A stretch of DNA of 64,000 nucleotides, from NCBI RefSeq assembly GCF_002159705.1, contig NZ_NFJD01000003.1, positions 62,001 to 126,000 on the forward strand, written 5' to 3'. The notes beneath the pieces are model-generated. The model was not told the origin of the DNA. It saw only the letters and a list, made by a program, of their open reading frames with translations, and searched no databases. Position 1 is the stretch's first letter. Each line of letters begins with the position of its first letter. The position numbers were made by a program, and so were the translations under genes. This document shows, one piece after another, positions 1 through 64,000 of the stretch. This stretch comes from Elusimicrobium sp. An273 (GTDB lineage Bacteria; Elusimicrobiota; Elusimicrobia; Elusimicrobiales; Elusimicrobiaceae).

Positions 1-16
1 TTGTTTGGAAGGCGAT

Positions 17-55
17 AAAAAAGCTTCTTCCCCCCAGACCAGGCAGGGAAGAAGC
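17..55 (-). terminator. Intrinsic terminator of the alpha-2-macroglobulin gene
   Basis: A 10-bp perfect stem (23-32 with 46-55) is followed on the minus strand by a run of T (plus-strand A run at 17-22). It lies just past the stop codon at 90. Confidence 0.85.
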
Positions 56-89
56 AATAGAAAAAATACCTTCCAAATGCAGCGCATGC

Positions 90-3000
90 TTACTTGATGA
101 CAATCGTCTCGGTGGCATTGCGCCCGAACACCGCCGGTTCGTACATTTGGCTGGCCCACAGGCTGGGATAGGCAAACGTACCCGCCACGGAAGCCGTTAC
201 CAAGTACGAATACGCGTGCGTACCGGCGGGTAGATAGTCGGCAAAGGCGGCGATGCGGTCGTCGTATTTTTCATCGCGTTCAAAGCCGTTCCACTGCGGC
301 GTGTCCAGCGCGGCCGCCTGTTCCTGCGATTCGGTGGCCAGCGAGGTGTTGATGATTTCAAACCCGGCCGGGATGAAATCTTCCACCACCACAAAATGCC
401 GCGAGGCCGCATTTTTTACGTGCAGCGTAATTTTATAGCGTTCGCCCGCTACAATGTTGGAAACGGGTTTTCCGTCCAGCGTCGTAATCTCGCGCGAGAC
501 CGTAAACCCGGCATCCACCGGCGTTTGGTACGAAAGCGGTTCGTACTCCTGCCCCAACGTATAATACAGCGTGCCCGCCCCGTCCTTGGCAAACGTCAGG
601 CGCGTTTCCGTGCCGTTTCCGTAGGCTTGGGCAAACGGGACGGACGCCGTTTTCGCGTCCACCGTCCGGCCTTTAAAAGAAGCTTCCAGCACGGTCTTGG
701 CGCCTAATTTGACCGAGGCCGCATAATCGGGCTCCACGCTTTCCATGGTTTGATAATACGTATTGAGCGCCATAAACGCCGCCGCATTGACGCTGGTATT
801 GGCCCAATATCCTTGGGCGTTTAATTGCGTAAGCATCCAGGAAGCCGTCTTGAACGCATCGGCAAAAGGCTGCTTTGCATAGAGCAGCGCGTCCAACGCC
901 AGCGCGCTGGCTTTGACGTTGCCCATATGCAGCCACGGCATTTCTTCGGGCGCGTCAAAATACGCGGCCTGCGGCGTGTAGGCAATATGGTTTAAAATGC
1001 TTTGGGCGATTTTGGCTTTTACGGCGTCCGTATTTCCCCCCGCTTGGGCGGCTTTTAACAAGTAGGCTTTCGCGGGCAGCGGCAGGGAGCCCAGCTTGCC
1101 GTAGAGGTTGTTAAACGCGCTTTGTACGTTTTTGCCGTACAGTGCCAACACATACGCCGCATAGGCGCGGGCGGTTTCCGTTTCCAGCGAAGAATAGCTG
1201 TAGGCTTTCTGCACCTTGGAAGAGAACGCGCCTTCAAGCCATTGGGCCGCTTTTGCAAGCGACTTGTCCTGCACGGTATATCCGGCCTTTTTGGCCAAGT
1301 AATTCACTTCCAGCGCATAAGCCGTTACATACGGATCCGGGCGGGAATTTTTCCAATATCCGTATCCGCCGGCCGCCGTTTGGTATTGCGAAACTTCATC
1401 CAAAATATCCTGCACCTGGGCTTTTAGCTGGGTTTTGTCGCCCAGTTTAAAGTCTTCCACCAGCTGCGCGCCCGTTACCACCGGCACGATTTTGGACATT
1501 TTCTGCTCCAGGCAGTCATACGGATACGTCATCAAATACACCATAGACCCTTTTAAATTGAGCAGCGCCGTAGAAGCCAGCGACAGCGTAACGCGGTTGT
1601 CGGCCGACTCGTTTAAATTGCCGGGTTTGTCCAGCAGTTCTTCCTGCGACGAGACCGTAGAAGCATACAACGCAAGCGTTTGTTTCTTTTCTACGGGCGA
1701 CACGGTCAGCTCCGCCGCTACGCCGTCCGACTCGGTTTTGGCCTGCACGCTAAAGGCCACTCGGGCGGGGCCGTCTGCCACCGCTTCGCAGGGCCAGGTT
1801 ACTTCGCGCGCTTTGCCAAGGGCAATGTTGACGCTCTGCTCCGCCGCGCCCGTGAGGCGTATGGAGCCTTCGGCGCGGGCGGTAACCGTCATATCGCCTT
1901 TTTTGTCTTCATAATTATAGATGACCGCCCCGCAGGAGAATTTATCCCCTTTGCGGGCAAAACGCGGCAGGTTGGAAGTAACCATAATCGGCTTGGATAC
2001 TTCAATCGCGGTTTCGGCGGAACCGAATTCATCGGCCGTCATCGCCACCGCCATCACGCGGAACTTGGTCAGATTGTCGGGCAGTTTAAACGTTACTTCC
2101 GCACGGCCTTTTTTGTCGGTCTGCACGGTGGCATTGAAGTAAGGCGTAAACATAAAGTTGGAGCGCAAATCCACCCCGCCCAGCTTGGCGTCCGCCGAGC
2201 CGCCGCCGCCGCGGTTTTCCCCTTTTTCGCCAAAGTTGCGCTGGCCCACCACGTAGACGCGGTTGTCCATCGTAAAGACGGACACCGGGCGCGAACCGTA
2301 GAAGTAGTCAAACAAGTTCGGCGTTTCGTAATCCGTCAACGCCAGCACCCCTTCGTCCACTACCATGACCACCACTTCGGCGGGCATGTTTTTGGCGTTG
2401 GGTTTGGCCGTAATTTTTAAGGTTACTTCTTCGCCGGGGCGATATTCTTTTTTATTGGGTTTGATGACGGGTTTGATTTGTTTGGAATCGGGCAGTACCG
2501 ACAGATTGACGTACCCCACCTTCCCCTGCGGTTTGCCCAAATCCAGCCCTTTGTCGGTAACCGGGTCGGCGCTGCGGCCGCGCACCAACGTAACGCTGAC
2601 GTATACGTTCGGCAAATAAGAGGCTTTCACCGGCACTTCCACATAATCGGCGCCTCCCTTGACGGTGGTTACCCACGCGTCCAAAATGCCTTCGCGCTCC
2701 ACCGTTACCAAGGCAAACGCCTGTTCGTAAGGCGATTCCACCGCGATGCGCGCCGTTTTGCCGGGCTTATAAGCGTTTTTATCTTGTTTTAAAACCAGCA
2801 AATCATCGTCCGACTGTTTCCAGTAGGCTTGGCCTTCCCCGTACACAAACACGTTAAACCCGCCCGTTACTTTGCGGCCGGCGGCGTCTTCGGAAAGCAG
2901 CGTTACGTAGTAGCTGCCCGCCTCTTCGGGATTAAAGGAAAGCACGGCACCTTTTTCGGATACTTCCAAGGTTTGCGTGGGCAGCTCGGTTACTTTCTTT

Positions 3001-5744
3001 TCGCTTACCCATTCCAACCGGCCCGAAAGCCCCGTCTTGCGTACGCTGTACCATTGTTCTTTATAAATTTTGGCCGTAACGGACGCTTCGGTGCGTTTGC
3101 CTTGCGGCGTAACGGCGATGATATCCGCTTGGACGGGCTGCCCCAGTTCGGCCCGTTCCGCAAGCAATTTGCTGCCTAAATAGAAATCCGCCGGGTGCAC
3201 CAGCACCGACGTGCGGGCAAATAATTCCTGCCGCGCGGGCGACTGTACGCCCAGCTCGGCATAGACCTTGGTAGGGAACGAAACCGACGGCATCCGCGCC
3301 GCAAACGAAAGGGCGCCTTTAGCGTCCAGCACACCGGAAGAATTGAGCAGCAGTTTGCCGTTTTCCTGCGATTCTTTTTCGCGCAGGAAATAGGGCGTAA
3401 AGGTGTATTCGTCAAATCCGGCCGGTTCAAACCAGGCCATTTCCCGGCGAAGCGTCCACTGGGCTTTGGCGTCCGCCAACGGCGAGCCGAAATTGTACTG
3501 GGCAGACGCCGCAAACGAGGCTTCCTGCCCCGCCAAATAATCGGCTGTTTCCGCCCGCAGGTTTACTTTAAAATCGGCCTGTTCCACCGCTTCTACGCGG
3601 AAGGAATAATACGCGCGCGGCGCATCTTCCAGATTTTTAATCTGCGGCTCAAACGACAGGCTCCACGACCCCGTGGCCGCCGTTTTGGGAATGTCAAACG
3701 ACAGGTCAAACGTTCCCATGCCCGAAGAAACCGTTACGTCTTTTTTAAGGACTTCTTCGCCGCGGGCATCGGTAATCTGCACGGTGCCGCGCACCACATC
3801 GGGCAGGCGCCAGGCGCCGTCTTGCAGCAGGCGGGAAACGCCCTTGATATACATCGTTTCGCCGGGGCGGTATACGCCGCGGTCGGCAAACAGATACGAG
3901 CGGACAAATTCCCGCTGGGGGTTATATTCGTAGCTTAAATTAAACCGCCACGGCTGAAGGCCATCGTTCCACAAATTGCTGACGACGGCATCCCCGCCCG
4001 CGCTGGATACAAACGCGTAAATTTCCGGCTGGCTCCAAGATTTGGCTTCTACGTCCAGCTTGCTCCAGCCCGGTGCGCGGGCCAGCCCGTTCATATCGGT
4101 GCTGCCCGTCCATAAAATTTTATTTTCCTTGCCGCGCAGTTCCACCGTCAGGTTGGGCATCGGTTCGCCCGTTTGCAAAGACGTGGCCCACAGCAGGATA
4201 TTATCCGGCGAGGTTTTGAACGTAACACCCACGTCGGTAATGTTATCCGTGGAGGAAATCCAGCAGCCTTTATCGCCGTATTTTTTGCCCGTCAGTTTGA
4301 CTTGGCTGAAGACAATGCTGTCTTTGGCGGTGGGATTGAACTTGCTTAAATCAATAAACGTTTTTAACGTGCGGTCTTTTACGTCTTTAAACGTATAATT
4401 GCCGGAGAAGGTAGGATCCGTCAGCGGTTTTTGGGCGCAGTAACTGCTGGAGGCTTGGTCAAACGGAACAAAATTTTCTTTGTTAAAACGCGCCCCGCGC
4501 AGCGGCAAGGAAGGCGTATTCATCAAATCAATCGGCAGGCGCGGGCTTAAATAGCTTTCCAGCACGCCCAGTCCGCCCGAAAAATCCACCGCCGGGCAAT
4601 AGCCGCTGTTGGAAACCGTCAGTTGGTAATTCTGCCCCAGCGAATTGCCGTAAATATCCTGCAGGCCTTTGCCCAACGTAACCGTAACCGCCTGGCCGGG
4701 CTGCAAGTCCAAAAAGGCCAGCGGCGTGCGGAAATAAGCGGCGCCGGTTTTGCTGTCCACCACATCCGTGCCCAGTGCGTTAAGTTCCTGCTCGGACATT
4801 TCCCGCTTGGCCGAAGCCGGCTCCACCCGGGCGGCGGCATACAGTTCGCGCATGCGCACCGGAGAAGAAAAATTGACCGACGGCGTATACGGCAGGCAGC
4901 CGTCTTTCAATTCCCCCACCACGCTCAGTTCCGGATACGTGTAAAAGCTGGACTGGTACGCCTTGGCCATTCCCAGCGGGCCTTGGGTGCTTTTGAGGCC
5001 TTCTTTCAGCGTAAGGGTATACTGGGTGCCTTTTTGCAAGGTATCTAAGGCGTTAATAGCGATGATTCTTTCTTTGTTTTGATAATAGGAGAAATCTTTA
5101 TCATATTCCAAGGAACTGATGGGGCGGATAATTAAAGGAAGCGTTTTTTTGACGGCAGGCCGTTTGGTTTTGGAAAGGCCGATTTTTTCGCTTAGCGTCG
5201 GCTCCGGCTCCTGCATATAAGAAAGCTCCACATAATTGGAAACCGTGCTCATGTCCACCGGCATATTAAACACGGCATATAGGGTGGGATACAAATTGAT
5301 CCAGCGTTCGTTATTGTTGGGACGGACGGCATTGACCTGCGGCAGGGCCGTCGTAAAATTATAGACGTAATCCTGCGCCAGTTTTTGCCCCGATACGGCG
5401 GACTTGAACCCCGCTTTTAGCCGAACCGTAAAACGGGTGGCCACGGGCCAATCCTGTTCCGGCTCAAACAGCAGCGTCTGCGTGCCGCTGTAGCGGCAGG
5501 AGCCTTTGACGGCGGGCGTAACGGTAATCGGGCAATTGTCCGAAGAGAATGCGCTTTCTTCCCCCAGCGCCACCACCGGCTGGTTGAACGTAACCGTTAC
5601 CGCTTGGCGGCCGGTATAATTCAGCTGGCCTTTGGGCGTAGCCGAAAGCACCTTTAAAGCCGGTGCCGCAAATAAAGCGCCGCACGGCAATAAAAGTGCA
5701 GCTGCCAGCGCGCCGAAACGCGCCATAAAACGGGTGTGTTTCAT
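90..5744 (-). CDS. Alpha-2-macroglobulin family protein with thioester motif
   Basis: Bacterial alpha-2-macroglobulin, predicted to act in the periplasm or at the envelope as a covalent trap for attacking proteases. The start is the ATG at 5744, just after a strong GGGAGGAG site, rather than a longer reading to 5762; it gives 1,884 residues. An N-terminal signal peptide ends near LFAAPA. The MG2-type motif GVYRPGETMYIKG lies near residue 622, a glycine-rich GENRGGGGSAD stretch (possible bait region) near 1178, and the thioester motif CLEQ has its Cys near 1411, followed by the helical thioester domain. Family knowledge: CxEQ proteins such as E. coli YfhM are usually lipoproteins paired with penicillin-binding protein PbpC. 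Here the Cys in LLPCG is a poor lipobox and no pbpC is adjacent; the gene stands alone with its own terminator. Confidence 0.9.
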   Translation of the reverse strand: MKHTRFMARFGALAAALLLPCGALFAAPALKVLSATPKGQLNYTGRQAVTVTFNQPVVALGEESAFSSDNCPITVTPAVKGSCRYSGTQTLLFEPEQDWPVATRFTVRLKAGFKSAVSGQKLAQDYVYNFTTALPQVNAVRPNNNERWINLYPTLYAVFNMPVDMSTVSNYVELSYMQEPEPTLSEKIGLSKTKRPAVKKTLPLIIRPISSLEYDKDFSYYQNKERIIAINALDTLQKGTQYTLTLKEGLKSTQGPLGMAKAYQSSFYTYPELSVVGELKDGCLPYTPSVNFSSPVRMRELYAAARVEPASAKREMSEQELNALGTDVVDSKTGAAYFRTPLAFLDLQPGQAVTVTLGKGLQDIYGNSLGQNYQLTVSNSGYCPAVDFSGGLGVLESYLSPRLPIDLMNTPSLPLRGARFNKENFVPFDQASSSYCAQKPLTDPTFSGNYTFKDVKDRTLKTFIDLSKFNPTAKDSIVFSQVKLTGKKYGDKGCWISSTDNITDVGVTFKTSPDNILLWATSLQTGEPMPNLTVELRGKENKILWTGSTDMNGLARAPGWSKLDVEAKSWSQPEIYAFVSSAGGDAVVSNLWNDGLQPWRFNLSYEYNPQREFVRSYLFADRGVYRPGETMYIKGVSRLLQDGAWRLPDVVRGTVQITDARGEEVLKKDVTVSSGMGTFDLSFDIPKTAATGSWSLSFEPQIKNLEDAPRAYYSFRVEAVEQADFKVNLRAETADYLAGQEASFAASAQYNFGSPLADAKAQWTLRREMAWFEPAGFDEYTFTPYFLREKESQENGKLLLNSSGVLDAKGALSFAARMPSVSFPTKVYAELGVQSPARQELFARTSVLVHPADFYLGSKLLAERAELGQPVQADIIAVTPQGKRTEASVTAKIYKEQWYSVRKTGLSGRLEWVSEKKVTELPTQTLEVSEKGAVLSFNPEEAGSYYVTLLSEDAAGRKVTGGFNVFVYGEGQAYWKQSDDDLLVLKQDKNAYKPGKTARIAVESPYEQAFALVTVEREGILDAWVTTVKGGADYVEVPVKASYLPNVYVSVTLVRGRSADPVTDKGLDLGKPQGKVGYVNLSVLPDSKQIKPVIKPNKKEYRPGEEVTLKITAKPNAKNMPAEVVVMVVDEGVLALTDYETPNLFDYFYGSRPVSVFTMDNRVYVVGQRNFGEKGENRGGGGSADAKLGGVDLRSNFMFTPYFNATVQTDKKGRAEVTFKLPDNLTKFRVMAVAMTADEFGSAETAIEVSKPIMVTSNLPRFARKGDKFSCGAVIYNYEDKKGDMTVTARAEGSIRLTGAAEQSVNIALGKAREVTWPCEAVADGPARVAFSVQAKTESDGVAAELTVSPVEKKQTLALYASTVSSQEELLDKPGNLNESADNRVTLSLASTALLNLKGSMVYLMTYPYDCLEQKMSKIVPVVTGAQLVEDFKLGDKTQLKAQVQDILDEVSQYQTAAGGYGYWKNSRPDPYVTAYALEVNYLAKKAGYTVQDKSLAKAAQWLEGAFSSKVQKAYSYSSLETETARAYAAYVLALYGKNVQSAFNNLYGKLGSLPLPAKAYLLKAAQAGGNTDAVKAKIAQSILNHIAYTPQAAYFDAPEEMPWLHMGNVKASALALDALLYAKQPFADAFKTASWMLTQLNAQGYWANTSVNAAAFMALNTYYQTMESVEPDYAASVKLGAKTVLEASFKGRTVDAKTASVPFAQAYGNGTETRLTFAKDGAGTLYYTLGQEYEPLSYQTPVDAGFTVSREITTLDGKPVSNIVAGERYKITLHVKNAASRHFVVVEDFIPAGFEIINTSLATESQEQAAALDTPQWNGFERDEKYDDRIAAFADYLPAGTHAYSYLVTASVAGTFAYPSLWASQMYEPAVFGRNATETIVIK

Positions 5745-5806
5745 AAAGACTCCTCCCAACAAGATTATATCATTGTAGCATTATTTTGAACGTATTTTCC
5801 GCCTTT

Positions 5807-5845
5807 ATAAAAAAAAGCAGGCACGTCTATTGGGCGTGCCTGCTT
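5807..5845 (-). terminator. Intrinsic terminator of the NHL gene
   Basis: Perfect 11-bp stem AAGCAGGCACG/CGTGCCTGCTT (5815-5825 with 5835-5845) with an eight-base T tract in the minus direction, immediately past the stop codon at 5868. Confidence 0.85.
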
Positions 5846-5867
5846 GCAAAACAAAACCGGTTGCGCT

Positions 5868-7100
5868 TCAGTTGGCGGTATTATTCTTTTTTACGCCAAA
5901 CAATACCTGCAGAAAATTTCGGTCGTCCGGCTGGGCCTGCGCCTGCCCGTAGCCCGTATATTTAACGGGCGGTTCTACGGTGGAAATGCCTTGCACGCGG
6001 CGGATTAAATTATTGCCGGTATCGGCAAAAAACAGCATATCGTGCTTGGTAATGACCATCGCTCCCGGATAGGCCAAGTCGGCGTCCCACGCGTCCATGC
6101 CGTCCCCGTTGTATCCGCGCTCGCCCGTACCCACCACGGTTACGACTTTGCTGTCCATTCGGCTTTCCACCGTCAGGCGGCGGATGCGCTGGTTGTCGGT
6201 ATCGGCGATATAGAGGCGGCCCAATTTATCCACCGCCAGCCCGGTGGGGTTGCTAAAGGCGCTGTCCGTGCATTTGCGGTCGCCCTCGCCCGAAAAACCG
6301 CGTTTGCCGGTGCCGGCAATCGTAAAAATAAGGTGGCGGCGCGGTTCCACCCAGCGGATTTGGTGGTTGCCCGTATCGGCAATAAACAAGTTGCCGCGTT
6401 CGTCAAACACCAACGCGGAGGGTTTATTCAGCTGCGCGTTTTCCGCCAAGTCCAAATCGCCGCTGTTGCCCGCGTCCCCCGTGCCGGCCACGGTAACCAA
6501 AAATCCGCTGCGGCGGTCTATTTTGCGCACCAAGTTGTTTCCCGTATCCGAAATGTATAACTCGCCCTGCGGGCTGATGGCGACTGCGGTGGGGTTGTTT
6601 AAGCTGGAAGAAAGCGGCCGCATGCCGTTGCCGTTATATCCTTTGCGTCCGTCCCCCGCGATGGTGTACAAATAACCTTTCGGCGTAAACATCCGAATGC
6701 GCTGGTTTCCCGTATCGGCAATATATAAGTTGCCCAGGCTGTCAAACACCAACCCCGTGGGGCCGTTTAAAGTGGCCATTTCGGCGTTGCCGCCGTCGTT
6801 GTCAAAGCCGCGTTTGCCGGTGCCTACCACGGTGTCAATTTCGCCGGTGCGCGCGTCCACCCGCCGCACTCGGTGGTTGACGGTGTCCGAAAAAAAGATA
6901 TTGCCGTAGCGGTCTACGGCGATGCCCATGGGGTTGCCCAGGCGGGCTTGCAGGGCGTCGTCGCCGTCGCCGGAGAAACCGCGCTTGCCGGGCATGCCGG
7001 CGGCGTCGTCCAACTGCCCGGGGCGCGTAAGCCCCAACGCACCGGCACACACACTGAGGCACAATACGCCTATTAGGATAAAAGGATATCTTGCTTTCAT
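5868..7100 (-). CDS. Exported NHL-repeat beta-propeller protein
   Basis: Exported six-bladed NHL propeller of 410 residues; the molecular partner is unknown. The ATG at 7100 is preceded by AAGGAG and begins a signal peptide (MKARYPFILIGVLCLSVCAG). Six repeats of the type NPxGIAVDxxGNxFxSDTxNxRxRR follow, separated by AGTGxxGxxGDG loops typical of the bacterial NHL proteins often annotated as SMP-30/gluconolaconase-like. The repeat count matches a closed six-bladed fold. No catalytic residues can be assigned and a scaffold or binding role is possible. It is monocistronic, with its own terminator, and lies upstream of the macroglobulin gene in the same direction. Confidence 0.85.
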   Translation of the reverse strand: MKARYPFILIGVLCLSVCAGALGLTRPGQLDDAAGMPGKRGFSGDGDDALQARLGNPMGIAVDRYGNIFFSDTVNHRVRRVDARTGEIDTVVGTGKRGFDNDGGNAEMATLNGPTGLVFDSLGNLYIADTGNQRIRMFTPKGYLYTIAGDGRKGYNGNGMRPLSSSLNNPTAVAISPQGELYISDTGNNLVRKIDRRSGFLVTVAGTGDAGNSGDLDLAENAQLNKPSALVFDERGNLFIADTGNHQIRWVEPRRHLIFTIAGTGKRGFSGEGDRKCTDSAFSNPTGLAVDKLGRLYIADTDNQRIRRLTVESRMDSKVVTVVGTGERGYNGDGMDAWDADLAYPGAMVITKHDMLFFADTGNNLIRRVQGISTVEPPVKYTGYGQAQAQPDDRNFLQVLFGVKKNNTAN

Positions 7101-7156
7101 AAATACTCCTTGTTTTATCGTAACAAAACCGGCCGCCCGCCGCAACAGTAAAAAGC

Positions 7157-7244
7157 TTCACACGCCCGCGCGCTTTTTGCTACAATAATAATGAGGGAGG
7201 ATTTTTCTCCGTAAATTTCCGCTCCCGTCCGGGAGCAAAAAGGA
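7157..7244 (+). promoter_or_regulatory. ackA promoter and structured leader
   Basis: TTCACA (7157-7162), an 18-bp spacer and TACAAT (7181-7186) form a sigma70-type promoter. The predicted leader of about 60 nt carries a perfect hairpin GCTCCCG-TC-CGGGAGC (7221-7236) only four bases before the AAGGA ribosome site. A second, weaker GGAG/CTCC pairing lies just upstream. The hairpin could modulate translation; no ligand or protein is known for it. Confidence 0.55.
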
Positions 7245-7255
7245 ATCACATTTAT

Positions 7256-8620
7256 ATGATTATATTATTTTTAAACTGCGGCAGTTCTTCTGTCAAATAC
7301 AGCGTGTATGATTGGGATCAAAAGAAAAGTCTCTGCGCCGGCGCGGTGGAACGCATCGGAATTGAAGGCTCTTTTATTTCTCAAGACCGTAACGGTTACC
7401 CCACTTTTGAACTGAAAAGAAACTGCAAAGATCATAAAGACGCCATCAACCTGGTCATTGAAACGCTGACCGACAAAGAACACGGCGTTATTGAAAATAT
7501 CAACGTTATCAGCGCCGTGGGCCACCGCATCGTGCACGGCGGCAAGTTTGCCAAATCCGTAATCGTGGACGATAAAGTGGTAGAAGAACTAAGAAATATC
7601 GCGGATTTAGCCCCCCTTCACAACCCGGCCCATATTATGGGTATTGAAGCCGCCCGCGCCCTGCTGCCAAACGTAACCCACGTGTGCGTGATGGACACCG
7701 CTTTTCACCAAACGATGCCGGCCTCTTCCTATATGTATGCCCTGCCGCGCAAATGGTATACGGATTACCAAATCCGCCGCTACGGCTTTCACGGCTCTTC
7801 CGTGCTCTACACCTCCCGCCGCGCCGCGGTGCTGTTAGGCAAAAATGTAGACGAAGTAAACAGCATTGTCTGCCACATTGGAGCGGGCGCCAGCGTAACC
7901 GCCGTGAAAAACGGTCAGTGCCTGGACACCAGCATGGGGCTTACCCCGCTGGAAGGGTTGGTGATGGGTACGCGCTCGGGCGATATTGACCCGTCCATCT
8001 GCTTTCATATGATGAAAAAGCTCAATATGAGCGCGGACGAAATGTACACCATTTTAAACAAAAAGAGCGGCATGTACGCCCTGACGGGCGACCGCTTTGC
8101 CGACCAACGCGACGTGCGCAAAGGCGCCGCCAACGGCGATGAACTGTGCAAGCTGGCCCTGGATGTGGAATGCTACCGCGTGAAAAAATACATCGGCGCC
8201 TATATGGCGGCCTTGGGCCGGTTGGACTGCATTGTATTTACCGCCGGCGTAGGCGAACGCGCCACCAACATCCGCGAGATGATTTTGAAAGGCTTGGAAA
8301 ACTTTGGCATTATGCTCGATGAAGAACGCAACAACGCGGCCGACACCAACAAAGCCGAATGCTGCATCTCGGCGGATAATTCCAAAGTCAAAATTTTCGT
8401 CATTCCGACCGATGAAGAAATTGTAGGCGTGCAGGATATTGTGGCGCTGTTGGCCGGAACGTATGACGTGTATACCAAATTCCGGTATATCTTCCAGGAA
8501 AAAGATTACCGCAACAAGCTGCGCGACGCCGCGTTTATAGAGGAGGTTAAAAAACGGCCGTTCTTATTAAAAGCCGCCGTTAACTTGCCCGAACAGCTGA
8601 AACAGGAGTTAAAAAATTAG
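7256..8620 (+). CDS. ackA: Acetate kinase
   Basis: Converts acetyl phosphate and ADP to acetate and ATP, the energy-recovering last step of acetate fermentation. 454 residues. It has NCGSSSVKY at residues 7-15, the substrate arginine in GHRIVHGG (Arg91, same number as in the Methanosarcina enzyme), the catalytic Asp in VCVMDTAFHQ (Asp147), and the C-terminal DEEIVGVQD motif. Acetate kinases are normally about 400 residues; this one carries an extra basic, helical tail of about 50 residues after LLAG. No phosphotransacetylase gene is adjacent. With the PFOR gene at 44950 it fits a fermenter that routes pyruvate to acetate. It has its own promoter and terminator. Butyrate kinase is unlikely given the motif match. 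Confidence 0.93.
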   Translation: MIILFLNCGSSSVKYSVYDWDQKKSLCAGAVERIGIEGSFISQDRNGYPTFELKRNCKDHKDAINLVIETLTDKEHGVIENINVISAVGHRIVHGGKFAKSVIVDDKVVEELRNIADLAPLHNPAHIMGIEAARALLPNVTHVCVMDTAFHQTMPASSYMYALPRKWYTDYQIRRYGFHGSSVLYTSRRAAVLLGKNVDEVNSIVCHIGAGASVTAVKNGQCLDTSMGLTPLEGLVMGTRSGDIDPSICFHMMKKLNMSADEMYTILNKKSGMYALTGDRFADQRDVRKGAANGDELCKLALDVECYRVKKYIGAYMAALGRLDCIVFTAGVGERATNIREMILKGLENFGIMLDEERNNAADTNKAECCISADNSKVKIFVIPTDEEIVGVQDIVALLAGTYDVYTKFRYIFQEKDYRNKLRDAAFIEEVKKRPFLLKAAVNLPEQLKQELKN

Positions 8621-8629
8621 GTTTTGTTT

Positions 8630-8664
8630 ACGCCCGTTTGCCTTTGCAGACGGGCGTTTTTAAT
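8630..8664 (+). terminator. ackA terminator
   Basis: Stem ACGCCCGT/ACGGGCGT (8630-8637 with 8650-8657) followed by TTTTAAT. Confidence 0.85.
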
Positions 8665-8772
8665 ACGATTTGCAAGCATGTATGCAGTACCCTCCCGGCA
8701 GTATCACACTCGCCGGGCCCGCAAGAAGCAAGATGAAAAATAAACAAATAAAAATAATGGAGTAAAAAAACT

Positions 8773-9390
8773 ATGTTCTTACCGAAAGAAGTAAAATTCT
8801 TTGATCTGTTTGACAAACAAGCCGAAAATATCGTCCGCGCCGCGGCGTTTTACAAGAAACTCGTGGATAACGGCGATTTTACCCCCGAAAACGTGCGCGA
8901 AATGCACGAGCTGGAGCACTACGGCGACGAATTAACTCACACCACCATCAACACGCTTAACGAAACGTTTATCACCCCCTTTGACCGGGAAGACATCCTG
9001 GCCCTGGCCAACCGGCTGGACGATATCGTGGACGGAATTTATCTCATCAGCAACCGCTTCCACCTCTATAAAATTCAAAAACCGACCGAATTTAGCCGCA
9101 AACTGGCCGCTACCATTGAATCCACCACGAAGGCCCTTCAAAAGGCGCTGGCTTCGTTAAGAAGCAATAAAAATATGAAAGAAACGCTCCACCAGTGCGT
9201 GGAAATCAACCGTTTGGAAAACGAAGGCGACGTACTGCGCGACGAAGCGATTTCTTCCCTGTTTGAAAACGAAAAAGACCCGCTGATGGTCATCAAACAC
9301 AAAGAACTTTACGAACTGGCCGAATTGGTGACGGATTCGTGCGAACATGTGGCCAATTTGGTGGAATCTATTTTGGTTAAGAACAACTAG
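8773..9390 (+). CDS. DUF47/PhoU-like partner of phosphate transporter
   Basis: Cytoplasmic, all-helical PhoU-like protein of the DUF47 family (205 residues), the usual regulator or accessory of PiT phosphate carriers. It is rich in acidic helices with ExxxxD metal-binding-like positions, for example HELEHYGDELTH near residues 40-51 and RLENEGDVLRDEA near 150. A GGAG site precedes the ATG. It is followed after 8 bp by the PiT gene, the conserved two-gene arrangement, so the pair is almost certainly one operon. Family members bind Fe or Zn clusters, but that is not shown here. Confidence 0.9.
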   Translation: MFLPKEVKFFDLFDKQAENIVRAAAFYKKLVDNGDFTPENVREMHELEHYGDELTHTTINTLNETFITPFDREDILALANRLDDIVDGIYLISNRFHLYKIQKPTEFSRKLAATIESTTKALQKALASLRSNKNMKETLHQCVEINRLENEGDVLRDEAISSLFENEKDPLMVIKHKELYELAELVTDSCEHVANLVESILVKNN

Positions 9391-9398
9391 GAGTAGAT

Positions 9399-10448
9399 AT
9401 GCTTTGGATATTATTCTTAATCATTTTGGCGCTGTTCTTTGATTATTTAAACGGGTTTCACGATGCGGCAAACTCGGTGGCTACCGTCGTTTCCACGCGC
9501 GTGTTATCGCCTAAAGTGGCGGTGGCGTGGGCGGCGTTTTTCAACTTCGTGGCCTTTTTAATTTTTCACACCGGCGTAGCCAAAACGATCGGCGCCGGCA
9601 TTGTGGACATTCACATTGTGGACTCCAACCTCGTATTCGGCGCGCTGATGGGCGCGTGCGTGTGGAACATCTTAACCTGGTGGTGGGGCTTGCCTTCCAG
9701 CTCGTCCCATGCTTTGATTGGCGGATTAATCGGAGCGGGGTTTGTAAAAGGCGGCGTGGACGCCCTGATGGCAGGCGGTATTTTTAAAACCGTACTGTTC
9801 ATTTTCCTCTCGCCGCTGCTCGGGTTTCTGCTCAGCGTTATTATCGGCATCATCGTTTTTAACGTATGCCGGCCGTTTAATCCCTACAAAGTAGACCACT
9901 GGTTCCGCAAAGGGCAGCTGCTCTCGGCCGCGGCGTATTCGCTGGGGCACGGCGGAAACGACGCGCAAAAAACCATGGGGATCATCAGCATGCTGCTGCT
10001 GGGCGGCTTGGCCGGAAACGAGGTGGCCCCCATCCGCGACTTTTTGCTGACCCACGAAGAAATGCACGCCGTTACGCAGGGAGCGTTTATTGTGCCGCTT
10101 TCCGTGGTGCTTTTGTGCCACGGGGCCATTGCCTTGGGCACGCTTTCCGGCGGGTGGAGAATTGTAAAAACCATGGGCCAGAAAATTACCCGCCTGCGCC
10201 CGGTGGACGGCTTCTGCGCCGAATCGGGCTCGGCCATTTCGCTCTTTATCGCCTCTGTTTTGGGCGTGCCGGTCAGCACGACGCACACCATTACGGGCGC
10301 CATTGTGGGCGTGGGCTCGCTGCGCCGCTTGTCCTGCGTGCGCTGGGGCGTGGCCAACCGCATTGTATGGGCATGGTTTATCACCATCCCTGCGGCGGCC
10401 CTGATTTCCGCCGCCAGCTACTGGCTAAAAACCTGCTTATTTAAATAG
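9399..10448 (+). CDS. pit: PiT-family low-affinity inorganic phosphate transporter
   Basis: Inner-membrane phosphate:cation symporter of the PiT/PHO4 family, 349 residues with about 10 hydrophobic segments. The duplicated PiT signature is seen as GFHDAANSVATVV near the N-terminus and GHGGNDAQKTMGII near residue 185, with a further VSTTHTITGAIVG motif in the C-terminal half. The length is typical of the short bacterial carriers. It is translated from its own GGAG site 8 bp after the DUF47 gene and closed by a bidirectional terminator. Confidence 0.93.
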   Translation: MLWILFLIILALFFDYLNGFHDAANSVATVVSTRVLSPKVAVAWAAFFNFVAFLIFHTGVAKTIGAGIVDIHIVDSNLVFGALMGACVWNILTWWWGLPSSSSHALIGGLIGAGFVKGGVDALMAGGIFKTVLFIFLSPLLGFLLSVIIGIIVFNVCRPFNPYKVDHWFRKGQLLSAAAYSLGHGGNDAQKTMGIISMLLLGGLAGNEVAPIRDFLLTHEEMHAVTQGAFIVPLSVVLLCHGAIALGTLSGGWRIVKTMGQKITRLRPVDGFCAESGSAISLFIASVLGVPVSTTHTITGAIVGVGSLRRLSCVRWGVANRIVWAWFITIPAAALISAASYWLKTCLFK

Positions 10449-10462
10449 CAGAAATTTCCGTC

Positions 10463-10494
10463 AAAAAACCCTCTGCCTAAGCAGAGGGTTTTTA
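10463..10494. terminator. Bidirectional terminator between pit and the converging gene
   Basis: 10-bp perfect stem AACCCTCTGC/GCAGAGGGTT (10467-10476 with 10481-10490) with A tract on the left and T tract on the right, between convergent genes. Confidence 0.85.
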
Positions 10495-10511
10495 TTTGGT
10501 AAAACAGAAAA

Positions 10512-11450
10512 TTAAGGGCGGGCGTTTTGCTTGTCTTGAAAAAATTTTACCAGCAGGGCCCAATCATTTTTCATCTGTTCGTCTTTTTCAAAATGGGGTG
10601 CATATTCCTGCAAATCCTCAATAAACATTTCCCGTAATTTAACCAACGAAATAATGCTGTTTTCCGCCGCTTCCTGCGCGGTTTTGCGGGCAATATCCCG
10701 CATGGCAGCTTTCATCGGGCCGTAAAATTCTATTTGCTTCATTTGCCGGGCGCATACGTGCAGGCAGTCGCGTATTTCGCGGAATAAAACGGCCGTATGC
10801 AGTTCTCTCCAATCCACCGGGCCGGAAAACATTCCGTGCATCAGCACCTGCAGCAGCCGCACCCGGTCTGCCGCCACCAAAGTGGGCAAGAAATTCGTAT
10901 CCAGCCGGTACGCCACCGACTCTCCCAACAACTTAAGAAAAGCGGGCGTATCCTGATAATTGGGCGGCATTGCAATATATTTGTATTGCTTTTTAAATTC
11001 CTTCTCCGCTTCCTCTTGCGCCAAGGCAATTTGTTCTTCCAAAATTCTCAGCGTGGGCGGGCTTAATTTTATTCCCTCCCGAATGCGGTGCGCCAGCACA
11101 ATCAGCCACGAGTTGAGCCCCAGCATATTGCCTTCTTCCCAGCGGTATTTGTAAACGGAGGCTTTCTTCCACCATTGGCGCAGAAGCTCATTATGAACGG
11201 CTCCGTCCTGCAGGACGTTGACCACCGGATCCTGCCGCTGCCAAGCAACCCCCAGCGCCCGCTGGATAACCAGCTGGCTGTTTCCGCGGGCTACCAGCGC
11301 TTCAATAGACGCATTGGAAAGCGGCTTTAACATTTTTTGGGAGACGGTTTTCCCCATGGCGGCTTTTAAAACCCCGCCGGGAAGACGCTGTGCACACAGC
11401 GCCGTGGGATACAAAAGAAGTACGGATATTAAAAAAAGAAAAATTCTCAT
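10512..11450 (-). CDS. Exported protein of unknown function
   Basis: Not recognised. The probable start at 11450 gives 312 residues with a clean signal peptide (MRIFLFLISVLLLYPTALCA); a longer reading to 11576 lacks support. The mature part is helical and Gln/Arg/Lys-rich with two close cysteines in CLHVCARQM, and is probably periplasmic. No ribosome binding site is obvious before the chosen ATG. It converges on pit and diverges from the OsmC gene, so it is likely monocistronic. Confidence 0.65.
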   Translation of the reverse strand: MRIFLFLISVLLLYPTALCAQRLPGGVLKAAMGKTVSQKMLKPLSNASIEALVARGNSQLVIQRALGVAWQRQDPVVNVLQDGAVHNELLRQWWKKASVYKYRWEEGNMLGLNSWLIVLAHRIREGIKLSPPTLRILEEQIALAQEEAEKEFKKQYKYIAMPPNYQDTPAFLKLLGESVAYRLDTNFLPTLVAADRVRLLQVLMHGMFSGPVDWRELHTAVLFREIRDCLHVCARQMKQIEFYGPMKAAMRDIARKTAQEAAENSIISLVKLREMFIEDLQEYAPHFEKDEQMKNDWALLVKFFQDKQNARP

Positions 11451-11553
11451 ATATATATTTTTAAAAACTTCACGCCGTTCTGCCAGGGTCTTTAGACCTA
11501 TTTGCGCCTGGTACCCCGGGCCCAAGCTTAGACACGTTTTTCTACGCCGGGGC

Positions 11554-11582
11554 TTGATTTTTTGCCCGACGGTCATTATACT
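11554..11582 (+). promoter_or_regulatory. Promoter of the OsmC gene at 11624
   Basis: TTGATT (11554-11559), 17-bp spacer, TATACT (11577-11582), about 40 bases before the start codon and its AAGGAG site. Confidence 0.6.
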
Positions 11583-11623
11583 GTATACATATCCATCTTT
11601 ATTTTTTACAAGGAGCCGGGGGA

Positions 11624-12010
11624 ATGAAAATTACCTTTGAAGGAAATAAAAAAGTAAAAGTTCACGTCAAAAATTTTGACATTATGACCGACCAAAGCAA
11701 AGAACACGGCGGGGATTCCAGCGCTCCCACGCCGATTGATTTGTTTTTGGCGTCTTTAGGCAGCTGCAGCGGCGTGTTTGTGCTGAACTTTTTAAAACAG
11801 CACAACCTGCCCGAAACCGTTTACCTGACGTTGGAGCCGGAATGGAACATCAACGAATACGTAATTGACAAAATTAAAGTATTCATCCACGTTCCGCCGG
11901 ATTTCCCGGCCAAATACGAAAATGCCCTAGTGGAAGTGGCCAAGCGGTGTTTGGTGGCGCGGCACGTGAAAATTACGCACGAAATTTCCGTGGTGCACGA
12001 AGCGGCTTAA
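11624..12010 (+). CDS. OsmC-family protein
   Basis: OsmC/Ohr fold protein of 128 residues, related to peroxiredoxin-like hydroperoxide reductases. The two family cysteines are visible: one in SLGSCSGVFV (about residue 45) and one in AKRCLVARH (about 107). The second lies in a motif different from the CPVH of the two OsmC paralogues at 53-54 kb, so it belongs to a different subgroup (YhfA-like is possible). An AAGGAG site and a good promoter precede it; it is monocistronic with a terminator. Confidence 0.85.
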   Translation: MKITFEGNKKVKVHVKNFDIMTDQSKEHGGDSSAPTPIDLFLASLGSCSGVFVLNFLKQHNLPETVYLTLEPEWNINEYVIDKIKVFIHVPPDFPAKYENALVEVAKRCLVARHVKITHEISVVHEAA

Positions 12011-12030
12011 GGCCCTTGCGTAAATTTTAA

Positions 12031-12057
12031 AAGACGCCTCTACAGGCGTCTTTTTTT
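12031..12057 (+). terminator. Terminator of the OsmC gene
   Basis: Stem AAGACGCCT/AGGCGTCTT followed by seven T. Confidence 0.85.
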
Positions 12058-12090
12058 GCAAAAAAATTCCGGGCGTTAAACCCGGAATTT
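12058..12090 (-). terminator. Terminator of the aminotransferase operon
   Basis: 10-bp stem AAATTCCGGG/CCCGGAATTT (12064-12073 with 12081-12090); T tract in the minus direction (A run 12058-12063). Back to back with the OsmC terminator. Confidence 0.8.
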
Positions 12091-12106
12091 TCTCGTAAAA
12101 CTTTGT

Positions 12107-13312
12107 TTACAGATAAGCCTTAATCGTCTGCGCCAAGCGTTTCAGCCCTTCCACAATCTGTTCCTTGGAAGGATACGAAAAGTTCAGCCGCATATCGTTA
12201 AACACATCCGCCGCCGGATAGAAATCCACCCCCGCCACATAGGCCACTTTATTTTCAATAGCCTTGGGTAAGAGCTCCGTTGCGTTAATGTGTTTGGGCA
12301 GCGTCAGCCACAGGAAAAGCCCTCCTTCCGGGTGCGTCCACGAGACGCCTTTAGGCATGCATTCCGCCAGCGTTTTGAGCATTAAATCGCGTTTTTCCCG
12401 GTAGGTGGCGATAATCTGGTTCAAATGCGGCAAGAGGAGCCCGCGGCGCAGATACTCGCCGGTGGCCAGCTGCAAAATGGGCGACGTGCACAAATCCATT
12501 GCTTGCTTTAAGATCACGTATTTGCGGATGACTTCTTCCGGCCCGATAATATACCCCAGCCGGAAGCCCGGCACAAATACTTTGGAAAACGTAAACAGCG
12601 TAATGACGTGGTTGTGCGTTTTGTCCAATTCGTAAAAGGTGCGCGGGGATTTGCCTTCAAAACGCACTTGGCGGTAAGGCGAATCTTCCAAAATAAACGT
12701 ATTGTATTTTTTGGCAATTTCCAAAATTTTCAAGCGGCGTTCTTCCGGAATCGTGGTGCCGGTGGGGTTTTGAAAATCGGGCACCAAATAGATAAATTTG
12801 CATTGTTTGCCCTGTTTTTGAAGGCCGGCCAATTTGGCCTCTAAATCCTCGGCAATGACGCCGCCTTCATCGCTTTCCGCGCCGGTAATGTCGGCCCCCG
12901 CCACTTGAAACGCCTGCAAAGCGCCCAAATAAGTGGGGCAGGCGGTAATAATACTGTCGCCGGGATTGACGAACAAACGGGCCGTCATATCCAGCGCCTG
13001 CTGCGAGGCCGAAACGACCAACAGCTGTTCCGGCGTTACGTCTATATTTTCGGTTTCTTTAAGCAGTTTGATAAGTTCTTTTTTAAAACGGTCTTGCCCT
13101 TCGGTCGTGCCATACTGCAACGATTCCCGGGGGTGTTCTGACACTACTTTTCCCATAATGTCGGCCACTTCCCGGGTAGGGAATAAGGTTGGATCCGGCA
13201 ATCCCCCCGCAAAAGAAATGATCTCCGGGCGGGAAATTACTTTTAAAAGTTCTCTGATCGCCGACGCCTTGGAACGGCTGACCACTTGGGAAAACAACTG
13301 ATTATAATTCAT
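12107..13312 (-). CDS. PLP-dependent aminotransferase, LysN/2-aminoadipate type
   Basis: Cytosolic class I/II aminotransferase of 401 residues, close in pattern to LysN (2-aminoadipate aminotransferase) and the MocR-like subgroup. It has the N-terminal FAGGLPDPTLFP motif, YGTTEGQDRFKKEL, PDFQNPTGTTI, and the PLP lysine in TFSKVFVPGFRLGY. An AAGGGA site precedes the ATG. It begins 27 bp after nadC in the same direction, so it probably belongs to the same operon. Substrate cannot be read from sequence; aromatic or branched-chain amino acids are alternatives. Confidence 0.8.
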   Translation of the reverse strand: MNYNQLFSQVVSRSKASAIRELLKVISRPEIISFAGGLPDPTLFPTREVADIMGKVVSEHPRESLQYGTTEGQDRFKKELIKLLKETENIDVTPEQLLVVSASQQALDMTARLFVNPGDSIITACPTYLGALQAFQVAGADITGAESDEGGVIAEDLEAKLAGLQKQGKQCKFIYLVPDFQNPTGTTIPEERRLKILEIAKKYNTFILEDSPYRQVRFEGKSPRTFYELDKTHNHVITLFTFSKVFVPGFRLGYIIGPEEVIRKYVILKQAMDLCTSPILQLATGEYLRRGLLLPHLNQIIATYREKRDLMLKTLAECMPKGVSWTHPEGGLFLWLTLPKHINATELLPKAIENKVAYVAGVDFYPAADVFNDMRLNFSYPSKEQIVEGLKRLAQTIKAYL

Positions 13313-13339
13313 TTACGGTTCCCTTCTCTTCTAATTAAT

Positions 13340-14173
13340 CTAACTGATATATTGTACAATTTTTAAGCTCAAATCTTTAGCCGGCACGGAATGCGTCAGC
13401 GCGCCCATGGAAATTACATCCGGCCCGGCTTGGCAGTACGCCTCTAAATTATCTTTATTGACGCCGCCCGACACTTCTATAATGGCCCGGCCTGCAATCT
13501 CTTTTTTGCACACGCGCACTTGTTCGGGGGTCATATTGTCCAGCATAATAATATCCGCCCCGGCGGCCAACGCTTCTTTTACTTCGTCCAAATTCGTGGT
13601 TTCCACTTCTATTTTAGGCGTATGCCCAATGACGGACTTGATCTTTGCCACCGCCGCCGTAATGGAGCCGGCCGCCGCAATGTGATTGTCCTTAATCATC
13701 ACGCTGTCGGCCAAGCTGATGCGGTGGTTGCGCGCGCCGCCCGTGCGGACGGCGTATTTATCCAACCGCCGCAGGCCCGGCTGCGTTTTGCGCGTGTCCA
13801 CAATCATCACGCCGTATTTTTTGCCAACGGCCGCATACGCGCGCGCCGCCGTGGCAATGCCGCTCATGCGCTGCATAAAGTTAAGCGCCGTGCGTTCCGC
13901 TTTTAAAATAGACAAGGTGCGCCCTTCCAGCGCAAGGACTTCTTCCCCTTTTTTTACGTCGTCTCCGTCTTTTTTAAGCGGCGTGAAACGCACTTGCGGG
14001 TCTACCGCCGCAAACACTTCGCGGGCCGTTTCCATGCCGCACAGGACTAAATCTTCCTTGGCCCGAATGACGGCTTTCGCCCGGTTTTCAGGCGTAAAAA
14101 TCGTGTCCGAGGTAATATCCCCCAAACTTAAATCTTCCAGCAAAGCCAGTTCAATAATTTTATCCAGTATCAT
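13340..14173 (-). CDS. nadC: Nicotinate-nucleotide pyrophosphorylase (carboxylating)
   Basis: Quinolinate phosphoribosyltransferase: quinolinate plus PRPP gives nicotinate mononucleotide, CO2 and PPi. 277 residues, the normal length. Motifs include LALEDLS-like start (LALLEDLSLGDITSDTI), the RTALNFMQRMSGIAT substrate motif, VDTRKTQPGLRRLDKYAV, and the C-terminal barrel MLDNMTPEQV and EVSGGVN. Its start codon overlaps the nadA stop by four bases (ATGA), implying translational coupling. Confidence 0.95.
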   Translation of the reverse strand: MILDKIIELALLEDLSLGDITSDTIFTPENRAKAVIRAKEDLVLCGMETAREVFAAVDPQVRFTPLKKDGDDVKKGEEVLALEGRTLSILKAERTALNFMQRMSGIATAARAYAAVGKKYGVMIVDTRKTQPGLRRLDKYAVRTGGARNHRISLADSVMIKDNHIAAAGSITAAVAKIKSVIGHTPKIEVETTNLDEVKEALAAGADIIMLDNMTPEQVRVCKKEIAGRAIIEVSGGVNKDNLEAYCQAGPDVISMGALTHSVPAKDLSLKIVQYIS

Positions 14174-15213
14174 TGTGCAAGCTCAAACATTTTATCAATA
14201 GATTTTTTAGCCGCCGCCGCCAACGCAGGTTCCATTTCCACCACTTGTTCGGGGCGCGGGTCAATCAACGCTTCCAGCGTATTGGCCAAGGTATTGCGTT
14301 TCATATACTCGCAAATGCCGCACGGCCAAATAAACGTTTTATCCGGGTGTTCCGCTTCCAAGCGGTTTACCAGCCCGAATTCCGTCAGCATGCCAAAGCA
14401 TTTATCCGCCGACGCCGCCACATAAGCGCTCATCCCTTTGGTACTGCCCATATAATCACACAGCCGGCAGACTTCTATCGGGCATTCCGGGTGCGCCACC
14501 ACTTTAATGCCCGCATGTTCCGCCCGCAGTTTTTGCACGTCTTCGGGGCGGTAATGGCCGTGCACGTAGCAGGAGCCGCCTGCCGCAATGATTTTTTTAG
14601 GCGTTCCGCGACGGACGAGTTCCGCCTCTAAATTTTGGGCCATCAGCAAATCCGGCACGAAAATCAGTTCATTGCCAGGCATTTTTTGGGCGATGTCAAA
14701 TACGTTTCCCGAAGTTACGCACGCGTCGCACTGCGCTTTTACTTCCGCCAAGCTGTTGATGTAGCACAACGCCGGCACGCCGGGGTGCTGCGCACGCAGT
14801 TTTTTTACTTCTTCCCCGGTAATCGCGTCCGCCAGCGTGCAGCCGGCGCGCCCGGCGGGGATTAGCACTTTCTTCTCTGGGTTTAAAATTTTAGCCGTTT
14901 CCGCCATAAACCAAACGCCCGCAAACACAATCACGTCCGCCTTGGTTTCCCGCGCTTTTAGCGCCAGTTCGTAGGAATCCCCCCTAAAATCCGCCACGCC
15001 GTACACCAAGTCCGGCGTCGTATAGGAATGAGCGAGGATGACGGCGTTTTGCTCTTTTTTAAAACGGTTGATGGAAAGCGTGTAAGGAGCCGCGGCCAAA
15101 CAGTCTTCATACGTCCATTTGGCGTTTTTGTCTTTGGAAACAGATTTAAGAAGCCCATAGAGTCTATGGGCTTCTTCGGTAAGCCGAGCTTCTTTGTCTA
15201 ATGTCTGAAGCAT
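14170..15213 (-). CDS. nadA: Quinolinate synthase
   Basis: Condenses iminoaspartate with dihydroxyacetone phosphate to quinolinate using a [4Fe-4S] cluster; an oxygen-sensitive enzyme that suits an anaerobe. 347 residues. Three candidate cluster cysteine regions are seen: AGRAGCTLADAI (about 120), a mid-region Cys near GGSCYVHGHY, and WPCGICEYMKRNTL near the C-terminus. The reading starts at the ATG at 15213, five bases after the upstream lipoprotein gene, with no separate strong ribosome site, suggesting coupled translation. The aspartate oxidase gene nadB is not in this window. Confidence 0.95.
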   Translation of the reverse strand: MLQTLDKEARLTEEAHRLYGLLKSVSKDKNAKWTYEDCLAAAPYTLSINRFKKEQNAVILAHSYTTPDLVYGVADFRGDSYELALKARETKADVIVFAGVWFMAETAKILNPEKKVLIPAGRAGCTLADAITGEEVKKLRAQHPGVPALCYINSLAEVKAQCDACVTSGNVFDIAQKMPGNELIFVPDLLMAQNLEAELVRRGTPKKIIAAGGSCYVHGHYRPEDVQKLRAEHAGIKVVAHPECPIEVCRLCDYMGSTKGMSAYVAASADKCFGMLTEFGLVNRLEAEHPDKTFIWPCGICEYMKRNTLANTLEALIDPRPEQVVEMEPALAAAAKKSIDKMFELAQ

Positions 15214-15218
15214 AAAAA

Positions 15219-15680
15219 TTACAGCGTATCCGGTACATCCGCCGGCGGCAGGGCTTCTTCGCTCGTATAGGTGGTGGTAGAAGTCGTGGAAGTGTTCGGG
15301 GCGGAGCCGTCCAAGTAATAAATGTTGGTATTATTGATGACTTTTTTGTTCACATTGACGTCAGAAGACTTTGCCGTACTGGCAGACGAAGCCGCCTGTT
15401 TGGCCGGTTTTCTGACGGCGGGTTTGGTGGCGCCTTTAAGCGGAGTGGTGGCCGGAGGCAAGTACGAATCCCCGCAGGCCTGCAGTTCATAGTCGGGGAT
15501 GGTGTCGTAATCGGCATCCGGTGCGAGGAGGTTGTCAAACTCCTGGTCGATAATTTGGTACTTGGCGTTTTTAGACGAAGAAGCAGTCCGTCCGTCCGCC
15601 GTTTTGGTGTTGGCATTGCCCGAAGAGCAGGCCGCCGCGCCGAATACGGCGACTACAGCCGCAAGTAAAAGTTTTTTCAT
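15219..15680 (-). CDS. Small lipoprotein of unknown function
   Basis: Not recognised. The ATG at 15680 follows CAAGGAGAC and gives 153 residues with a lipobox ending at Cys18 (AVFGAAAC). The mature part is Ser/Thr/Ala/Lys-rich and low in complexity, with a conserved-looking acidic patch (LLAPDADYDTIPDYEL), probably an extended envelope tether. It is the first gene of a minus-strand operon with nadA, nadC and the aminotransferase; no functional link to NAD synthesis is evident. Confidence 0.75.
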   Translation of the reverse strand: MKKLLLAAVVAVFGAAACSSGNANTKTADGRTASSSKNAKYQIIDQEFDNLLAPDADYDTIPDYELQACGDSYLPPATTPLKGATKPAVRKPAKQAASSASTAKSSDVNVNKKVINNTNIYYLDGSAPNTSTTSTTTYTSEEALPPADVPDTL

Positions 15681-15856
15681 AACCCGTCTCCTTGTATATG
15701 CAGGCCTTGGCCCGCGCGTTATTTCATTATATATCATATTGCGCAAGGTTGTGAAGTTTTTTCCCTACGTAAAAAATCAAAAATTTCTGCATCCGCAAAC
15801 TTCGTTTTTTAGTACAATAAAAAGGTTGTACCGTTTAGGAGGAAACCACAAGACTC

Positions 15857-17356
15857 ATGCAAAGTATCCAACAATTAGGGTCTGCTTTTGTCCAATTTTT
15901 CAGCGGGCCTTCCGTGCAAAGCGCGTATGATTTAATGAACGGGTTCAATACGCTGGTATGGGGCCCGCCGATGATTATCATTTTGCTCTTTTTGGGGATC
16001 TACTTTACAGTGCGCCTTCGCTTTCTGCAAAAATATACGTGGCCGGCTATGAAACTTTCGGTAACGAAAGTAGAATCGGAAGGGATGGTCAGCAGTTTCG
16101 GCTCGCTGGCGGTGATGATTGGCGCCACGGTGGGCACCGGCAGCATTATCGGGGTAACCACGGCCGTAGCCGAAGGCGGGCCGGGGGCCCTGTTTTGGAT
16201 GGTGGTGGCCGGATTTTTCAATTTTGCCATTAAATACTGCGAATGCATGGTGGCCTTTAAATACCGCGTCAAATTGCCCGACGGCGAATACGTGGGCGGC
16301 CCGATGTATTATCTTTCCAACATTTTAAAATTTAAATGGCTGGGCCTCATTTTTGCCGTCGGCACGCTGCTGATGGGCTTGACGGCCGGCAGTGCGCTGC
16401 AATCCAACTCCATCGCCGACGCCCTGCGGGAAGGATACAATTTTAACCCCTGGTACACCGGCTTATTCGTGGCGATTGCAACGGCCGTGGTCGTGATCGG
16501 CGGGGTAAAGCGCATTGCGGCGTATTCGGAATGGCTGGTGCCGATTATGGGCAGCTTGTACTTGCTGTTGGCGGTCATTGTGCTGATTATGAATTTTGGC
16601 AAAATCCCGGAAGCGGCCGTGATTATTTTTAAAAGCGCTTTTACGGGAAAAGCCGCCGCGGGAGGGGCTATCGGCATTGGGATTATGGGCCTGCTGCAGG
16701 CGATGATTCCCGCCGTCAGCGCCGGGGTAACGCGCGCCGTGCTGGCTACGGAAGCCGGCCTGGGCAGCGCTTCTATCGCCGCGGCCGCCGCCAAAACCCG
16801 CAGCGCCACCCAAATGGCCATTATTTCCGCCACATCGGTCTTCTGGGCTATTTTCATTTGTATGCTGACGGGGCTGGTCATCATCTTGGCCGGCGATTGG
16901 CAAAACCCCAACGTCTATGCGGCCAACTTGTGCAACAGCGCCTTTAAAACGGTGCCTTATATCGGCACGCCGATTTTGATTTTTTCGCTGGTGATTTTTT
17001 CCTTCACCACCATTATCGGCTGGGGATATTACATTGAAAAAGCCCTGCAGTTCTTGTGCAAAGGCTCCAATGCCCTGATTAAGCCCACGCGCGTGCTGTT
17101 TATTTTGCTGGTATTTGCGGGCGGCTGGATCGGCACCAGTTTCTCGTGGGATTTTACCATTGCCGAATCCCTCCTGCGCACGGCGGAAGCCAACAATTCC
17201 ACCCGTTTTATGTGGGCTTTGGCCGTGTTTACCATGACGATGATGACCGTTCCCAACATTTGGGCCTTGTGGTGCTTCCGCAAAGTCATCATCAAGACCA
17301 CGCGCAAAAACATCAAAAATATCGTAGGCAGAAAGCCGAAACAATCTGCCCAATAA
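15857..17356 (+). CDS. Alanine/glycine:cation symporter (AGCS family)
   Basis: Inner-membrane Na+ or H+ coupled amino acid symporter of the AGCS (DagA/AlsT) family, 499 residues with about 10-11 membrane segments. Family features include the early GATVGTGSIIGVTTAV motif, GGPMYYLS, and the central AVLATEAGLGSASIAAAAA motif. The AGGAGG site lies about 14 bases before the ATG, longer than usual, and no closer in-frame start is present. Monocistronic with its own terminator. In gut fermenters it could import or release alanine; direction cannot be told from sequence. Confidence 0.9.
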   Translation: MQSIQQLGSAFVQFFSGPSVQSAYDLMNGFNTLVWGPPMIIILLFLGIYFTVRLRFLQKYTWPAMKLSVTKVESEGMVSSFGSLAVMIGATVGTGSIIGVTTAVAEGGPGALFWMVVAGFFNFAIKYCECMVAFKYRVKLPDGEYVGGPMYYLSNILKFKWLGLIFAVGTLLMGLTAGSALQSNSIADALREGYNFNPWYTGLFVAIATAVVVIGGVKRIAAYSEWLVPIMGSLYLLLAVIVLIMNFGKIPEAAVIIFKSAFTGKAAAGGAIGIGIMGLLQAMIPAVSAGVTRAVLATEAGLGSASIAAAAAKTRSATQMAIISATSVFWAIFICMLTGLVIILAGDWQNPNVYAANLCNSAFKTVPYIGTPILIFSLVIFSFTTIIGWGYYIEKALQFLCKGSNALIKPTRVLFILLVFAGGWIGTSFSWDFTIAESLLRTAEANNSTRFMWALAVFTMTMMTVPNIWALWCFRKVIIKTTRKNIKNIVGRKPKQSAQ

Positions 17357-17360
17357 TTAC

Positions 17361-17389
17361 AAAACCCCGGCAAAACGCCGGGGTTTTTT
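17361..17389 (+). terminator. Terminator of the AGCS gene
   Basis: 10-bp stem AAACCCCGGC/GCCGGGGTTT followed by TTTTA. Confidence 0.85.
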
Positions 17390-17411
17390 ATGCCGTTTAA
17401 ATTATCTTTCG

Positions 17412-18692
17412 CTAAGGCTCCTGCACCGGAGGCTGATAGGAAAGCATTTGAATGCCCTGGGCGATGTTGCGCCCGCTGGGCTGTTGGTAGGCGTAGAGGC
17501 CAAACTCCGGCAAGACCGAGAACAAATGGTCAAAAATATCGCTCTGCAGGGCTTCATAGTCCGTCCACACGGTCGTATTTAAAAAGCAGTATACTTCCAG
17601 CGGCAGGCCTTGGGCTTCCTGTTTCAGCTGGCGCACCATCAGCGTTAAATTGGGATTGTCCGACACTACATACGGCCGCGACGCCAAATACAGCTCCGCA
17701 TAATGGCGGAAAGTGCCGATGTTGGTTAAATGCCGCCCGTTCAAAAAGTTCTCTTTCACATTCCGTTCCGCGTTAAACGCTTTGATTTCGGTTTCTTTCT
17801 GCTCCAGATAATCTTTTAAGAGCTGGATTTTTTTCAGGCGTTCCAGCATCGGGCGGTCTAAGAATTTGACGGTATCCACGTCAATCAAAATGCTGCGTTG
17901 GATGCGGCGCGCCTTGGCCAGGTACATTCCGTTCCAGTTTTTAAACGGCTTGGAAATCATATCGTAGGTGGGCACGCTGACGATGGTCATATCAAAGTTC
18001 TGCACCCGCACGCTGGTGAGCGAAATGTCAATGATGTTGCCGTCCGCCCCGGCGGAATCTACGGTAATCCAGTCCCCTATTTTAATCAGCTTGTTGGTGG
18101 TCAGCTGAATGCTGGCGGCAAAGCCCAGAATGGGATCTTTAAAAATTAACGAGAAGACCGCCGCCAACGCAGACAGCCCCGTGATAATATACATCGGCCG
18201 GCGCCCCAACAGCAAGGATAAAACAAAAAGCGCCGTAATTAAAAACAGAATAATTTTAAGTGCCTGTACCAACCCCTTAATCGGCACGCTGGGATTGAGC
18301 CCGTACAACCGCCCCGCCGTATTTAAAATGGAATTGACCAGCCACGCAAAACTCATCACCACAAACAGCCCCGTCAGCTTGCCCATCAGCGTGGTCAGCA
18401 CCGCCACCTTGCTGGAAATAAACACCGGGTACAGGTTGATGGCCAAAAGGGCCGCCACCACCACGCCCATCGCCGTGAAAAAATGATGTTCAGACAGCGC
18501 CTTAAACCACCGCCCCGAATTAAAACGCGACACCAACCGCCCCAAATAGCGGTTGCAAAACCACGACGCCGCCCGCGCCGCCGCATACAGCACCAGCACA
18601 AACAACACCGCCGCAATCACTTGGGCAATCAGGGTATTGTATTTATCCGGGATGTACGGTATTTTTTCCACATAGGGCAAGATAAAATTCAT
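17412..18692 (-). CDS. MscS-family mechanosensitive channel, YbdG-like
   Basis: Inner-membrane mechanosensitive ion channel, 426 residues. The ATG at 18692 is chosen because GGGGAG precedes it; a longer reading to 18758 would overlap the divergent gene. Four to five hydrophobic segments are followed by the MscS beta domain (WITVDSAGADGNIIDISLTS near residue 210) and a long soluble C-terminus with LPLEVYCFLNTTVWTDYE and DIFDHLFSVLPEFGLYAYQ, which match the YbdG/miniconductance branch rather than MscS itself. Likely role: protection against osmotic downshock. Confidence 0.87.
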   Translation of the reverse strand: MNFILPYVEKIPYIPDKYNTLIAQVIAAVLFVLVLYAAARAASWFCNRYLGRLVSRFNSGRWFKALSEHHFFTAMGVVVAALLAINLYPVFISSKVAVLTTLMGKLTGLFVVMSFAWLVNSILNTAGRLYGLNPSVPIKGLVQALKIILFLITALFVLSLLLGRRPMYIITGLSALAAVFSLIFKDPILGFAASIQLTTNKLIKIGDWITVDSAGADGNIIDISLTSVRVQNFDMTIVSVPTYDMISKPFKNWNGMYLAKARRIQRSILIDVDTVKFLDRPMLERLKKIQLLKDYLEQKETEIKAFNAERNVKENFLNGRHLTNIGTFRHYAELYLASRPYVVSDNPNLTLMVRQLKQEAQGLPLEVYCFLNTTVWTDYEALQSDIFDHLFSVLPEFGLYAYQQPSGRNIAQGIQMLSYQPPVQEP

Positions 18693-18721
18693 AGGCGCTC
18701 CCCTTTTTGAAATAAAGTTAT

Positions 18722-18733
18722 TATAATAAGTGT
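18722..18733 (+). promoter_or_regulatory. -10 box six bases before the start codon (leaderless pattern)
   Basis: TATAAT (18722-18727) then AAGTGT then ATG at 18734. No Shine-Dalgarno sequence; transcription would begin at or next to the A of ATG. Confidence 0.5.
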
Positions 18734-19627
18734 ATGAAAAAAACTTGGCTTTCTGCAATTCTCATTTTGTGCCTGGGGGCCTGCTACACCCCGCTTAACA
18801 ACTCCGGAGTGGCCACCACCAAACCGTGGTTGGAAGTTTCCGGCAAAAAACTGGATTTTGACGGCAAGCAGTATGATTCCTGCTACCAGTTTAACATTCA
18901 CTTCTGGCCGCCGGAAGCCGTGGAACAAATAGATCTGCAAAAGTCCTGCATTTCCGCTTGCTGCTGGCGCAGCGACCAGGATGAAGTAACCTTGGATTTT
19001 AATAAAAATTTTGAACGGGACTTGGCCTATTACGGCCGCGCAAAAAAGTACTCCCCCGACAAAATTACCTTCAAAGTAACCCACTCCAATCTGGTCAATA
19101 CCACCAAGGTAACAGTTACCCCGCGGGGCGTCATCAAAAACAACGGGTTGGTAAAGCTTTCCTACAAAGAATACGAAAACCCCTCCCGCTTGGCCCAGCT
19201 GGAAGCGATGTCCCGCCAGCTGCAAACCCGCCGCAATGCGTACTTAAACGAACAGCGACAGCAGCAAGATGAAGCAGCACGCAATTCCAAAAAGAAAAAT
19301 AAAGAAGAACAGTCTGCCGAGGCCCGCGCCAAAGCGCTGCTGGTGCGCAAGGCGGGCACCAAAATTGATACGTATTTCTACGAGATGAACAAAACCTACA
19401 CCCGCCAAGGCGCAGTATTTATGTTAAGCGAGCGCATTTTAAACACTTCGCCGCTAAATACGCAAGGGGATTATTCTATCTCCTGCCACGCCCAGGCAAG
19501 AACGGGCATAAATTCCAAAAAGCTGAAAGCTTCTTCTTTTTCCTGCGGAACTTGGCGCGTAAGCCTGCAAGACGAAACCGTCCTTCCCGACGACCGCAAA
19601 GCCTTGCAGATTATGCAGCAACAGTAG
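18734..19627 (+). CDS. Lipoprotein of unknown function
   Basis: Not recognised. 297 residues with a lipobox ending at Cys17 (LCLGAC). The N-terminal part has several cysteines (SCYQF, SCISACCW); a long charged, Gln/Lys/Glu-rich coiled-coil-like stretch spans about residues 155-205; the C-terminus has another Cys pair. It diverges from the channel gene with only 41 bp between start codons and appears to use a -10 box placed directly before the ATG. Confidence 0.75.
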   Translation: MKKTWLSAILILCLGACYTPLNNSGVATTKPWLEVSGKKLDFDGKQYDSCYQFNIHFWPPEAVEQIDLQKSCISACCWRSDQDEVTLDFNKNFERDLAYYGRAKKYSPDKITFKVTHSNLVNTTKVTVTPRGVIKNNGLVKLSYKEYENPSRLAQLEAMSRQLQTRRNAYLNEQRQQQDEAARNSKKKNKEEQSAEARAKALLVRKAGTKIDTYFYEMNKTYTRQGAVFMLSERILNTSPLNTQGDYSISCHAQARTGINSKKLKASSFSCGTWRVSLQDETVLPDDRKALQIMQQQ

Positions 19628-19648
19628 AAACCCTTCTGTCGCCTTCAG

Positions 19649-19678
19649 GCGGAGCCCGTTGGGCTCCGCTTTTTTTAT
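19649..19678 (+). terminator. Terminator of the lipoprotein gene
   Basis: Stem GCGGAGCCC/GGGCTCCGC followed by eight T. Confidence 0.85.
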
Positions 19679-19728
19679 CTGATGTTCTCTACCCATGTTA
19701 CGAAAGGTCATCTCCCCCCATTTAAACA

Positions 19729-19764
19729 CAAAAAACCCCGGGCGTTTTCGCCCGGGGTTTTGCC
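19729..19764. terminator. Terminator of the OmpA-like gene
   Basis: Stem AAACCCCGGGCG/CGCCCGGGGTTT with an A run on the left (T tract for the minus gene ending at 19779). Confidence 0.85.
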
Positions 19765-19778
19765 TGTATGCTTACGAG

Positions 19779-20309
19779 TTAATAAATAGCGTTCCAAACG
19801 CGGGTTGTGAAAGAAAATTCCACCCGGCGGTTGGTGCGGCGGCCGTCGCTGGAGTTATCCAGCGTCAGCGGGCGGTCTTTCCCGTAGGAGTGGATCCGGA
19901 TGCGCTCCGCATTCACGCCGCGGCTGACCAAATAGGCCTTCATCGCCGCCGCGCGCGAGGCGCCCAGCCAATAGTTGTATTCTTTGGAGCCCAACACGTC
20001 CGTATGGCCTTCCACGATTAAATGCAAAGACGGGTGCGAGTTCATCACGTTGGCCACTTTATCCAAGAAAGGATAGGCGTAATCCGGCGGGCGAATAGAG
20101 TCAAACTCGTACGTAATGGCCGGCAGTTTAAGCGTTTTTGCCATGCGGGCCTCGCTTTGGTTGTAAAGTTTTTCGTTCTTCTTGGCCTGTTCTTCAATAA
20201 TAGGGTCGCGCTTGGCCGGCCGCGGGATATCTTCGTCCTGTTTCTGGGCGGAAGAGCACGCGCATAAAGCCGCTGCGCATAAAAATAACAAAACGGATTT
20301 TCCTTTCAT
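19779..20309 (-). CDS. OmpA/Pal-like peptidoglycan-associated lipoprotein
   Basis: Outer-membrane lipoprotein that likely ties the outer membrane to peptidoglycan. The ATG at 20309 follows CAGGAGGAAAC, giving 176 residues with a lipobox LCAC (Cys18). The C-terminal OmpA domain shows IVEGHTDVLGSKEYN, LGASRAAAMKAYLVSRGV, and GRRTNRRVEFSF, including the Asp and Arg that contact diaminopimelate in this family. No tolB or tolQRA neighbours, so it is not clearly Pal. It lies immediately beside the candidate replication origin. Confidence 0.87.
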   Translation of the reverse strand: MKGKSVLLFLCAAALCACSSAQKQDEDIPRPAKRDPIIEEQAKKNEKLYNQSEARMAKTLKLPAITYEFDSIRPPDYAYPFLDKVANVMNSHPSLHLIVEGHTDVLGSKEYNYWLGASRAAAMKAYLVSRGVNAERIRIHSYGKDRPLTLDNSSDGRRTNRRVEFSFTTRVWNAIY

Positions 20310-20376
20310 AAGTTTCCTCCTGTCCAAATTATAGCAAAACCACATAAAAAACGTGTAACAATTTCCATATTCCCAG

Positions 20377-20660
20377 TTATCCACACGCTGTGGATAACCT
20401 GTGGATAATTACGCTTTTACTCTACATTTATCCACAAAAAAGCGTTTTTTGGGGCAAACTTTAAAGCGCGAAAAAGAAGAGTTGTGGATAACCCCGTTTT
20501 TTTGTGGATAACTTTGCCTTTGTATAGGGGAATAATTTATTTTTCCTTCTTTTCCCCGACGGAAAAATTCAAAATGCTTATTTTTTCCCCTCTTTTTATA
20601 TTTTTTAAAAAAACTGTTGACAAGTCGCCTTTTTTTTGCATAAAAGGGCTTTTTTAAAGC
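20377..20660. other. Candidate chromosomal replication origin (oriC): six DnaA boxes plus AT-rich region
   Basis: The only stretch over 300 bp without a gene (20310-20664). Six perfect copies of the consensus TTATCCACA occur within 135 bp: plus strand at 20377-20385 and 20428-20436; minus strand at 20389-20397, 20400-20408, 20483-20491 and 20503-20511. To their right, about 20521-20660, the DNA is strongly AT-rich with T runs and could be the unwinding element. Dense perfect boxes in an intergenic region are the hallmark of bacterial oriC. No dnaA, dnaN or gyrB is nearby, so identity rests on the boxes. A datA-like DnaA titration site is the main alternative. Confidence 0.75.
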
Positions 20661-20664
20661 ATTT

Positions 20665-21636
20665 TTATTGTTTTTTAAGCTTTATTTTTACAGAAAACGC
20701 CTTTTTATCCACACCCCCGCTGATTTTGACCTTTCCCGGCTCCGCACCTGCCACCGGGGTCAGTTCCCCTTTCAGCGGATTCCAATTCAAATAAGGCGGG
20801 CTTATGCGCAACGAATCGGGCACATACGCAAACGTGGCGCCGTTGTTTAACCGCGCGGTTACCGTCAGTATGGATTTTTCATCCGAATCCAACGTCAGCA
20901 CAGGGCAATCCACTTCCGCTTTCAGCCGACGCAAAGTAACGTCTTGCTGCGGGGCCGAAAGATAGTTCCAATCCACCCCTTCAAACAATCCCGCCGCCGA
21001 AGACACATACGCCAAAGCAAAATTTTTGCCGTATTCCAAACCGGCCTGCTCCAATTTTTGCTGAGCCAAGGCCAGCTCGGACTGGCGGCCCGTCACAAAT
21101 ATCCGAGGAGCACCCGATAGCGGCAATTGAAACTGCTCAATCGCATCGGCGCCGGAAGCCAAGGCCACCGCCCCAAACAAATGCGGTTTGGCCAGCAAGG
21201 CCAGTGCCGTCAAGGCGGCATTTTTCCCTTGGGCCGCAATGCCCCGGTGGGAGCTGTCGGCAAAGGTAAGATAATTGGTATCAATATAGGGAATTAACTC
21301 CCGCGAGATAAATTCGATAATCTGTTCCCGGTTTTGATAATCCTCTTCGGTAAAGTCAATCCCCACGGCCAAGACGTGATTTTTTTCCACAAAATCTTGC
21401 GCCTCCTGGGCGTTTTTCGGGCCGGCCCCCAGCACATACACCACCGGATAGCGTTTGGAGAGTGGGACGGCTTTTTCCGGCAGGAAAACGGTCAGCGTAT
21501 GTTGGTTGCCCAATACGGCAGACGGAAAATGCACAAAAGTTTCCCGTCCGGGATTAATAATCATAATTTCTTCTTCCTGGGCCATGCCCCAAGAAGCCAT
21601 CAGTAAACACGCCAGTGCAAGGTAAAATTTTTTCAT
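20665..21636 (-). CDS. Exported esterase-fold protein lacking the nucleophile serine
   Basis: Looks like an alpha/beta hydrolase of the esterase D/enterochelin esterase type, 323 residues with a signal peptide (MKKFYLALACLLMASWGMAQ). RYPVVYVLGAG and ELIPYIDTNY match the family core. Where active members read GHSMGG, this one has GIAAQGKNA, so the catalytic serine is absent, while the flanking ALTALALLAKPHLFGAVALASG framework is kept in pieces. It is probably a non-catalytic binding protein. The C-terminus adds a small beta-rich region. There is no ribosome binding site; TACAAT lies seven bases before the ATG. Confidence 0.7.
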   Translation of the reverse strand: MKKFYLALACLLMASWGMAQEEEIMIINPGRETFVHFPSAVLGNQHTLTVFLPEKAVPLSKRYPVVYVLGAGPKNAQEAQDFVEKNHVLAVGIDFTEEDYQNREQIIEFISRELIPYIDTNYLTFADSSHRGIAAQGKNAALTALALLAKPHLFGAVALASGADAIEQFQLPLSGAPRIFVTGRQSELALAQQKLEQAGLEYGKNFALAYVSSAAGLFEGVDWNYLSAPQQDVTLRRLKAEVDCPVLTLDSDEKSILTVTARLNNGATFAYVPDSLRISPPYLNWNPLKGELTPVAGAEPGKVKISGGVDKKAFSVKIKLKKQ

Positions 21637-21768
21637 ATGGCTTATTGTATCATATATCTAAAAACATTCGGAACAGGGCCTAACCGGGCTATGGGTCTAA
21701 AGGCCCTTGCCGTTTTGTACAGAAACAAGTAAAGTATGATAAAGAAACCGATTTACCAGGAGTTGTTT

Positions 21769-21933
21769 ATGAAGAATCAAACCAATCTACGTTTTTTGCT
21801 CGCCCTAGGAAACACCAAAATTGTGGTGCTAAAAGACCACGAGGATTTGCAGGTTTACTCCAACCATACCGAAAAACGTCAAAAAAACACGGTGGCGGCC
21901 GAGCGTTTGACGGAAGCGCTTACCCTGCACTGA
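21769..21933 (+). CDS. Small hypothetical protein
   Basis: Not recognised. The ATG at 21769 follows CCAGGAG at good spacing, giving 54 residues (MKNQTNLRFLLALGNTKIVV at the start). Short, basic and soluble, without a signal peptide. It is followed by a hairpin terminator, which supports it as a real small gene; a longer reading from 21736 is less likely. Confidence 0.55.
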   Translation: MKNQTNLRFLLALGNTKIVVLKDHEDLQVYSNHTEKRQKNTVAAERLTEALTLH

Positions 21934-21957
21934 TTTTTTCCCTTTTCCCCATTATTT

Positions 21958-21986
21958 ATCCGCTGCGTTAAGCGGCGGATTTTTTA
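21958..21986 (+). terminator. Terminator of the small gene
   Basis: Stem ATCCGC/GCGGAT (21958-21963 with 21975-21980) followed by TTTTT. Confidence 0.7.
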
Positions 21987-22043
21987 TGCCTTTGCATAAG
22001 CCTTTTCCCCTTTAATGCTATAATTAAAATAAGGATAATAAAT

Positions 22044-23081
22044 ATGAAAAAAACACTTTTTTTACTGATAGCCGTACTGGTTACGGCGCTTAACTGCCCG
22101 GCGCAATCCAAGCTGCAACAAGCGCTGCCCCTGCTGCAAAAGAACAACCGCTCCGCGGCCGAAAACCAACAGGTGCTCACCCTTTTCCGCTCCGCCAAAG
22201 ATCCGGACACCGTCTTTGCGGCCGGCGCCAGCTTGGTTAAAATTCCGCCGTCTAAAATTCAAGAACCGGTGTTGTTTAACCTGATTTTAAAAGAAGACGA
22301 TCCGCTGAAACAAACTTTTGCCGCCATTATCGTTACCGCTATGGGCGACGGAACGGAAGAACTGCTGCCCCTGGTGCAGGGAGCGCTGGAAAGCAAGGAT
22401 CCTATTCTTCAATCTTATGCGGCCGGGGCGTATGGTCTTTTAAATCCGGAAGATAAAGCCTACACGTCCCAGGTAGTGCGCTTGTATGCCTTTGATTCGG
22501 CTTTTGCCCTGCGCGCCATGAACCGCCTGGCGGACAATTCCAAACAACTGCTTAAATACTTAAAACAGGCTTCTTCGTCGGCCGATGCCGCCACCCGCGC
22601 CGCCGCCGCCACGTGGCTGGGTTCGCTGCATTCCGAAGATGCGGCTAAGCAATTATTAAAAATGGCCAAAACCGAAACCGATTCTTCCGTGCAAACCCAA
22701 ATTGCCATCGGCCTTGCCTTAAACCGCTCTTATACGCAAGAAGAAACGGCCAAAGGCTTGCGCAAAAATTATACCGATCCGTCTTCCGCCACGTATGCGC
22801 TGGCGCTTGGATTTATGACGGGAAACGCCGCCGAAACCATCCGCCAAGGGCTGCAAAGCGCCCATAAAAACGAACGCATCAACTCCGCCCGCGCCGCGGC
22901 GTATATGGCGGGAGTTCTGTCCAATCCGGACGCTTTTAATTATACCTCAGACCGCGCGTTTGACACGGGGCTTCTTAAAAGCATGATTCCGCAATTAAAA
23001 TTGCTGGCCAAAACGGGGGATGATTCCGTCAAAATTTATGCGGAAAACGCCTTGCGCCAAATTGAAAAGCTGATGAACTGA
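22044..23081 (+). CDS. Exported HEAT-repeat protein
   Basis: Exported helical-repeat protein of 345 residues with a signal peptide (MKKTLFLLIAVLVTALNC). The mature part is built of about seven HEAT-like helical pairs, for example DPILQSYAAGAYGLL, AATRAAAATWLGSLH, and SSVQTQIAIGLALN. Likely a periplasmic protein-binding scaffold; no enzyme motif. TATAAT lies at 22019 and AAGGAT before the ATG. The dUTPase gene starts two bases after its stop codon, so the two are co-transcribed, though no functional link is apparent. Confidence 0.8.
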   Translation: MKKTLFLLIAVLVTALNCPAQSKLQQALPLLQKNNRSAAENQQVLTLFRSAKDPDTVFAAGASLVKIPPSKIQEPVLFNLILKEDDPLKQTFAAIIVTAMGDGTEELLPLVQGALESKDPILQSYAAGAYGLLNPEDKAYTSQVVRLYAFDSAFALRAMNRLADNSKQLLKYLKQASSSADAATRAAAATWLGSLHSEDAAKQLLKMAKTETDSSVQTQIAIGLALNRSYTQEETAKGLRKNYTDPSSATYALALGFMTGNAAETIRQGLQSAHKNERINSARAAAYMAGVLSNPDAFNYTSDRAFDTGLLKSMIPQLKLLAKTGDDSVKIYAENALRQIEKLMN

Positions 23082-23083
23082 TT

Positions 23084-23515
23084 ATGAATCCGATTACCAT
23101 AAAAGTAAAAAAATTAGATCCCCGCGCCCTGCTGCCCCACCGCGCGCACCCGACCGATTCCGGCGCGGATTTGTTTGCCCTGGAACGCACCGTCCTGCCG
23201 GCGCGCACCGTCGTAAAAGTACGCACGGGAATTGCCGTAGAACTGCCGGAGAACACTTCCGGCATTATCTGGGGCAAAAGTTCGGTGGAAAGCAAAGGCA
23301 TTAAGGCCATGGCGGGCCTGGTGGACGCACCGTACCGCGGCGAATTACTGGTGTGTATGTACAACCTAAACGAAACGGATTTTGTGTTTGAAGCCGGGCA
23401 AAAAGTGGCCCAGTTGGTCGTTTTGCCTACGATTTATCCGGCTTTTGAGGAAACGGACACGCTGTCCGATACGGCCCGCGGAGCGGGCGGATTTGGCAGC
23501 ACGGGCGAACACTAA
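23084..23515 (+). CDS. dut: dUTP diphosphatase
   Basis: Hydrolyses dUTP to dUMP and PPi, keeping uracil out of DNA. 143 residues, trimeric dUTPase fold. Motif 1 is HPTDSGADLFA, motif 2 GKSSVESKG, motif 3 GLVDAPYRGEL with the catalytic Asp, motif 4 AQLVVLP, and motif 5 GAGGFGSTG. All five are present in order, including the phosphate-binding Ser and the final Gly-rich lid. Its start is two bases after the HEAT gene with only a weak ribosome site, suggesting coupling. Confidence 0.95.
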   Translation: MNPITIKVKKLDPRALLPHRAHPTDSGADLFALERTVLPARTVVKVRTGIAVELPENTSGIIWGKSSVESKGIKAMAGLVDAPYRGELLVCMYNLNETDFVFEAGQKVAQLVVLPTIYPAFEETDTLSDTARGAGGFGSTGEH

Positions 23516-23530
23516 ACGCTTTGCAAAACA

Positions 23531-23560
23531 AAAGGCCTGCTTGAAAGCAGGCCTTTTTTT
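23531..23560. terminator. Terminator between dut and the converging pilin gene
   Basis: 12-bp stem AAAGGCCTGCTT/AAGCAGGCCTTT followed by TTTT. Confidence 0.85.
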
Positions 23561-23575
23561 GTGGAAACAAACAAA

Positions 23576-24034
23576 TTAATTGGCTAATTCATACCCGGAA
23601 CTGCGGAATGATTTGCATAAATCAGCCGAGGAAGAGCCGGTGGACACACAGTCTTTCTTGTCCGGGGTGTCGCTTAAGTTGTTGTACAACCGCAGGGTGT
23701 ATTGGTCGTTATCCCCCAACCGACGGGTAATTTCCAAGCGGTTTCCGTTGGATAAATCATACAAGAAGTATTCCGTTGCATACCGCGTGGCGGACGCATT
23801 CCACTCCCCGCCCGAAAGCCGGATATCCAACGACGCCCGCGTGGTGGGATATTCATTCGGCCGCTCGTTAATGGCGCGGTTCATGGAATTTAAAATGGCA
23901 TTCCCGTTTACAAACGCTTCCGACGCGCGGGATTTTTCCACCGCCGTTTCATACTGCGGCAACGCAATGGCAGACAAAATGCCGATAATCAATACAACCA
24001 CCAACAATTCAATTAAGGTAAACCCTTTTTGCAT
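23576..24034 (-). CDS. Type IV pilin-like protein (pilin 1)
   Basis: Pilin or pseudopilin of 152 residues. The ATG at 24034 follows AGGAGGAAAC. A very short leader (MQKG) precedes the prepilin peptidase site G/F and the hydrophobic helix FTLIELLVVVLIIGILS with Glu at +5. The C-terminal region has a Cys pair (KDCVS and DLCKSF) that likely forms the pilin disulfide loop. Monocistronic, with no pilus assembly genes nearby. One of five such genes in the window. Confidence 0.88.
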   Translation of the reverse strand: MQKGFTLIELLVVVLIIGILSAIALPQYETAVEKSRASEAFVNGNAILNSMNRAINERPNEYPTTRASLDIRLSGGEWNASATRYATEYFLYDLSNGNRLEITRRLGDNDQYTLRLYNNLSDTPDKKDCVSTGSSSADLCKSFRSSGYELAN

Positions 24035-24104
24035 GGTGTTTCCTCCTAAAAATAATTCTTCTTTATGGTATAAAAACAACTCCCGCCAACACAAGCCTAA
24101 TCTT

Positions 24105-24133
24105 AAAAACCCCGGCCTCTAAAAGCGCCGGGG
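24105..24133 (-). terminator. Terminator of the multi-PAS gene
   Basis: Stem CCCCGGC/GCCGGGG (24110-24116 with 24127-24133), with T tract in the minus direction (A run 24105-24109). Confidence 0.8.
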
Positions 24134-24157
24134 CGTAAATACAGTGCAGTTTCCCGC

Positions 24158-27100
24158 TTAAGATTCCGACGCTATTAAGGCATAGCCGTCAATCTTTCCG
24201 TCGGAGTCTTTGCAGGCAAACACGTCCCACCCCGTATCTTCGTACAGGCCGTTTTCGTGCAGCAAATCCATCCGCACTTGGAACGCATTGCCGGCGGCGG
24301 AATTCTCGGCCGCTTTAAACATCCGTTTGGAGATATCTTCATTGCGGATTACCTCCGTAAAGAAGTCCCTGCCCACGATATTGCTGGTTCGCCGGCCGGT
24401 AATTTCCAGAAACGGCTTATTGACAAACGTAATGGTGTAATCCAAGTCCATCATCACGGCCGGCATTTCCACATATTCCAACGTGCGGGCCAAAGAGCGG
24501 GACGCTTCGCTGAGCATTTTGCCCGTTTGGCGCAGCTCAATGCGCAGGCTTAACAGGCGGGACATAATACCCATCAGCTCCTCGGCTCCCTGTCCAAAGT
24601 CATGGCGCGGCGCGCGGGAAGCAAAACACAACGCCCCCTGCACCTTGCCGGACACATACAGCGGTGCCGCCAGCAACGAGCCAAAGCCTTTTTCTTTATG
24701 CAGGCAATGCGTGCAGGTGGCGCTGGACAGATCCGGGAAAATGACCACATTTCCGTCCGGCACGTCCACCAAGCATTCTTCCACCGGGAAGGTCATGTAG
24801 CGCTCGATATTAAAGTCATTGTCCGTGACATAGACGATATGGCTTTCCAGGCCCAATTTGCCTTGGTCAAAGCGAATGACCAAGCCCACATCGGCCGGGA
24901 ATGTTTTCAATCCAAACGCCAAGATTTTATCCACTTGTTCGGTAATGGAAAGGCCGGGCTCGCTGGCCAGACGGTACAATTCATGGATTTTCTCGTCGTA
25001 TGCGTGCTGTTCGGACATATCTTTCACCCACAGCACCGTTTCGGCGCGGCCGGTAATCGGAGTAACGGTTGCTTCAAAATAATGCAAGGTACCCGATACT
25101 CGCCATTCAAATTCAAACCGCGTGCTGACATTGATGGACAACGCTTCCTTAATGGCGAACAACGCCCGGGAAGCCGCTTCCTGCGGCCAATACGTGCCCG
25201 GCTTTTTATCCAAAAACACTTTGGAGGCCTGGTCATTGTCAAAATACGCCAAATTGGAATATACTTCCAGCACACGTCCGTCGCTGTCCGTTTTTAAATA
25301 CAACCCCGGCAGCGCCTGCCGCACGCTTTTGAGTTCTTGGGCTTCCTTGGAATCTTTAGACACCTCATCCAATTCTTCGGACAAATCCCGCACGACCACC
25401 AAGGCGGCATCTTTGCTGGGCAAGTCCAGCGCGGTTAGCACCACGTGGGCTTCAAAAGCAGACCCGTCTTTCTTGCGAACGGAAAGCTTAAACGACGTTT
25501 TCCCTTCCAAAGCCAGTTCTTCCTGGGCATGATCCAGAATTTCTTTGCAGCGGCTGGAATTATGTTCTTTATCAAAGAACAAATCTCTAAACGGCATATG
25601 CACCAATTCGTCGTGCGTGAAACCCAACTTGCGGGAAAGGAACTTGTTGGCCTGCTCAATATGCCCGAAACGGCCGTTTTCAAACAAGACCGAGAAAACC
25701 ACCCCTTCCGTGGCTTCCAGCAAGGCGTTTAACTGGGCGGAACGCTCCTCCAGAATTTTCATAATCTGACGGTGGAACGCCATATTGCGCAAGACGAATA
25801 AATACCGCCCGTCCGCTTCTTTTACGGCCGTCAGCCGAATGGCCGTATTTTCCAATCCGCTGGCCAGGTTAATATGATATTCCCGGTTGGCAAGCGAGCC
25901 GTCCTGCTGCAGCGTTTTTAAATCTTCTTCCAGCCGCGGCAGGGAGTCCGCATCAAACAAGCGGCGCAAATCCTGCCCGATCAGCTCGTCTTCCTCCAAT
26001 TGGCACAGGGAGCAAAATAAATCATTGCAAACTTCTATTTTCCAGCCATCTCCACACAAAGCGTACGGCTCACTATTGGGCAACACCAACATCTCTTGCG
26101 AAGTTTTGCTAATAATCATCGGCGGAGCCGGCGGTTTAGGCGCCGTATGTTCCTGCGGTTTAGGCGCAGCGGGCGCTTCCGGCTGTTTGGGCGCGGCCGG
26201 CGGAGGCGGAACAACCGGGGCGGATTTTGCTTCTTTCCGCTCCAAGAACACCACGTAATCGGCCTCTACGGTGCCGTCTTTTGCGTCGCGCTTATTAATC
26301 GGCACGAAACTCACCGAAAGCGGCAATTTTCCAGTTCCTTCAATCCGGCCCGGGAACATTTTAGCCGCCCGGTCAAAGTCAAACACATAATCCATATGAG
26401 CGGGCTGTCCGGCACGCAGCTGCTTGCGCGCCGCCAAGGAAACGGCCGGTTTCATATAGACGTTTCGGTAGAAGTTTTTGTCCGCGTCCGTAAAATCAAA
26501 CATTTTCCGGCACGCTTCATTCATCACGCTGATATAGCCTTTGTGCGACAGAATAAAAGCGGGCGTAACGCTTTTTTCAAACGCGGCGCGGAAGCATTCC
26601 CGCTCGGTTTTCACTTCCCGCAGCATCCGGTTGGAAGACGTTACATCGCGCACGAAGCACAGCACAATGCGCCGGCCCAAGTATTTCGAGGCCACCGCCG
26701 CAAACTCCGTTTCCACTTCCTGCCCGCCTTTCTTGAGAAAATGAACATCAATGGCGGAAGAGGCATCGTCCGCCCCGGAAACCACGGCGTCATACTTGTC
26801 TTTCAGGAACATCTGGTGGTCTTCGGCCACCATATCCAAAATTTTCTTTCCGGTTACTTCTTTTACATCTTCATAATTTAAGATATGGCACAAGGCGCGG
26901 TTGGCATAAATTATTTTTCCGTCTTCCAGGATGATAATGCCTTCGCGGGCGTTTTCCACCAGCAGGGTGTTTTTGTCGCTGGCTTCGCGGATTTGCTTTT
27001 CCATTTTGGTCTTGGCCGTAATATCTTCCGATACCACCAACAGACAATTGGGCGTGCCGTCCACATTAAACACAGGCGTTTTTACCGTGTGCATAATTTT

Positions 27101-29260
27101 TACGCCTTCATTGGCGGTAGAAATCAGCTCTTGCGGGATATCCTGTTCTTTTTTGCTTTCAAACACGCGCAAGTCCGCTTCCCGCAGGAACTCCGCCTGG
27201 TCTTTGTTAATATCCACCCGGTACGAAGTCCGCCCGATGACCGATTCGGCCATTACGCCAAAGAGTTCCTCGCTCTTCTTATTCCACAAGATGTATTTTC
27301 CGTCGTAATCTTTAACCGACAGCGAAACCGGCAGGTTATTGATAACCGTCTGCAGGAAGTTTTTGGCGTCAATAATGGCTTTTTCCTGCGCTTTCTTTTC
27401 GGTAATATCATCGGCCACCGTCAGCACCATAAACGGTTTGCCTTCTTTATCAAACACCGGGGCCTTAATTAAATGCAGCAAAATTTTGTTCCCGCGCAGC
27501 GTGGTATACCACTCTTCCGGGAATTCCACCGTTTTGCCGTCTTTAAAAATGGCCTTTTCGCGCTGGCCGTAAAAATCGTCCTTGGCCAGATATTCCTGCT
27601 CATCGGGGAATAATTCGTGCGCGCGGCGGTTGACAAAGGACATCTTATCATCCAGCCCGCGTGCATAAATGGCCACAGGCACCTGATCCAGCAAGGTCTG
27701 CAGGAAGTTTTTGGTTTCCACCAAGGCCCGTTCCTGCGCCCGTTTTTCGGTAATATCTTCCACCAGCGTTACCACAAATTGCGGCTCGCCGTTGCCCTCC
27801 TCGGACACGGGTACTTTTACCATATGCAACAGTTTCTTTTCCCCGCCGCCGGTAAGATACTCTTCTTCCGGTATGTCCAGCGTTTTGCCGCTTTCCAGCA
27901 ACGCTCTTTCCCGTGCGATGTATTCATGCACCTGTTCCGGCGTTTCGTGCGGCAACGAGCCGGTAGAGTCAAACGCCTTATCCGACACTTCGCCAAAAAT
28001 TTCTTCGCACTGCTTGTTGCGCAGCAGCATTCGGCCGTCCGCCGCACGGGCATACAACCCGATAGGCGCGTTTTGCACGATGGCCGATAAGAAACTGTTG
28101 GCCCGGGCCACTTCTTTTTCTTGGCGGCGGCGGTCGGTAATATCCTCCACAATGGTCAGCACCAACGGTTTCGGCCCCGCATCCATCAGCGGGACTTTAA
28201 TCATATGCAGAATTTTTTCATTGCCGGCATGATCCACATACGGCTCTTCCGGATAATCTTTAATTTTCCCTTCACTTAACACCTGCTGCTCCCGGGTATA
28301 ATGAAAAGAAACGACATCCTTATCCTGATGCGGATGCGGGCTGTTGACGCATTTTACGTCCGTTTCGCCCAGCACTTTCATGCTTTGGCGGTTAAAAAAG
28401 GTCATCTGGTTATCACAGTCCCGCGTGTATAAGCCCAGCGGCACATTGTCCAGCACGGCGCGCAGCAACGTGCGGTTTTGCAGCAAATCCTGCTCGTAGC
28501 GCTGGCGCATGGTCACATCTTCGTAAATGGTTAAAATGGCTTTATTTTTATTGTTTTCCGACGGCGTAAAAACTTTGGTGACAGACAGGGTGCGCTCTTC
28601 CCCTTTTGCGTCTTTATACGAAAGCAGCACGTTTTCCCGCGGGCGTTGTTTGTCGCGCACCTGTTCGTCCAATCGCTGCACGGAAGCGACGATTTCTTTC
28701 GGCAAAAATTCATATACCGAATGATTGTGCGTTTGTTCGGCCTTAAAACCGAAAATCTTTTCCGCCGCCGTATTCCATAACGTACAAACGCCCGCCAAAT
28801 TTTGCACGGTAACGGCCACGGGATAATTGTTGATGACCGAACTCAAAAAACTTTTTTCGGCATTCAGCTGTTTAAAATGGGGCACAAATTCCAACGTCAG
28901 CATAATAAACGGCGTGGAAGCCAAAAAGCTGGCCCCCGCACTGACGTAGACGGCATCCGCTTCCCGGTTGACTAACTGGATGATTGTTTTATTGGGCTCT
29001 TTTTCTTCCGCCATCGCGCGCACTTTTTCCATTGTAAGTCCCAGCCGCTCCACGCCGGTGCCGTTTAAATCCGAAATTTCCGTACGCAAAACGGAAGCGG
29101 CCCCCGCATTGGCAAACACGATTTTGCCCGTCGCGTTTAACAGCAAAATAGCCGTAGGAAACTGCTGCAGAAAAGCCAGCATTTCCGGCGTAAGCGTTTT
29201 GATTACCTGTTCGGCAGGGAGATCTTTCTTGGAAAAAAACGAGAAAAAGTTATTGGACAT
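24158..29260 (-). CDS. Giant multi-PAS/GAF protein without an output domain
   Basis: Cytoplasmic, 1,700 residues, no signal peptide or membrane segment. By inspection it has about 12 PAS domains: roughly 20-130, 136-255, 260-385, 387-515, 517-635, 637-765, 767-890, 893-1005, then a proline/alanine-rich linker (about 1009-1046), 1050-1165, 1170-1300, 1305-1425, a GAF domain (about 1430-1580) and a last PAS to the end. PAS 3-6 are near-copies with the recurring ends IVEDITDRR, LVEDITEKR, VADDITEKK, and VSEDITAKT, implying internal duplication. The GAF has a CTHC motif near 1513-1520. No HisKA/HATPase, GGDEF, EAL, PP2C or HTH domain is seen; the gene ends ALIASES with its own terminator. GAGGG precedes the ATG. 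Function: an input-only sensor or scaffold, inferred. Confidence 0.85.
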   Translation of the reverse strand: MSNNFFSFFSKKDLPAEQVIKTLTPEMLAFLQQFPTAILLLNATGKIVFANAGAASVLRTEISDLNGTGVERLGLTMEKVRAMAEEKEPNKTIIQLVNREADAVYVSAGASFLASTPFIMLTLEFVPHFKQLNAEKSFLSSVINNYPVAVTVQNLAGVCTLWNTAAEKIFGFKAEQTHNHSVYEFLPKEIVASVQRLDEQVRDKQRPRENVLLSYKDAKGEERTLSVTKVFTPSENNKNKAILTIYEDVTMRQRYEQDLLQNRTLLRAVLDNVPLGLYTRDCDNQMTFFNRQSMKVLGETDVKCVNSPHPHQDKDVVSFHYTREQQVLSEGKIKDYPEEPYVDHAGNEKILHMIKVPLMDAGPKPLVLTIVEDITDRRRQEKEVARANSFLSAIVQNAPIGLYARAADGRMLLRNKQCEEIFGEVSDKAFDSTGSLPHETPEQVHEYIARERALLESGKTLDIPEEEYLTGGGEKKLLHMVKVPVSEEGNGEPQFVVTLVEDITEKRAQERALVETKNFLQTLLDQVPVAIYARGLDDKMSFVNRRAHELFPDEQEYLAKDDFYGQREKAIFKDGKTVEFPEEWYTTLRGNKILLHLIKAPVFDKEGKPFMVLTVADDITEKKAQEKAIIDAKNFLQTVINNLPVSLSVKDYDGKYILWNKKSEELFGVMAESVIGRTSYRVDINKDQAEFLREADLRVFESKKEQDIPQELISTANEGVKIMHTVKTPVFNVDGTPNCLLVVSEDITAKTKMEKQIREASDKNTLLVENAREGIIILEDGKIIYANRALCHILNYEDVKEVTGKKILDMVAEDHQMFLKDKYDAVVSGADDASSAIDVHFLKKGGQEVETEFAAVASKYLGRRIVLCFVRDVTSSNRMLREVKTERECFRAAFEKSVTPAFILSHKGYISVMNEACRKMFDFTDADKNFYRNVYMKPAVSLAARKQLRAGQPAHMDYVFDFDRAAKMFPGRIEGTGKLPLSVSFVPINKRDAKDGTVEADYVVFLERKEAKSAPVVPPPPAAPKQPEAPAAPKPQEHTAPKPPAPPMIISKTSQEMLVLPNSEPYALCGDGWKIEVCNDLFCSLCQLEEDELIGQDLRRLFDADSLPRLEEDLKTLQQDGSLANREYHINLASGLENTAIRLTAVKEADGRYLFVLRNMAFHRQIMKILEERSAQLNALLEATEGVVFSVLFENGRFGHIEQANKFLSRKLGFTHDELVHMPFRDLFFDKEHNSSRCKEILDHAQEELALEGKTSFKLSVRKKDGSAFEAHVVLTALDLPSKDAALVVVRDLSEELDEVSKDSKEAQELKSVRQALPGLYLKTDSDGRVLEVYSNLAYFDNDQASKVFLDKKPGTYWPQEAASRALFAIKEALSINVSTRFEFEWRVSGTLHYFEATVTPITGRAETVLWVKDMSEQHAYDEKIHELYRLASEPGLSITEQVDKILAFGLKTFPADVGLVIRFDQGKLGLESHIVYVTDNDFNIERYMTFPVEECLVDVPDGNVVIFPDLSSATCTHCLHKEKGFGSLLAAPLYVSGKVQGALCFASRAPRHDFGQGAEELMGIMSRLLSLRIELRQTGKMLSEASRSLARTLEYVEMPAVMMDLDYTITFVNKPFLEITGRRTSNIVGRDFFTEVIRNEDISKRMFKAAENSAAGNAFQVRMDLLHENGLYEDTGWDVFACKDSDGKIDGYALIASES

Positions 29261-29286
29261 AAGCCCTCTGTTGGCGTAAAATAAAA

Positions 29287-29324
29287 CAACACGGATATAT
29301 ATTAATAAATTCCGTTCCGTGTTG
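29287..29324. promoter_or_regulatory. Inverted repeat in the multi-PAS promoter region
   Basis: Nine-base arms CAACACGGA (29287-29295) and TCCGTGTTG (29316-29324) flank an AT-only stretch that could hold the -10 box for the minus-strand gene starting at 29260. An operator is possible. Confidence 0.4.
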
Positions 29325-29455
29325 CAACATATAGAAGTACACGCGCACGTCCGCGTGCGTACGGAAAGCCCGTCTAACCCTTTTTTGTCTGTGTAAAAAG
29401 TTAAAACGAACCCGCAAATTTGCTAGGATGAAAAAAATTGCCGGGAGGACAACGT

Positions 29456-30034
29456 ATGAAAAAAGCCGCCGCGCTGATTGCCCTTTTTATCGGGGGAGCC
29501 TTCGTTGTAACCGCCGCTCAAACCGCTTATAAACCGCAGACAATCCGCCAATCCCCGCAGTATCTTTCCACCGATCCGGCCCTGGTGGAAGACACCTGCC
29601 CCGGGCACGACATTTTAAACCGTTTTACCTGCAGCAAAAAACAAAGCCCCGGCTATTCCTGTTTTGACGTCTATATGGTGCAGGGCGACCCAATAGACGC
29701 CGAACGCTACACCCTGCTTGACCAAAGCATTACCCTCGAAAATTCCTCCGCCCAGCCCAGCTGCACGTTTGAAAACGAACTGACCTGCGAAAACTTTTTG
29801 CAGGCGCTTAATTACAATTTGGATTTTTCTTGGTTTATCTCCAATTTTCCTTCTTCCTCTTTTCCGCAGTGCGGCGAAACCTATTCCTGCACGCGCATTG
29901 CCTGCATGCGCCCCCTGCCCCCGGCCGCGGACGGCTCCCCCCGCTCCCAAAAGCTTTCCTGCGTGTTTAAGAAAAACCAGATTTTCTTTTTGGGGGCCGA
30001 AATTTCCTGCCAGGACAAAAACGCCGCCAATTAA
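29456..30034 (+). CDS. Exported cysteine-rich protein of unknown function
   Basis: Not recognised. The ATG at 29456 follows GGGAGGA and gives 192 residues with a signal peptide (MKKAAALIALFIGGAFVVTA). The mature part holds ten cysteines (for example FTCSKK, SCTFENELTC, CGETYSCTRIACM), an even number that fits five disulfides, so the protein is probably periplasmic or extracellular. It stands before the pterin operon but that operon seems to have its own promoter. Confidence 0.75.
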   Translation: MKKAAALIALFIGGAFVVTAAQTAYKPQTIRQSPQYLSTDPALVEDTCPGHDILNRFTCSKKQSPGYSCFDVYMVQGDPIDAERYTLLDQSITLENSSAQPSCTFENELTCENFLQALNYNLDFSWFISNFPSSSFPQCGETYSCTRIACMRPLPPAADGSPRSQKLSCVFKKNQIFFLGAEISCQDKNAAN

Positions 30035-30067
30035 AGGGCGCTTTCGGTGAAATACGGCCCAAATTGG

Positions 30068-30079
30068 TATAATAAACAT
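30068..30079 (+). promoter_or_regulatory. -10 box six bases before the start codon of the DUF1189/pterin operon
   Basis: TATAAT (30068-30073), AAACAT, then ATG at 30080; no ribosome binding site. The -35 element is not clear. Confidence 0.5.
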
Positions 30080-30820
30080 ATGCTTTGGGCTCATATAAAA
30101 ACTATTTTTTCGTTCCGTTTTTACCATATTTTGGCTTTTTCGTCCCGCCGGTTTATGGTTGGATTCGGCATTTATCTGTTTTTCTTGTCTACGGTGGTAT
30201 TTTATTTTTTCAGCAGCGGCTACATCAAAGACAATCTGCCCCTGCTGCTAAAAAACTTTCCGCAGGTAACGTTTGAAAAAGGCGTTTTGACCCAGCCGCA
30301 GCAGCCGGTTTCCGCCTCGGTGCCGCAAAGCGATTTTAAAATCGTCTTTGACGCGTCCTTAAAAACGCCCCCTTCCTCAGAAGAACTGCTTAAGGACAAC
30401 ATCCTCTGCCTCGTTACGGGCAACAAAATTTATGTTCCCTCGTCGGGCGGCATCCAACAAACGGAACTGCCGAAGACGTTTTCGTTTGTTACCTCGCAGG
30501 AAAATTTGGCCAAACAAAAAGACGTCTTGGAGAGCTCCTTGCGCGCAGTAACGCTGTTTACTTCGCTGTTTGCCATTCCCTTGGTTATGCTGTTTAGTTT
30601 TTGTACGGCGGGGGCCGTCGGATTATTTTTTAAACTCATGCGCCGCTCGTACGTGCCGCGCACGGCGGTGCTTAAATGGGCATTTTTTATGATGGGCCCG
30701 CTCAGCGCACTGTGGTACGTTCGGCTGTGGATAAATATTCCGCTTTTTACGTTTGCCCAAGTGATTTTATGCATTATCTATATGCAGCAAATTTTTAATA
30801 CATTGCCCGAGGAGAAATAA
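30080..30820 (+). CDS. DUF1189-family membrane protein
   Basis: Inner-membrane protein of 246 residues. One hydrophobic segment lies near the N-terminus (FGIYLFFLSTVVFYFF), then an extracytoplasmic domain of about 110 residues, then three more membrane segments, the pattern of DUF1189. Function is unknown. The ATG at 30080 is preferred to 30047 because a perfect TATAAT ends six bases before it. Its stop codon abuts the queD start (30820/30821), so it leads the queuosine-folate operon. Confidence 0.75.
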   Translation: MLWAHIKTIFSFRFYHILAFSSRRFMVGFGIYLFFLSTVVFYFFSSGYIKDNLPLLLKNFPQVTFEKGVLTQPQQPVSASVPQSDFKIVFDASLKTPPSSEELLKDNILCLVTGNKIYVPSSGGIQQTELPKTFSFVTSQENLAKQKDVLESSLRAVTLFTSLFAIPLVMLFSFCTAGAVGLFFKLMRRSYVPRTAVLKWAFFMMGPLSALWYVRLWINIPLFTFAQVILCIIYMQQIFNTLPEEK

Positions 30821-31165
30821 ATGCTTATCAAACTCATCCGCACCTTCAGTTCCGCCCACCGCCTGCCGCATTACGACGGCCCCTGCCACCAATTGCACGG
30901 GCATACGTGGAAAGCCGTGTTTGTTATAGAAGGCGCCGTACGCGAGGACGGAATGGTATGCGATTTTAAGGTCATCAAAAAACTGTTGGATGACAATCTG
31001 CCCGACCACCAATTTTTAAACGACTGGGTGGAAAACCCCACCGCCGAAAATCTGGCCCAATATCTGTTTGCAAAAATAGGGGCCGAATTAAAGAAACAAA
31101 ATTTAACCTTAAAAACACTGGAAATCTGGGAGAGCGACAATGCCGCAGCCGTCGTGGAAGGTTAA
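30821..31165 (+). CDS. queD: 6-carboxytetrahydropterin synthase
   Basis: Converts dihydroneopterin triphosphate to 6-carboxytetrahydropterin in queuosine/preQ0 synthesis. 114 residues, the short bacterial form. Zinc ligands are in FSSAHRLP and LHGHTW, and the catalytic cysteine is present in the CxxxHGH motif (CHQLHGH). The next gene, queE, overlaps its end by 26 bp. The intact cysteine separates it from the paralogue at 33095. Confidence 0.92.
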   Translation: MLIKLIRTFSSAHRLPHYDGPCHQLHGHTWKAVFVIEGAVREDGMVCDFKVIKKLLDDNLPDHQFLNDWVENPTAENLAQYLFAKIGAELKKQNLTLKTLEIWESDNAAAVVEG

Positions 31166-31733
31166 CGAAATTTTTTATTCTATTCAAGGCGAAGGCAAGC
31201 ACACCGGCATGCCGGCGGTGTTTATCCGGCTGGCGGGGTGCTCCATGAACTGCCCGTTCTGCGATACGAAATACGCCGCACGGGACGGCCAAACCCTGCA
31301 GGCCGAGGCCATTTTAAAAGCCCTTGCCTCCTGGCCGGCCAAGGCCGTCATCATTACCGGCGGCGAACCCAGCGAGCAGGACTTGCCCGCCCTGATCGGC
31401 GTGTTAAAAGATGCCGGCTACGAAGTGCACCTGGAAACCAACGGCGCCAACGATACGGACGTAAGCCGGGCGGATTTTGTCTGCGTATCGCCCAAGCGCT
31501 ACGTCAGCCCGCAAATGCTAAAGAAAGCCCACGTCATTAAATTGGTCGTCGGGCAGGAAACCGATTTGGAAGACTTGCAAAAATACTATGCGTACGAAAA
31601 CGCCCACACGCAAATTTATCTGCAGCCCGAAAGCAACAAACAGGAGAACATTGACCTATGCGTAAAACTGCTAAAAAATCATCCCTCCGCACGGCTAAGC
31701 CTGCAAACGCACAAGCTGGCAAACATCCGCTGA
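31140..31733 (+). CDS. queE: 7-carboxy-7-deazaguanine synthase (radical SAM)
   Basis: Radical SAM enzyme that turns 6-carboxytetrahydropterin into 7-carboxy-7-deazaguanine. 197 residues. Cluster motif CSMNCPFC (CxxxCxxC) near residue 34, the conserved start FYSIQGEGKHTG, and the glycine-rich SAM region IITGGEPSEQD. It starts inside queD (GGAGAG site) and its 3' end is overlapped by folE for 76 bp. QueC, needed for preQ0, is not in the window. Confidence 0.93.
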   Translation: MPQPSWKVNEIFYSIQGEGKHTGMPAVFIRLAGCSMNCPFCDTKYAARDGQTLQAEAILKALASWPAKAVIITGGEPSEQDLPALIGVLKDAGYEVHLETNGANDTDVSRADFVCVSPKRYVSPQMLKKAHVIKLVVGQETDLEDLQKYYAYENAHTQIYLQPESNKQENIDLCVKLLKNHPSARLSLQTHKLANIR

Positions 31734-32278
31734 GCGAAGAAAAAATTTTAAACAATCTGCGCGAAATTTTGGCCTATATCGGCGACGATCCGACCCGCGA
31801 AGGCCTCTTGGAAACGCCGGCGCGCATCGTACGCAGCTGGAAAAAACTTTTCGGCGGCTACCAGATGAAGCCGCAGGACGTATTAAAAACGTTTACGGAA
31901 GGCTCCTGCGAAGAAATGGTGGTGTTAAAAGACATTGAATTTTATTCCACCTGCGAACATCACCTGCAGCCGTTCTTCGGCACCATCAGCATCGGATATC
32001 TGCCCAAAGGGCGAGTGCTGGGTATTTCCAAGCTCGCACGCCTGGTGGAAGTGTTTGCCCGCCGCCTGCAAATTCAGGAAAAACTGGTGGCCCAAATTGC
32101 AGACAGCCTGATGGACACCCTGCAGCCCCACGGCGTGATGGTAGTGTGCAAAGCCAAACATATGTGCATCAGCTCGCGCGGCATTGAAAAGCATAACGCC
32201 GTTATGGTCACGAGCGCCATCCGCGGCGCGTTTAAAAAAATGGAAGTGCGCAACGAATTTTTGGAAATGATCAAATAA
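31658..32278 (+). CDS. folE: GTP cyclohydrolase I
   Basis: Converts GTP to 7,8-dihydroneopterin triphosphate, the shared entry to folate and queuosine. 206 residues, type IA. Zinc ligands are seen in FYSTCEHHLQPF and KHMCISSRG; the fold also shows DDPTREGLLETPARIV and GISKLARLVEVFARRLQIQE. The start at 31658 overlaps queE by 76 bp but is supported by an AGGAGA site nine bases upstream and no nearer Met. The basic first 20 residues are probably disordered. Confidence 0.94.
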   Translation: MRKTAKKSSLRTAKPANAQAGKHPLSEEKILNNLREILAYIGDDPTREGLLETPARIVRSWKKLFGGYQMKPQDVLKTFTEGSCEEMVVLKDIEFYSTCEHHLQPFFGTISIGYLPKGRVLGISKLARLVEVFARRLQIQEKLVAQIADSLMDTLQPHGVMVVCKAKHMCISSRGIEKHNAVMVTSAIRGAFKKMEVRNEFLEMIK

Positions 32279-32300
32279 CACCATCCGGCAGGGAGTTTTT

Positions 32301-33098
32301 ATGGCCAACCCGCTTTTAATGGGCATTGTAAACGCTACGCCCGATTCTTTTTACGACGGAGACCCGCAAAACAATTTGGCTTCTTTGCTGGCCAAATGCA
32401 AAGACTACGTCCAATCCGGCGCCGATATTCTGGACATCGGCGGCGAATCCACCCGCCCCAACGCCACCCCCGTCAGCGCCGAAGAAGAAATTTCCCGCGT
32501 GCTGCCGCTGATTCGGGCCGTGCGCCAGAAATGGCCGCAGTTGCCCGTCTCGCTGGACACCGTCAAAATCCCCGTTGCGCAGGAAGGACTAAAAGCCGGA
32601 GTTTCTATTATAAACGACGTAAGCGGCACGCCAGATAAGGAAATGTTTCGCCTGGTGCGGGATTTTAAGGCGCAAATTGTCGTGATGCACACGCGCGGCA
32701 CGCCGCAAACCATGCAAGGCTTAACCGAATATGCCCACTTGCTGGAAGAAATAAAAGATTTTCTGGCGGGCAAAATTCAAGAAGCGCTTTCCTGCGGTCT
32801 TGCCAAAGAAAACGTGATTATAGATGTAGGGTTCGGCTTTGCCAAAACGCGCGAACAAAATTACGAACTGTTGAAACACCTTTCGTTTTTTAAAGATTTA
32901 GGCGTGCGGATGCTGGTGGGAGTATCGCGCAAAACTTTTTTAAGCCAAAAGCGCGAACTGCCGCCCAAACGCAAAGCGCAAACGCTGGCCGCCCAGTTGG
33001 TCGCCCTGCAGGGCGGGGCGGACATTCTGCGCGTGCACGACGTAAAAGATACCCGCAAAATTATGAATTTTTACCAAGAGTTGGAGGCCGCCCCATGA
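32301..33098 (+). CDS. folP: Dihydropteroate synthase
   Basis: Joins hydroxymethyldihydropterin pyrophosphate with p-aminobenzoate to dihydropteroate; sulfonamide target. 265 residues, TIM barrel. Motifs: GIVNATPDSFYDG, DILDIGGESTRP, SLDTVKIPVAQ, IINDVSG, and the C-terminal VGVSRKTFL and LRVHDVKDT. All expected substrate residues seem present. GGGAG precedes the ATG; the next gene overlaps its stop codon by four bases. Confidence 0.94.
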   Translation: MANPLLMGIVNATPDSFYDGDPQNNLASLLAKCKDYVQSGADILDIGGESTRPNATPVSAEEEISRVLPLIRAVRQKWPQLPVSLDTVKIPVAQEGLKAGVSIINDVSGTPDKEMFRLVRDFKAQIVVMHTRGTPQTMQGLTEYAHLLEEIKDFLAGKIQEALSCGLAKENVIIDVGFGFAKTREQNYELLKHLSFFKDLGVRMLVGVSRKTFLSQKRELPPKRKAQTLAAQLVALQGGADILRVHDVKDTRKIMNFYQELEAAP

Positions 33099-33445
33099 GC
33101 AAGGTTTATTTAACCCAATGCGGCAGCTTTACCGCCCGCCACGGGCACGGCGGTACGCTGGCCGAAGAAGTGCATACCCATACTTTTCACTACGAAGTAA
33201 CTTTCTTCGGGCCGACGAATGCCGAAGGGTACCTGATTGATTTTCGCCAACTGGCGGACACGTTTAAAAAAGAACTGGAATCCCGCCTGGAAGGGAGCGA
33301 TTTGGGAACGTTTCTGCCCCAGCCCACGACCGAGGCGCTGTGCGTGTGGATGTACAAACGCCTCAAAGAACGGCTGCCGCATTTGTACAGCGTAAAAGTG
33401 GCCGAAGAACCCGACCGCTGGATTGAATACCGCGGAGAAGAATAA
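33095..33445 (+). CDS. PTPS-family paralogue, probable FolB replacement (PTPS-III-like)
   Basis: 6-pyruvoyltetrahydropterin synthase fold, 116 residues. The metal histidines are kept (FTARHGHGG and VHTHTFHYEV), but the motif that reads CHQLHGH in QueD here reads AEEVHTH: the catalytic Cys is Ala and a Glu stands next to it. Family knowledge: PTPS paralogues in which glutamate replaces or accompanies the cysteine (PTPS-III) make 6-hydroxymethyldihydropterin from dihydroneopterin triphosphate and bypass FolB. Its position between folP and folK, with no folB in the operon, fits that role. GGAGG site; four-base overlap with folP, one-base overlap with folK. Confidence 0.8.
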   Translation: MSKVYLTQCGSFTARHGHGGTLAEEVHTHTFHYEVTFFGPTNAEGYLIDFRQLADTFKKELESRLEGSDLGTFLPQPTTEALCVWMYKRLKERLPHLYSVKVAEEPDRWIEYRGEE

Positions 33446-33942
33446 TGCCCAAGGCCGTGCTTGCTTTGGGAAGCAACATTCCCCCCGCCAAAGAAAATAT
33501 AGACCGCGCCATAGAGGCCCTCAGCGCCTTGGGTACGGTCAAGGAAGTGGCGCCGTATATCGTTTCCAAGCCGGAAGGCTTTGCCGAACAACCCGATTTT
33601 ATCAATACGGTGCTGATTTTAAGCACCCCCTATCAGCCCCTGCCGCTTCTTAAAAAATTAAAAGCGCTGGAAACCCGGCTGGGCCGCACGCCTACTTTTA
33701 AAAACGGGCCGCGCGTGATTGATTTGGACATCCTGTTTTACGACGACCAAGTTTTGTTTGAAGACGATGACGAGTACCCTCTTTTCATTCCGCACCCGCG
33801 CCTGCAGGAGCGGGAGTTTGTCTTAAAGCCGCTGTCGTATATTCTGTCCGACTTTGTCCACCCCAAACTGGGCAAACCCGTCTACCGCCTGTACCGGGAA
33901 CTGATGAAGAAAAAAGGAAAACCCGACTGTCACATTTTGTAA
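33445..33942 (+). CDS. folK: HPPK, 6-hydroxymethyldihydropterin pyrophosphokinase
   Basis: Transfers pyrophosphate from ATP to 6-hydroxymethyldihydropterin. 165 residues, the usual length. Motifs: LALGSNIPPAKENI, FINTVLIL, LGRTPTFKNGPRVIDLDIL with the two catalytic Asp, and FIPHPRLQEREFVLKPL. Last gene of the pterin operon; start codon shares one base with the preceding stop. No clear terminator follows before the ompA promoter. Confidence 0.95.
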   Translation: MPKAVLALGSNIPPAKENIDRAIEALSALGTVKEVAPYIVSKPEGFAEQPDFINTVLILSTPYQPLPLLKKLKALETRLGRTPTFKNGPRVIDLDILFYDDQVLFEDDDEYPLFIPHPRLQEREFVLKPLSYILSDFVHPKLGKPVYRLYRELMKKKGKPDCHIL

Positions 33943-33975
33943 TCCGGGCGCCGCACGCAGCCGTTCCCCAAACAT

Positions 33976-34049
33976 TTGACGTAAAAAAACCGCAAATTAA
34001 ACTTTGCATTTTCTGAAAAAAAAGTAAAATGTAAATATCTTCATTTTAC
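33976..34049 (+). promoter_or_regulatory. Promoter and leader hairpin of the OmpA lipoprotein gene
   Basis: TTGACG (33976-33981), 16-bp spacer, TAAACT (33998-34003). The leader of about 55 nt holds a perfect 8-bp inverted repeat GTAAAATG/CATTTTAC (34024-34031 with 34042-34049) that ends right at the AAGGAG ribosome site. Confidence 0.5.
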
Positions 34050-34065
34050 AAGGAGACACAACTCA

Positions 34066-34701
34066 ATGAAAAAAGTGATTCTGCTTTGTATGGCTGTATC
34101 GCTGTTGGGTACCGCCTGCACCACCCCCGGCAAAAGAACCGCTTGGGGCGCCGCCGGAGGAGCCGCCGTGGGCGCGGCCGCCGGAGCCATTATCGCCAAC
34201 AATACGGGCGGCAAAAGCGAAACCGGCGCCATCTACGGCGCTTTGGCCGGTTTAGCCGCCGGCGGATTGCTGGGCAACTACTACGACAAACAAGCCAAAG
34301 AACTGGCCGCCATCGCCGAAGTGGTAAAGTCGGACAGCGGCATCCAGGTCTTCTTAAAGAACGACATTTTGTTTGCCACCGGCAGCTCGGAACTGACCGC
34401 CGCTTCCATGCAAACGCTGACGGATCTGAACCGCGTACTTAAAAAATATCCCAAAAACCGCATCGTCGTGCAGGGATACACCGACTCTACCGGTTCCGAC
34501 GCCATCAACAACAAACTTTCCACCCAACGCGCCAAAGCCGTGTACGACTTCTTGTTGGGCAGCGGTTTGAAAACGATGAGCATCACCTACATCGGCTACG
34601 GTTCTTCCAACCCGATCGCCAGCAACGCTACTGCGGCCGGCCGCGCGCAAAACCGCCGCGTCGTGCTGCAAATTACCGCCAACGAAAAAGATTTGAAATA
34701 A
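34066..34701 (+). CDS. OmpA-family lipoprotein with glycine-zipper segment (YiaD-like)
   Basis: Outer-membrane lipoprotein of 211 residues. Lipobox LLGTAC with Cys18. A glycine-zipper hydrophobic stretch (GAAGGAAVGAAAGAII and GALAGLAAGGLLG) spans about residues 27-70 and may insert in the membrane. The C-terminal OmpA domain shows NDILFATGSSEL, VVQGYTDSTGSD, LSTQRAKAVYDFLL, and RAQNRRVVLQI, with the peptidoglycan-binding Asp/Arg pair. Monocistronic with promoter, leader hairpin and terminator. Confidence 0.88.
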   Translation: MKKVILLCMAVSLLGTACTTPGKRTAWGAAGGAAVGAAAGAIIANNTGGKSETGAIYGALAGLAAGGLLGNYYDKQAKELAAIAEVVKSDSGIQVFLKNDILFATGSSELTAASMQTLTDLNRVLKKYPKNRIVVQGYTDSTGSDAINNKLSTQRAKAVYDFLLGSGLKTMSITYIGYGSSNPIASNATAAGRAQNRRVVLQITANEKDLK

Positions 34702-34721
34702 ACCTTTTTCTTTGCAAAAAT

Positions 34722-34747
34722 GGGGCCCCTAACGGCCCCGTTTTTTT
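34722..34747 (+). terminator. Terminator of the OmpA lipoprotein gene
   Basis: Stem GGGGCC/GGCCCC (34722-34727 with 34734-34739), then G and seven T. Confidence 0.8.
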
Positions 34748-34854
34748 ATGTTTTTTGGGCAAAAATCAAAAAAGAATTTTTCTTATTTTCTCCGTCAAAA
34801 AAATACGTCAAAAAGAAGTGGAAAAAAAGACGGCAATTTGCTATCTTGTAATAT

Positions 34855-35700
34855 ATGCAAATACTGGGACACGACGGCCTGAAGGCGCTGATTAAATTAT
34901 TGGAAACCGAGTCGGATGCATACGGCCCGGTGCTTAAAAGCGCCCTGGCCGACGCCATAAAAGCCAATCCCGCCCAGGTACAACAGGTGATGGAAGAAGA
35001 ATTTAAAACCTCCGCTCCGCGCGCCGTTTTAAACACGCTGGAAGAAATCTGCTGGGAAGATCTTTCCGCCGCGCTGGCCCGTTTTTCCGCCAAGATTAAC
35101 CCGGATTTGGAAGAAGGCTTGGCCTTGCTTTCCAAATTTACTTCTCCCACCACCGCCCGCGGCGACGTGTCCGCCCCGTTGGACAAAATGGCCGCTTCTC
35201 TGCGCCCGGTGCTCTTAAACGCCAAAAATTATACGGAGATCGCCGTCGTCCTGGGGCATTACATTTTTCAAACAGAAGGCTTTACCCCGCTGCAAACCAA
35301 TACCGATATCAAAGACATTTCTTTTGCGCGCTTCCTGCGCAAAAAAAGAGGGTCCAGCCTCTGCGTGGCCTGTTTGTACGCCTGCCTGGGGCAGCGGTAC
35401 GGGATGGACGTTTCCCTGGTGGACTTGGCCGGGCGCGTGTTGGTGCATGTGCGCGACTTTGCCCATTTGCAGTCTTTGTTTGTAGACCCGCTGGATAACG
35501 GCAAAATCTTAACGGAAGCCGACTGCCGCCGCTACATCCGCTCCCGCCAGATTGCGTGGAATGACGACTTTTTTACTCCGCTCTCTTCCCGCCAAATCAT
35601 CCGCCGGTTTATTGCCAATATGATTTACATCCTCAATAAACTGCGCGACGAACGGCGCTTGAAATACCTGCGCAACTATTTGGAAATTATAAAAAACTGA
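34855..35700 (+). CDS. SirB1/transglutaminase-like (DUF) family protein
   Basis: Cytoplasmic protein of 281 residues. The C-terminal half matches the SirB1 transglutaminase-like family: EGFTPLQTNTDIKDISF, a FLRKKRGSSLCVACLYACL region, LAGRVLVHV, and SLFVDPLDNGKIL. The Cys in SSLCVAC sits where a papain-like nucleophile could lie, but activity has never been settled for the family. The N-terminus is helical and HEAT-like. There is no ribosome binding site; TATCTT stands seven bases before the ATG. Gap of 15 bp to the NfeD gene suggests an operon with NfeD and SPFH. Confidence 0.72.
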   Translation: MQILGHDGLKALIKLLETESDAYGPVLKSALADAIKANPAQVQQVMEEEFKTSAPRAVLNTLEEICWEDLSAALARFSAKINPDLEEGLALLSKFTSPTTARGDVSAPLDKMAASLRPVLLNAKNYTEIAVVLGHYIFQTEGFTPLQTNTDIKDISFARFLRKKRGSSLCVACLYACLGQRYGMDVSLVDLAGRVLVHVRDFAHLQSLFVDPLDNGKILTEADCRRYIRSRQIAWNDDFFTPLSSRQIIRRFIANMIYILNKLRDERRLKYLRNYLEIIKN

Positions 35701-35715
35701 CCGCTGGGAGGTTCC

Positions 35716-36141
35716 ATGAACTATTATGTATGGTTGATTTTGGCCGTAGGCTGTTTTGTGGGCGAATTATTTACGATGGAATTTTCGCTGGCTTGCTTGG
35801 GGCTGGGGCTGGCGGGCGCTGCGCTGGCCGCCTGGCTGGGAGCCGGCCTTTGGCTGCAAGCCGGCGTGTTTGCCGGGGTGGCGGCCGCGGCGTGGCTGGG
35901 CATACGCCCGTTGGCAAAGCGGCACTTCTACCGCAATGCGCCCCGCGTAAAAACACCCGCCGAAGAAGTAATCGGAAAAACCGCCGTAACGGAAACGGAA
36001 GTCGGCCCGCTTCTTAACAACGGGCGCGTGAAAGTAGCCGGCGAAAGCTGGAAAGCCACCGCCCTGCAGACGTTAAGCGCCGGGACGGAATGCGTGGTAG
36101 AAAAGTTGGACGGCGTGACCTTAACCGTACGCCCCAAATAA
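35716..36141 (+). CDS. NfeD-like membrane protein
   Basis: Short NfeD-family protein, 141 residues: two to three membrane segments in the first 75 residues (Ala/Gly/Leu/Trp-rich) followed by a C-terminal OB-fold-like beta barrel (GKTAVTETEVGPLLNNGRVKV). NfeD proteins are partners of SPFH/stomatin proteins, and here the SPFH gene follows after 19 bp. GGGAGG site. Confidence 0.85.
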   Translation: MNYYVWLILAVGCFVGELFTMEFSLACLGLGLAGAALAAWLGAGLWLQAGVFAGVAAAAWLGIRPLAKRHFYRNAPRVKTPAEEVIGKTAVTETEVGPLLNNGRVKVAGESWKATALQTLSAGTECVVEKLDGVTLTVRPK

Positions 36142-36160
36142 AATTCATCAGGAGAGAGAC

Positions 36161-37174
36161 ATGCAAATCAACGACTTAGGAGTAGTCTTATTGCTGGCCT
36201 TGATTGTTTTTATCATTGTGATCATCACCAAAGGGATTGTCATCGTCAAACAAGCGCAAGTGATAATTATCGAACGCTTTGGAAAATACCTGCAAATTCT
36301 TACCCCGGGTATTAACTGGATTATCCCGATTATGGACAAGCCCCATTTGATGGAATGGCGCGAAAACCGGGACTATATGGACGGCTCTGGCCGGGTGCGC
36401 TCTGTGCCGATTACCGAAATGCGCAACGTAATTGACATGCGCGAAACCGTCTACGATTTGCCCCGCCAAAGCGTGATTACCAAAGACAACGTGGGCATTG
36501 AAATCAACGCGCTGCTATATTTCCAAATTACAGATCCCATCAACGCGGCCTACAAAGTGGAATCGCTGCCCACCGCCATTGAAAAGCTGACGCAGACCAC
36601 CTTAAGAAATATCATCGGCGAAATGGATTTAGACCAAACGCTCACTTCGCGTGAAATTATCAAAAGCAAGCTGCAGGTCATCTTGGATGAAGCCACCAAC
36701 AAATGGGGCGTGAAAGTAAACCGCGTAGAACTGCAGGACATTATCCCCCCCGCCGCCATCCGCGAAGCCATGGAAAAGCAAATGAAGGCCGAACGCGACC
36801 GCCGCGCCATGGTAACGGAAGCGGAAGGGACGAAAACCGCCCAAATTTTGAAGGCGGAAGCCGTGCGGGAATCCGAAATCAAAAAGGCGGAAGGGATGAA
36901 GCAGGCCGCCATTTTGGAAGCGGAAGGGATATCGGAAGCGAAAATCAAAGTGGCCCAGGCCGAGGCCGAAGCCGTCAAAATTGTGGCTTCCACCGTGGCC
37001 CAATCCTCCAACCCTGCCAGCTATATGATTTCGCTTAAATACATTGAGGCGTTAACCAAAATGACGGAAGGCAAAGACAACAAAATCATCTATATGCCTT
37101 ATGAAGCTTCCAATGTTTTGGGCGCCGTGGCCGCCATTAAGGACTTAACCGGAGGCGTGCCTGCTGCCAAGTAA
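36161..37174 (+). CDS. SPFH/Band 7 (stomatin/QmcA-like) protein
   Basis: Membrane-anchored SPFH protein of 337 residues. One N-terminal membrane helix (VLLLALIVFIIVIITKGIVI), then the Band 7 domain (QVIIIERFGKYLQILTPGI, TKDNVGIEINALLYFQI, LRNIIGEMDLDQTLTSRE) and a long Ala/Glu/Lys coiled coil (about 210-275). Forms membrane microdomain rings that guard protein quality, often with NfeD. GGAGAG site. It ends an operon with SirB1-like and NfeD genes. Confidence 0.9.
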   Translation: MQINDLGVVLLLALIVFIIVIITKGIVIVKQAQVIIIERFGKYLQILTPGINWIIPIMDKPHLMEWRENRDYMDGSGRVRSVPITEMRNVIDMRETVYDLPRQSVITKDNVGIEINALLYFQITDPINAAYKVESLPTAIEKLTQTTLRNIIGEMDLDQTLTSREIIKSKLQVILDEATNKWGVKVNRVELQDIIPPAAIREAMEKQMKAERDRRAMVTEAEGTKTAQILKAEAVRESEIKKAEGMKQAAILEAEGISEAKIKVAQAEAEAVKIVASTVAQSSNPASYMISLKYIEALTKMTEGKDNKIIYMPYEASNVLGAVAAIKDLTGGVPAAK

Positions 37175-37194
37175 ACTTTGCTTGCAAAATACAA

Positions 37195-37256
37195 TCCCCC
37201 GAGGGATCCCTCGGGGGAATTTATTTAAAAGGCCCGCCTGTTAAGCGGGCCTTTTA
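37195..37256. terminator. Double hairpin terminator between the SPFH gene and the converging gene
   Basis: A 24-base perfect palindrome (37195-37218) is followed by a stem AAAAGGCCCGC/GCGGGCCTTTT (37227-37237 with 37245-37255), which works in both directions. Confidence 0.75.
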
Positions 37257-38453
37257 TTATTTGCTTTTTAATAAATACGAGCTATACTTATTATCGCTTA
37301 CACACGTTGCATTTCCCCCAGAGGACCCTTCAGGATAGTGTTTCTGCGCTTTAAAACTCGTTCTGCCATAGGAAATGGTATAGTGAACACCCTTTCCTTG
37401 GAAAGTAGCCTCGGCATCGGACAAGCAGACGTTAAACGTATACGGGTGTCCCAAATCCCAATCACCATTATTTAACCAGCTGTTATATGCGCTTTTCAAC
37501 CCGCCAAAAAATTTTGCAATTTGAGAAGATTTAGGCACATAATACTTCCAACGCTGACTTTGGGAAAGGCTGCTGTTGCTAGAAGACAACGCATAACGTA
37601 TATCAGCCCCTCCTCCATAAGGAATATTTGCTTTGCAGGGGAAAATGACTCTCTGATAAGATCCGCAAGGCATTGTATACGGATCACAACCATCCCCCAC
37701 TTGATACAGATGAATCGTTCCAAAAGACATATCGAGCATACTGCTTGTGGTTCCACTTCCATCCAGCCAAATATCCAAACACGTCTGACTGGGCGTTCCC
37801 GTGTATTTAACCAAAGGGTTGCTATCGCAGGTATCCCCGCTATCTAGGCCAGACGGGTGTTCAAAACGCCCGGTATCGGGATTATAACGCACCATATATG
37901 TAGTTTCATCGATATCTTCCGCTTCAGAAATTTTATAATCGCAAGTATATGAGTTATTCCACTCCATATTTTCCTTGCTGCCCGTGCCGGAAGTTTCCAC
38001 CTGGCCTGGAATAGAAAGGGCATCCGCTTTGGCCCCCAGCACTTCGGAAGAATCCAAATACAGCGTGTCCGTTACATTGCTCTTAGCCATTACGGCGTCT
38101 TCCAGCGTCACTTCGTTTGCCATCAATCGGCCGCCCTCTAAGGTAGCTCCGCTGGCTACTTGCATCGTACCTGACACCCGATATTCCGGCACCGTGCCGC
38201 CCAGGGTAGCTCCGTTTTGTAAATGCATGGTGTAAATATAGGCGTTCGCTCCGGACAGGGTAACAAGCCCCGTAGAAATACGTCTATTGCAAAAATTAAC
38301 CAAAGGAGCACTTACCGTAGCGGTAGGATCCGCCGTTTCCAAGGAGGCAAAAGTTCCCACGGGAGAAGCCAAAGTAGTAACGAACTGAAGGCTCTCTGCC
38401 CGGCACAAGTTGCCAAACAGCAAAACCGTCGTCAATAAGAAAAACTTTTTCAT
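37257..38453 (-). CDS. Large exported protein of unknown function
   Basis: Not recognised. The ATG at 38453 follows GAGAGGAAA and gives 398 residues with a signal peptide (MKKFFLLTTVLLFGNLCRAE). Residues about 60-140 have the short Thr/Val/Gly-rich periodic strands (NGATLGGTV, SGATLEGGRLMAN) of a beta-solenoid; the rest is Ser/Tyr/Gly-rich with about ten cysteines, suggesting disulfides. Codon use is more AT-rich than in neighbours. Could be a surface or pilus-associated protein; this is a guess from the adjacent pilin gene. Confidence 0.65.
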   Translation of the reverse strand: MKKFFLLTTVLLFGNLCRAESLQFVTTLASPVGTFASLETADPTATVSAPLVNFCNRRISTGLVTLSGANAYIYTMHLQNGATLGGTVPEYRVSGTMQVASGATLEGGRLMANEVTLEDAVMAKSNVTDTLYLDSSEVLGAKADALSIPGQVETSGTGSKENMEWNNSYTCDYKISEAEDIDETTYMVRYNPDTGRFEHPSGLDSGDTCDSNPLVKYTGTPSQTCLDIWLDGSGTTSSMLDMSFGTIHLYQVGDGCDPYTMPCGSYQRVIFPCKANIPYGGGADIRYALSSSNSSLSQSQRWKYYVPKSSQIAKFFGGLKSAYNSWLNNGDWDLGHPYTFNVCLSDAEATFQGKGVHYTISYGRTSFKAQKHYPEGSSGGNATCVSDNKYSSYLLKSK

Positions 38454-38544
38454 AATTTCCTCTCTTAATTTTTTCTGCAAAACAGCCTATCTTATATAGT
38501 ATGCAGATAAAAGCAAAGAAAATCAACCTCTTTGTCCGGCCGAT

Positions 38545-39069
38545 TTAAAAAGGGGTTACGCCCTCTTTATACAAATCCAGCGATTTGCAAATTTCAATGC
38601 TGCTTTCATTCGGGCCCGTACACGCCAACGAGGCGCCTTTTCCGCCCGTGCCGCGCACATAGGGATTCCAAATTCTATACTGGTATTTTTGTCCGCCCAA
38701 ACGTCTGGCTACCACGCCGGGGCAATCCGTTCCCGGGATAATGGCATTGCTGGCCGAGTGAATAATAAATTCAAAATCCTTGGTTTCAATGGTAGACTCA
38801 TCCGCGCTTAAATGGCCGGGAAACGAAATGGCCAATTTTTTAAAAGAGCGCGGGCAGGCATTAAGCCCCGTTCTTCCGGCCGCATAGGCGTAGACGGCGT
38901 CGTTAAGCGCCTTAATTCCCGCCATAGCCTCCACCGCGCGGGCGCGCTCAATAGAGCGCGTATAGTTCGGCAAGGCTACCGCCATCAGCACGCCGATAAT
39001 CAGCACGACGGTTAACAACTCGATTAACGTAAACCCTTTTTGAAAAAGATGCTTTTCCGGTTTTTTCAT
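38545..39069 (-). CDS. Type IV pilin-like protein (pilin 2)
   Basis: Pilin or pseudopilin of 174 residues. GGGAGG precedes the ATG at 39069. Leader of 12 residues ends KG before FTLIELLTVVLIIGVLMAVA (Glu+5). Four cysteines in the C-terminal part (NACPRS, TDCPG, LACTG, IEICKS). The last pair before the C-terminus resembles the D-region disulfide. Lies just upstream of the exported 398-residue protein in the same direction (91 bp gap). Confidence 0.87.
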   Translation of the reverse strand: MKKPEKHLFQKGFTLIELLTVVLIIGVLMAVALPNYTRSIERARAVEAMAGIKALNDAVYAYAAGRTGLNACPRSFKKLAISFPGHLSADESTIETKDFEFIIHSASNAIIPGTDCPGVVARRLGGQKYQYRIWNPYVRGTGGKGASLACTGPNESSIEICKSLDLYKEGVTPF

Positions 39070-39104
39070 ACATCCTCCCTTGGAAGTATTTTAGCAAAAT
39101 CAGT

Positions 39105-40334
39105 TTAAAACGTCAGATGGGCAATCCGGCTGGCCGCCGCCTGCGTCAGTTCGGGCGTATTAAAAGCCGTCAAACGGAAATACCCTTCCCCGCATGCGCC
39201 AAAGCCTACGCCCGGCGTACCCACTACGCGGGCTTTGCTTAAAAGCCGGTCAAAAAACGTCCAAGAGTCAATGCCGTTAGGCGTTTTCAGCCAAATATAC
39301 GGGGCGTTTACGCCGCCAAAGGCCTGTAACCCGGCCGCCTGCAAGGCCTGCAAAATGACTTGGGCGTTTTTCTGGTACACTTCAATTACACTGCGGATTT
39401 GGGCCTGTCCCATCGGGGTAAACACGGCTTGCGCCGCGCGCTGGACGATGTAGGGCACGCCGTTAAACTTGGTGGTCTGCCGGCGCAGCCACAGCGCATT
39501 TAGCGCGTGCGGTTTACCCGCCCGGTCGTATACCTGCAGGGCTTTGGGCACCACCGTATAAGCACAGCGCGTGCCGGTAAACCCGGCCGTTTTGGAGAAC
39601 GAGCGGAACTCCACCGCCACTTTTTGCGCGCCGGGGATTTCGTAAATGGAATGGGGCACGTCCGGCTGGGTAATAAAGGCTTCGTAGGCCGAATCGTACA
39701 AAATAACGCTGTTGTGCTGGGCGGCCCAGTCCACCCATTTTTTCAGTTCGCTGCGCGTCATGGCCGCGCCGGTAGGGTTGTTGGGAGAACATAAATACAC
39801 CAAATCCACCCGTTCCCGGGGCAAATCGGGGATAAAGCCGTTCTCTTCCGTACACGGCAAGTACACAATTCCACCAAAGCGTCCGTTTTCAAAATTGCCC
39901 GTGCGGCCCGCCATTACGTTGGTATCCAAATACACGGGGTACACCGGATCCTGCAAAGCGACTTTGCAGGACACGTCAAATAATTCCTGAAAGTTGGCCA
40001 CATCGCTTTTGGCGCCGTCGCTGACGAAAATTTCATCGGCTTCCAGCGCGATGTTTCTGTCCAGATAATCGTGTTTCAAAATGGCTTCCCGCAAGAATGC
40101 ATATCCCTGCTCCGGCCCGTACCCGCGGAACGTTTCGGCACGGCCCATTTCATCCGACGCTTTATGCAGCGCCTCCACCACCGCCGGCACCAGCGGGCGG
40201 GAAACGTCCCCAATCCCCAGGCGGATAATGTCTTCGTTGGGGTGTTCCTGCTGGTACGCGGCCACTTTTTTGGCAATGGTGGAAAAGAGATAACTGCCGG
40301 GCAGTTTTAGATAATTTTCATTTAAAAGGATCAT
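39105..40334 (-). CDS. dapL: LL-diaminopimelate aminotransferase
   Basis: Makes LL-diaminopimelate directly from tetrahydrodipicolinate and glutamate, skipping the succinylase or acetylase steps. 409 residues, class I PLP fold. DapL hallmarks: [58 protein letters not shown], and the PLP lysine in [13 protein letters not shown]. The start overlaps the dapF stop by four bases. Confidence 0.95.
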
Positions 40335-41167
40335 TTGTCCCCCTTATACTCTCCGGTAAATACTTCGGTGGCGGGGCCGGTCATAAAGATATTTTTCCCG
40401 GCCGGCCATTCAATCAGCAATTCGCCGCCGTCAAGTTTGACGGTCACATAGTCGTTGGTTTTATGATTTAAAATACACGCCGCCACCGCCGCACAGGCGC
40501 CCGTGCCGCAGGCTTGCGTCACCCCGGCGCCGCGTTCCCACACGCGCATGCGAATGGTGGCGTTGTTGAGAATCTGCACAAATTCCACATTGGTTTTGCG
40601 CGGGAAAGCTTCGTTCGTTTCCAACGCGGGGCCCCACACTTCCAGCGGGATTTTTTCGGCATTTTCCACAAAAATCACAAAATGCGGATTTCCCATGGAA
40701 ACCGCCGTGCCGCAAAATTCCGTCCCGCACGCGCGCAGCGCTACGTTGACGGCCCGCTCGTGCGCAAGGCCCGTCATCGGGATTTCCCCCCGCGTCAGGC
40801 GCGGCATGCCCATATCCACCCGCACCCGGGAGGAAGCCTCATCCATAATTTCGGTATGAATCAGCCCCGCCAGCGTTTCTAAGGTGATTTGCCGCTTGGG
40901 CACAATGCCCCGGCGATAGAGGTGCAGCGCCACACAGCGCGAGGCGTTGCCGCACATTTCGGCCTCACTGCCGTCGGAATTAATAATTTGCATGCGCATA
41001 TCGGCCTTTTCAGAAGGAAGCAACAGCACCAGTCCGTCCGCCCCCACGCCAAAATGGCGGTTGCACATGCGAAGGGCCAGCTCCCCGGGGTGCTGCACCC
41101 CGCGGGCCGTTTCGCCGTCCAAAACAATAAAATCGTTTCCCAGTCCGGTATATTTAGTAAATTGCAT
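40331..41167 (-). CDS. dapF: Diaminopimelate epimerase
   Basis: Converts LL- to meso-diaminopimelate for peptidoglycan and lysine. 278 residues. The two catalytic cysteines are in EMCGNASRC and [11 protein letters not shown]; substrate motifs [11 protein letters not shown] and [10 protein letters not shown] are present. It is the first gene of the dapF-dapL pair. No ribosome binding site; TAAAAT lies exactly six bases before the ATG on the minus strand. Confidence 0.95.
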
Positions 41168-41179
41168 ATGTTTATTTTA
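41168..41179 (-). promoter_or_regulatory. -10 box six bases before dapF (leaderless pattern)
   Basis: On the minus strand TAAAAT (41179-41174), AAACAT, ATG at 41167; the same AAACAT spacer is found before the gene at 30080. Confidence 0.45.
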
Positions 41180-41241
41180 TAAAAAAACGGGGCTTCAATT
41201 TGATAAGATATTTTTATCTTAACCGAAGGGGTACAGAATTT

Positions 41242-41784
41242 ATGGAATTAATGGATGTTATTAAAGCGCGCCGCAGCGTGCGCAAATATCAGGATAAACC
41301 CGTAGAGCGGGAAAAAATAAACGCCTGCCTGGAAGCGGCCCGGCTGGCGCCGTCGGCCTGCAATTCGCAGCCGTGGCATTATATTGTGATTGACGACCCG
41401 AAAGTAAAAGAAGCCTTCTGCAAAGAAGCGTTTTCCGGCGTATATGCAATGACGAAATTTGCCGAAAAAGCCCCCGTGCTCATTGCCGCAGTGTCGGACA
41501 AAGGCTCTTTTACCAGCCGGCTGGGCAATTTCTTCCGCCGAACGGAATTTTACTTGGTAGACCAAGGCATCTCCGGCGAGCATTTGGTGCTGCGCGCGCA
41601 GGATTTGGGGTTGGGAACCTGCTGGATCGGCTGGTTAAATTCCGACAAGGCGGAAAAATTTTTCCACCTGCCCAAAGGCAAAAAAATCGAACACTTGATT
41701 GCCCTGGGATACCCCGCCGAAGAACCGGCCCCGCGCCCGCGCGAAACGCTGGAGCATATTGTCAGCTATAACGAATACAAATAA
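41242..41784 (+). CDS. Nitroreductase-family protein
   Basis: FMN-dependent nitroreductase fold, 180 residues from the ATG at 41242 (AAGGGG upstream); a longer reading from 41200 is not supported. Motifs: IKARRSVRKYQDKPV with the FMN-binding Arg-Arg-Ser, SACNSQPWHYIVI, and GLGTCWIGWLN near the C-terminus followed by LIALGYP. Substrate unknown. Monocistronic with a bidirectional terminator. Confidence 0.87.
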   Translation: MELMDVIKARRSVRKYQDKPVEREKINACLEAARLAPSACNSQPWHYIVIDDPKVKEAFCKEAFSGVYAMTKFAEKAPVLIAAVSDKGSFTSRLGNFFRRTEFYLVDQGISGEHLVLRAQDLGLGTCWIGWLNSDKAEKFFHLPKGKKIEHLIALGYPAEEPAPRPRETLEHIVSYNEYK

Positions 41785-41795
41785 ACAAAATCCCG

Positions 41796-41828
41796 CAAAA
41801 AAGGCTCCTTCTAAGGAGCCTTTTTTAT
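41796..41828. terminator. Bidirectional terminator
   Basis: Long stem AAAAAAGGCTCCTT/AAGGAGCCTTTTTT between convergent genes. Confidence 0.85.
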
Positions 41829-43030
41829 TTTTCAAACTTTTCTTTAAACCACTTAATTACCCAATCGGGTTTGTAATCAATAATTTTTTTATTGTGCCGG
41901 GTATAGCTTTCCGGCGGGGCAAAAAGTTGTTTTTCCCGCGGCAAATGCGGATAGATATAGTTGGTAACCACCTCTATATTGGGATACCACAAATTGTGCA
42001 CCTTTTTGTCTATCCAGTGCTGCAGGCCCAAGTTGGGCAGCTGCATCCCCGCGGAAGCCGCCCAAAATACGGAATTGACCGCAATCACGTACAGCGGAAA
42101 CTCGCCCTTGAGAATAGACAAGAACTGCCACGTCTGGTTAATGGCCAGTTTCTTAATATCAATTTCCAAATAGTCCGGGTTGTCCGTGGGGCCGCCTTTG
42201 GTAACACTCATGACGAAATAGCCTTCTTGAATAAGCCCCTGTGCCAAGGCCTTCATATGCGGATACGCGTAATTAGACCCGCGGGAATCCAACTGCAAAA
42301 ACACAATACCTTTCTTGCCCTGCGCCCCGCGGCGCGCCCGGGCCAAATAATCCGCCACCGCCGGGGCAATGTCCTTGGCAAAATACATCACGGGCGCCGG
42401 CACCCGTTCGGGCACAGGCAGGGAAAACGTCTCAAACAAATTGGTGACGCGGTGTCCGACGTGCACGCCGTAATCGTAATAAACGGGAACGGCCAAAAAG
42501 CCTTCCGGAATGTCTTTAAAGGCATCCGAATAATCGTAATTTTTCCAAATCAGCGGGTGCCGGGTGCCGTTAAAATAGAACACTTTTTCAAAGTTCGGGT
42601 TTTCCGCCAATAATTTGCCCACCAACGGGGAGTTGTTGCGGTCAAACTGGGCCCCCACATAGGCGTAAAACGGCAAACGCGGAAATTTTTGCTTTAAAGC
42701 GGCCAGCATGGGCGTGGTGTATAGGTAGTCGCCGATTCCCATAAAAAAAATCAATGCCACACCTTTTACGTTGGGGTTAGCCGCAAGGGCTTTTTGCAAA
42801 TCGTAATAGACGTGTTCGTGGCGGTAAAGCGGGCGGCAAATGCGGTACCAATTTTTGTCCATCGGCAGCGTTTCTTTTACGGATGCAACCGGTTGGTGTT
42901 TGCGGTCAAACTGATACCATACGGGAGTAGGGGTATGAATAAAAAAGAAAATTTTATGCCACAGCCAGCGCAACGTTTCGTACGCCACGCACAGCGGGCG
43001 GAAAGAATAAATCCAATGCTTTAGAGACAT
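41825..43030 (-). CDS. GT9-like (heptosyltransferase-type) protein
   Basis: Cytosolic or membrane-peripheral protein of 401 residues that resembles glycosyltransferase family 9 enzymes of lipopolysaccharide synthesis. Visible: ALIFFMGIGDYLYTTPMLAAL near residue 90 (the GDxxxTTP-type N-terminal loop), LQLDSRGSNYAYPHM in the middle, and a C-terminal VIAVNSVFWAASAGMQLP where GT9 has DSGxxHxAxAxG; the Asp/His of that motif are altered (NSVFW). Donor and acceptor unknown. The ATG at 43030 is preferred to 43123 because TATAAT ends six bases before it. Alone on its strand. Confidence 0.68.
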   Translation of the reverse strand: MSLKHWIYSFRPLCVAYETLRWLWHKIFFFIHTPTPVWYQFDRKHQPVASVKETLPMDKNWYRICRPLYRHEHVYYDLQKALAANPNVKGVALIFFMGIGDYLYTTPMLAALKQKFPRLPFYAYVGAQFDRNNSPLVGKLLAENPNFEKVFYFNGTRHPLIWKNYDYSDAFKDIPEGFLAVPVYYDYGVHVGHRVTNLFETFSLPVPERVPAPVMYFAKDIAPAVADYLARARRGAQGKKGIVFLQLDSRGSNYAYPHMKALAQGLIQEGYFVMSVTKGGPTDNPDYLEIDIKKLAINQTWQFLSILKGEFPLYVIAVNSVFWAASAGMQLPNLGLQHWIDKKVHNLWYPNIEVVTNYIYPHLPREKQLFAPPESYTRHNKKIIDYKPDWVIKWFKEKFEK

Positions 43031-43065
43031 AGATAAATTATATAAATTCGCACCGAAGGCGGCAA
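43031..43065 (-). promoter_or_regulatory. Promoter ending six bases before the GT9-like start codon
   Basis: Minus strand: TTGCCG (43065-43060), 17-bp spacer, TATAAT (43042-43037), TTATCT, ATG at 43030. No ribosome binding site, so a leaderless transcript is likely. Confidence 0.6.
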
Positions 43066-43082
43066 AAGAATTGATAAAAAAT

Positions 43083-43110
43083 AAAAACCCCGCTTGTTGG
43101 CAAGCGGGGT
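43083..43110 (-). terminator. Terminator of pilin 3
   Basis: Stem ACCCCGCTTG/CAAGCGGGGT (43087-43096 with 43101-43110), T tract in the minus direction. Confidence 0.8.
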
Positions 43111-43128
43111 AATGGGATGACAAAAGAA

Positions 43129-43581
43129 TTATTGATAGTTCTGCGTACCGGCAACGGGCTTGACGTTAATGGCCGTGAAGAAATCGTCGCACGAACCCCC
43201 TTGGCAGTTCCAGAAAATGGAACCGCTGGGCATATCCGATTCCGCCTCGTTTTTTACAAACACCCGGTAAGCCTCAAAATTGCCTTCTTTGTCCGCTACG
43301 GTAGCCGCGCAGTTGCGGGTTCCCAACTGGTTCACACCAAATATCCAGTTTTTGGTTTCGGCCGTTACTTTCACGTCCAAATCCGACAGGCTGGTCGGGC
43401 AGGTGCGGTAGGTGGTTGCATAAATGGCCGCTGCGTCCAAAATGTTTTTGGTAGTTACCACCGCTTCCGCCGCGCGGGCTCTTTCTACCGATTTTTCATA
43501 CTGCGGCAACGCCACAGACGACAAAATGCCAATAATCAACACCACAACCAGCAGTTCAATTAACGTAAAACCCTGTTTCAT
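43129..43581 (-). CDS. Type IV pilin-like protein (pilin 3)
   Basis: Pilin or pseudopilin, 150 residues. The ATG at 43581 follows AAGGAGAAG. Leader MKQG, then FTLIELLVVVLIIGILSSVA with Glu+5. Four later cysteines (RTCPTS, RNCAATV, WNCQGGSCDD); the CQGGSC pair near the end forms the likely disulfide loop. Standalone gene with terminator. Confidence 0.88.
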   Translation of the reverse strand: MKQGFTLIELLVVVLIIGILSSVALPQYEKSVERARAAEAVVTTKNILDAAAIYATTYRTCPTSLSDLDVKVTAETKNWIFGVNQLGTRNCAATVADKEGNFEAYRVFVKNEAESDMPSGSIFWNCQGGSCDDFFTAINVKPVAGTQNYQ

Positions 43582-43634
43582 CGTTCTTCTCCTTATCCAA
43601 TAAAATCTATTTAATAGTATAACAAAAATACCGC

Positions 43635-43667
43635 ACAAAACAACCGCCCCTCGTAACCGAAGGGCGG
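43635..43667 (-). terminator. Terminator of the DUF362 gene
   Basis: 10-bp stem with one mismatch (43644-43653 with 43658-43667) and a T-rich stretch in the minus direction. Confidence 0.65.
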
Positions 43668-43690
43668 CTGTATTTTGTCAGAAAGGCGGG

Positions 43691-44662
43691 TCATTTATCC
43701 AGGTTTACCAGTTCGTACTGGTCGTTTCCCATGCCCATTTCTTTCATATAAGACAGCTGTCTAAGCCCTTTGCGCGATTCAATGCGTTCCTTTAAATCGT
43801 GCGATTCTTCATCCGGCAGGGCATACACCATATCTACGGAAGCTTGGTCTACCGCTAAAATATCCGTAGAGGCCAAAATACCCACGTTGCGGGTTTTGGG
43901 GGCGGCGGCGGAAGTGCCGGCGCAGTCGCAGTCCACGGACATATTGCGAAGCACGTTGATATAGACGATGTTTTTGCCAAAATGGTCGGTTACGGCTTTA
44001 CCGCCTTCCACCATGTGTTCCATAAACAGTTCTTTATTGGCGCGCCATAAATCGGCGCCGTTGCTGCCGTGCTGCATAGCCTTGCCTACTTTGGCGTCCG
44101 CACAGCCAATGGCGATGTTTTTAAGCGAACCGCCAAACCCGCCCATCGTATGGCCTTTAAAATGCGTCAGCACCACCATGGAATCGTAATTCAGCAAATT
44201 CTTGCCTACGGACATTTCTTTAAAGTGCTTGCCACCTTTAATGGGCAGCATCACCGCGCCGTCCGCGTCCATAATATCCACTTCGCAAAAATCCCAGCCG
44301 TTGGTTTTAATGGTTTGGCGGTGCAGTTCAGTGGTGTGGCGGCCGCCTTCATAAAGCGTGTTGGTTTCCACCAAATTGCTGTTGGGAATATGCTGTTGGA
44401 GCGCTTTTACCATTTCCCGCGGGATAATGTTGGGGCCGTGCGGCTCGCCGGTATGTACCTTAATGGCCACCTTTCCGTGTATATTTTCGGAGATTTTATC
44501 GTAAATTTTTACGAGTCCCTCCGGGCTGATGTCCGAAGTGAAATAGACAATTGACTTTTGCGCCGGAGCTTCGGTTTTAACCGGCGCGGAACCGTTAGAC
44601 CCGCACGCCGCCAAAAAGACACCCGCCGCCAGACACGACATCACTGCTGGTTTAAATGCCAT
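43691..44662 (-). CDS. DUF362-family lipoprotein
   Basis: Exported DUF362 protein, 323 residues. The ATG at 44662 has AGGAGG seven bases upstream. Lipobox LAAC in the leader, so it is probably membrane-anchored. DUF362 features: KVAIKVHTGEPHGPNII, THFKGHTMGGFGGSLKNIAIGCA, and NVGILASTDILAVDQASVDMV. Many relatives carry ferredoxin clusters, but this one lacks a CxxCxxC motif (only DCDCAG). Its biochemical role is unknown. Divergent from nifJ. Confidence 0.8.
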   Translation of the reverse strand: MAFKPAVMSCLAAGVFLAACGSNGSAPVKTEAPAQKSIVYFTSDISPEGLVKIYDKISENIHGKVAIKVHTGEPHGPNIIPREMVKALQQHIPNSNLVETNTLYEGGRHTTELHRQTIKTNGWDFCEVDIMDADGAVMLPIKGGKHFKEMSVGKNLLNYDSMVVLTHFKGHTMGGFGGSLKNIAIGCADAKVGKAMQHGSNGADLWRANKELFMEHMVEGGKAVTDHFGKNIVYINVLRNMSVDCDCAGTSAAAPKTRNVGILASTDILAVDQASVDMVYALPDEESHDLKERIESRKGLRQLSYMKEMGMGNDQYELVNLDK

Positions 44663-44831
44663 TTGCAACCCTCCTTTTAAATCACTGGCCGCCGCATACC
44701 GCGGACGGCAATGCTTGTATTATAGCAACTGGAGCAAACTCCAAGTCAAGCAAAATTTCAACCGCAAAACAGGCCCGCAAGACGGCTGTTTTGAAAAAGA
44801 AAATTTTATTTACCGAGCGGTAAAAAACGGT

Positions 44832-44890
44832 TTGCCAAATACAGGCCAAAGTTATACAATATATACAGGCCGGAGCGTTTCTCCGGGCTG
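44832..44890 (+). promoter_or_regulatory. nifJ promoter and leader hairpin
   Basis: TTGCCA (44832-44837), 17-bp spacer, TACAAT (44855-44860). The predicted leader of about 85 nt has a hairpin CCGGAG-N5-CTCCGG at about 44871-44888, well before the AAGGAG ribosome site. Confidence 0.6.
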
Positions 44891-44949
44891 GCGTGTTTTA
44901 CGCACGCTTCAAGACCGTTTTAATTTACGCAAAAGGAGACTTCTCTATT

Positions 44950-47900
44950 ATGGCTAAACTAGTTGCTATGGACGGCAACGGCGCAGTATCCCACGTCGCC
45001 CATGCCACCAACGAAGTAATCGCTATTTACCCGATTACCCCGTCTTCCACGATGGGCGAAATCTGTGACGCCAAGAGCGCCAAAGGCGAAACCAACATCT
45101 GGGGCAACGTCCCGTCCGTAAGCGAGCTGCAGTCCGAAGGCGGCGCTTCCGGTGCGGTGCACGGTTCGCTGACCGCCGGCGCGCTGACCACTACCTTTAC
45201 CGCTTCTCAGGGTTTACTCTTGATGATCCCGAATATGTACAAAATCGCCGGCGAACTGACGCCCACCGTGTTCCACGTGTCTGCGCGCGCCATCGCCACC
45301 ACGGCTTTGTCTATTTTCGGCGACCACTCGGACGTGATGTCCGTCCGCCAGACCGGCTGGGCCATGCTCTGCTCCGACAACCCGCAGGAAGCTATGGATA
45401 TGGCGCTCATCGCCCAAGCCTCCACCCTGCGCGCCCGCGTGCCGTTTGTTCACTTCTTTGACGGTTTCCGCACCAGCCACGAACTGAACATGGTGGAACC
45501 CTTAACCAAAGAACAAATGCACGAAATGATTGATGACAAACTGGTGGCCGAACACAAGGCCCGCGGCCTCAACCCGGAACACCCCACCGTGCGCGGTACC
45601 GCCGCCAACCCGGATGTATATTTCCAGGAACGCGAAGCCGTCAACAAATTCTACAACGCCGTGCCCGGCATTGTGAAAGAAGAAATGGCCAAATTTGAAA
45701 AAATCACCGGCCGCCACTACGAGCTGTTCCAATACGTAGGCGACGCCGATGCCGAACGCTTAATCGTGATTATGGGTTCCGGCGCGGACGTAGCCCAGAA
45801 CGCCGTGGAAGCCATGCAAGGCCAAAAAGTGGGCGTGCTGAAAGTAAAACTGTTCCGCCCCTTCTCCATTGCGGATTTTGTAAAAGCCATTCCGGCCACC
45901 GTCAAAAAAGTAGCGGTCATGGACCGCACCAAAGAACCCGGCGCCTTGGGCGAACCCTTGTTCCAAGACGTTTGCGCCGCGTTCCTGACGGCCGAAGCCA
46001 AAGCCAAATTCCCCACAACCCCGCTCATCATCGGCGGCCGCTACGGAATCGGCTCCAAAGACTTTACGCCTTCTCACGTCAAAGCCGTGTTTGACAACCT
46101 GGCCGCCAAAGAACCCAAGAAAGAGTTCACCGTCGGCATCAAAGACGATTTGACCAACCTCTCTCTGCCCGAAACCAAACTGGAAAACAAAGCCGCCAAC
46201 GATATTTTCGCCGCGCTGTTCTACGGTTTGGGTTCCGACGGCACCGTAGGCGCCAACAAAAACACGATGAAAATCATCAGCGCCAACGGTTTCTTTGCCC
46301 AAGGGTACTTCGTCTACGACTCCAAAAAATCCGGCTCTATGACGACCTCCCACATCCGCTTCGGCAAAAAATACATCCGCGCGCCGTACCTCATCCAATC
46401 GGCGGACTTTATCGGCGTGCATATGTTTGACTTCTTGGATAAATACGACGTGCTCGGCAAAGCCAAAGAAGGAGCCACGGTACTCATCAACTCGCCGTAC
46501 AACGCCCAGGAAGTGTGGAACCACTTAACCGCCGAAGTACAGAAAATCATCATTGACCGCAAGCTCAAAGTGTACGTGATTGACGCTTCCGAAATTGCGC
46601 TCAAAACCGGTATGGGCAGCCGCACCAACACCATTATGCAGACGGCTTTCTTCGGCATTGCGGGCGTCATCCCGACCGACAAAGCCATCGCCGACATTAA
46701 AGAAGCCATCAAGAAAACCTATTCCAAAAAAGGCGAAGAAGTGGTGCAGAAGAACTACAAAGCGGTAGACGCCGCTCTGGCGGGATTGCAAGAAGTAAAA
46801 TATCCGGCTGAAGTAACCTCTAAACTGCACACCAAAGCCCCGGTTCCGGCCGAAGCCCCCGCGTTTGTGAAAGACGTGTTGGGCGAAATGATTGCCGGCC
46901 GCGGCGATAATCTGCCCACCTCCGCCATGCCGGAAGGCGGCGTGTATCCGACGGGTACCACCCAGTACGAAAAACGCAACATCGCCATCATGGTGCCGCA
47001 ATGGGATCCCAATACGTGTATCCAGTGCGGTTTCTGCTCGATGGTCTGCCCGCATGCGGCCATCCGCATTAAAGCCTACGACGGCGCGGAACTGAAGAAC
47101 GCTCCGAAAACCTTCAAATCCGCCGACGGCAAAGCCGACTTGGCCGGCCTCAAATTCACCGTTCAAGTAGCGGTGGAAGACTGCACCGGCTGCGGCGCCT
47201 GCGTATTCAACTGCCCGGCTAAGAATAAAGAAAACCCGGAAAAGAAAGCCATCAATATGGTGCACCAGCTGGACGTGCGCGAAAACGAAATCGACAACTA
47301 CGCTTTCTTCCTGGGCCTCAAACAAGCCGAAGTAAAAACCAAAAAAGAATCCGTAAAAGGTTCTCAGATGAGAAAACCCTTGTTTGAGTTCTCCGGCGCC
47401 TGCGCGGGCTGCGGCGAAACACCGTACGTAAAACTTTTGACGCAGCTGTTCGGCGACCGCTTGGCCATTGCCAACGCGACCGGCTGCTCCTCCATTTACG
47501 GCGGCAACCTGCCCACCACGCCTTACTGCAAACGCGAAGACGGCAAAGGCCCGGCGTGGTCTAACTCCTTGTTTGAAGACAACGCCGAATTCGGCTTGGG
47601 TATGCGCTTGGCGTTTGACCAGCTCAACCACGACGCCAAAGCCTTGCTGACCAGCGCCAAAGAAGGCGGTCTGAAAGAACATGCCTCTTTGATTGACGCC
47701 ATTTTGAATGCAGACCAGTCCACCGACGCGGGCGTAGAAGCCCAGCGCAAGAACGTGGCCGACCTCAAAGCCGTCTTGGAAAAAGGCGCCGAAAAAGGCT
47801 GCGAAGAATGCAAACGCCTGCTGAGCCTGGCGGACTACTTGGTTAAGAAATCCGTCTGGATCTTGGGCGGCGACGGCTGGGCCTACGATATCGGCTACGG

Positions 47901-48519
47901 CGGGTTGGATCACGTCCTCGCCAGCGGCAAGAACATCAAAATCTTGGTGCTGGATACGGAAGTGTACTCCAACACCGGCGGCCAGATGTCCAAAGCTACG
48001 CCTTTGGGCGCCAAAGCCTTGTTTGCGGCGGGCGGCAAAACCATGCCGAAGAAAGACCTCGGTATGATTGCCATGACCTACGGCAACATCTATGTAGCGC
48101 AGGTAGCCATGGGCGCCAACATGAACCAGACCATCCAAGCCTTGGCGGAAGCCGATGCTTACGACGGCCCGGCGTTGGTAATTGCCTACTCGCACTGCAT
48201 TGCGCACGGGATTGATATGTCCAAGGGTATGGGCGAAGCCAAACGCGCCGTACAAGCCGGCCGCTGGATCCTGTACCGCTTCAACCCCGAAGCCCGCTAC
48301 GAAGGCAAGAACCCCCTGCATGTGGACAGCCCGCTGGGCGAACCCACCTTGCCGTTAGTGGACTACATGAGCGGCGAAAACCGCTTCAAAGGCTTGATGA
48401 GAGACAACCCGGAACTGGCGAAAGAACTTATTAAACGCGCCGAATCCGAATACGCTTGGAGACGCGACCTGTACAAACAACTGGCCGCGATGCAGCCGGC
48501 GGAAAAGGTTGTAAAATAG
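44950..48519 (+). CDS. nifJ: Pyruvate:ferredoxin (flavodoxin) oxidoreductase
   Basis: Oxygen-sensitive enzyme that oxidises pyruvate to acetyl-CoA and CO2 and reduces ferredoxin; central to this cell's fermentation. 1,189 residues in one chain, the normal single-subunit PFOR length. The ATG at 44950 has AAGGAG upstream. Order: pyruvate-binding domain (ITPSSTMGEICD), gamma domain, two ferredoxin clusters CIQCGFCSMVCPHA (about 689) and CTGCGACVFNCPAK (about 744), then the TPP domain with CAGCGETPYVKLL (about 817), GGDGWAYDIGYGGLDHVLAS, and NTGGQMSKATP. All cluster cysteines are intact. Strongly codon-biased (GCC, AAA, GAA), fitting high expression. Monocistronic. Confidence 0.97.
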   Translation: MAKLVAMDGNGAVSHVAHATNEVIAIYPITPSSTMGEICDAKSAKGETNIWGNVPSVSELQSEGGASGAVHGSLTAGALTTTFTASQGLLLMIPNMYKIAGELTPTVFHVSARAIATTALSIFGDHSDVMSVRQTGWAMLCSDNPQEAMDMALIAQASTLRARVPFVHFFDGFRTSHELNMVEPLTKEQMHEMIDDKLVAEHKARGLNPEHPTVRGTAANPDVYFQEREAVNKFYNAVPGIVKEEMAKFEKITGRHYELFQYVGDADAERLIVIMGSGADVAQNAVEAMQGQKVGVLKVKLFRPFSIADFVKAIPATVKKVAVMDRTKEPGALGEPLFQDVCAAFLTAEAKAKFPTTPLIIGGRYGIGSKDFTPSHVKAVFDNLAAKEPKKEFTVGIKDDLTNLSLPETKLENKAANDIFAALFYGLGSDGTVGANKNTMKIISANGFFAQGYFVYDSKKSGSMTTSHIRFGKKYIRAPYLIQSADFIGVHMFDFLDKYDVLGKAKEGATVLINSPYNAQEVWNHLTAEVQKIIIDRKLKVYVIDASEIALKTGMGSRTNTIMQTAFFGIAGVIPTDKAIADIKEAIKKTYSKKGEEVVQKNYKAVDAALAGLQEVKYPAEVTSKLHTKAPVPAEAPAFVKDVLGEMIAGRGDNLPTSAMPEGGVYPTGTTQYEKRNIAIMVPQWDPNTCIQCGFCSMVCPHAAIRIKAYDGAELKNAPKTFKSADGKADLAGLKFTVQVAVEDCTGCGACVFNCPAKNKENPEKKAINMVHQLDVRENEIDNYAFFLGLKQAEVKTKKESVKGSQMRKPLFEFSGACAGCGETPYVKLLTQLFGDRLAIANATGCSSIYGGNLPTTPYCKREDGKGPAWSNSLFEDNAEFGLGMRLAFDQLNHDAKALLTSAKEGGLKEHASLIDAILNADQSTDAGVEAQRKNVADLKAVLEKGAEKGCEECKRLLSLADYLVKKSVWILGGDGWAYDIGYGGLDHVLASGKNIKILVLDTEVYSNTGGQMSKATPLGAKALFAAGGKTMPKKDLGMIAMTYGNIYVAQVAMGANMNQTIQALAEADAYDGPALVIAYSHCIAHGIDMSKGMGEAKRAVQAGRWILYRFNPEARYEGKNPLHVDSPLGEPTLPLVDYMSGENRFKGLMRDNPELAKELIKRAESEYAWRRDLYKQLAAMQPAEKVVK

Positions 48520-48533
48520 TTTAAAGCCACACA

Positions 48534-48566
48534 AAAAACCCCAGCCGCAAGGCTGGGGTTTTTTGT
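48534..48566 (+). terminator. nifJ terminator
   Basis: Stem AAAACCCCAGCC/GGCTGGGGTTTT followed by TTG. Confidence 0.88.
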
Positions 48567-48580
48567 TGAGAAGATCCATT

Positions 48581-49114
48581 CTAAAACGGATAATAATCAG
48601 TTCCTTGTATCGTGCTTGGGGATTGTCCATTACTTAAATTCCGACAAAAAGACAAACCTTTGTCCGTTTGCGCCATACACCACCTCCCCGTAGAAGGAAT
48701 GGTCGTATGATCCACCTCTCCGGACTGGTTTATAGTCGGAGAAATGACTACTAACCCATAATTGTCTTCTTTGTCCATTGCAATGGGGGCAGCCAACCAA
48801 CCATATGTAAAATTTTTGGTTTCCGGCACTCCATTCTCTTTCAATAGGCCTTCAAACCCTTCCATCACAGTATCCGTGTTTCCGCAATCGGCAATACTGC
48901 CTCCGTTGGCAAGCATGCACATATCAACATTGTCGGCCATTTTTCTTAATATTTCCATAGCCTCCGTTACGCGTGCTTTCATTACCGCTTTCTCATACTG
49001 CGGAAACGCCACCGCAGCCAAAATACCGATAATTAACACCACTACTAAGAGCTCTATAAGCGTAAATCCGGCGTTTTTCCCGCCAAAGAATGATTTTTGA
49101 TAAATTTTGTCCAT
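48581..49114 (-). CDS. Type IV pilin-like protein (pilin 4, twin A)
   Basis: Pilin or pseudopilin of 177 residues. The ATG at 49114 is chosen because a full -35/-10 pair ends six bases before it; there is no ribosome site. A 17-18-residue leader (MDKIYQKSFFGGKNAG) precedes FTLIELLVVVLIIGILAAVA. C-terminal cysteines in MCMLANGGSIADC and WCMAQTDKGLSFC. The leader and first helix are nearly identical to the gene at 49237, but the rest has diverged completely. Confidence 0.87.
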   Translation of the reverse strand: MDKIYQKSFFGGKNAGFTLIELLVVVLIIGILAAVAFPQYEKAVMKARVTEAMEILRKMADNVDMCMLANGGSIADCGNTDTVMEGFEGLLKENGVPETKNFTYGWLAAPIAMDKEDNYGLVVISPTINQSGEVDHTTIPSTGRWCMAQTDKGLSFCRNLSNGQSPSTIQGTDYYPF

Positions 49115-49133
49115 ACGCAAAATTTATCAAAAA
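49094..49133. repeat. Perfect 16-bp inverted repeat around the pilin 4 start codon
   Basis: Arms 49094-49109 (TTTTTGATAAATTTTG) and 49118-49133 (CAAAATTTATCAAAAA) with an eight-base loop that contains the start codon. One arm covers the -10 box, the other codons 2-7. Confidence 0.85.
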
Positions 49134-49149
49134 GAGAAAAACGAGTCAA
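49115..49149 (-). promoter_or_regulatory. Promoter of pilin 4
   Basis: Minus strand: TTGACT (49149-49144), 17-bp spacer, TAAATT (49126-49121), TTGCGT, ATG at 49114. Confidence 0.65.
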
Positions 49150-49179
49150 GCACGTAACAGCGAAGTCTTTCCCCATAAA

Positions 49180-49213
49180 CAAGGCCTCCGGTTATCGTAC
49201 CAAAGGCCTTTGT
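49180..49213 (-). terminator. Possible terminator of pilin 5
   Basis: Imperfect stem AAGGCCT/AGGCCTT just beyond the stop codon at 49237; only a short T tract follows. Confidence 0.4.
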
Positions 49214-49236
49214 CATAAAAAAGAATCTATTTTTAT

Positions 49237-49788
49237 TTAATCAAACAGATACAAACTGTTTTCCCCCCACCGGCTGGAGGGAGTTTGTTTTTGGGTCAGA
49301 TATTTACACCATTCTTCCGCTTCCGTATTGCCGGTTTTCGCTCCGCAATAGCGGTTTTTGCTGGCCAGGGTAATGTAATAAATCAGTTGAGGTTCCTTCG
49401 TGGAAGTACAGGCCACAAAACTGGCCCCGGACGGATTTAAATTGGCGGTGGAAGCAAACATACAGCGCATACCCGATTTTTGCATCGCATACACGCGGCC
49501 ATCAGCAGTGGTCAGATAGGGTTTCATATCGGCTGGGAGCGTCACATCCAGCGCATTAAAATCAAACGAATAGATACCATTGGCCATTTTGTACACTTCC
49601 TGTGCGTGTAAAATGGTTTCCGCCATCGTTTGTAGGTTGGAAAACCGTGCTTTTTTAACGGCTTTCTCATACTGCGGAACCGCCACCGCGGCCAAGATAC
49701 CAATAATTAATACCACTACTAAAAGCTCTATAAGCGTAAATCCTGCGTTTTTCCCGCCGAAGAATGATTTTTGATAAATTTTGTCCAT
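49237..49788 (-). CDS. Type IV pilin-like protein (pilin 5, twin B)
   Basis: Pilin or pseudopilin of 183 residues. Same 36-residue start as pilin 4 (MDKIYQKSFFGGKNAG then FTLIELLVVVLIIGILAAVA), then an unrelated body: AETILHAQEVYKMANGIYSF and cysteines in MRCMFAST, FVACTST, YCGAKTG, and EWCKYL. The conserved pattern CGAKTGNTEAEEWCKYL near the end resembles the common Elusimicrobium pilin C-terminus. The ATG at 49788 is set by the duplicated promoter. Confidence 0.87.
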   Translation of the reverse strand: MDKIYQKSFFGGKNAGFTLIELLVVVLIIGILAAVAVPQYEKAVKKARFSNLQTMAETILHAQEVYKMANGIYSFDFNALDVTLPADMKPYLTTADGRVYAMQKSGMRCMFASTANLNPSGASFVACTSTKEPQLIYYITLASKNRYCGAKTGNTEAEEWCKYLTQKQTPSSRWGENSLYLFD

Positions 49789-49807
49789 ACGCAAAATTTA
49801 TCAAAAA
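49768..49807. repeat. Perfect 16-bp inverted repeat around the pilin 5 start codon
   Basis: Second copy of the element at 49094: arms 49768-49783 and 49792-49807, eight-base loop with the start codon. Confidence 0.85.
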
Positions 49808-49822
49808 AAAAAAACGAGTCAA
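49789..49822 (-). promoter_or_regulatory. Promoter of pilin 5
   Basis: Minus strand: TTGACT (49822-49817), 16-bp spacer made mostly of T, TAAATT (49800-49795), TTGCGT, ATG at 49788. Confidence 0.65.
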
Positions 49823-49957
49823 GGGACTCCGCTTGTTCACTCAACATCCTCTCCTTTTCCAAGAGATGCTTCCTGCGGCCGGCCGTACCTGCCGGGTCGG
49901 AAACAATCCTTCATTTTCTTATATCCGCCCCCGCCGCCAATCCAATAGCAAACGGCC

Positions 49958-49986
49958 AAAAGACCTAGCTGGCAATAGGTCTTTTT
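49958..49986 (+). terminator. Orphan plus-strand terminator upstream of the receiver-like gene
   Basis: Perfect 10-bp stem AAAAGACCTA/TAGGTCTTTT (49958-49967 with 49976-49985) followed by T and CCCC. No plus-strand gene ends upstream, so it may end a small RNA or a leader transcript. Confidence 0.6.
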
Positions 49987-49995
49987 CCCCTTGTT

Positions 49996-50024
49996 TTGCC
50001 TACGGGGATGTATTAAAGTATAAA
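49996..50024 (+). promoter_or_regulatory. Promoter of the receiver-like gene
   Basis: TTGCCT (49996-50001), 17-bp spacer, TATAAA (50019-50024). The predicted start of transcription falls at the GGAGGGG ribosome site, followed by a palindrome GGGGTACCCC touching the ATG. Confidence 0.45.
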
Positions 50025-50040
50025 AAAGGAGGGGTACCCC

Positions 50041-51354
50041 ATGCGTCAATTACTTTTGGTGTCTATTATCTTGCTCACATTTCTTAGCCCGGTATATGCC
50101 CAGCTGAAACCCACGCGCGGCCTGATTAAAGCGCTTACTTCCACGCCGGCCGCCGCCCCTTCCAAAACCGTTTCCAAAGCCCTTCCCAAGGCGGCCGCCA
50201 CTTCGTGGGGCATCGAGGGTATGCGCTCTACGGATGAAATGGAAGCTTTGTACTGCCCGCCGGCAGCGGTGCAGGAATCCTTTCGCTGTTCGCCTCAAGC
50301 CGTCATTCTGGATAAATACGATCAAATGTTCAACTACGGGGCGCCGCTTGTCAGCGCGGTAGAAATTCCCTCTCCGGAAAGAGCCCTCTATATTAAACAA
50401 GCCCGCGCGGCGCTGATGGCTCCGTTTCCCGATATTACCCCCACCGACCATTTGGTTCATTACTACAAACTAAGCTCCGCCTTGGTAGGCCAATACCAAG
50501 ACCTGTACCAGCAGATTTACCAATTTCACCTCTATATCCTCAAACGGCTGAAATTTTCCTTGGCTTCCAGCGCCCCTCAATGGACGCCTACGGAAAAACA
50601 AGAATTTGACGCCGAACTGACCCAGGTAGACACCGCCGTGCAAGATATGCTGGCGCATATGGGCGGCTTAGACCCCGCATTGGAACGGATTATGACGGAC
50701 ATTCAATGGAGCCGGGAATTAATTTCCAATATGCCGGGCCAGTTTGTACTGCAGGATATCAAACGCACCGAGCCTTTTAACCTGAACCAATACTGCCTGT
50801 TTTCCGCACCGGGCATGTCGCCGCGCCACGCCATCCGCAACGATGATTTGTTTTTTAATCCGGCGCTGGCCCGCCAAACGGCCGAACAATTCTGCAGCCA
50901 GCTGCCGGCCAATTTGAAAGTGGCCGTGCTCAACGATTCCCCGCGCTACACGGGCCAATATGAAAACTGGACGCAGGAAGGCGTTTTTACAAACGGGCTG
51001 ACGGTAAGCACTTTTCTGTCGGTCAACGACTTTTTGCGTGTTCACCGTCAACAGCCTTTTGACATCATCCTGACGGATTACTTCATCCCGGGCGGCGGCG
51101 GGAACCTGCTGGTAAAATTGCTTCGCTCCGAGCGGGATTTTACCCCCGTCATTCTCCATTCTTACGCCGGAGAAGGGCACAATGCCTGGGAAATAACCCG
51201 CCCGAAAGAATCGCTTCAGAAAGAATATAACCTGGGCTATGACGCATTCTTGCCCACCAACGACGATTTCTTCTCTTCCCGCGGCTATCTGTACATTTTA
51301 GAAGGCCTGCGCAATTTTTATGCGGCCCAAAAGCTGCGCCCGCAGCGCAGATGA
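50041..51354 (+). CDS. Exported protein with a C-terminal receiver-like (REC) domain
   Basis: 437 residues with a clear signal peptide (MRQLLLVSIILLTFLSPVYA). The middle (about 80-270) is helical and unrecognised. Residues about 291-430 read like a response-regulator receiver: LKVAVLNDSPRY (acidic residue near strand 1), FDIILTDYFIPGGGGNLLVKLLR with the phospho-acceptor-like Asp346, VILHSYAGEG (strand 4 Ser), and YDAFLPTND where active receivers have the conserved Lys. An exported receiver would be outside the reach of cytoplasmic kinases, so it is probably a non-phosphorylated binding module. GGAGGGG site precedes the ATG. Confidence 0.7.
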   Translation: MRQLLLVSIILLTFLSPVYAQLKPTRGLIKALTSTPAAAPSKTVSKALPKAAATSWGIEGMRSTDEMEALYCPPAAVQESFRCSPQAVILDKYDQMFNYGAPLVSAVEIPSPERALYIKQARAALMAPFPDITPTDHLVHYYKLSSALVGQYQDLYQQIYQFHLYILKRLKFSLASSAPQWTPTEKQEFDAELTQVDTAVQDMLAHMGGLDPALERIMTDIQWSRELISNMPGQFVLQDIKRTEPFNLNQYCLFSAPGMSPRHAIRNDDLFFNPALARQTAEQFCSQLPANLKVAVLNDSPRYTGQYENWTQEGVFTNGLTVSTFLSVNDFLRVHRQQPFDIILTDYFIPGGGGNLLVKLLRSERDFTPVILHSYAGEGHNAWEITRPKESLQKEYNLGYDAFLPTNDDFFSSRGYLYILEGLRNFYAAQKLRPQRR

Positions 51355-51413
51355 TTTTTTCCTGCCGGATGTTCCGTTTTTGCTAAAATAAGAGAAATCC
51401 AGCAGGAGAAGCT

Positions 51414-52520
51414 ATGAAAACGATCCGCACCGCCGTTATCGGCTTTGGCTTTATGGGCAAAACCCATACCTGTGCCTATCAAGCCCTTCCTTTTTTTTAT
51501 GAACCGCCTTTTACCGTTCAGTTGGCCGCCGTATGCGCCCGCACTTATGAACACGCCCAAGCCGCCTGCCAACGCTACGGGTTTGAACGGGCGGCCAGGA
51601 ATATAGACGACATTTTGGCGCTTCCCGATATAGATGTAATTGATATTTGTACGCCAAACGCCCTGCATGCACCAGCGATTTTAAAAGCGTTGGACGCAAA
51701 AAAACACATTTATTGCGAGAAACCCGTGGCTTGCGGCCCCGCGGAAACCCGCCGGATTTTGGCCCACCCGAACTTAAATAAAGTCATCACCCAGACCGTA
51801 TTTAATAACCGTTTTTTTCCGGCCGCCAAGCTGGCCAAGCAATTTATGCAGGAAAACCGATTAGGCAAAATCCTTTCTTTTCGGGCCCGTATGATTTCGC
51901 CTTCCCACGTAAATGCCGCCACGCCCATTCGCTGGCGCCAAACCCGCCAAACTGCCGGCGGCGGCGTACTGTATGACTTGGGAGCCCACATCATGGATTT
52001 GCTTACCTGGTTGGCGGGCCCCGTAAAAAGCGTGTATACCAAAACGCAAACCGCCTACGCCCAACGCCCCGACGGAAAAGGCGGCCTGGCTGACGTAGAC
52101 ACCGACGACGCCGCCTACGCCGTCGTAACCCTGGCCAACGGCGCCGTGGGTACCGCCGAAGCCAGCAAACTGGCCAGCGGCACCAATACCGATTTGTATA
52201 TTGAAATTCACGGCGACAAAGGCGCTTTGAAAATAGATTTTATGGACGCCAACTGGCTCTATTTTTATGACGCGGCCGCCCCCTACAAAGGCTACACCCG
52301 CATTGAAACCGTTCAAAATTACGCTCAGGCGCATCCTTTCCCGCCGGTACGCCACCCGCTGGGCTGGCTGCGCGGGCATGTGGACGCGCTGTATGAATTT
52401 TTATGCGCCGTGGCGCAAAACCGCCCGGCCAGCCCGTCGCTTGCCGAAGGGCTGTACGTACAAAGCGTGCTAGACGCGATGTATCAATCCGCTTTGGAAA
52501 ACAAGGAAATTATCTTATGA
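51414..52520 (+). CDS. Gfo/Idh/MocA-family NAD(P)-dependent oxidoreductase
   Basis: Cytosolic oxidoreductase of 368 residues acting on sugars or sugar derivatives. Rossmann motif VIGFGFMGKTH, VIDICTPNALHAPAI, EKPVACGPAET with the catalytic Lys, and the C-terminal GGGVLYDLGAHIMDLLTWL region with the conserved Asp and His. Substrate cannot be assigned; inositol, hexuronate or N-acetyl sugars are all possible. GGAGAAG site. Its stop overlaps the ankyrin gene start (ATGA). Confidence 0.88.
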   Translation: MKTIRTAVIGFGFMGKTHTCAYQALPFFYEPPFTVQLAAVCARTYEHAQAACQRYGFERAARNIDDILALPDIDVIDICTPNALHAPAILKALDAKKHIYCEKPVACGPAETRRILAHPNLNKVITQTVFNNRFFPAAKLAKQFMQENRLGKILSFRARMISPSHVNAATPIRWRQTRQTAGGGVLYDLGAHIMDLLTWLAGPVKSVYTKTQTAYAQRPDGKGGLADVDTDDAAYAVVTLANGAVGTAEASKLASGTNTDLYIEIHGDKGALKIDFMDANWLYFYDAAAPYKGYTRIETVQNYAQAHPFPPVRHPLGWLRGHVDALYEFLCAVAQNRPASPSLAEGLYVQSVLDAMYQSALENKEIIL

Positions 52521-53242
52521 AAAAAATAGCCGTTCTTTTAACGGCCCTGGTAGTGATTTACCTAGCGGCCGATTATCACGTGCAGCGTATGCATCAGCTG
52601 GGGGCCAAATTGGTGCAAGACGCCTACCGTGGCGACTTGTTGGCCGTTAAAGAAGATTTAGAACAGGGCGCACCGCCCGAATATGAACTATATTTGCAGG
52701 ATCTCTCCCGTGGATACGGCGGGGTGCAGTTTACCGTGTTGCAGGCGGCCGCCTCCAGCGGAAATGAGGACTTGATCAACTTTTTGCTTAACGAAGGTTT
52801 TTACATAGACTATCCCACCCCGCAAGGGTGGACGCCGCTTTTTATTGCCGTGCGGGACGGGCAGGCCGAGGCCGCCAAATTACTCATCTACCGAAACGCC
52901 GAACTAAACGCCCAGACCGACCGCGGCGCCACCGCCCTGATGATGGCCCTCACGCAAAAATTTCCGTCCGAAAAAGCGCGCGAAGATTTACTGCTTTATC
53001 TGCTAAAACGCGGGGCCAACCCCAACCTGCAAGACACCTCCGGCCATACGGCGCTTTATTATGCGGCCGTCCTGCAAAATGAAAAAGCGGCCGCCTTGCT
53101 CTATGAATACGGCGCCGCTCCGGATGAAGAAGAAAAAGCGCAAATCCGAAAATTGCTGAGCGGCAAAAAAGACGCGGCCGCCAAGAAAATTCTCCGGCTG
53201 CTAAAACGCCATCCCCAACCGGTTTCCGCCAAAAAAGAATAA
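52517..53242 (+). CDS. Membrane-anchored or exported ankyrin-repeat protein
   Basis: 241 residues from the ATG at 52517, which overlaps the preceding stop by four bases (a longer reading from 52403 lies inside that gene). An N-terminal hydrophobic segment (MKKIAVLLTALVVIYLAADY) acts as signal or anchor. Four to five ankyrin repeats follow, for example TVLQAAASSGNEDLINFLLN, GWTPLFIAVRDGQAEAAKLL, and GHTALYYAAVLQNEKAAALL. Charged C-terminal tail. Likely a periplasmic protein-protein adaptor. Confidence 0.83.
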   Translation: MKKIAVLLTALVVIYLAADYHVQRMHQLGAKLVQDAYRGDLLAVKEDLEQGAPPEYELYLQDLSRGYGGVQFTVLQAAASSGNEDLINFLLNEGFYIDYPTPQGWTPLFIAVRDGQAEAAKLLIYRNAELNAQTDRGATALMMALTQKFPSEKAREDLLLYLLKRGANPNLQDTSGHTALYYAAVLQNEKAAALLYEYGAAPDEEEKAQIRKLLSGKKDAAAKKILRLLKRHPQPVSAKKE

Positions 53243-53245
53243 AAA

Positions 53246-53275
53246 AATCCCGGCGAAAAACTCGCCGGGATTTTA
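53246..53275. terminator. Bidirectional terminator
   Basis: Stem AAAATCCCGGCGA/TCGCCGGGATTTT between the ankyrin gene and the converging OsmC gene. Confidence 0.85.
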
Positions 53276-53285
53276 ATTGCGTTTT

Positions 53286-53669
53286 TTATTTAATTTCTAC
53301 CGTATAGGTGATATCTTCGCGCAGGCTGTTGTGCACCGGGCAGCTTTGGGCGGCGCGGGCATAGAACTTTTTCTGCTCGTCCGTTAACGAGGCCGGAAAT
53401 ACAAACGACAGCGCCATGCTGGTTACGCGGCTGTGTTTTTCGTCAAACCCCGGGGTTACATGCAGTTCCGTTCCGGTTACGTTTTCCCCCCGTTTGGACG
53501 CCATAAACCCCACCATCGTCAGCATGCAGGCGCCCAGCGCGGCCGCCAGCAATTCGCCGGGCTGCATATCTTCCCGCGGGTCTAAATAAGCGGAGCGAAC
53601 TTCGCCCGTTTTTCCTTCCAATACGCTTTTGGTTTGTAAATTATCCCCCAATACTGTTTTAATTGCCAT
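53286..53669 (-). CDS. OsmC-family protein (tandem copy 2)
   Basis: OsmC fold, 127 residues from the ATG at 53669 (AGGAGAAG upstream). Redox cysteines in ALGACMLTMVGF (about 55) and QSCPVHNSLREDI (about 106). The CPVH motif and the LTDEQKKFYARAA helix are shared with the next gene, so the two arose by duplication. Likely reduces organic hydroperoxides or senses oxidative stress. 43 bp after its sister; probably co-transcribed. Confidence 0.87.
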   Translation of the reverse strand: MAIKTVLGDNLQTKSVLEGKTGEVRSAYLDPREDMQPGELLAAALGACMLTMVGFMASKRGENVTGTELHVTPGFDEKHSRVTSMALSFVFPASLTDEQKKFYARAAQSCPVHNSLREDITYTVEIK

Positions 53670-53712
53670 AATCTTCTCCTGTGTAATAATTTGCGGGAAA
53701 TTCCCGCTTGAA

Positions 53713-54111
53713 CTAACGCACTTCAACCGTTATTTTTACGTCTTCCCGCAGCGTTTGATGCACCGGGCAGGCGTTTACGGCCGTCTGGTAAAACTTCTTT
53801 TGTTCCGGCGTAAAATGCGCCGGGAACGTAATTTTCAGTACAAATTCTCCCACGCGGCGCGGATTTTGCGCCATTCTTTTTTCTATCTCCACGCGCGCGC
53901 CTTCAAATTGCTCCTTGCGGGTCGCGGCCATTTTGCCCATAATCGTCAGCACGCAGGACGCAAACGCCGCCGCCAGCAAATCCGTGGGCGAAAAACGGCG
54001 GCCTTTGCCCCCGTTGTCCGGCGGCAAATCCGTCTGAATGGTGCTCCCCGTCGGGCCGTGTACCAGCTCGGTTTCGCCGTCGCCGGTATAAGTGCAAGTA
54101 ATTGCGGTCAT
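53713..54111 (-). CDS. OsmC-family protein (tandem copy 1)
   Basis: OsmC fold, 132 residues. Cysteines in AAFASCVLTIMGKM and NACPVHQTLREDV; RRFSPTDLLAAA is the usual start of the central helix. The ATG at 54111 follows CAGGAGATT. It is upstream of copy 2 in the same direction. Third OsmC protein in the window, the first being at 11624 with a different second-cysteine motif. Confidence 0.87.
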   Translation of the reverse strand: MTAITCTYTGDGETELVHGPTGSTIQTDLPPDNGGKGRRFSPTDLLAAAFASCVLTIMGKMAATRKEQFEGARVEIEKRMAQNPRRVGEFVLKITFPAHFTPEQKKFYQTAVNACPVHQTLREDVKITVEVR

Positions 54112-54124
54112 ACAAATCTCCTGT

Positions 54125-54157
54125 AAAAAACGCCCGCCGGACAGCGGCGGACGCTTT
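54125..54157 (-). terminator. Terminator of the dnaJ-like gene
   Basis: Stem of nine bases with one mismatch (CGCCCGCCG against CGGCGGACG) followed by six T in the minus direction. Confidence 0.75.
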
Positions 54158-54161
54158 TATA

Positions 54162-55142
54162 TTAACTAATCTGAGCCAGCTTCGTAAACAGATCTTTCTG
54201 TTCTTTGCTTAGCGTACGCGGCACGTCTATCGTCAGCGTGACATACAGGCTTCCTCTGGCGCTTAAACCTTTGCCGCTTAATTTCAATTTTTTGCCGTTA
54301 TGCGTTCCGGCCGGCACTTTGACCTTTACCGGGCCGTCCAGCGTGGGCACGAAAATCGTTCCGCCCAAGGCGGCCGTCCACGGCATAATGATGACCGGCA
54401 CGTGCAAATCTTCCCCTTCCAGGCGGAACATTGCATGCGGGCGGATTTTAACGATTAAATACAAATCGCCGTTTCCCCGCCGCGTGGGGTTGCCCATTCC
54501 TTTTAATTTGATTTTTTTGCCTTCGCTCACGCCCGCCGGCAATTTGACGGTAACCGTGCGGCCGTTGGGAAGCGTCATCTGCATATTGCCGCCGCGGTGA
54601 GCGTCTTCCATATTCAAGGCCAGTTCGGCTTCCACGTCGCCTGCGGCTTGGCCCGAAGCGGCCGTGCGGCCGAAATTTTGGCCGAATCCGCCAAAACCGC
54701 CGCCGCCCATTCCGCCAAAAATGCTTTGAAAGAAATCGCTGAAATCTCCGCCGGAAAAGGCTTCCGCGCCGCTGTTGCCGGCAAATCCGGAAAAACCGCC
54801 GCCGTTGCCTCCGTAGGAGTATTGTTGGTATTGCTGGTAGGGATTGCCCCCGCCGTACGAAGAAGAAGAACGCGCACGGGACGAAGCACCCCCGCCGCGG
54901 GTATAGTCTTGATAGCCTTGCTCGCCCACCTGGTCGTAAATGGTGCGTTTTTGTTTGTCGGACAAAACGGTGTAGGCCTCGTTGATATCTTTAAATTTTT
55001 CGGTCATTTTGGCCTTTTCCGATTCCGGATGCAAGTCCGGGTGATATTTGCGGGCCATGGTCTTAAACGCTTTTTTGATTTCAGCGTCCGTGGCGTTTTT
55101 GTTCACGCCGAGAATTTTGTAATAATCCTTATATTCAGCCAT
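54162..55142 (-). CDS. DnaJ/CbpA-type co-chaperone
   Basis: Hsp40 co-chaperone of 326 residues that stimulates DnaK. J domain at residues 1-70 with the HPD motif (KYHPDLHP); a long Gly/Ser/Tyr/Phe-rich linker (about 82-165); then two beta-sandwich C-terminal domains (GRTVTVKLPAGVSEGKKI, LDGPVKVKVPAGTHNGKKL). No CxxCxGxG zinc finger, so it is the CbpA/class II type, not DnaJ proper. AAAGGGGGAG site. No dnaK or grpE adjacent. Confidence 0.92.
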   Translation of the reverse strand: MAEYKDYYKILGVNKNATDAEIKKAFKTMARKYHPDLHPESEKAKMTEKFKDINEAYTVLSDKQKRTIYDQVGEQGYQDYTRGGGASSRARSSSSYGGGNPYQQYQQYSYGGNGGGFSGFAGNSGAEAFSGGDFSDFFQSIFGGMGGGGFGGFGQNFGRTAASGQAAGDVEAELALNMEDAHRGGNMQMTLPNGRTVTVKLPAGVSEGKKIKLKGMGNPTRRGNGDLYLIVKIRPHAMFRLEGEDLHVPVIIMPWTAALGGTIFVPTLDGPVKVKVPAGTHNGKKLKLSGKGLSARGSLYVTLTIDVPRTLSKEQKDLFTKLAQIS

Positions 55143-55192
55143 AACTCCCCCTTTCCAGTTACCATTTTATATAATTTTTATAGGTTCGTACT

Positions 55193-56449
55193 ATGTTGCT
55201 TACATCCCAATCCCACAAAACGCCGCTTCAATTACTGCTCACGACGGAGGCCTTCTCGTCTCTGACGAATCAGTTTATGCAAATTTTACTGCCGTGGTAT
55301 ATTCTCTCCACCACCGGCAGCGTTTTGTGGACGGGTGTGGTGGGGTTCTGTGCGCTGCTGCCCAACATCTTTTCTTCCCTGTTTGGCGCACCGGTAATAG
55401 ACAAACTCGGCCGCTCCAAAACCATGCTTTCCTGCGAAGTCATTCAATTGGTACTGCTGGGGATGATTCCCGTGTTAATCGCCTGCGGAAGGGACTGGCC
55501 ATGGCTGATCGGGATGATCATTTTTTTAAGCTCGTTTTTTGACGCGCCCGGCCAGTTGGCGCGCACGGCGCTCTCGCCCACGTTTTCGCGCTATGCGGAC
55601 GTGCCGTTATCCAAAACCTCCGGCATTATTGAAGCGTTTGACGGCATTATGTCCGTGGTGGGGCCGTTGCTGGGCGGCGCCATTATCGCCTTATACGGTC
55701 TGTTGGCGGCGTGGATAGTATGTGCGGCATTTTGTATGGTTATTGTAACGCTGTGCATCGTGGTTTTTACAAACCGCCGCCCGCGCCAGCTGCATCCCGT
55801 GGCTTCGTACCGGGAAGTAACGGCCCACCTGCGGGCAGACCGCAGCCTGTGGGAGCCCATTTTGTTTACCATTCCCACTTTTATTTTGGGCCAATCCTGG
55901 GAGCTGATTCTGCTGCCTACTTATATTTATGAACACGGGTTTAATTCCGTTTATTTGGGCTTTCTGGGGGCGGCGTTTGGCTTGGGTGCGTTTGCCGGCG
56001 CCCTGTGTTTTGCGGCTCTGTCTAAAAAATTTACGTTTTTTAAGTTACTAACGCTTAATTATTTGGGATATTTGGTTTCGGTGTTAGTGCTTTATTTTCA
56101 TTTGCCCACCCCCATTGTGCTGGCGGCCACGGCCGCGTGCGGCATTCCGTTCGGCGCGTTTGGGGCGATGATTATCAGCATTATCCTGCTGCGCACCCCG
56201 CCGCCCTACCGCAGTAAAATGCTGGGCCTGTATGCCACGGCTACCTACACGGTGGAAAGTTTGTGCGTGCTGGGGCTGGCGGCCCTGATCCAAGCGGCTG
56301 GCTTGCAAAATACCTTGCTGTGCGTGAGCGGAGTATTTTTCGGCTTGGTAATAATTAGCATATGGGCCCGCAGAAAAGATGATTTTTGGACTGTTTTATC
56401 GTCGGTAAATAAAAAGTATTTACAAAACAAAACAGATTTACTACAATAA
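55193..56449 (+). CDS. MFS transporter
   Basis: Major facilitator superfamily carrier, 418 residues with about 12 hydrophobic segments. The A-like motif after helix 2 is FGAPVIDKLGRSKTM, and a second half repeat is seen around FCFAALSKK-type loop residues. It resembles the MFS_3/enterobactin-exporter-like drug efflux group. Substrate unknown. No good ribosome site; TATAAT at 55170-55175 lies 17 bases before the ATG. Confidence 0.83.
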   Translation: MLLTSQSHKTPLQLLLTTEAFSSLTNQFMQILLPWYILSTTGSVLWTGVVGFCALLPNIFSSLFGAPVIDKLGRSKTMLSCEVIQLVLLGMIPVLIACGRDWPWLIGMIIFLSSFFDAPGQLARTALSPTFSRYADVPLSKTSGIIEAFDGIMSVVGPLLGGAIIALYGLLAAWIVCAAFCMVIVTLCIVVFTNRRPRQLHPVASYREVTAHLRADRSLWEPILFTIPTFILGQSWELILLPTYIYEHGFNSVYLGFLGAAFGLGAFAGALCFAALSKKFTFFKLLTLNYLGYLVSVLVLYFHLPTPIVLAATAACGIPFGAFGAMIISIILLRTPPPYRSKMLGLYATATYTVESLCVLGLAALIQAAGLQNTLLCVSGVFFGLVIISIWARRKDDFWTVLSSVNKKYLQNKTDLLQ

Positions 56450-56489
56450 TTAGGTAGTAAGAATAATCCGTTTTAAGAAAACAGATTTT

Positions 56490-56561
56490 TCCCCGATAGC
56501 TCAATGGTGGAGCGACCGGCTGTTAACCGGTAGGTTGTAGGTTCGAGCCCTACTCGGGGAG
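56490..56561 (+). tRNA. tRNA-Asn (GTT anticodon)
   Basis: Acceptor stem TCCCCGA/TCGGGGA (56490-56496 with 56554-56560), anticodon stem ACCGG/CCGGT with loop CTGTTAA and anticodon GTT at 56522-56524, and a T arm with GGTTCGAGCC. The discriminator is G56561. The 3' CCA is not encoded (GCATTT follows), so it must be added by nucleotidyltransferase. A terminator hairpin follows directly. Confidence 0.95.
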
Positions 56562-56569
56562 CATTTAGA

Positions 56570-56596
56570 AGAGCGCCTAACGGCGCTCTTTTTTTC
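56570..56596 (+). terminator. Terminator of tRNA-Asn
   Basis: Stem AGAGCGCC/GGCGCTCT with loop TAAC followed by eight T. Confidence 0.85.
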
Positions 56597-56710
56597 GTCT
56601 AGAAGCCCTCTTTTTGTCATTTTCTCCATCGGAGAATTAAACACGCGGCTCGCGCGGAAAAAGCGGACACACGCAGAACGTGTGCCAGCAACATGTCAGC
56701 CGGGAGAACA

Positions 56711-56744
56711 AGTGCAATAATCTTTGCACTCCGGGGGTTATAAT
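56711..56744 (+). promoter_or_regulatory. Inverted repeat and -10 box before the cysteine-repeat gene
   Basis: Perfect 7-bp inverted repeat AGTGCAA-TAATCT-TTGCACT (56711-56730) lies just upstream of TATAAT (56739-56744), covering the -35 position; no consensus -35 is present. This layout fits an activator or repressor site. Confidence 0.4.
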
Positions 56745-56761
56745 AAGAACAGGAGCCGCTT

Positions 56762-57238
56762 ATGAAAAAAACAATTTTTATCGTTTTTTGTGTTGTACTC
56801 CCCTGTCTTGCGTTCTGCACGGAAAGCTATACAACGTCCTGCTCTTACAGAATGTCAAACCAAAACAACACCTGCCTCTCCTGGAAAACTGCTAAAAACG
56901 AGGAAGGTTCCTATACTACTTCTTGCATAGAGAGAACCTCCAACGAATATAAACCCTGCTTCTCATACAAAACCATCCAAAATACGGACGGTTCTTACAC
57001 GACATCCTGTGTGTACAGGACTTCTAATGAATTTCTCCCGTGCTTTACCTGGAGCACCACTAAAAATAATGACGGGTCTTACACAACCACCTGTTCCTTC
57101 AGATCTTCTAGCGAATCGCGTACGTGTTTCGCCTGGAAAACCACCAAAAACGACGACGGTTCTTACAGAACCTCTTGCTCGTACAGGACTTCAAACGATT
57201 TCCAAATGTGCTCCTCTTGGGAAACGACTATTAACTAG
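56762..57238 (+). CDS. Secreted protein of five 28-residue two-cysteine repeats
   Basis: Not a family I recognise. 158 residues; signal peptide (MKKTIFIVFCVVLPCLAF). The whole mature protein is five tandem copies of a 28-residue unit of the form SYTTSC-x10-C-x-x-W-x-T-T-K-N-x-D-G, starting at about residues 22, 50, 78, 106 and 134 (last copy cut to 25). Each unit has two Cys with ten residues between, and a following Trp or Tyr. A regular disulfide-ladder beta repeat is likely. AGGAG site. More AT-rich than neighbours. Possibly a surface or structural protein. Confidence 0.8.
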   Translation: MKKTIFIVFCVVLPCLAFCTESYTTSCSYRMSNQNNTCLSWKTAKNEEGSYTTSCIERTSNEYKPCFSYKTIQNTDGSYTTSCVYRTSNEFLPCFTWSTTKNNDGSYTTTCSFRSSSESRTCFAWKTTKNDDGSYRTSCSYRTSNDFQMCSSWETTIN

Positions 57239-57443
57239 CCGACATATTTGTTTCGTTTTTGCCCGGCCTTATACGCCCATTTTTACCCATGCCGGGGTCA
57301 TGCAGCCGAAATGCCTGTAGTACGGGCCGGCAACTTCACCGTTTTTCACATTCATCTACTGCCTGTGGCGGCGGCAGATCTTTCCGTACGGGGCCCGCTT
57401 ACAAAGGGCAGAAATGCTTTTTTATTTCCAAAAGCTTATTTAC

Positions 57444-57455
57444 TATAATAAAAGT
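57444..57455 (+). promoter_or_regulatory. -10 box six bases before the ktrB start (leaderless pattern)
   Basis: TATAAT (57444-57449), AAAAGT, ATG at 57456; no ribosome site. The 217-bp gap before it (57239-57455) shows nothing else. Confidence 0.5.
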
Positions 57456-58844
57456 ATGGAACCCATTAATTGGCGGGAAGTATACGCCCGCACAAAAGAG
57501 TTTATCAAAACCTCGCTCAAAAAATATTCCGTTTTCCTGCTGCGGCTTACGCCCCACCAAAACATTGCTCAAGCCGTGCTTTCCTACACTTTGCTGGGGT
57601 GGATTTTGCTTTCGCTGCCGTTTATGAATACGACGGACGTGTCGTTTATTGACAATTTATTCACTTCCGCCTCGGCGGTATCCACCACGGGGCTCAGCAG
57701 CGTCAATTTTGCAGAATCGTACACGTTCTTAGGTAAATTGGTGGTTTTACTGCTTATTCAAATCGGCGGGGTGGGGTATATGACTTTTTCGTCGTTTTTA
57801 TTTTTATCCTTTTCTCAACACCACCGCCTGCGCAAAAGCCAGCAAGAAGCTTTAGCGGCCGAGGTTTCCCTGCCCAATACGTTAAAATTGTCCGACTTCC
57901 TTTGGGCGGCCATCGTTTTTACGGTTATTGCCGAAAGTATTGGCGCGGTGTTCTTATTTAACTACTTCCGCCACCACAGCTACGGCCTGTTTGACGCCGC
58001 TTGGTACAGCATTTTTCACAGTGTATCGGCTTTTTGTACGGCAGGGTTTTCCTTATGGAGCAACGGCCTGGAAAATTTTGCGGACAGCAAAACCGTCAAT
58101 ATCGTCATTTCCGCTCTCTCGCTGGCCGGCGCCATCGGGTTTATTGTAGTAACGGATGTGTTTAACTTTATCCGCCGCAAAACCAAAGAAATTACCTACA
58201 CCACCAAAATTATTATCGTCATTACCGCTTGTTTAGTACTCTTTGGCACGGCAACTTTGTTTATTACTACCCCGGGCATTACCCTGTTGGAAGCGTTCTT
58301 CCAAGCCGTTACCGCCATGACCACCGCCGGGTACAATACGGTCAACATTGGCGGATTATCGGCCTGTTCCCTGTTAATTTTAATTTTTCTAATGAGCATC
58401 GGCGGTTCCCCTTCCGGCACGGCAGGCGGTATCAAAACCACCGCTTTTGCCAGCGTGCTGGCCATTACCTACAACCGCCTGCGCCTCAATACCCGCGTAG
58501 AATTTTTGGGCCGCCGCATTCCGCTGGTGCGCCTGTATGCGGCCACGTCTACTTTAATGATCTATATCGTATCGTTGTTTACCAGTATTTTCTTACTTAC
58601 CTGGACGGAAGACCTGCCCTTTCTAAGCCTGGCTTTTGAATCGGCCTCCGCCTTGGGCACCGCCGGGCTTTCTACTGGCGTTACCATGGAGCTTTCCGTA
58701 CTGGGCAAGCTGATTATCATCTTTACCATGCTGGTGGGCCGCATTGGCGTAGTAACCTTCGGCATGGCCCTGTTGGGAACGGATGAGGACGACAACGACG
58801 AACAAGACGAAAAACCGGCCGAACGGGAAGACGTGGCCATTTAA
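57456..58844 (+). CDS. KtrB/TrkH-type potassium transporter membrane subunit
   Basis: Inner-membrane K+ (or Na+-coupled K+) translocating subunit, 462 residues, with four M1-P-M2 units. The four pore loops are seen as SAVSTTGLSS, SAFCTAGFSL, AMTTAGYNTV, and SALGTAGLST, each with the selectivity-filter Gly. Length and short N-terminus favour KtrB over TrkH. The usual cytoplasmic NAD-binding partner KtrA/TrkA is not adjacent. The ATG at 57456 is chosen over 57414 because of the -10 box. rimO follows after 18 bp. Confidence 0.9.
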   Translation: MEPINWREVYARTKEFIKTSLKKYSVFLLRLTPHQNIAQAVLSYTLLGWILLSLPFMNTTDVSFIDNLFTSASAVSTTGLSSVNFAESYTFLGKLVVLLLIQIGGVGYMTFSSFLFLSFSQHHRLRKSQQEALAAEVSLPNTLKLSDFLWAAIVFTVIAESIGAVFLFNYFRHHSYGLFDAAWYSIFHSVSAFCTAGFSLWSNGLENFADSKTVNIVISALSLAGAIGFIVVTDVFNFIRRKTKEITYTTKIIIVITACLVLFGTATLFITTPGITLLEAFFQAVTAMTTAGYNTVNIGGLSACSLLILIFLMSIGGSPSGTAGGIKTTAFASVLAITYNRLRLNTRVEFLGRRIPLVRLYAATSTLMIYIVSLFTSIFLLTWTEDLPFLSLAFESASALGTAGLSTGVTMELSVLGKLIIIFTMLVGRIGVVTFGMALLGTDEDDNDEQDEKPAEREDVAI

Positions 58845-58862
58845 CCCCAAGGAGAACCCTCT

Positions 58863-60146
58863 ATGAAATTTTATTTAATCAGTTTAGGCTGCCCCAAAAA
58901 TTTAACCAACAGCGAAGAATTTTCCGCCCGCCTGCTGGCCAAGGGGCATAAAATGGTCTTCTCGCCCGAAAAAGCGGACGAAATTATCATCAACACCTGC
59001 GGCTTTATTGCTTCCGCCGTCAAAGAAGCCAAAGAAGAAATCTGCTACGCACTGGATTTAAAGCAAAAAGGAATCGTCAAAAAAGTAGCGGTAACGGGCT
59101 GCTTGGTAGAGCGGTTTAAAGAGCAGGTGGAAAAAGAATTCCCGCAGCTGGACACGATTTTTTCCATTGCGGCCCAAGAAAAAGTGGAAGACGCCCTCAA
59201 ACACCGGGGCACCCTGCTGGCGCCGCTGCCCAAAAAGCTTTGGCTTCCCGAATACAAAATGAGCCTTACAGCCCCCCATACGGCCTACTTAAAAGTGGCC
59301 GACGGCTGCAACAACCGCTGCGCCTACTGCACCATTCCGTTTATCCGCGGCAATTACCGCTCCAAACCGATGAACGAAGTACTGCAGGAAGCCAAACTGA
59401 TGATTGAAAACGGCGTAAAAGAAATTTCGTTAATTGCGCAAGACACCACGTCCTACGGCATAGACCTCTACGGCAAGCCCCGCCTGCTGGAACTGCTGGA
59501 AAAATTATTGAAATTAAAAGGCTTAGGCCGCCTGCGCATTATGTACGGCTACCCGCACCGCGTAACCAAAGAAATTGCCAGGCTGATTGCGTCTACCGAC
59601 AAAATTTTTCACTATATAGACATTCCCCTCCAGCACATTGCCGACCCGGTGCTTACCCGCATGAACCGCCATTGCGACGCGGCGCAAATCCGCCGCACGC
59701 TGGATATGCTAAAGACGGAAGTGCCCGATATTTCTCTGCGCACCAATTTTATTGTAGGCTTCCCCGGCGAAACGAAAAAAGACTTCAACGAACTTAAAAA
59801 ATTCGTCAAAGAATACGAATTTGACAATATGGGCGTATTTGAATTTTTCCGCGAGAAAGGAACAGCCGCCTATGGGATGGAGCAAATTCCCGCCCGCGTC
59901 AAACACGAGCGCGCCCACGAACTGGAAGAAGTGCAAAGCCGCGTGATAGACAAAATCAATAAACGCTTGGTAGGCACGGTGCTGGAAGCCATTGCCGACG
60001 GGCCCGATTTTGGCCGCACGTATAAGGACGCCCCGGATATAGACGGCAAAGTAACTTTTACCCGTCCGGTGGAAACGGGCAGCATCTTTAAAGCGCGCGT
60101 GGTAGCCGCCCAAGGATACGAACGCGAGCTGGAACCGATTGAATAA
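58863..60146 (+). CDS. rimO: Ribosomal protein S12 methylthiotransferase
   Basis: Radical SAM methylthiotransferase that modifies Asp of ribosomal protein S12. 427 residues. N-terminal cluster cysteines in LGCPKN, NTCGFI, and TGCLVERF; radical SAM cluster CNNRCAYC near residue 150; C-terminal TRAM domain. RimO rather than MiaB is suggested by the start SLGCPKNLTNSE and by YGIDLYGKPRL. AAGGAG site; likely co-transcribed with ktrB and closed by a terminator. Confidence 0.93.
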   Translation: MKFYLISLGCPKNLTNSEEFSARLLAKGHKMVFSPEKADEIIINTCGFIASAVKEAKEEICYALDLKQKGIVKKVAVTGCLVERFKEQVEKEFPQLDTIFSIAAQEKVEDALKHRGTLLAPLPKKLWLPEYKMSLTAPHTAYLKVADGCNNRCAYCTIPFIRGNYRSKPMNEVLQEAKLMIENGVKEISLIAQDTTSYGIDLYGKPRLLELLEKLLKLKGLGRLRIMYGYPHRVTKEIARLIASTDKIFHYIDIPLQHIADPVLTRMNRHCDAAQIRRTLDMLKTEVPDISLRTNFIVGFPGETKKDFNELKKFVKEYEFDNMGVFEFFREKGTAAYGMEQIPARVKHERAHELEEVQSRVIDKINKRLVGTVLEAIADGPDFGRTYKDAPDIDGKVTFTRPVETGSIFKARVVAAQGYERELEPIE

Positions 60147-60160
60147 ACAAATCTAAAAAC

Positions 60161-60190
60161 AAAACCCCGCTCCTAAGCGGGGTTTTGTTT
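60161..60190 (+). terminator. rimO terminator
   Basis: Stem AAAACCCCGCT/AGCGGGGTTTT followed by GTTTT. Confidence 0.85.
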
Positions 60191-60326
60191 TGCTATCTTG
60201 ACTTAAAAATTCAGACTGTCGCTTGGAACATTCTCTTTTTGAAAAGTGTAACAACTCGCCGTTTCTAACCCATTATTCCCCGGATTAAACGCTGTTTTTT
60301 CAGTAAGATACAAGGAAGGAGCTTTT

Positions 60327-60953
60327 ATGCCGCATACCTTAAAGTGGTTCCGTCCGGGGCGGATAATCGTCGTAAACGACAAAATGCAGCAAGAGTATTG
60401 CTACCGGCTGACGGCATTGCCGGGGCAAAGGACAGAGCCCCGCTTTACGCCGCAAGTATCGCCCGCGCAAATGCTGGCCTGGGGAGTGTTTGAAGGGCAT
60501 TACCTAAACGATTGCCAAGAAGAATTTTCGGCGGAATGGTTTGCCCGGGCCCGCCAAAAGCTCTCTCCGCTCCGGCCCGATGAAACCAAAAACTGCTTTG
60601 GCGTAAAATCCCGCCTGCCGCGCGGGGAATGGCTAAAGCACGGCTGGATTTTGCCGTTTGACCCCGACCCAAGGGGCTAGTTTCAATGGTATTGCCGGTA
60701 TTGGCTGGGAAGGCGTCTGGCCAACGTGGACGACAGGCAAATCAGGCGTTGGGCCGCCTTTGCCCGCCACTGCGCGCAAGTGGTAAAAAATTGCCGCCCC
60801 GGAGATTTAACCTGCCGCAAGCGCCAGCGGCAGGCTTTGTTGCAATGGGCGTATAATCCATTTATTGAACGTTACATCTGGTTGGTAAGCGCCGTTACAA
60901 TAACGGAAGTCCAGGCGATATCCAGCGGTTCGGTCAGTTCTTTGGAATTTTGA
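60327..60953 (+). pseudogene. Conserved protein interrupted by an in-frame amber codon
   Basis: A reading frame opens at 60327 (AAGGAAGGAG upstream) and runs 117 codons to TAG at 60678-60680. The same frame then continues without a stop to 60953 and still looks coding: [13 protein letters not shown] and [16 protein letters not shown]. The first part has AQMLAWGVFEGHYLND and FGVKSRLPRGEWLKHGW. From memory of this uncharacterised family, the join normally reads RGWFQWYCR, so TGG (Trp) has become TAG by one base. The last 27 codons overlap the 3' end of the phospholipase-D gene on the other strand. Either a recent nonsense mutation, a sequencing error or readthrough. Confidence 0.7.
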
Positions 60954-62890
60954 AAATCTTTTTCAAACAGCCGTTCCGTCAACTCCGCCACAAAGGCAGG
61001 GTCGGAAATTCCGAGGCTCATTTCTTTATTGATGTAGAGGCTCATTTTGTCAAAATTCGCCGTTCCGATAACGGCCCATCCGTCGTACACCGCAGCTTTG
61101 ACGTGGCTCATCCCGTTATAAAAATACACCCGCACGCCGTTTTTGAGCAGTTTGTTGGCCATGGCCCGGTTGTTCACGTCCATAATACCCACATCGTTTT
61201 CGCCGGGCAAAATTACGCGCACGTCCACCCCCCTTCCGCGGGCGTCAATTAGTTCCTTGATAATGCGGTCGTCGGAAAAATACGCGTTTTGAATATAGAT
61301 GCGTTTTTTGGCGCGGCGGATGGCTTCGCGCTGGGCGTCAAAAATTTCGGAATCGTTGGGTTTGGTGTACATCAGCCGCACGTCTATCATTCCCGGCGCT
61401 TCGCGGTTTGCTTCCCGCTGGCGCTTGCTAAAGAGCTTGCGGTACGCCGCCGCATAATCGCCCCCCCAGCCCGTAAAAGACCAGTTTTCATAAAATGTTT
61501 TTACCAGCCTTCCCACCACCGGCCCCTGCAGGGCCACCATCATATCGTGCCACGTATAGCGGTATTCCTGCCCGATATTCATCCCACCCGTATAGGCCAG
61601 TTTGCGGTCTATAATATACACTTTGCTGTGGTCAAACGTTCCCCACGGGTTTAGGTGGGTGCGGGCCTTGGCTTTGGAATCTTTGCGCAGATACGACGTA
61701 ATATACTTGGGCATAATAAATGTTTCCGAAGTTTTAAGCTCCGGATTCTTGCCCGAATTTAATACCGTATTCAGTTCGTCTACAATCACGCGCACGTCTA
61801 TCCCTTCGTTGGCGCGGGCTTTCATCACGTCGGCAATGGAAAGGCCGTAGGGATCGGCCATAAAAATATATACGTTGGTAAAAATGCTTTCTTGTGCCCG
61901 CTGCATGGCCAGCATAAAATGCGGAAAGAATTCTTCCCCGTCTATCAACAGCGTTACAAACGCTTTATAATTTTGCCTGCTGATTTTTTTGTCCAGCCAG
62001 CGGTTAAAATCCGCCAAATCCATTTCTTCGCCGGAGGCGTTCAGCGGCGGCACTTCTTTTAAATCCCACGCATGCGGCGGCAAGGCCGCGTATACGGTGG
62101 ATGTGCCAAACGCCGCCAGACGGTGCACAGTGGTAAAGGGCGCTTTTAAAGTGCTGAACAAATGGCTTTTTACAAAAAAGGAATATACAAACGCCGTGGA
62201 AAAGCCGAGGGAGGTCATTTCCTTTTTTACTTCGTAATAATCCGGCAGCTGGAGTTGGACATTAGCGTTTTTGGCAGTATCCAAATAAATAAACGGCGAG
62301 GCGGGCACCCCGTCCAACCGCAGCAGAAACCGGGTGTACGGCTCCCCGGTGGCCGCCACCATTTTTTTGAGCTGTTCGCTGACCAGCACGTCAAACTGGC
62401 GGGCCTCAATATGGCCTACAATTTCAATGTCGCCCGGAGCGTCTTTCAGCTGCACCAAGTCCGGCGTACCGTCCGCCCGGCGAAGCAGTACCGTTTCGTA
62501 ATTTTGAATAAAAAGCAACACGCCCTGCCCCTGCTTGGGCGGAATGAGCGGCTCAATGGTGCGCCTAAGCACATCCGTCCATTCTCTTCCTACAATAACC
62601 ACGCGGCGGCTGTGGTCTAACTTCTCCGGATTTCGAACCAGCCGCGGCAAAAGCGGCACAATGTCCACATTTCCTTCGGACTTGGCGGCCGTTAAATCGG
62701 CGGTAAAGAAAAAACTTTCCCCTTGGTAGTCGTATTGAATATACAGCGTATGCCCGCTTAAAAAAGCGTCCGCCGGCTCCACTTCGTGTGCCGCCACCCG
62801 GCGCAGGGCCTCCTGCTTGCGGGCATTGTGCACGCACGCACCTAAAGAAAAGCACAAAAAAACACACACCAACAAACGCAGCTTACGCAT
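60872..62890 (-). CDS. Phospholipase D/cardiolipin synthase-family lipoprotein
   Basis: 672 residues, larger than usual cardiolipin synthases (about 480). Lipobox LGAC with Cys19 predicts membrane anchoring on the outer face. The N-terminal 290 residues are unrecognised; then two PLD domains with HKD motifs [18 protein letters not shown] and [19 protein letters not shown]. Both His and Lys pairs are present, so it should be active on phospholipid or another phosphodiester. AAGGAG site. Role could be cardiolipin synthesis or lipid remodelling in the envelope. Confidence 0.87.
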
Positions 62891-62915
62891 CCGGCGGCTC
62901 CTTACGAAAAAAAAT

Positions 62916-63515
62916 TTATTTTAAATAGGGTTTAATTTCCTGATACACCCGCTCGGCCACAATTTCATAGCCGGCACCGTTGGGGTGCACCATGTCGGAC
63001 TTATACTGCCGCTTATTAAAAATGCCTTTCAATATCTCCGGCACAAATACCGCTTCTTTCTGCCGGGCCATCTCTTTATACGCTTGGGTATAGCGGCCCA
63101 TGCCCGGGCCGCCGGTGTCTATAATCACGGCAATGGCGCCCGCTTGCTGCACGGCGTCCACAATCTGCCCCACTGCCGCCACGGCCGTTTCCATACTGCG
63201 CCCCTGCATATAATCGTTGGCGCCGAACTCAATCAGCACCATATAGGGGTTTTGCTCCAGCACATGCGCCAGGCGGGAAGGCGCGTGGGCGGCCGTCTCG
63301 CCGGAGAGGCCCAAGTTCACCACTTCTCTTCCTATTTTTTTAGACAGAAAATCCGGATACGCCTCTCCCTTCGGCGCACCATAGCCGGCGGTCAGGCTGT
63401 CGCCAAACGCCACCACCGTACTTCCGGCATTATTTACATTTTTTACAGCAGGCGTATCTTTCATAAAATAATATACCGCCCCCGCCGCCAACAGCAGCAC
63501 AATCCATTTTTTCAT
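62916..63515 (-). CDS. SGNH/GDSL-family esterase (TesA-like)
   Basis: Exported or membrane-anchored lipase/esterase, 199 residues from the ATG at 63515 (GAGGGGG upstream). N-terminal anchor or signal (MKKWIVLLLAAGAVYYFM). Block I VAFGDSLTAGYGAP with the catalytic Ser, block II NLGLSGETA, block III EFGANDYMQG, and block V SDMVHPNGAGY with catalytic Asp and His. Close to TesA/arylesterase type. It ends 26 bp before the PLD gene start in the same direction, so both may form an operon acting on envelope lipids. Confidence 0.9.
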   Translation of the reverse strand: MKKWIVLLLAAGAVYYFMKDTPAVKNVNNAGSTVVAFGDSLTAGYGAPKGEAYPDFLSKKIGREVVNLGLSGETAAHAPSRLAHVLEQNPYMVLIEFGANDYMQGRSMETAVAAVGQIVDAVQQAGAIAVIIDTGGPGMGRYTQAYKEMARQKEAVFVPEILKGIFNKRQYKSDMVHPNGAGYEIVAERVYQEIKPYLK

Positions 63516-63579
63516 CAAAATCCCCCTCGTTTTATTATAACACACCCGCCGTTTTCCCGTACGCGCGTATGAAAAAGGG

Positions 63580-63613
63580 TTGACTTTTGTTCCCTTTATT
63601 ATAGAATAAGAGT
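63580..63613 (+). promoter_or_regulatory. cdd promoter ending six bases before the start codon
   Basis: TTGACT (63580-63585), 16-bp spacer, TAGAAT (63602-63607), AAGAGT, ATG at 63614. No clear ribosome site apart from a weak AAGAG. Confidence 0.55.
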
Positions 63614-64000
63614 ATGAGAAAACCACTAACCAAAGCCGAAGAAACCGCCTTATTGGATGCTGCCCAGGCAGCACGTGAAAATTCTTATTCCCCCTACTCC
63701 AAATTTAAAGTGGGGGCTGCCGTCTTGACGGAAGACGGACGGATTTTTACCGGCACCAACATTGAAAACGCTTCCTACGGGCTGACCGTCTGCGCGGAGC
63801 GCAATGCCATGTTTGCCGCGGTAGGCGCGGGCCAGCGCCGCATGCGGGCCTTGGCGCTGATTACCCAAAAACTGCCGGGCATGGCGTTCAACTCGCCCTG
63901 CGGGGCCTGCCGGCAGGTGATGAGCGAGTTTATGCCGCCCAACACGCCTATTTTGATTGCCGTGCTGGACAATAATAAACGCACGGTGTACCGCAAACAA
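63614..64000 (+). CDS. cdd: Cytidine deaminase (cut by window end)
   Basis: Deaminates cytidine and deoxycytidine in pyrimidine salvage. 129 codons are visible before the window ends; the family is about 130-135 residues, so only a few are missing. Start ATG at 63614. Zinc motif parts TVCAERNAMFAA (Cys and catalytic Glu) and SPCGACRQVMSEF (two Cys) are intact, with NSYSPYSKFKVGAAVL and GTNIENASYG near the N-terminus. Divergent from the SGNH esterase gene (98 bp between starts). Confidence 0.93.
   Translation, partial: MRKPLTKAEETALLDAAQAARENSYSPYSKFKVGAAVLTEDGRIFTGTNIENASYGLTVCAERNAMFAAVGAGQRRMRALALITQKLPGMAFNSPCGACRQVMSEFMPPNTPILIAVLDNNKRTVYRKQ

What the first reader, a model, noticed from the sequence alone, without database searches (positions are those of the whole stretch)
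20310..20664. Candidate oriC with six perfect DnaA boxes and no dnaA neighbour
Six exact TTATCCACA boxes, two plus and four minus, fall within 135 bp of the only gene-free stretch over 300 bp, beside about 140 bp of very AT-rich DNA. Boxes this dense and this perfect are expected only at a replication origin or a DnaA titration locus. The flanking genes (OmpA-like lipoprotein and a serine-less esterase) are not the usual dnaA-dnaN-recF context, so an annotation pipeline keyed to dnaA would miss it.
Basis: partly seen in the sequence, partly recalled or inferred. Interest (0 to 1): 0.75.

Follow-up and report, generated by a model that had tools for sequence, protein, structure and literature searches.

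The report
DnaA-binding control site, not the origin
A rigidly built array of binding sites for the replication-starter protein DnaA sits far from the real replication origin in a family of gut Elusimicrobiota bacteria, and its geometry resembles the E. coli sites that switch DnaA on and off.

Summary
It is not oriC. dnaA-dnaN lies on another contig, has its own boxes, and GC skew flips there in the own genome and two same-genus genomes. In a single-contig genome of a sister genus the same array sits 339 kb from dnaA, mid-replichore. In 41 of 41 relatives with enough flank the esterase-side flank shows no origin-type skew switch.

The array is strongly conserved in the genus, with near-fixed spacings: +, 12, -, 11, -, 83-87, -, 20, -, about 110-118 to a TTGTC(A/C)ACA site, then a + box. 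Boxes 1-3 (one forward, two reverse) repeat the orientation of the E. coli DARS1/DARS2 core, but with spacings 12/11 instead of 14/12.

Best explanation: an extra-oriC DnaA-regulating nucleoprotein locus (DARS/datA-type in how it works, not a proven member), beside a Pal/OmpA-like lipoprotein promoter. In four genomes the array is separated from that promoter yet intact. Biochemistry is untested.

The parts
20377..20385 (+). DnaA box b1 (box I of the DARS-like triad)
   Evidence: exact; 33 of 54 relatives exact, TTATCAACA in 9
20389..20397 (-). DnaA box b2 (box II), facing b1, 12 bp start to start
   Evidence: exact; 25 of 54 exact, 22 with one mismatch
20400..20408 (-). DnaA box b3 (box III), tandem to b2 at 11 bp
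   Evidence: exact; 45 of 54 exact, 9 with one mismatch
20415..20426 (.). TTTTACTCTACA, conserved non-box motif at fixed distance from b3; binding factor unknown
   Evidence: only exact copy in the own genome
20428..20436 (+). extra exact DnaA box, lineage-specific
   Evidence: exact; 2 of 54 exact; column conservation 0.45
20483..20491 (-). DnaA box b4
   Evidence: exact; 50 of 54 exact
20503..20511 (-). DnaA box b5, 20 bp from b4
   Evidence: exact; 49 of 54 exact; b4-b5 spacing 20 in 56 of 57
20556..20562 (.). CCGACGG, conserved inverted repeat 53-55 bp from b5; binding factor unknown
20525..20700 (.). AT-rich segment (73% AT) of low duplex stability
   Evidence: least stable 100 bp (from 20591) within the least stable 0.25% of sampled own-genome positions
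20615..20623 (-). DnaA box variant b6, TTGTCAACA (reads TGTTGACAA on +)
   Evidence: TTGTCAACA in 50 and TTGTCCACA in 6 of 56 loci; column conservation 0.99
20705..20713 (+). DnaA box b7, inside the esterase 3' end
   Evidence: exact; 34 of 54 exact
20328..20336 (-). extended -10 (TGC-TATAAT) of the lipoprotein promoter
   Evidence: sequence; near-invariant in relatives
19779..20309 (-). OmpA/Pal-like lipoprotein gene
   Evidence: PF00691 E=3.6e-16; Pal and YiaD models below cut-off
20665..21636 (-). esterase-like gene (PF00756)
   Evidence: E=1.5e-5

Best explanation
An extra-oriC DnaA-regulating locus of the Elusimicrobiaceae. DnaA molecules bind b1-b5, the weak site b6 and b7, and assemble a phased nucleoprotein complex over about 340 bp of partly AT-rich DNA. 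In it b1 and b2 hold two DnaA molecules face to face, with a third on b3 next to b2, as in the core of E. coli DARS1 and DARS2. The complex adjusts the supply of initiation-competent DnaA, either by changing the bound nucleotide (DARS- or datA-like) or by plain titration. Shown here: the sites, their conservation, spacing and orientation, and that the locus is not the skew-defined origin. Inferred: that DnaA binds it, that bound DnaA forms one complex, and that this controls initiation. Within this reading I put DARS-type nucleotide exchange at about 0.3 and titration or datA-type inactivation at about 0.3.
For: Boxes far beyond chance. Array present upstream of the lipoprotein gene: at least 3 exact boxes in 50 of 58 named loci with upstream sequence; mean column conservation 0.93-0.99 in b1-b6 and 0.80 in b7, against 0.55 in other intergenic columns. 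Near-fixed spacings. Site 6 alternates between TTGTCAACA and TTGTCCACA, as expected of a DnaA box and not of a -35 hexamer. The array is intact in loci where it is separated from the promoter by 162, 198, 259 and 743 bp, in one of them (L210) with a pilin-like gene between. Same geometry in sister genus g13 (G090: spacings 20, 83, 11, 12). Orientation + - - as in MG1655 DARS1 and DARS2 and as described for DARS. Mid-replichore in G090. DnaA with its DNA-binding domain is present.
Against: No binding or phenotype data. Triad spacing 12/11 differs from DARS 14/12. IHF and Fis sites were not identified; only one HU/IHF-family gene was found. The distance from array to promoter clusters at about one helical turn apart in most genomes, which fits a transcription role. 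Distance from oriC is not fixed in the genus, as far as could be seen.
Confidence: 0.6

Rival explanations
1. The array is mainly a DnaA-controlled promoter region that ties expression of the Pal/OmpA-like lipoprotein to the replication cycle; effects on replication are incidental.
For: A near-invariant extended -10 lies next to the array. In 52 of 56 loci the -10 to b3 distance is 58-87, in groups near 58-64, 69-75 and 83-87, about one helical turn apart, with none at 76-82 (three of these, L193, L226 and L229, are mis-anchored there and read otherwise).
Against: The array stays intact when moved 162-743 bp from the promoter in 4 of 56 loci, one with a foreign gene between. It spans about 340 bp and reaches into the next gene, more than promoter control needs. 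The distance groups follow relatedness and may be only a few independent events.
Confidence: 0.25
2. It is the chromosomal origin, or a second working origin.
For: Dense perfect boxes beside an AT-rich, unstable segment.
Against: Skew switches at dnaA in the own genome, G016, G030 and G090. Esterase-side flank skew positive on the lipoprotein strand in 41 of 41 loci, where an origin would make it negative. dnaA-dnaN has its own conserved boxes. No DnaA-trio seen by eye next to the boxes. Other segments, such as that upstream of dnaA, are less stable.
Confidence: 0.05
3. A copy of an ancestral origin module that moved away from dnaA and was kept as a DnaA site.
For: In the related family f2 the pair TGTGGATAACTTGTGGATAA, identical to b2-b3 in several relatives, overlaps the dnaA start, and G041 carries a second copy of that module away from dnaA.
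Against: Similarity to the window locus is limited to about 21 bp; the flanks differ. Tandem pairs at 11 bp may arise independently.
Confidence: 0.1

Closest known systems
E. coli DARS1 and DARS2
   Same: Intergenic, away from oriC, between origin and terminus. Core of three boxes with box I opposite to II and III. DARS2, like this array, has further boxes in a stretch of several hundred bp.
   Different: Triad spacing 12/11 instead of 14/12. Boxes are mostly perfect here. IHF and Fis sites not identified. Different phylum, no sequence homology claimed. Nucleotide exchange untested.
E. coli datA
   Same: Several strong boxes outside oriC in fixed arrangement; in MG1655 an inverted pair at 12 bp, the b1-b2 distance.
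   Different: datA has an essential IHF site and lies near oriC; here no IHF site was identified and the position is mid-replichore in G090.
B. subtilis DnaA-box clusters (DBCs)
   Same: Box clusters outside the origin; removing all six gives early initiation (review passages).
   Different: There are six clusters in that species; here I found one dominant array per genome.
oriC with DnaA-box pair and DnaA-trio (BUS)
   Same: Tandem boxes and AT-rich DNA.
   Different: Not at the skew switch, not beside dnaA, no trio seen by eye.

Membership tests
chromosomal oriC | lies at the GC-skew switch (origin type) | tested here: not met
   switch is at dnaA in G000, G016, G030, G090; 41 of 41 flanks
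chromosomal oriC | cluster of DnaA boxes | tested here: met
chromosomal oriC | AT-rich unwinding element | tested here: inconclusive
   least stable 0.25% of sampled positions, but dnaA upstream is less stable still
chromosomal oriC | DnaA-trio next to a box | tested here: inconclusive
   none seen by eye sequence; no scoring program run
DARS | three-box core, box I opposite to II and III | tested here: met
   exact triad in 18 of 294 phylum genomes, all in the window's genus
DARS | core spacing as in DARS1 and DARS2 (14 and 12 start to start) | tested here: not met
   12 and 11 here; 14 and 12 measured in MG1655
DARS | located between oriC and ter, intergenic | tested here: met
   G090: 339 kb from dnaA, ter-type switch at about 750-820 kb
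DARS | IHF and Fis sites (DARS2) | not tested
   one HU/IHF-family gene found; sites and Fis not searched
DARS | promotes ADP release from DnaA | not testable with these tools
   -
datA | IHF site between essential boxes; near oriC | tested here: not met
   position only: mid-replichore in G090; IHF site not tested
datA | stimulates DnaA-ATP hydrolysis | not testable with these tools
   -
extra-oriC DnaA-box cluster (general) | conserved box cluster away from the origin, beyond chance | tested here: met
extra-oriC DnaA-box cluster (general) | bound by DnaA, affects initiation | not testable with these tools

The most novel reading that the evidence does not exclude
A DnaA-reactivating (DARS-type) nucleotide-switch locus evolved outside the Proteobacteria, with a compact face-to-face triad and helically phased outer boxes, and in most species is also phase-locked to the promoter of a Pal-like envelope lipoprotein, so that one DnaA complex sets both replication timing and an envelope gene.
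Probability: 0.25. Interest if true: 0.8.

Novelty: new variant of a known kind. Interest (0 to 1): 0.6.

Why it matters
The known loci that switch DnaA between active and inactive forms (datA, DARS1, DARS2) are described in E. coli and its proteobacterial relatives. A geometrically similar site, conserved over a family of another phylum, would show that control of DnaA by dedicated chromosomal sites is either ancient or has evolved repeatedly, and gives a natural set of dozens of variants from which the geometric rules can be read. It also warns that box density alone mislabels origins: here the non-origin site has more and better boxes than the skew-defined origin.

Tried and rejected
oriC reading: rejected on skew and on the complete sister-genus genome. 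Sigma-70 promoter at TTGACA (20617): considered and set aside, because the downstream hexamer is not conserved, the scan does not list it, and six loci read TTGTCCACA there, which destroys TTGACA but keeps a DnaA box. Structured RNA: only sub-threshold Rfam hits. Mobile-element origin: nothing in the ten proteins scanned by Pfam suggests Rep, and conservation at one place in the genus argues against it. Search for other copies of the TTTTACTCTACA and AACTGTTGACAAG motifs in the own genome gave no second exact copy. Using gene order to fix the array's distance from oriC in the own genome failed: order is scrambled outside the dnaA region. A helical-phasing argument for promoter control was found but weakened by the four separated loci. 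Rows dropped: L248 (no upstream sequence); L210, L220, L226 and L230 from the 54-sequence alignment; L220; loci with under 3 kb on a side.

Full report
OBSERVATION. Chance would give 0.27 in the whole window; local shuffles of 20310-20720 gave at most one in 5000 trials against seven observed. The own genome (1.50 Mb, 14 contigs; the window is contig C3, 62001-126000) has 27 exact boxes, seven of them here.

NOT THE ORIGIN. A full-length dnaA (N-terminal, AAA+ and DNA-binding domains) lies on contig C1 at 511 kb, followed by dnaN, gyrB and gyrA, with two exact and several near boxes at the end of dnaA and before dnaN. GC skew of sampled stretches is negative up to about 510 kb of C1 and positive after 520 kb, with the minimum in the bin ending at 512.5 kb. 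All C3 samples, the window included, are negative with no switch at the array. In G016 the switch is between 45-55 and 55-65 kb of its contig C3, with dnaA at 54.4 kb, while the array lies inside a 699-kb contig whose 17 sampled stretches are positive but for one at -0.002. In G030 the switch is at dnaA (219.5 kb), and the array lies about 10-20 kb before a terminus-type (positive to negative) change. In 41 named loci with at least 3 kb on both sides, read with the lipoprotein gene on +, the esterase-side flank is positive in 41 of 41; the other flank is positive in 35 and between -0.000 and -0.019 in 6. An origin would make the first flank negative.

A SINGLE-CONTIG SISTER GENUS. G090 (genus g13 of the same family, one contig of 1,643,562 bases; by its length probably E. 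minutum Pei191, recalled, not verified) has dnaA at 0.6-1.9 kb and dnaN at 2.1-3.2 kb. Sampled skew is mostly positive to 750 kb and mostly negative from 820 kb, with small exceptions (-0.013 at 15-20 kb, -0.023 at 330-335 kb, -0.002 at 660 kb, +0.042 at 1620-1625 kb). The array lies at 338.7-338.9 kb, roughly two fifths of the way to the terminus. Its boxes keep the spacings 20, 83, 11 and 12, with TTATCAACA in the three triad boxes, and TTGTCAACA stands at site 6.

CONSERVATION. Of 59 named loci found with the lipoprotein alignment (gut Elusimicrobiaceae MAGs, one title naming Candidatus Avelusimicrobium), 58 hold upstream sequence; 50 have at least three exact boxes within 620 bp, 6 have one or two, and 2 have none. 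Of those two, L249 is a distant relative, and L210 keeps the whole array 743 bp away behind an inserted pilin-like gene. Outside this 620-bp stretch the loci hold 11 exact boxes in 495,551 bases, several of them L210's displaced array. In 54 aligned sequences the exact counts are b1 33, b2 25, b3 45, b4 50, b5 49, b7 34, and the 20428 box 2. Over 48 non-redundant sequences, mean column conservation is b1 0.94, b2 0.93, b3 0.98, b4 0.99, b5 0.99, b6 0.99, b7 0.80, against 0.55 for other intergenic columns and 0.45 for the 20428 box. Spacings: b2-b3 11 in all but one; b3-b4 83-87 (74 in two); b4-b5 20 in 56 of 57; b5 to TTGACA 112-117; TTGACA to b7 88-91 (78-79 in three). The few larger changes are near one helical turn. 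Two other motifs stay in register, TTTTACTCTACA and CG(A/T)CG. In genus g12 and other family members the picture is mixed: of 19 loci examined, g12 loci such as L286, L288-L292 and L294 have a 20-bp pair and inverted boxes at other distances, while L287, L293, L297 and L300 have none. In the other family of the order (f2) tandem pairs occur mainly at dnaA, not at this gene.

SITE 6. TGTTGACAA on + (TTGTCAACA on -) looks like a -35 hexamer, but six of 56 loci have TTGTCCACA there, and the same variants replace boxes b1 and b2 in some genomes (TTATCAACA in 9 of 54 at b1; TGTTGATAA 4 and TGTTGACAA 1 of 54 at b2). I read it as a weaker DnaA site.

GEOMETRY COMPARED WITH KNOWN SITES. Scanning MG1655 regions gave, for the DARS1 core, + - - with start distances 14 and 12; for the DARS2 core, + - - with 14 and 12; and in the datA region an inverted pair at 12. 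The reviews say that box I opposes II and III, that spacing is the same in DARS1 and DARS2, and that the face-to-face arrangement of I and II is characteristic and essential (PMC5742627 sections 20 and 21; PMC10380432 passages; PMC8682772 passages). The window's b1-b2-b3 is + - - at 12 and 11. An exact triad with flexible gaps occurs in 18 of 294 genomes of the phylum, all in this genus; the places in genomes whose lipoprotein locus was mapped fall at it. In sampled own-genome DNA (0.62 Mb) no other triad reached two or fewer mismatches; the only other hit with three is an overlap reading of the same site. So orientation is met, spacing is not, and I do not file it as a DARS.

PROMOTER. The lipoprotein gene has a near-invariant extended -10 (TTTTGCTATAAT) next to the array. 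The -10 to b3 distance falls in groups near 58-64, 69-75 and 83-87 with none at 76-82, but is 162, 198, 259 and 743 in four of 56 loci with the array still intact. One search, with another anchor, gives the same groups shifted by about four. This supports some coupling to transcription in most species and shows that the array does not depend on it in all.

WHAT IS SHOWN AND WHAT IS INFERRED. Shown: boxes, conservation, spacing, orientation, position away from the skew switch. Inferred: binding by DnaA, one complex, control of initiation. Confidence in an extra-oriC DnaA-control locus is 0.6; in mainly promoter control 0.25; in an origin 0.05. Novelty: full-text searches for Elusimicrobi with DnaA box (two papers; one of them, PMC5109545, read in passages, does not describe this), for DARS-like or datA-like sites (listing only) and for Elusimicrobiaceae with replication origin (listing only) found no description; subscription papers are not in that library.

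Noticed in passing
L189:7990-8082 (G041:C21 about 16.0-16.1 kb): A second copy of the dnaA-upstream module of family f2 (TTATCAACA, A-rich tract, CTATTAACAGT, box pair at 11 bp), away from dnaA, between a MlaD-like and an ABC-transporter gene.
   Followed up: partly
f2 dnaA loci L116, L118, L121, L122, L124: In family f2 the tandem box pair overlaps the apparent dnaA start, and on the box strand is followed by TAG/TAA triplets that look like a DnaA-trio (by eye).
   Followed up: partly
L002:49-2667 (G000:C4 about 151.6-154.3 kb): A long protein (at least 872 aa) with a DnaA-type AAA+ domain and no DnaA DNA-binding domain found; a second Bac_DnaA hit of similar kind occurs in nearly all relatives. 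Best Hda model far below cut-off.
   Followed up: partly
L210:4343-4885: Type IV pilin-like gene inserted between the array and the lipoprotein gene.
   Followed up: partly
   Followed up: no
window 24158-29260: 1700-aa protein made almost wholly of PAS and GAF domains.
   Followed up: no
window 19732-19761: Strong terminator-like hairpin downstream of the lipoprotein gene.
   Followed up: no

What the first reader, a model, noticed from the sequence alone, without database searches (positions are those of the whole stretch)
24158..29260. 1,700-residue protein of about 12 PAS domains and one GAF with no output domain
Sensor arrays of this size normally end in a kinase, GGDEF/EAL, phosphatase or DNA-binding domain. 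Here the last PAS runs to the stop codon, there is no transmembrane segment, and a bona fide terminator follows, so it is not simply truncated. Four consecutive PAS units are near copies. It may be a soluble scaffold that integrates signals and hands them to a partner in trans, a design not described to my knowledge.
Basis: partly seen in the sequence, partly recalled or inferred. Interest (0 to 1): 0.75.

Follow-up and report, generated by a model that had tools for sequence, protein, structure and literature searches.

The report
Giant PAS-only sensor array protein
A family of gut bacteria keeps nearly all of its PAS sensor domains in one huge protein that has no output part of its own, so it probably senses several signals and passes them to a separate protein, most likely a kinase.

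Summary
Window 24158-29260(-) encodes 1,700 residues: 12 PAS domains, one GAF, a proline-rich linker, and no output domain, transmembrane segment or catalytic motif. An intrinsic terminator follows. Two details were overstated: the four "near copies" (PAS3-6) are 27-44% identical, and sensor-only proteins acting in trans are already described on a smaller scale (MopJ, NreA).

It is not a truncation. Orthologues occur in 64 of 66 genomes of its genus and in three other genera of one Elusimicrobia family, including what appears to be Elusimicrobium minutum. They span 1,196-1,836 aa, end after the same final PAS, evolve under purifying selection and are never fused to a kinase or GGDEF domain. 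In all ten array-bearing genomes tested, every PAS above the curated cut-off lies in this one protein. In a relative without the array, PAS domains are spread over many frames.

Three of this genome's six histidine kinases lack any sensor domain. The best explanation is a detached sensor hub docking on such kinases, but no partner is shown. The most conserved part is the PAS6-linker-PAS7 junction, not the C-terminus. GAF cysteines conserved across three genera suggest a metal or redox site. A cysteine-rich exported protein adjoins the gene in 44 of 53 genomes.

The parts
24158..29260 (-). PAS/GAF array protein (F0), 1,700 aa, no output domain
29225..29260 (-). N-terminal Phe-rich segment MSNNFFSFFSKK (aa 1-12), predicted helix; FSFFS-like motif kept in most orthologues of the genus and in the E. 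minutum genus; replaced by amphipathic helices in genus g12
28868..29197 (-). PAS1 (aa 22-131)
28487..28861 (-). PAS2 (aa 134-258)
28106..28483 (-). PAS3 (aa 260-385), first of four related repeats
27722..28105 (-). PAS4 (aa 386-513)
27362..27721 (-). PAS5 (aa 514-633); missing or copy-variable in about a quarter of orthologues
26981..27361 (-). PAS6 (aa 634-760), best conserved unit
26891..27385 (-). Conserved core: PAS6, its helical linker and start of PAS7 (aa 626-790), with MHTVKxP and EDITxK..ME motifs conserved across genera; proposed partner-docking region
26621..26980 (-). PAS7 (aa 761-880)
26237..26620 (-). PAS8 (aa 881-1008), weak by sequence, PAS fold by prediction
26102..26236 (-). 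Proline/alanine-rich disordered linker (aa 1009-1053)
25757..26101 (-). PAS9 (aa 1054-1168)
26003..26056 (-). Four-cysteine cluster in PAS9 (C1069, C1078, C1083, C1086), conserved as a set in the own genus only
25361..25756 (-). PAS10 (aa 1169-1300)
24995..25360 (-). PAS11 (aa 1301-1422), weak by sequence, PAS fold by prediction
24527..24967 (-). GAF domain (aa 1432-1578)
24626..24775 (-). GAF cysteine/histidine site (C1496, C1516, C1519, H1521, C1545); C1496 and C1516 conserved in three of four genera
24161..24517 (-). PAS12 (aa 1582-1700), runs to the stop codon
24102..24133 (-). Intrinsic terminator after the gene
29456..30034 (+). F1: exported Cys-rich protein of unknown fold (192 aa from the second Met), next to F0 in 44 of 53 genomes of the genus; lipobox-like N-terminus in one clade

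Best explanation
It is a stand-alone sensory hub. Shown: a chain of 12 PAS and one GAF, predicted to be joined mostly by helices, with no output, kept under purifying selection across one bacterial family, and holding every PAS domain above the curated cut-off in the array-bearing genomes tested. Inferred: the chain probably dimerises along its helices, as most PAS proteins do. Several units, with the cysteine-bearing GAF (and PAS9 in this genus) as the best candidates, bind cofactors or small molecules or sense redox state. The sum of these inputs is read at the strongly conserved PAS6-linker-PAS7 core by a separate protein. The most likely readers are the histidine kinases that have no sensor domain (the 373-aa REC-HisKA-HATPase, the 333-aa one-TM kinase, the 250-aa kinase), so that sensing and catalysis, usually one protein, are split in trans. 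The N-terminal Phe-rich or amphipathic helix may hold it at the membrane or on its partner.
For: No output domain by profile, motif or predicted fold. Orthologues in four genera, same end, no fusion. dN/dS 0.06 against the 92%-identical orthologue, low in every segment. All PAS hits above the curated cut-off lie in this ORF, in its own genome and in nine others from four genera; the array-less relative G169 has 28 hits in many ORFs. Three of six own-genome kinases are sensor-less. A sensor-less one-TM kinase sits directly upstream on the same strand in G070. Outside its genus the protein keeps 50-69% identity at residues 601-800 against 20-40% in most other parts. GAF cysteines conserved. Precedents for sensor-only proteins controlling kinases in trans: MopJ-DivJ (PMC4432633), NreA-NreB (PMC8774646).
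Against: No physical or genetic partner shown. The one-TM kinase is adjacent in one genome only and is missing from several array-bearing genomes with high completeness (G255, G073, G140, G003, G113), so it is not an obligate partner. Four GGDEF proteins are also possible readers. The most consistent neighbour is an exported protein, not a kinase. Two genomes carry an in-frame stop in the array and two of the genus lack a match, though these are draft assemblies.
Confidence: 0.6

Rival explanations
1. Same sensor hub, but the reader is the c-di-GMP machinery: the array regulates the GAF-GAF-GGDEF, REC-GGDEF or Cache-like GGDEF-EAL proteins by direct contact.
For: The genome has four GGDEF proteins. 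The GAF-GAF-GGDEF and REC-GGDEF proteins appear soluble from their sequences.
Against: Two of the four (961- and 809-aa frames) have their own extracytoplasmic sensor regions by inspection, and the REC-GGDEF already has a receiver input. No gene adjacency seen.
Confidence: 0.15
2. A spatial scaffold or polarity organiser: it mainly localises signalling or envelope proteins (as MopJ and PodJ do in Caulobacter) and its PAS domains are protein-binding modules more than ligand sensors. The neighbouring exported protein F1 would belong to the same envelope process.
For: Long helix-linked array with a disordered proline-rich hinge and a candidate membrane-binding N-terminal helix. F1 is next to it in 44 of 53 genomes, in two chromosomal contexts. 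MopJ is a polar PAS protein that binds DivJ (PMC4432633).
Against: Cysteine sites in the GAF and PAS9 are conserved as if they bind something. F1 is absent from the other genera apart from one marginal hit, and one genome has F1 with no array match.
Confidence: 0.15
3. A relic of a PAS kinase that lost its catalytic end and is decaying, or an assembly artefact.
For: No output domain; two orthologues have an in-frame stop and two have large internal deletions (G248; G036 at a contig end).
Against: 64 of 66 genus genomes and three more genera keep it with the same end; dN/dS about 0.06; own terminator; no kinase fragment directly downstream in any of the contexts read.
Confidence: 0.03

Closest known systems
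MopJ (Caulobacter single-domain PAS protein, PMC4432633)
   Same: PAS protein without an output domain that works by contact with a kinase (DivJ) and affects downstream regulators
   Different: 165 residues, one PAS_5 domain; here 12 PAS + GAF of other Pfam PAS families and no sequence relation shown
NreA (stand-alone GAF nitrate sensor of NreB, PMC8774646)
   Same: Sensor-only protein that binds a kinase and sets its activity in trans; GAF fold
   Different: A GAF protein encoded beside its kinase; the kinase also has its own Fe-S sensor
Multi-PAS histidine kinases (up to 19 PAS in one cyanobacterial kinase, PMC10468136)
   Same: Long tandem PAS arrays
   Different: They carry the kinase in the same chain; none is present here or in any orthologue
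PpsR, DosP, FixL, NifL, phytochromes (solved structures)
   Same: Among the best structural matches to the two halves, through their PAS and GAF parts
   Different: All have, or belong to proteins with, an output part (HTH, EAL, kinase, GHKL); identity only 10-20%

Membership tests
PAS sensor histidine kinase | HisKA (DHp) and HATPase_c domains in the same protein | tested here: not met
PAS sensor histidine kinase | Orthologues with a fused or frameshifted downstream kinase | tested here: not met
   all complete orthologues end after the last PAS; no kinase fragment follows in the contexts read
PAS/GAF domain proteins | PAS and GAF folds recognised by profile and predicted structure | tested here: met
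MopJ-like single-domain PAS proteins | One PAS_5 (PF07310) domain, about 165 aa | tested here: not met
   12 PAS, no PAS_5 match; MopJ definition
MopJ-like mechanism (acts on a kinase in trans) | Physical interaction with a histidine kinase | not testable with these tools
   needs pull-down or reconstitution
Short LOV photoreceptors | Flavin-binding NCRFLQ motif in a PAS | tested here: not met
Fe-S or metal-binding PAS/GAF sensors (NreB-like) | Conserved cysteine cluster able to bind a cluster or metal | tested here: inconclusive
   clusters conserved, spacing not matched to any known site, binding not testable
NifL-type anti-activators | C-terminal GHKL ATPase-like domain | tested here: not met
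   C-terminus is GAF-PAS

The most novel reading that the evidence does not exclude
A whole bacterial family has pooled its PAS sensing into one output-less giant that serves several sensor-less kinases at once: a central shared sensor in place of one sensor per kinase.
Probability: 0.3. Interest if true: 0.85.

Novelty: new variant of a known kind. Interest (0 to 1): 0.62.

Why it matters
Two-component signalling is usually described as one sensor fused to one kinase. A conserved protein that holds about a dozen sensory domains and no output, in genomes whose kinases partly lack sensors, would be a natural split of sensing from catalysis. It would make testable whether PAS signals pass between proteins and whether one sensor can feed several kinases.

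Tried and rejected
Decayed or truncated kinase: rejected. Hidden output domain in weakly scoring stretches (PAS8, PAS11, Pro-rich linker): rejected by segment scans and fold prediction. Rosetta-stone fusion in the array-less genera g15/g16: their multi-PAS kinases match the array only as generic PAS, so no fused ancestor was identified. One-TM sensor-less kinase as the obligate partner: rejected, because several array-bearing genomes lack it. LOV and c-type haem motifs: absent; a hit of the last PAS to photoactive yellow protein lacks the chromophore cysteine as far as I can tell from memory. Literature searches for PAS-only arrays found no description; the library holds open-licence papers only.

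Full report
WHAT IS THERE. The minus strand of the window carries one open frame, 24158-29260, of 1,700 residues. Pfam and NCBIfam recognise only PAS-fold families and one GAF. Scanning the protein segment by segment gives PAS matches for units at about 22-131, 134-258, 260-385, 386-513, 514-633, 634-760, 761-880, 881-1008, 1054-1168, 1169-1300, 1301-1422 and 1582-1700, and a GAF at 1432-1578. PAS8 and PAS11 are weak by sequence. AlphaFold2 on ortholog alignments shows PAS folds in all twelve places, mostly preceded by a long helix, a GAF, and a disordered proline-rich hinge at about 1012-1050 (mean pLDDT 82, residues 1050-1700, mean pLDDT 77, residues 1-1050). The relative placement of the domains is not reliable (pTM 0.39 and 0.29). 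Structure searches match DosP, PpsR, FixL, NifL and phytochromes through their PAS and GAF parts. There is no transmembrane segment, no DHp, HATPase or GGDEF motif (one chance 'EAL' tripeptide at 1372), and a strong intrinsic terminator follows at 24102-24133.

IT IS CONSERVED AS IT IS. Every one of 36 other genus genomes in the first sample has a match, most of them full length. In the family-wide search 64 of 66 genomes of the genus match the C-terminal half, and so do genera g12, g13 and g14; g15 and g16 do not. G090 is a single contig of 1,643,562 bases, which I recognise from memory as the size of the Elusimicrobium minutum chromosome; record titles of close relatives name uncultured Elusimicrobiales and UBA1436. 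The complete orthologues aligned have 1,196-1,836 residues, end after the same last PAS and carry no output motif. N-terminal PAS number varies: PAS5 is missing in about a quarter, and G248 has a 1,081-aa version without a match to PAS9-11 and the GAF but with PAS12. dN/dS against the 92%-identical orthologue is 0.06 overall and 0.04-0.06 in every segment. This rules out a truncated or decaying kinase as a general explanation.

THE GENOME'S PAS DOMAINS ARE IN ONE PROTEIN. With TIGR00229 every match above the curated cut-off in the window's own genome lies in this frame. The same is true in nine further genomes of genera g1, g12, g13 and g14, while G169 of genus g16, which lacks the array, has 28 matches spread over many frames. 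Caveats: weak PAS-like regions below the cut-off exist, for example in the NarX-like kinase (PAS_4, E = 2e-4), and one genome of the genus (G013) also has a separate PAS kinase.

CANDIDATE READERS. The own genome has eight HATPase hits: six histidine kinases plus two that read as a GyrB-like and a MutL-like protein. Of the six kinases, two have Cache-like and HAMP regions, one is NarX-like, and three have no sensor domain: a 373-aa REC-HisKA-HATPase, a 333-aa one-TM HisKA-HATPase and a 250-aa HisKA-HATPase. There are four GGDEF proteins. In G070 a sensor-less one-TM kinase, the best match there to the window genome's 333-aa kinase at 40% identity, lies directly upstream of the array on the same strand, 114 bases apart; in three related genomes it lies roughly 15-17 kb away. 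That kinase is missing from several array-bearing genomes, so it cannot be the only partner.

WHERE THE CONSERVATION LIES. Between genera the protein keeps 50-69% identity at residues 601-800, the PAS6-linker-PAS7 core with 'MHTVKxP' and 'EDITxK..ME' motifs, against 20-40% in most other parts. I infer that this core, not the C-terminus, contacts the partner. In the GAF, C1496 and C1516 are kept in three of four genera and C1519-x-H1521 in g1 and g12; PAS9 has four cysteines conserved as a set in the own genus only. These are the best candidates for a metal, Fe-S or redox-thiol site; nothing here shows binding. The N-terminus carries an FSFFS-like motif in most orthologues of the genus and in the E. 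minutum genus, and clearly amphipathic helices in g12 (best 11-residue window reached by 1-16 of 500 shuffles there, but by 22 to more than 400 of 500 in g1), so membrane or partner docking is possible but weakly supported in the own genus.

A CONSERVED NEIGHBOUR. F1 (29456-30034, +) is an exported protein with about ten invariant cysteines and no Pfam match. It is found in the own genus only, apart from one marginal hit. It lies within 600 bases of the array in 44 of 53 genomes, 29 divergent and 15 codirectional, in two different chromosomal contexts; it is elsewhere in 9, five of these on another contig. G107 has F1 without a detected array. A shared process or shared regulation is likely but unproven.

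HOW IT MOST LIKELY WORKS. A detached sensor hub: several PAS/GAF units take up signals, the helical chain carries the state to the core, and a kinase without a sensor reads it in trans. Precedents for the principle, not the scale, are MopJ with DivJ (PMC4432633) and NreA with NreB (PMC8774646). A survey of PAS domains reports two per protein on average and up to 19 in single kinases, and names kinases as the usual bacterial carrier (PMC10468136). I found no description of an output-less array of this size; the library searched is not complete.

Noticed in passing
window 50041-51354 (+); also L097, L098, L099: A family of proteins with a signal peptide and a C-terminal receiver-like (REC) domain; the phosphoacceptor-like Asp is kept and the Lys switch seems lost. 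A receiver fold on an exported protein would be odd.
   Followed up: no
window 29456-30034 (+): F1, a genus-specific exported protein with about ten invariant cysteines and no Pfam family, lipobox-like in one clade; next to the PAS array in most genomes.
   Followed up: partly
window 37257-38480 (-); L120, L124, L130, L066, L071, L074, L076: Exported 'TTLASPVGTF'-type proteins recur close to the PAS array gene in several genera; function unknown.
   Followed up: no
window 23576-24094 (-) and 38545-39069 (-): Pilin-like proteins (N_methyl motif in the first) with diverse C-termini; many such genes lie around the array gene in related genomes.
   Followed up: no
genome G013, contig C15:12187-14925 (not held as a locus): G013 carries an extra 1,075-aa frame with PAS, HATPase and receiver matches, not seen in the other genomes of the genus; it may be a recent acquisition.
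   Followed up: no
L078 (G022) and G185:C5:82529-84460: Two draft genomes have an in-frame TAA inside the PAS array; in G022 it splits off the last PAS as a separate frame.
   Followed up: no

What the first reader, a model, noticed from the sequence alone, without database searches (positions are those of the whole stretch)
33095..33445. PTPS paralogue that has lost the catalytic Cys and probably replaces FolB
In a folE-folP-X-folK operon with no folB, X is a second PTPS-fold protein in which QueD's CHQLHGH is AEEVHTH: Cys gone, Glu beside it, metal histidines kept. Known PTPS-III proteins use an active-site Glu to make 6-hydroxymethyldihydropterin directly. The Gly-to-Thr change inside the HxH motif is unusual, so this may be a distinct branch.
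Basis: partly seen in the sequence, partly recalled or inferred. Interest (0 to 1): 0.62.

Follow-up and report, generated by a model that had tools for sequence, protein, structure and literature searches.

The report
Divergent PTPS-III-like substitute for FolB
A gut bacterium that lacks the standard folate-pathway enzyme FolB carries a reshaped cousin of a tRNA-modification enzyme that very probably does FolB's job; the trick itself is known, but this version has discarded more of the usual active site than expected.

Summary
Window 33095-33445 (+) encodes a 116-aa PTPS-fold protein (X) in a queD-queE-folE-folP-X-folK operon; no FolB was found in the genome. QueD's CHQLHGH is AEEVHTH in X, and Glu24 sits exactly at the published PTPS-III position (ExxHGH). 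X occurs in three genera of Elusimicrobiaceae. In 82 distinct sequences Glu24 and the three metal histidines never vary and Cys never occurs. X lies directly before folK in 52 of 52 loci examined and is fused to FolK in six genomes. In the phylum the -3 Glu of PTPS proteins behaves like a switch: 0 of 53 FolB+ genomes have it, 31 of 31 FolB-/FolK+ genomes of the sister family do (exceptions are told; the test corrected for relatedness has too few pairs to be significant). So X most likely makes 6-hydroxymethyl-dihydropterin for FolK, by a known principle (PTPS-III). Unusual is how much was dropped: no X keeps the catalytic Asp-His pair, the middle residue of HxH is free (12 residue types, Gly in 2 of 82), and an extra histidine (His18) is invariant. 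The Thr itself is not special. Verdict: a new variant of a known kind. No activity has been shown.

The parts
30821..31165 (+). queD (PTPS-I type; motif CHQLHGH; no Glu at the -3 position)
   Evidence: PF01242 3.1e-30; QueD model 81 bits, below its cut-off of 89.25
31140..31733 (+). queE
   Evidence: Pfam Radical_SAM 41.6 bits, above cut-off; QueE-type NCBIfam models are the best hits (up to 136 bits) but below their cut-offs
31658..32278 (+). folE (GTP cyclohydrolase I, makes the shared precursor)
   Evidence: TIGR00063 229.3 bits, above cut-off
32301..33098 (+). folP (dihydropteroate synthase)
   Evidence: TIGR01496 299.7 bits, above cut-off
33095..33445 (+). X: PTPS-fold protein, PTPS-III-like, proposed FolB substitute
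   Evidence: PF01242 8.6e-18; model pLDDT 94.1; VIA Z 18.0 to 2oba
33140..33142 (+). His16, first metal ligand by homology
   Evidence: His in 82 of 82 distinct X sequences
33146..33148 (+). His18, invariant in X and absent from this place in QueD/hybrid proteins
   Evidence: His in 82 of 82 distinct X; Leu 176, Ile 1, Thr 1 in 178 QueD/hybrid sequences; same strand as His16 in the model (strand 3-18)
33161..33163 (+). Ala23, at the place of the catalytic Cys of QueD/PTPS-I
   Evidence: A/N/S/D/G and never C in 82 distinct X; C in 174 of 180 QueD/hybrid sequences
33164..33166 (+). Glu24, the PTPS-III catalytic Glu position (ExxH)
   Evidence: 82 of 82 distinct X; motif ExxHGH in PMC5041015
33173..33181 (+). 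His27-Thr28-His29, metal ligands by homology with a free middle residue
   Evidence: both His 82 of 82; middle residue 12 types
33290..33295 (+). Glu66-Gly67, at the place of the catalytic Asp-His pair
   Evidence: His at that place in 4 of 82 X against 175 of 180 QueD/hybrids; both Asp and His in 0 of 82 X
33445..33942 (+). folK (HPPK), presumed user of X's product
   Evidence: TIGR01498 115.7 bits, above cut-off

Best explanation
X is a zinc-dependent T-fold pterin enzyme that takes the place of FolB. It removes two carbons of the side chain of the FolE product (7,8-dihydroneopterin triphosphate, or a less phosphorylated form) to give 6-hydroxymethyl-7,8-dihydropterin, which the next gene's product, FolK, pyrophosphorylates. 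Glu24 is inferred to act as the catalytic base, as Glu38 is proposed to do in the malarial enzyme. The Cys-Asp-His triad used for the QueD/PTPS reactions has been lost, so X should be a dedicated folate enzyme, and the separate QueD, which has Cys but no Glu at -3, serves queuosine. Shown here: gene, predicted fold, motif, conservation, linkage, fusions, no FolB found. Inferred: zinc, reaction, substrate form, the role of each residue, and that invariant His18 may take over a proton-transfer role.
For: No FolB match in own genome, in 61 relatives or in the own family within the 340-genome phylum search; no archaeal DHNA PF04038 in 90 family genomes. Glu24 matches the PTPS-III motif ExxHGH (PMC5041015 section 5) and P. 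falciparum FRETLH, where the Glu38 mutants to Cys, Gln and Leu gave no 6-hydroxymethyl-dihydropterin (PMC2229834 passages). Glu24 and the three His are invariant in 82 distinct X. folK lies directly downstream in 52 of 52 loci. X-FolK single ORFs occur in six genomes. In the single-contig genome G102 X sits at folK while QueD is about 147 kb away. The -3 Glu occurs in 0 of 53 FolB+ genomes and in 31 of 31 FolB-/FolK+ genomes of the sister family. Single-PTPS FolK+ family members have CEALHGH or CERLHGH, and a FolK- one has CRFLHGH. QueD ORFs on the same loci as X have no Glu at -3 (0 of 107, redundant). dN/dS is 0.04-0.21 in 36 pairs of nine near orthologues, many with dS above 1.
Against: No activity was measured. 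The strict PTPS-III motif needs HGH, and X has HTH. Loss of the Asp-His pair is not known to be compatible with activity: Pyrococcus PH0634 (ExxHGH, no Cys) keeps it. In the sister family 4 of 15 FolK- genomes still have the Glu. Other genomes that do not fit: G283 has the Glu but no FolK match; G206 (70% complete) has FolK, no FolB match, and the one PTPS gene read there has no Glu; G112 has X at a contig edge and no FolK match, and G013 has FolK but no PTPS match. With relatedness controlled the association is weak: 6 independent pairs on starred branches, mostly 3-4 concordant (2 in a few pairings), 0 discordant, the rest without difference, median p 0.125. The genome has no PF00186 dihydrofolate reductase match, so the later pathway is not standard.
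Confidence: 0.85

Rival explanations
1. X uses dephosphorylated or monophosphorylated dihydroneopterin, like a true aldolase or the Pyrococcus dihydroneopterin-monophosphate aldolase, and not the triphosphate. (This rival differs from the best explanation in the substrate only, so the two odds overlap.)
For: The best solved-sequence match is Pyrococcus PH0634 (3.6e-20), and X pairs with it in the tree (SH-aLRT 92, long branches). PMC5041015 Table 3 gives 'dihydroneopterin monophosphate aldolase' as the TrEMBL annotation of the P. furiosus PTPS-III protein PF1278 (passage); that PH0634 is its orthologue is recalled.
Against: Malarial PTPS uses the triphosphate (PMC2229834). None of the six operon proteins is a phosphatase or FolQ by its Pfam matches.
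Confidence: 0.3
2. X is a non-catalytic relic or structural partner, and an unrelated protein (for example the transaldolase-like FolB2 proposed in PMC1971073) makes the hydroxymethyl-dihydropterin.
For: The Cys, the Asp-His pair and the HGH Gly are all lost. PMC1971073 proposes transaldolase-like genes near folK as FolB substitutes (passage).
Against: Metal His and Glu24 are invariant in 82 of 82; low dN/dS; none of the six operon proteins is transaldolase-like, though the genome as a whole was not searched for it; X is fused to FolK in six genomes.
Confidence: 0.07
3. X is a second QueD-type or PTPS-type enzyme (queuosine or biopterin) and only by chance lies in a folate operon.
For: It belongs to the same Pfam family as QueD and has a weak hit to the QueD model (36.1 bits against 89.25).
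Against: No Cys in 82 of 82; beside folK in 52 of 52 loci, also in G102 where queD is elsewhere.
Confidence: 0.03
4. On origin, not function: X arose by duplication of a bifunctional CExxHGH protein inside the family, rather than by gain of a PTPS-III gene from elsewhere.
For: Bifunctional-type motifs CE..HGH occur in family members G105 and G124 and in 12 of 16 other FolB-less phylum members outside the sister family whose PTPS I read (L238-L240, L243-L246, L252-L256; the other four, L248-L251, lack Cys). Two-copy genomes split the residues, with C in QueD and E in X.
Against: The tree puts X apart from the family's QueD and next to Pyrococcus PH0634 (SH-aLRT 92), with long branches and few columns.
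Confidence: 0.4

Closest known systems
PTPS-III (COG0720 subfamily; bacterial and archaeal folate enzyme that replaces FolB)
   Same: PTPS fold, three metal His, Glu three residues before the first motif His, found in genomes without FolB
   Different: HxH in place of HGH; catalytic Asp-His pair gone; extra invariant His18; X-FolK fusions
Plasmodium falciparum PTPS (1Y13; Glu38, FRETLHGH)
   Same: Cys replaced, Glu at the same motif place; fold match Z 12.6
   Different: malarial protein is longer and keeps Gly in HGH (primer text in PMC2229834, translated by me); it makes two products (PMC2229834)
Pyrococcus horikoshii PH0634 (2dj6, 2dtt)
   Same: best profile match (3.6e-20); no Cys, ExxHGH
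   Different: keeps LDH at the catalytic pair and Gly in HGH; no His two residues after the first metal His
PTPS-I/III bifunctional CExxHGH proteins (here in the sister family and other FolB-less Elusimicrobiota)
   Same: Glu at the same position
   Different: keep Cys, Asp-His and HGH; presumed to serve both queuosine and folate
FolB (dihydroneopterin aldolase)
   Same: same pathway step; T-fold, Z 8.3-10.3
   Different: another sequence family (no PF02152 match); no zinc motif (recalled)

Membership tests
PTPS / COG0720 (PF01242) | match above the Pfam gathering score | tested here: met
   64.9 bits against 22.4
PTPS / COG0720 (PF01242) | three metal-binding histidines | tested here: met
   His16, His27, His29 in 82 of 82 distinct X; metal itself not tested
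PTPS / COG0720 (PF01242) | T-fold of the PTPS type | tested here: met
   predicted model pLDDT 94.1; Z 18.0, rmsd 1.3 over 113 residues to 2oba_A
PTPS-III | Glu at -3 of the motif (Exx before HGH) | tested here: met
   Glu24, 82 of 82; motif from PMC5041015
PTPS-III | full motif ExxHGH | tested here: not met
   window X is ExxHTH; Gly in 2 of 82 distinct X
PTPS-III | genome has FolK but no FolB | tested here: met
PTPS-III | makes 6-hydroxymethyl-dihydropterin / rescues a folB mutant | not testable with these tools
   needs biochemistry or genetics
PTPS-I / QueD | CxxxHGH | tested here: not met
   Ala23 in place of Cys; never C in 82 X
PTPS-II (biopterin) | CxxxxxHGH | tested here: not met
   residue -6 of the motif is Thr21 in X, and HTH stands in place of HGH
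PTPS-V / PTPS-VI | their signature motifs | not tested
   named in PMC5041015 without the motifs; papers I tried as likely sources are not held
FolB (PF02152) | match to the FolB profile | tested here: not met
   0 matches in the genome; the Pfam scan of X at E up to 1 gave PTPS alone

The most novel reading that the evidence does not exclude
X is a stripped-down, single-purpose lyase: the whole Cys-Asp-His triad of the PTPS family and the HGH glycine have been discarded, and catalysis rests on Glu24, the zinc and a newly fixed histidine (His18) that takes over proton transfer. In some species it is fused to FolK so that the product is handed on directly. It would show the minimum that the PTPS fold needs to cleave the pterin side chain, without the second product of the malarial enzyme.
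Probability: 0.4. Interest if true: 0.6.

Novelty: new variant of a known kind. Interest (0 to 1): 0.46.

Why it matters
PTPS-III enzymes are a known answer to 'where is FolB?', but the published motif (ExxHGH) would miss this branch, so folate synthesis could be called incomplete in gut Elusimicrobiaceae. The branch separates the folate residue (Glu) from the queuosine residues (Cys, Asp-His) in nature and gives a clean test of which residues the carbon-cutting reaction needs. The phylum also offers a natural experiment: one residue of a small enzyme follows the presence or absence of FolB and FolK.

Tried and rejected
A hidden FolB: no match (control rang in 10 of 14). An archaeal-type DHNA: no match in 90 family genomes (control rang in 3 archaea). 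Thr28 as a special signature: rejected, the position is free. Simple in-family duplication as the origin of X: not supported by the tree, left open. A relatedness-corrected test of the Glu switch: right direction but too few pairs. The position of His18 relative to the zinc could not be measured: model coordinates are not in the script box, and the active site lies between subunits (recalled).

Papers. Elusimicrobi with dihydroneopterin, and Elusimicrobi with pyruvoyl, gave 0 papers each; PTPS-III with HPPK gave 0; Elusimicrobium minutum with folate gave 4 papers, seen as a listing only, whose titles and abstract starts do not treat this step. Searches were capped listings (10 of 709 and 20 of 326), and no paper listed holds 'Elusimicrobi', so says nothing on these bacteria. 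Seen as passages: PMC5041015 (its section 5 in full), PMC2229834, PMC4674097, PMC3223725, PMC1971073. The main PTPS-III papers (Pribat 2009, and others that I looked up by recalled identifiers) are not held.

What the counts leave out. In one search one FolB+ genome (G203) and the second copy of G207 were not parsed and were read by eye (Tyr and Pro at -3). FolB+ genomes G162 and G216 have no PTPS match. Genomes G173-G176, with FolB matches below the cut-off, were not examined. In the sister family G125, G129 and G052 have no PTPS match; G126, G132 and G137 were left out; further FolK- genomes may be among the 37 that one search did not list. The 52 loci are one per fetched genome; G075, G101, G103, G112, G114, G120 and the genus members first found were not in that count.

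Full report
Observation. The ORF at 33095-33445 (+) is real and encodes 116 residues. It belongs to the PTPS family (PF01242, 64.9 bits, cut-off 22.4) and sits in a tight same-strand run queD-queE-folE-folP-X-folK, with 4- and 1-base overlaps on either side of X. QueD has CHQLHGH, X has AEEVHTH. The metal histidines (16, 27, 29, by homology) are kept, the Cys is Ala23, and Glu24 is the residue three places before the first motif histidine.

Where the Glu falls. PMC5041015 (its section 5 read in full; other passages) gives the motifs: PTPS-I/QueD CxxxHGH, PTPS-II CxxxxxHGH, PTPS-III ExxHGH, and notes that CExxHGH hybrids exist and that some can serve both folate and queuosine. In P. falciparum PTPS the Glu of FRETLH (Glu38) was shown by mutants to be needed for the 6-hydroxymethyl-dihydropterin product (PMC2229834, passages). 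X's Glu24 is at exactly this place. The neighbouring Glu25 is variable in the branch (Glu in 15 of 82 distinct sequences).

The genome. The window's genome (1.5 Mb, listed as 97.76% complete) has no FolB match, and none of 61 relatives (own genome included) does. Over the phylum, 59 of 340 genomes have a FolB match, 55 above the cut-off, none in the window's family or its sister family. An archaeal-type DHNA (PF04038) has no match in 90 genomes of the family. Record titles of relatives name, among others, uncultured Elusimicrobium, Elusimicrobiaceae and Candidatus Avelusimicrobium, several from animal guts.

The branch. A profile of X finds strong matches (E of 6.4e-29 or better) only in three genera of the window's family (g1, g12, g15). 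The best match in another family is 2.6e-14; those that I read are ordinary PTPS genes with HGH. Of 37 genomes of the genus, 34 have two PTPS genes, two have one (X, on short contigs or near a contig end) and one has none. Among 82 distinct X sequences (81 by the motif count) His16, Glu24, His27 and His29 are invariant; the Cys place is A/N/S/D/G; the middle of HxH is E, T, D, S, P, K, A, R, G, N, Q or L, with Gly in 2. The catalytic Asp-His pair, D in 177 and H in 175 of 180 distinct QueD/hybrid sequences, is E-G in the window's X; D stands in 15 and H in 4 of 82 X, and no X has both. His18 is invariant in 82 of 82 X, while 178 QueD/hybrid sequences have Leu (176), Ile or Thr there. By the model's strand 3-18 it should face the same side as His16; its role is inference. 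Selection is purifying: dN/dS 0.04-0.21 in 36 pairs of nine near orthologues, with dS above 1 in many.

Link to FolK. folK is directly downstream on the same strand in 52 of 52 X loci examined (47 separate, 5 fused). Six genomes in all carry one ORF with X and FolK (G004, G015, G019, G022, G032; G075); how many fusion events these are was not worked out. In the single-contig genome G102 (1,643,562 bases, which I recall as the size of Elusimicrobium minutum Pei191) X is next to folK at 839 kb, and QueD is at 692 kb. Two genomes do not fit simply: G112 has X at a contig edge without a FolK match (83% complete), and G013 has FolK without a PTPS match (85% complete).

A natural experiment. In the sister family f2, which has no FolB match, all 31 genomes with FolK have a PTPS with Glu at -3 (CENLHGH). 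Of 15 examined genomes without FolK but with PTPS, 4 have it (G051, G127, G130 and one of two copies in G128) and 11 do not. Of 55 genomes with FolB above the cut-off, 53 have PTPS and 0 have the Glu. In the window's family, single-PTPS genomes with FolK have CEALHGH (G124) and CERLHGH (G105); G104, without FolK, has CRFLHGH. Among 107 QueD ORFs that lie on the same fetched loci as an X (many loci are the same genomes twice), 0 have Glu at -3. Elsewhere in the phylum, 16 FolB-less genomes whose PTPS I read all have the Glu, 12 with and 4 without Cys, one of them (G283) without a FolK match; G206, with FolK and no FolB match, has a PTPS-II-like gene without it. Fisher tests give p about 1e-23 and 1e-7, but these ignore relatedness. 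With independent pairs on well-supported branches (96 sequences) there are 6 pairs: mostly 3-4 concordant (2 in a few pairings), 0 discordant, the rest equal, median p 0.125.

Fold. The model (pLDDT 94.1) matches PTPS and QueD structures best (Z 18.0 to 2oba, 17.5 to E. coli QueD, 16.8 to PH0634, 13.0-13.1 to P. vivax PTPS) and FolB-type aldolases more weakly (Z 8.3-10.3). By sequence profile the best PDB match is Pyrococcus PH0634 (3.6e-20), which has ExxHGH without Cys but keeps LDH.

Origin. X is one clade (SH-aLRT 95) and groups with PH0634 (92), not with the family's QueD; there are few columns and long branches, and the tree is a quick one without bootstraps. Duplication of a hybrid followed by division of labour, or gain of a PTPS-III gene followed by loss of the Glu from QueD, are both open.

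Conclusion. X works like PTPS-III, as far as sequence and context can tell, and is a PTPS-family member; by the strict published motif it is not a PTPS-III, because HGH is HTH. The most likely function is the FolB step. The principle is known (PMC3223725, passages, lists it as validated in 1 eukaryote and 8 prokaryotes), so the finding is a new variant: a folate-only branch without the triad, with a free HxH centre, an added invariant His, and fusion to FolK in some species. I saw no paper on this branch in the searches (Elusimicrobi with dihydroneopterin or pyruvoyl) gave 0 papers. The library lacks most subscription journals, including the main PTPS-III papers.

Noticed in passing
own genome (G000): No dihydrofolate reductase of the FolA family (PF00186) was found, although folE, folP and folK are present; the last reduction step must use another enzyme. 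Control rang in 9 of 14 genomes.
   Followed up: partly
L067:1492-3117; L068:1360-3084 (open frame): In the sister family FolK is the front part of a long ORF (482-848 aa in the rows listed). In the two that I read, the rear part looks by eye like a FolC/Mur-ligase-type protein: a FolK-FolC-like fusion.
   Followed up: no
L248, L249, L250, L251: In other FolB-less families of the class the PTPS has DEPLHGH or TEPLHGH: Cys lost, Glu and HGH kept, and in L248, L249 and L251 the catalytic His is Tyr. This looks like a separate step towards a folate-only enzyme.
   Followed up: partly
L241 and L258 (G195), L262 (G207): FolB+ genomes with a second, PTPS-II-like gene (GKC[DN]NPNGHGHN) in a long ORF.
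   Followed up: no
L226 (G111): G111 has a third, weak PTPS-family match (4.6e-12, 198-aa open frame) besides QueD and X.
   Followed up: no
window 31658-31733: The folE ORF as called overlaps the end of queE by 76 bases; the true folE start may lie further in.
   Followed up: no
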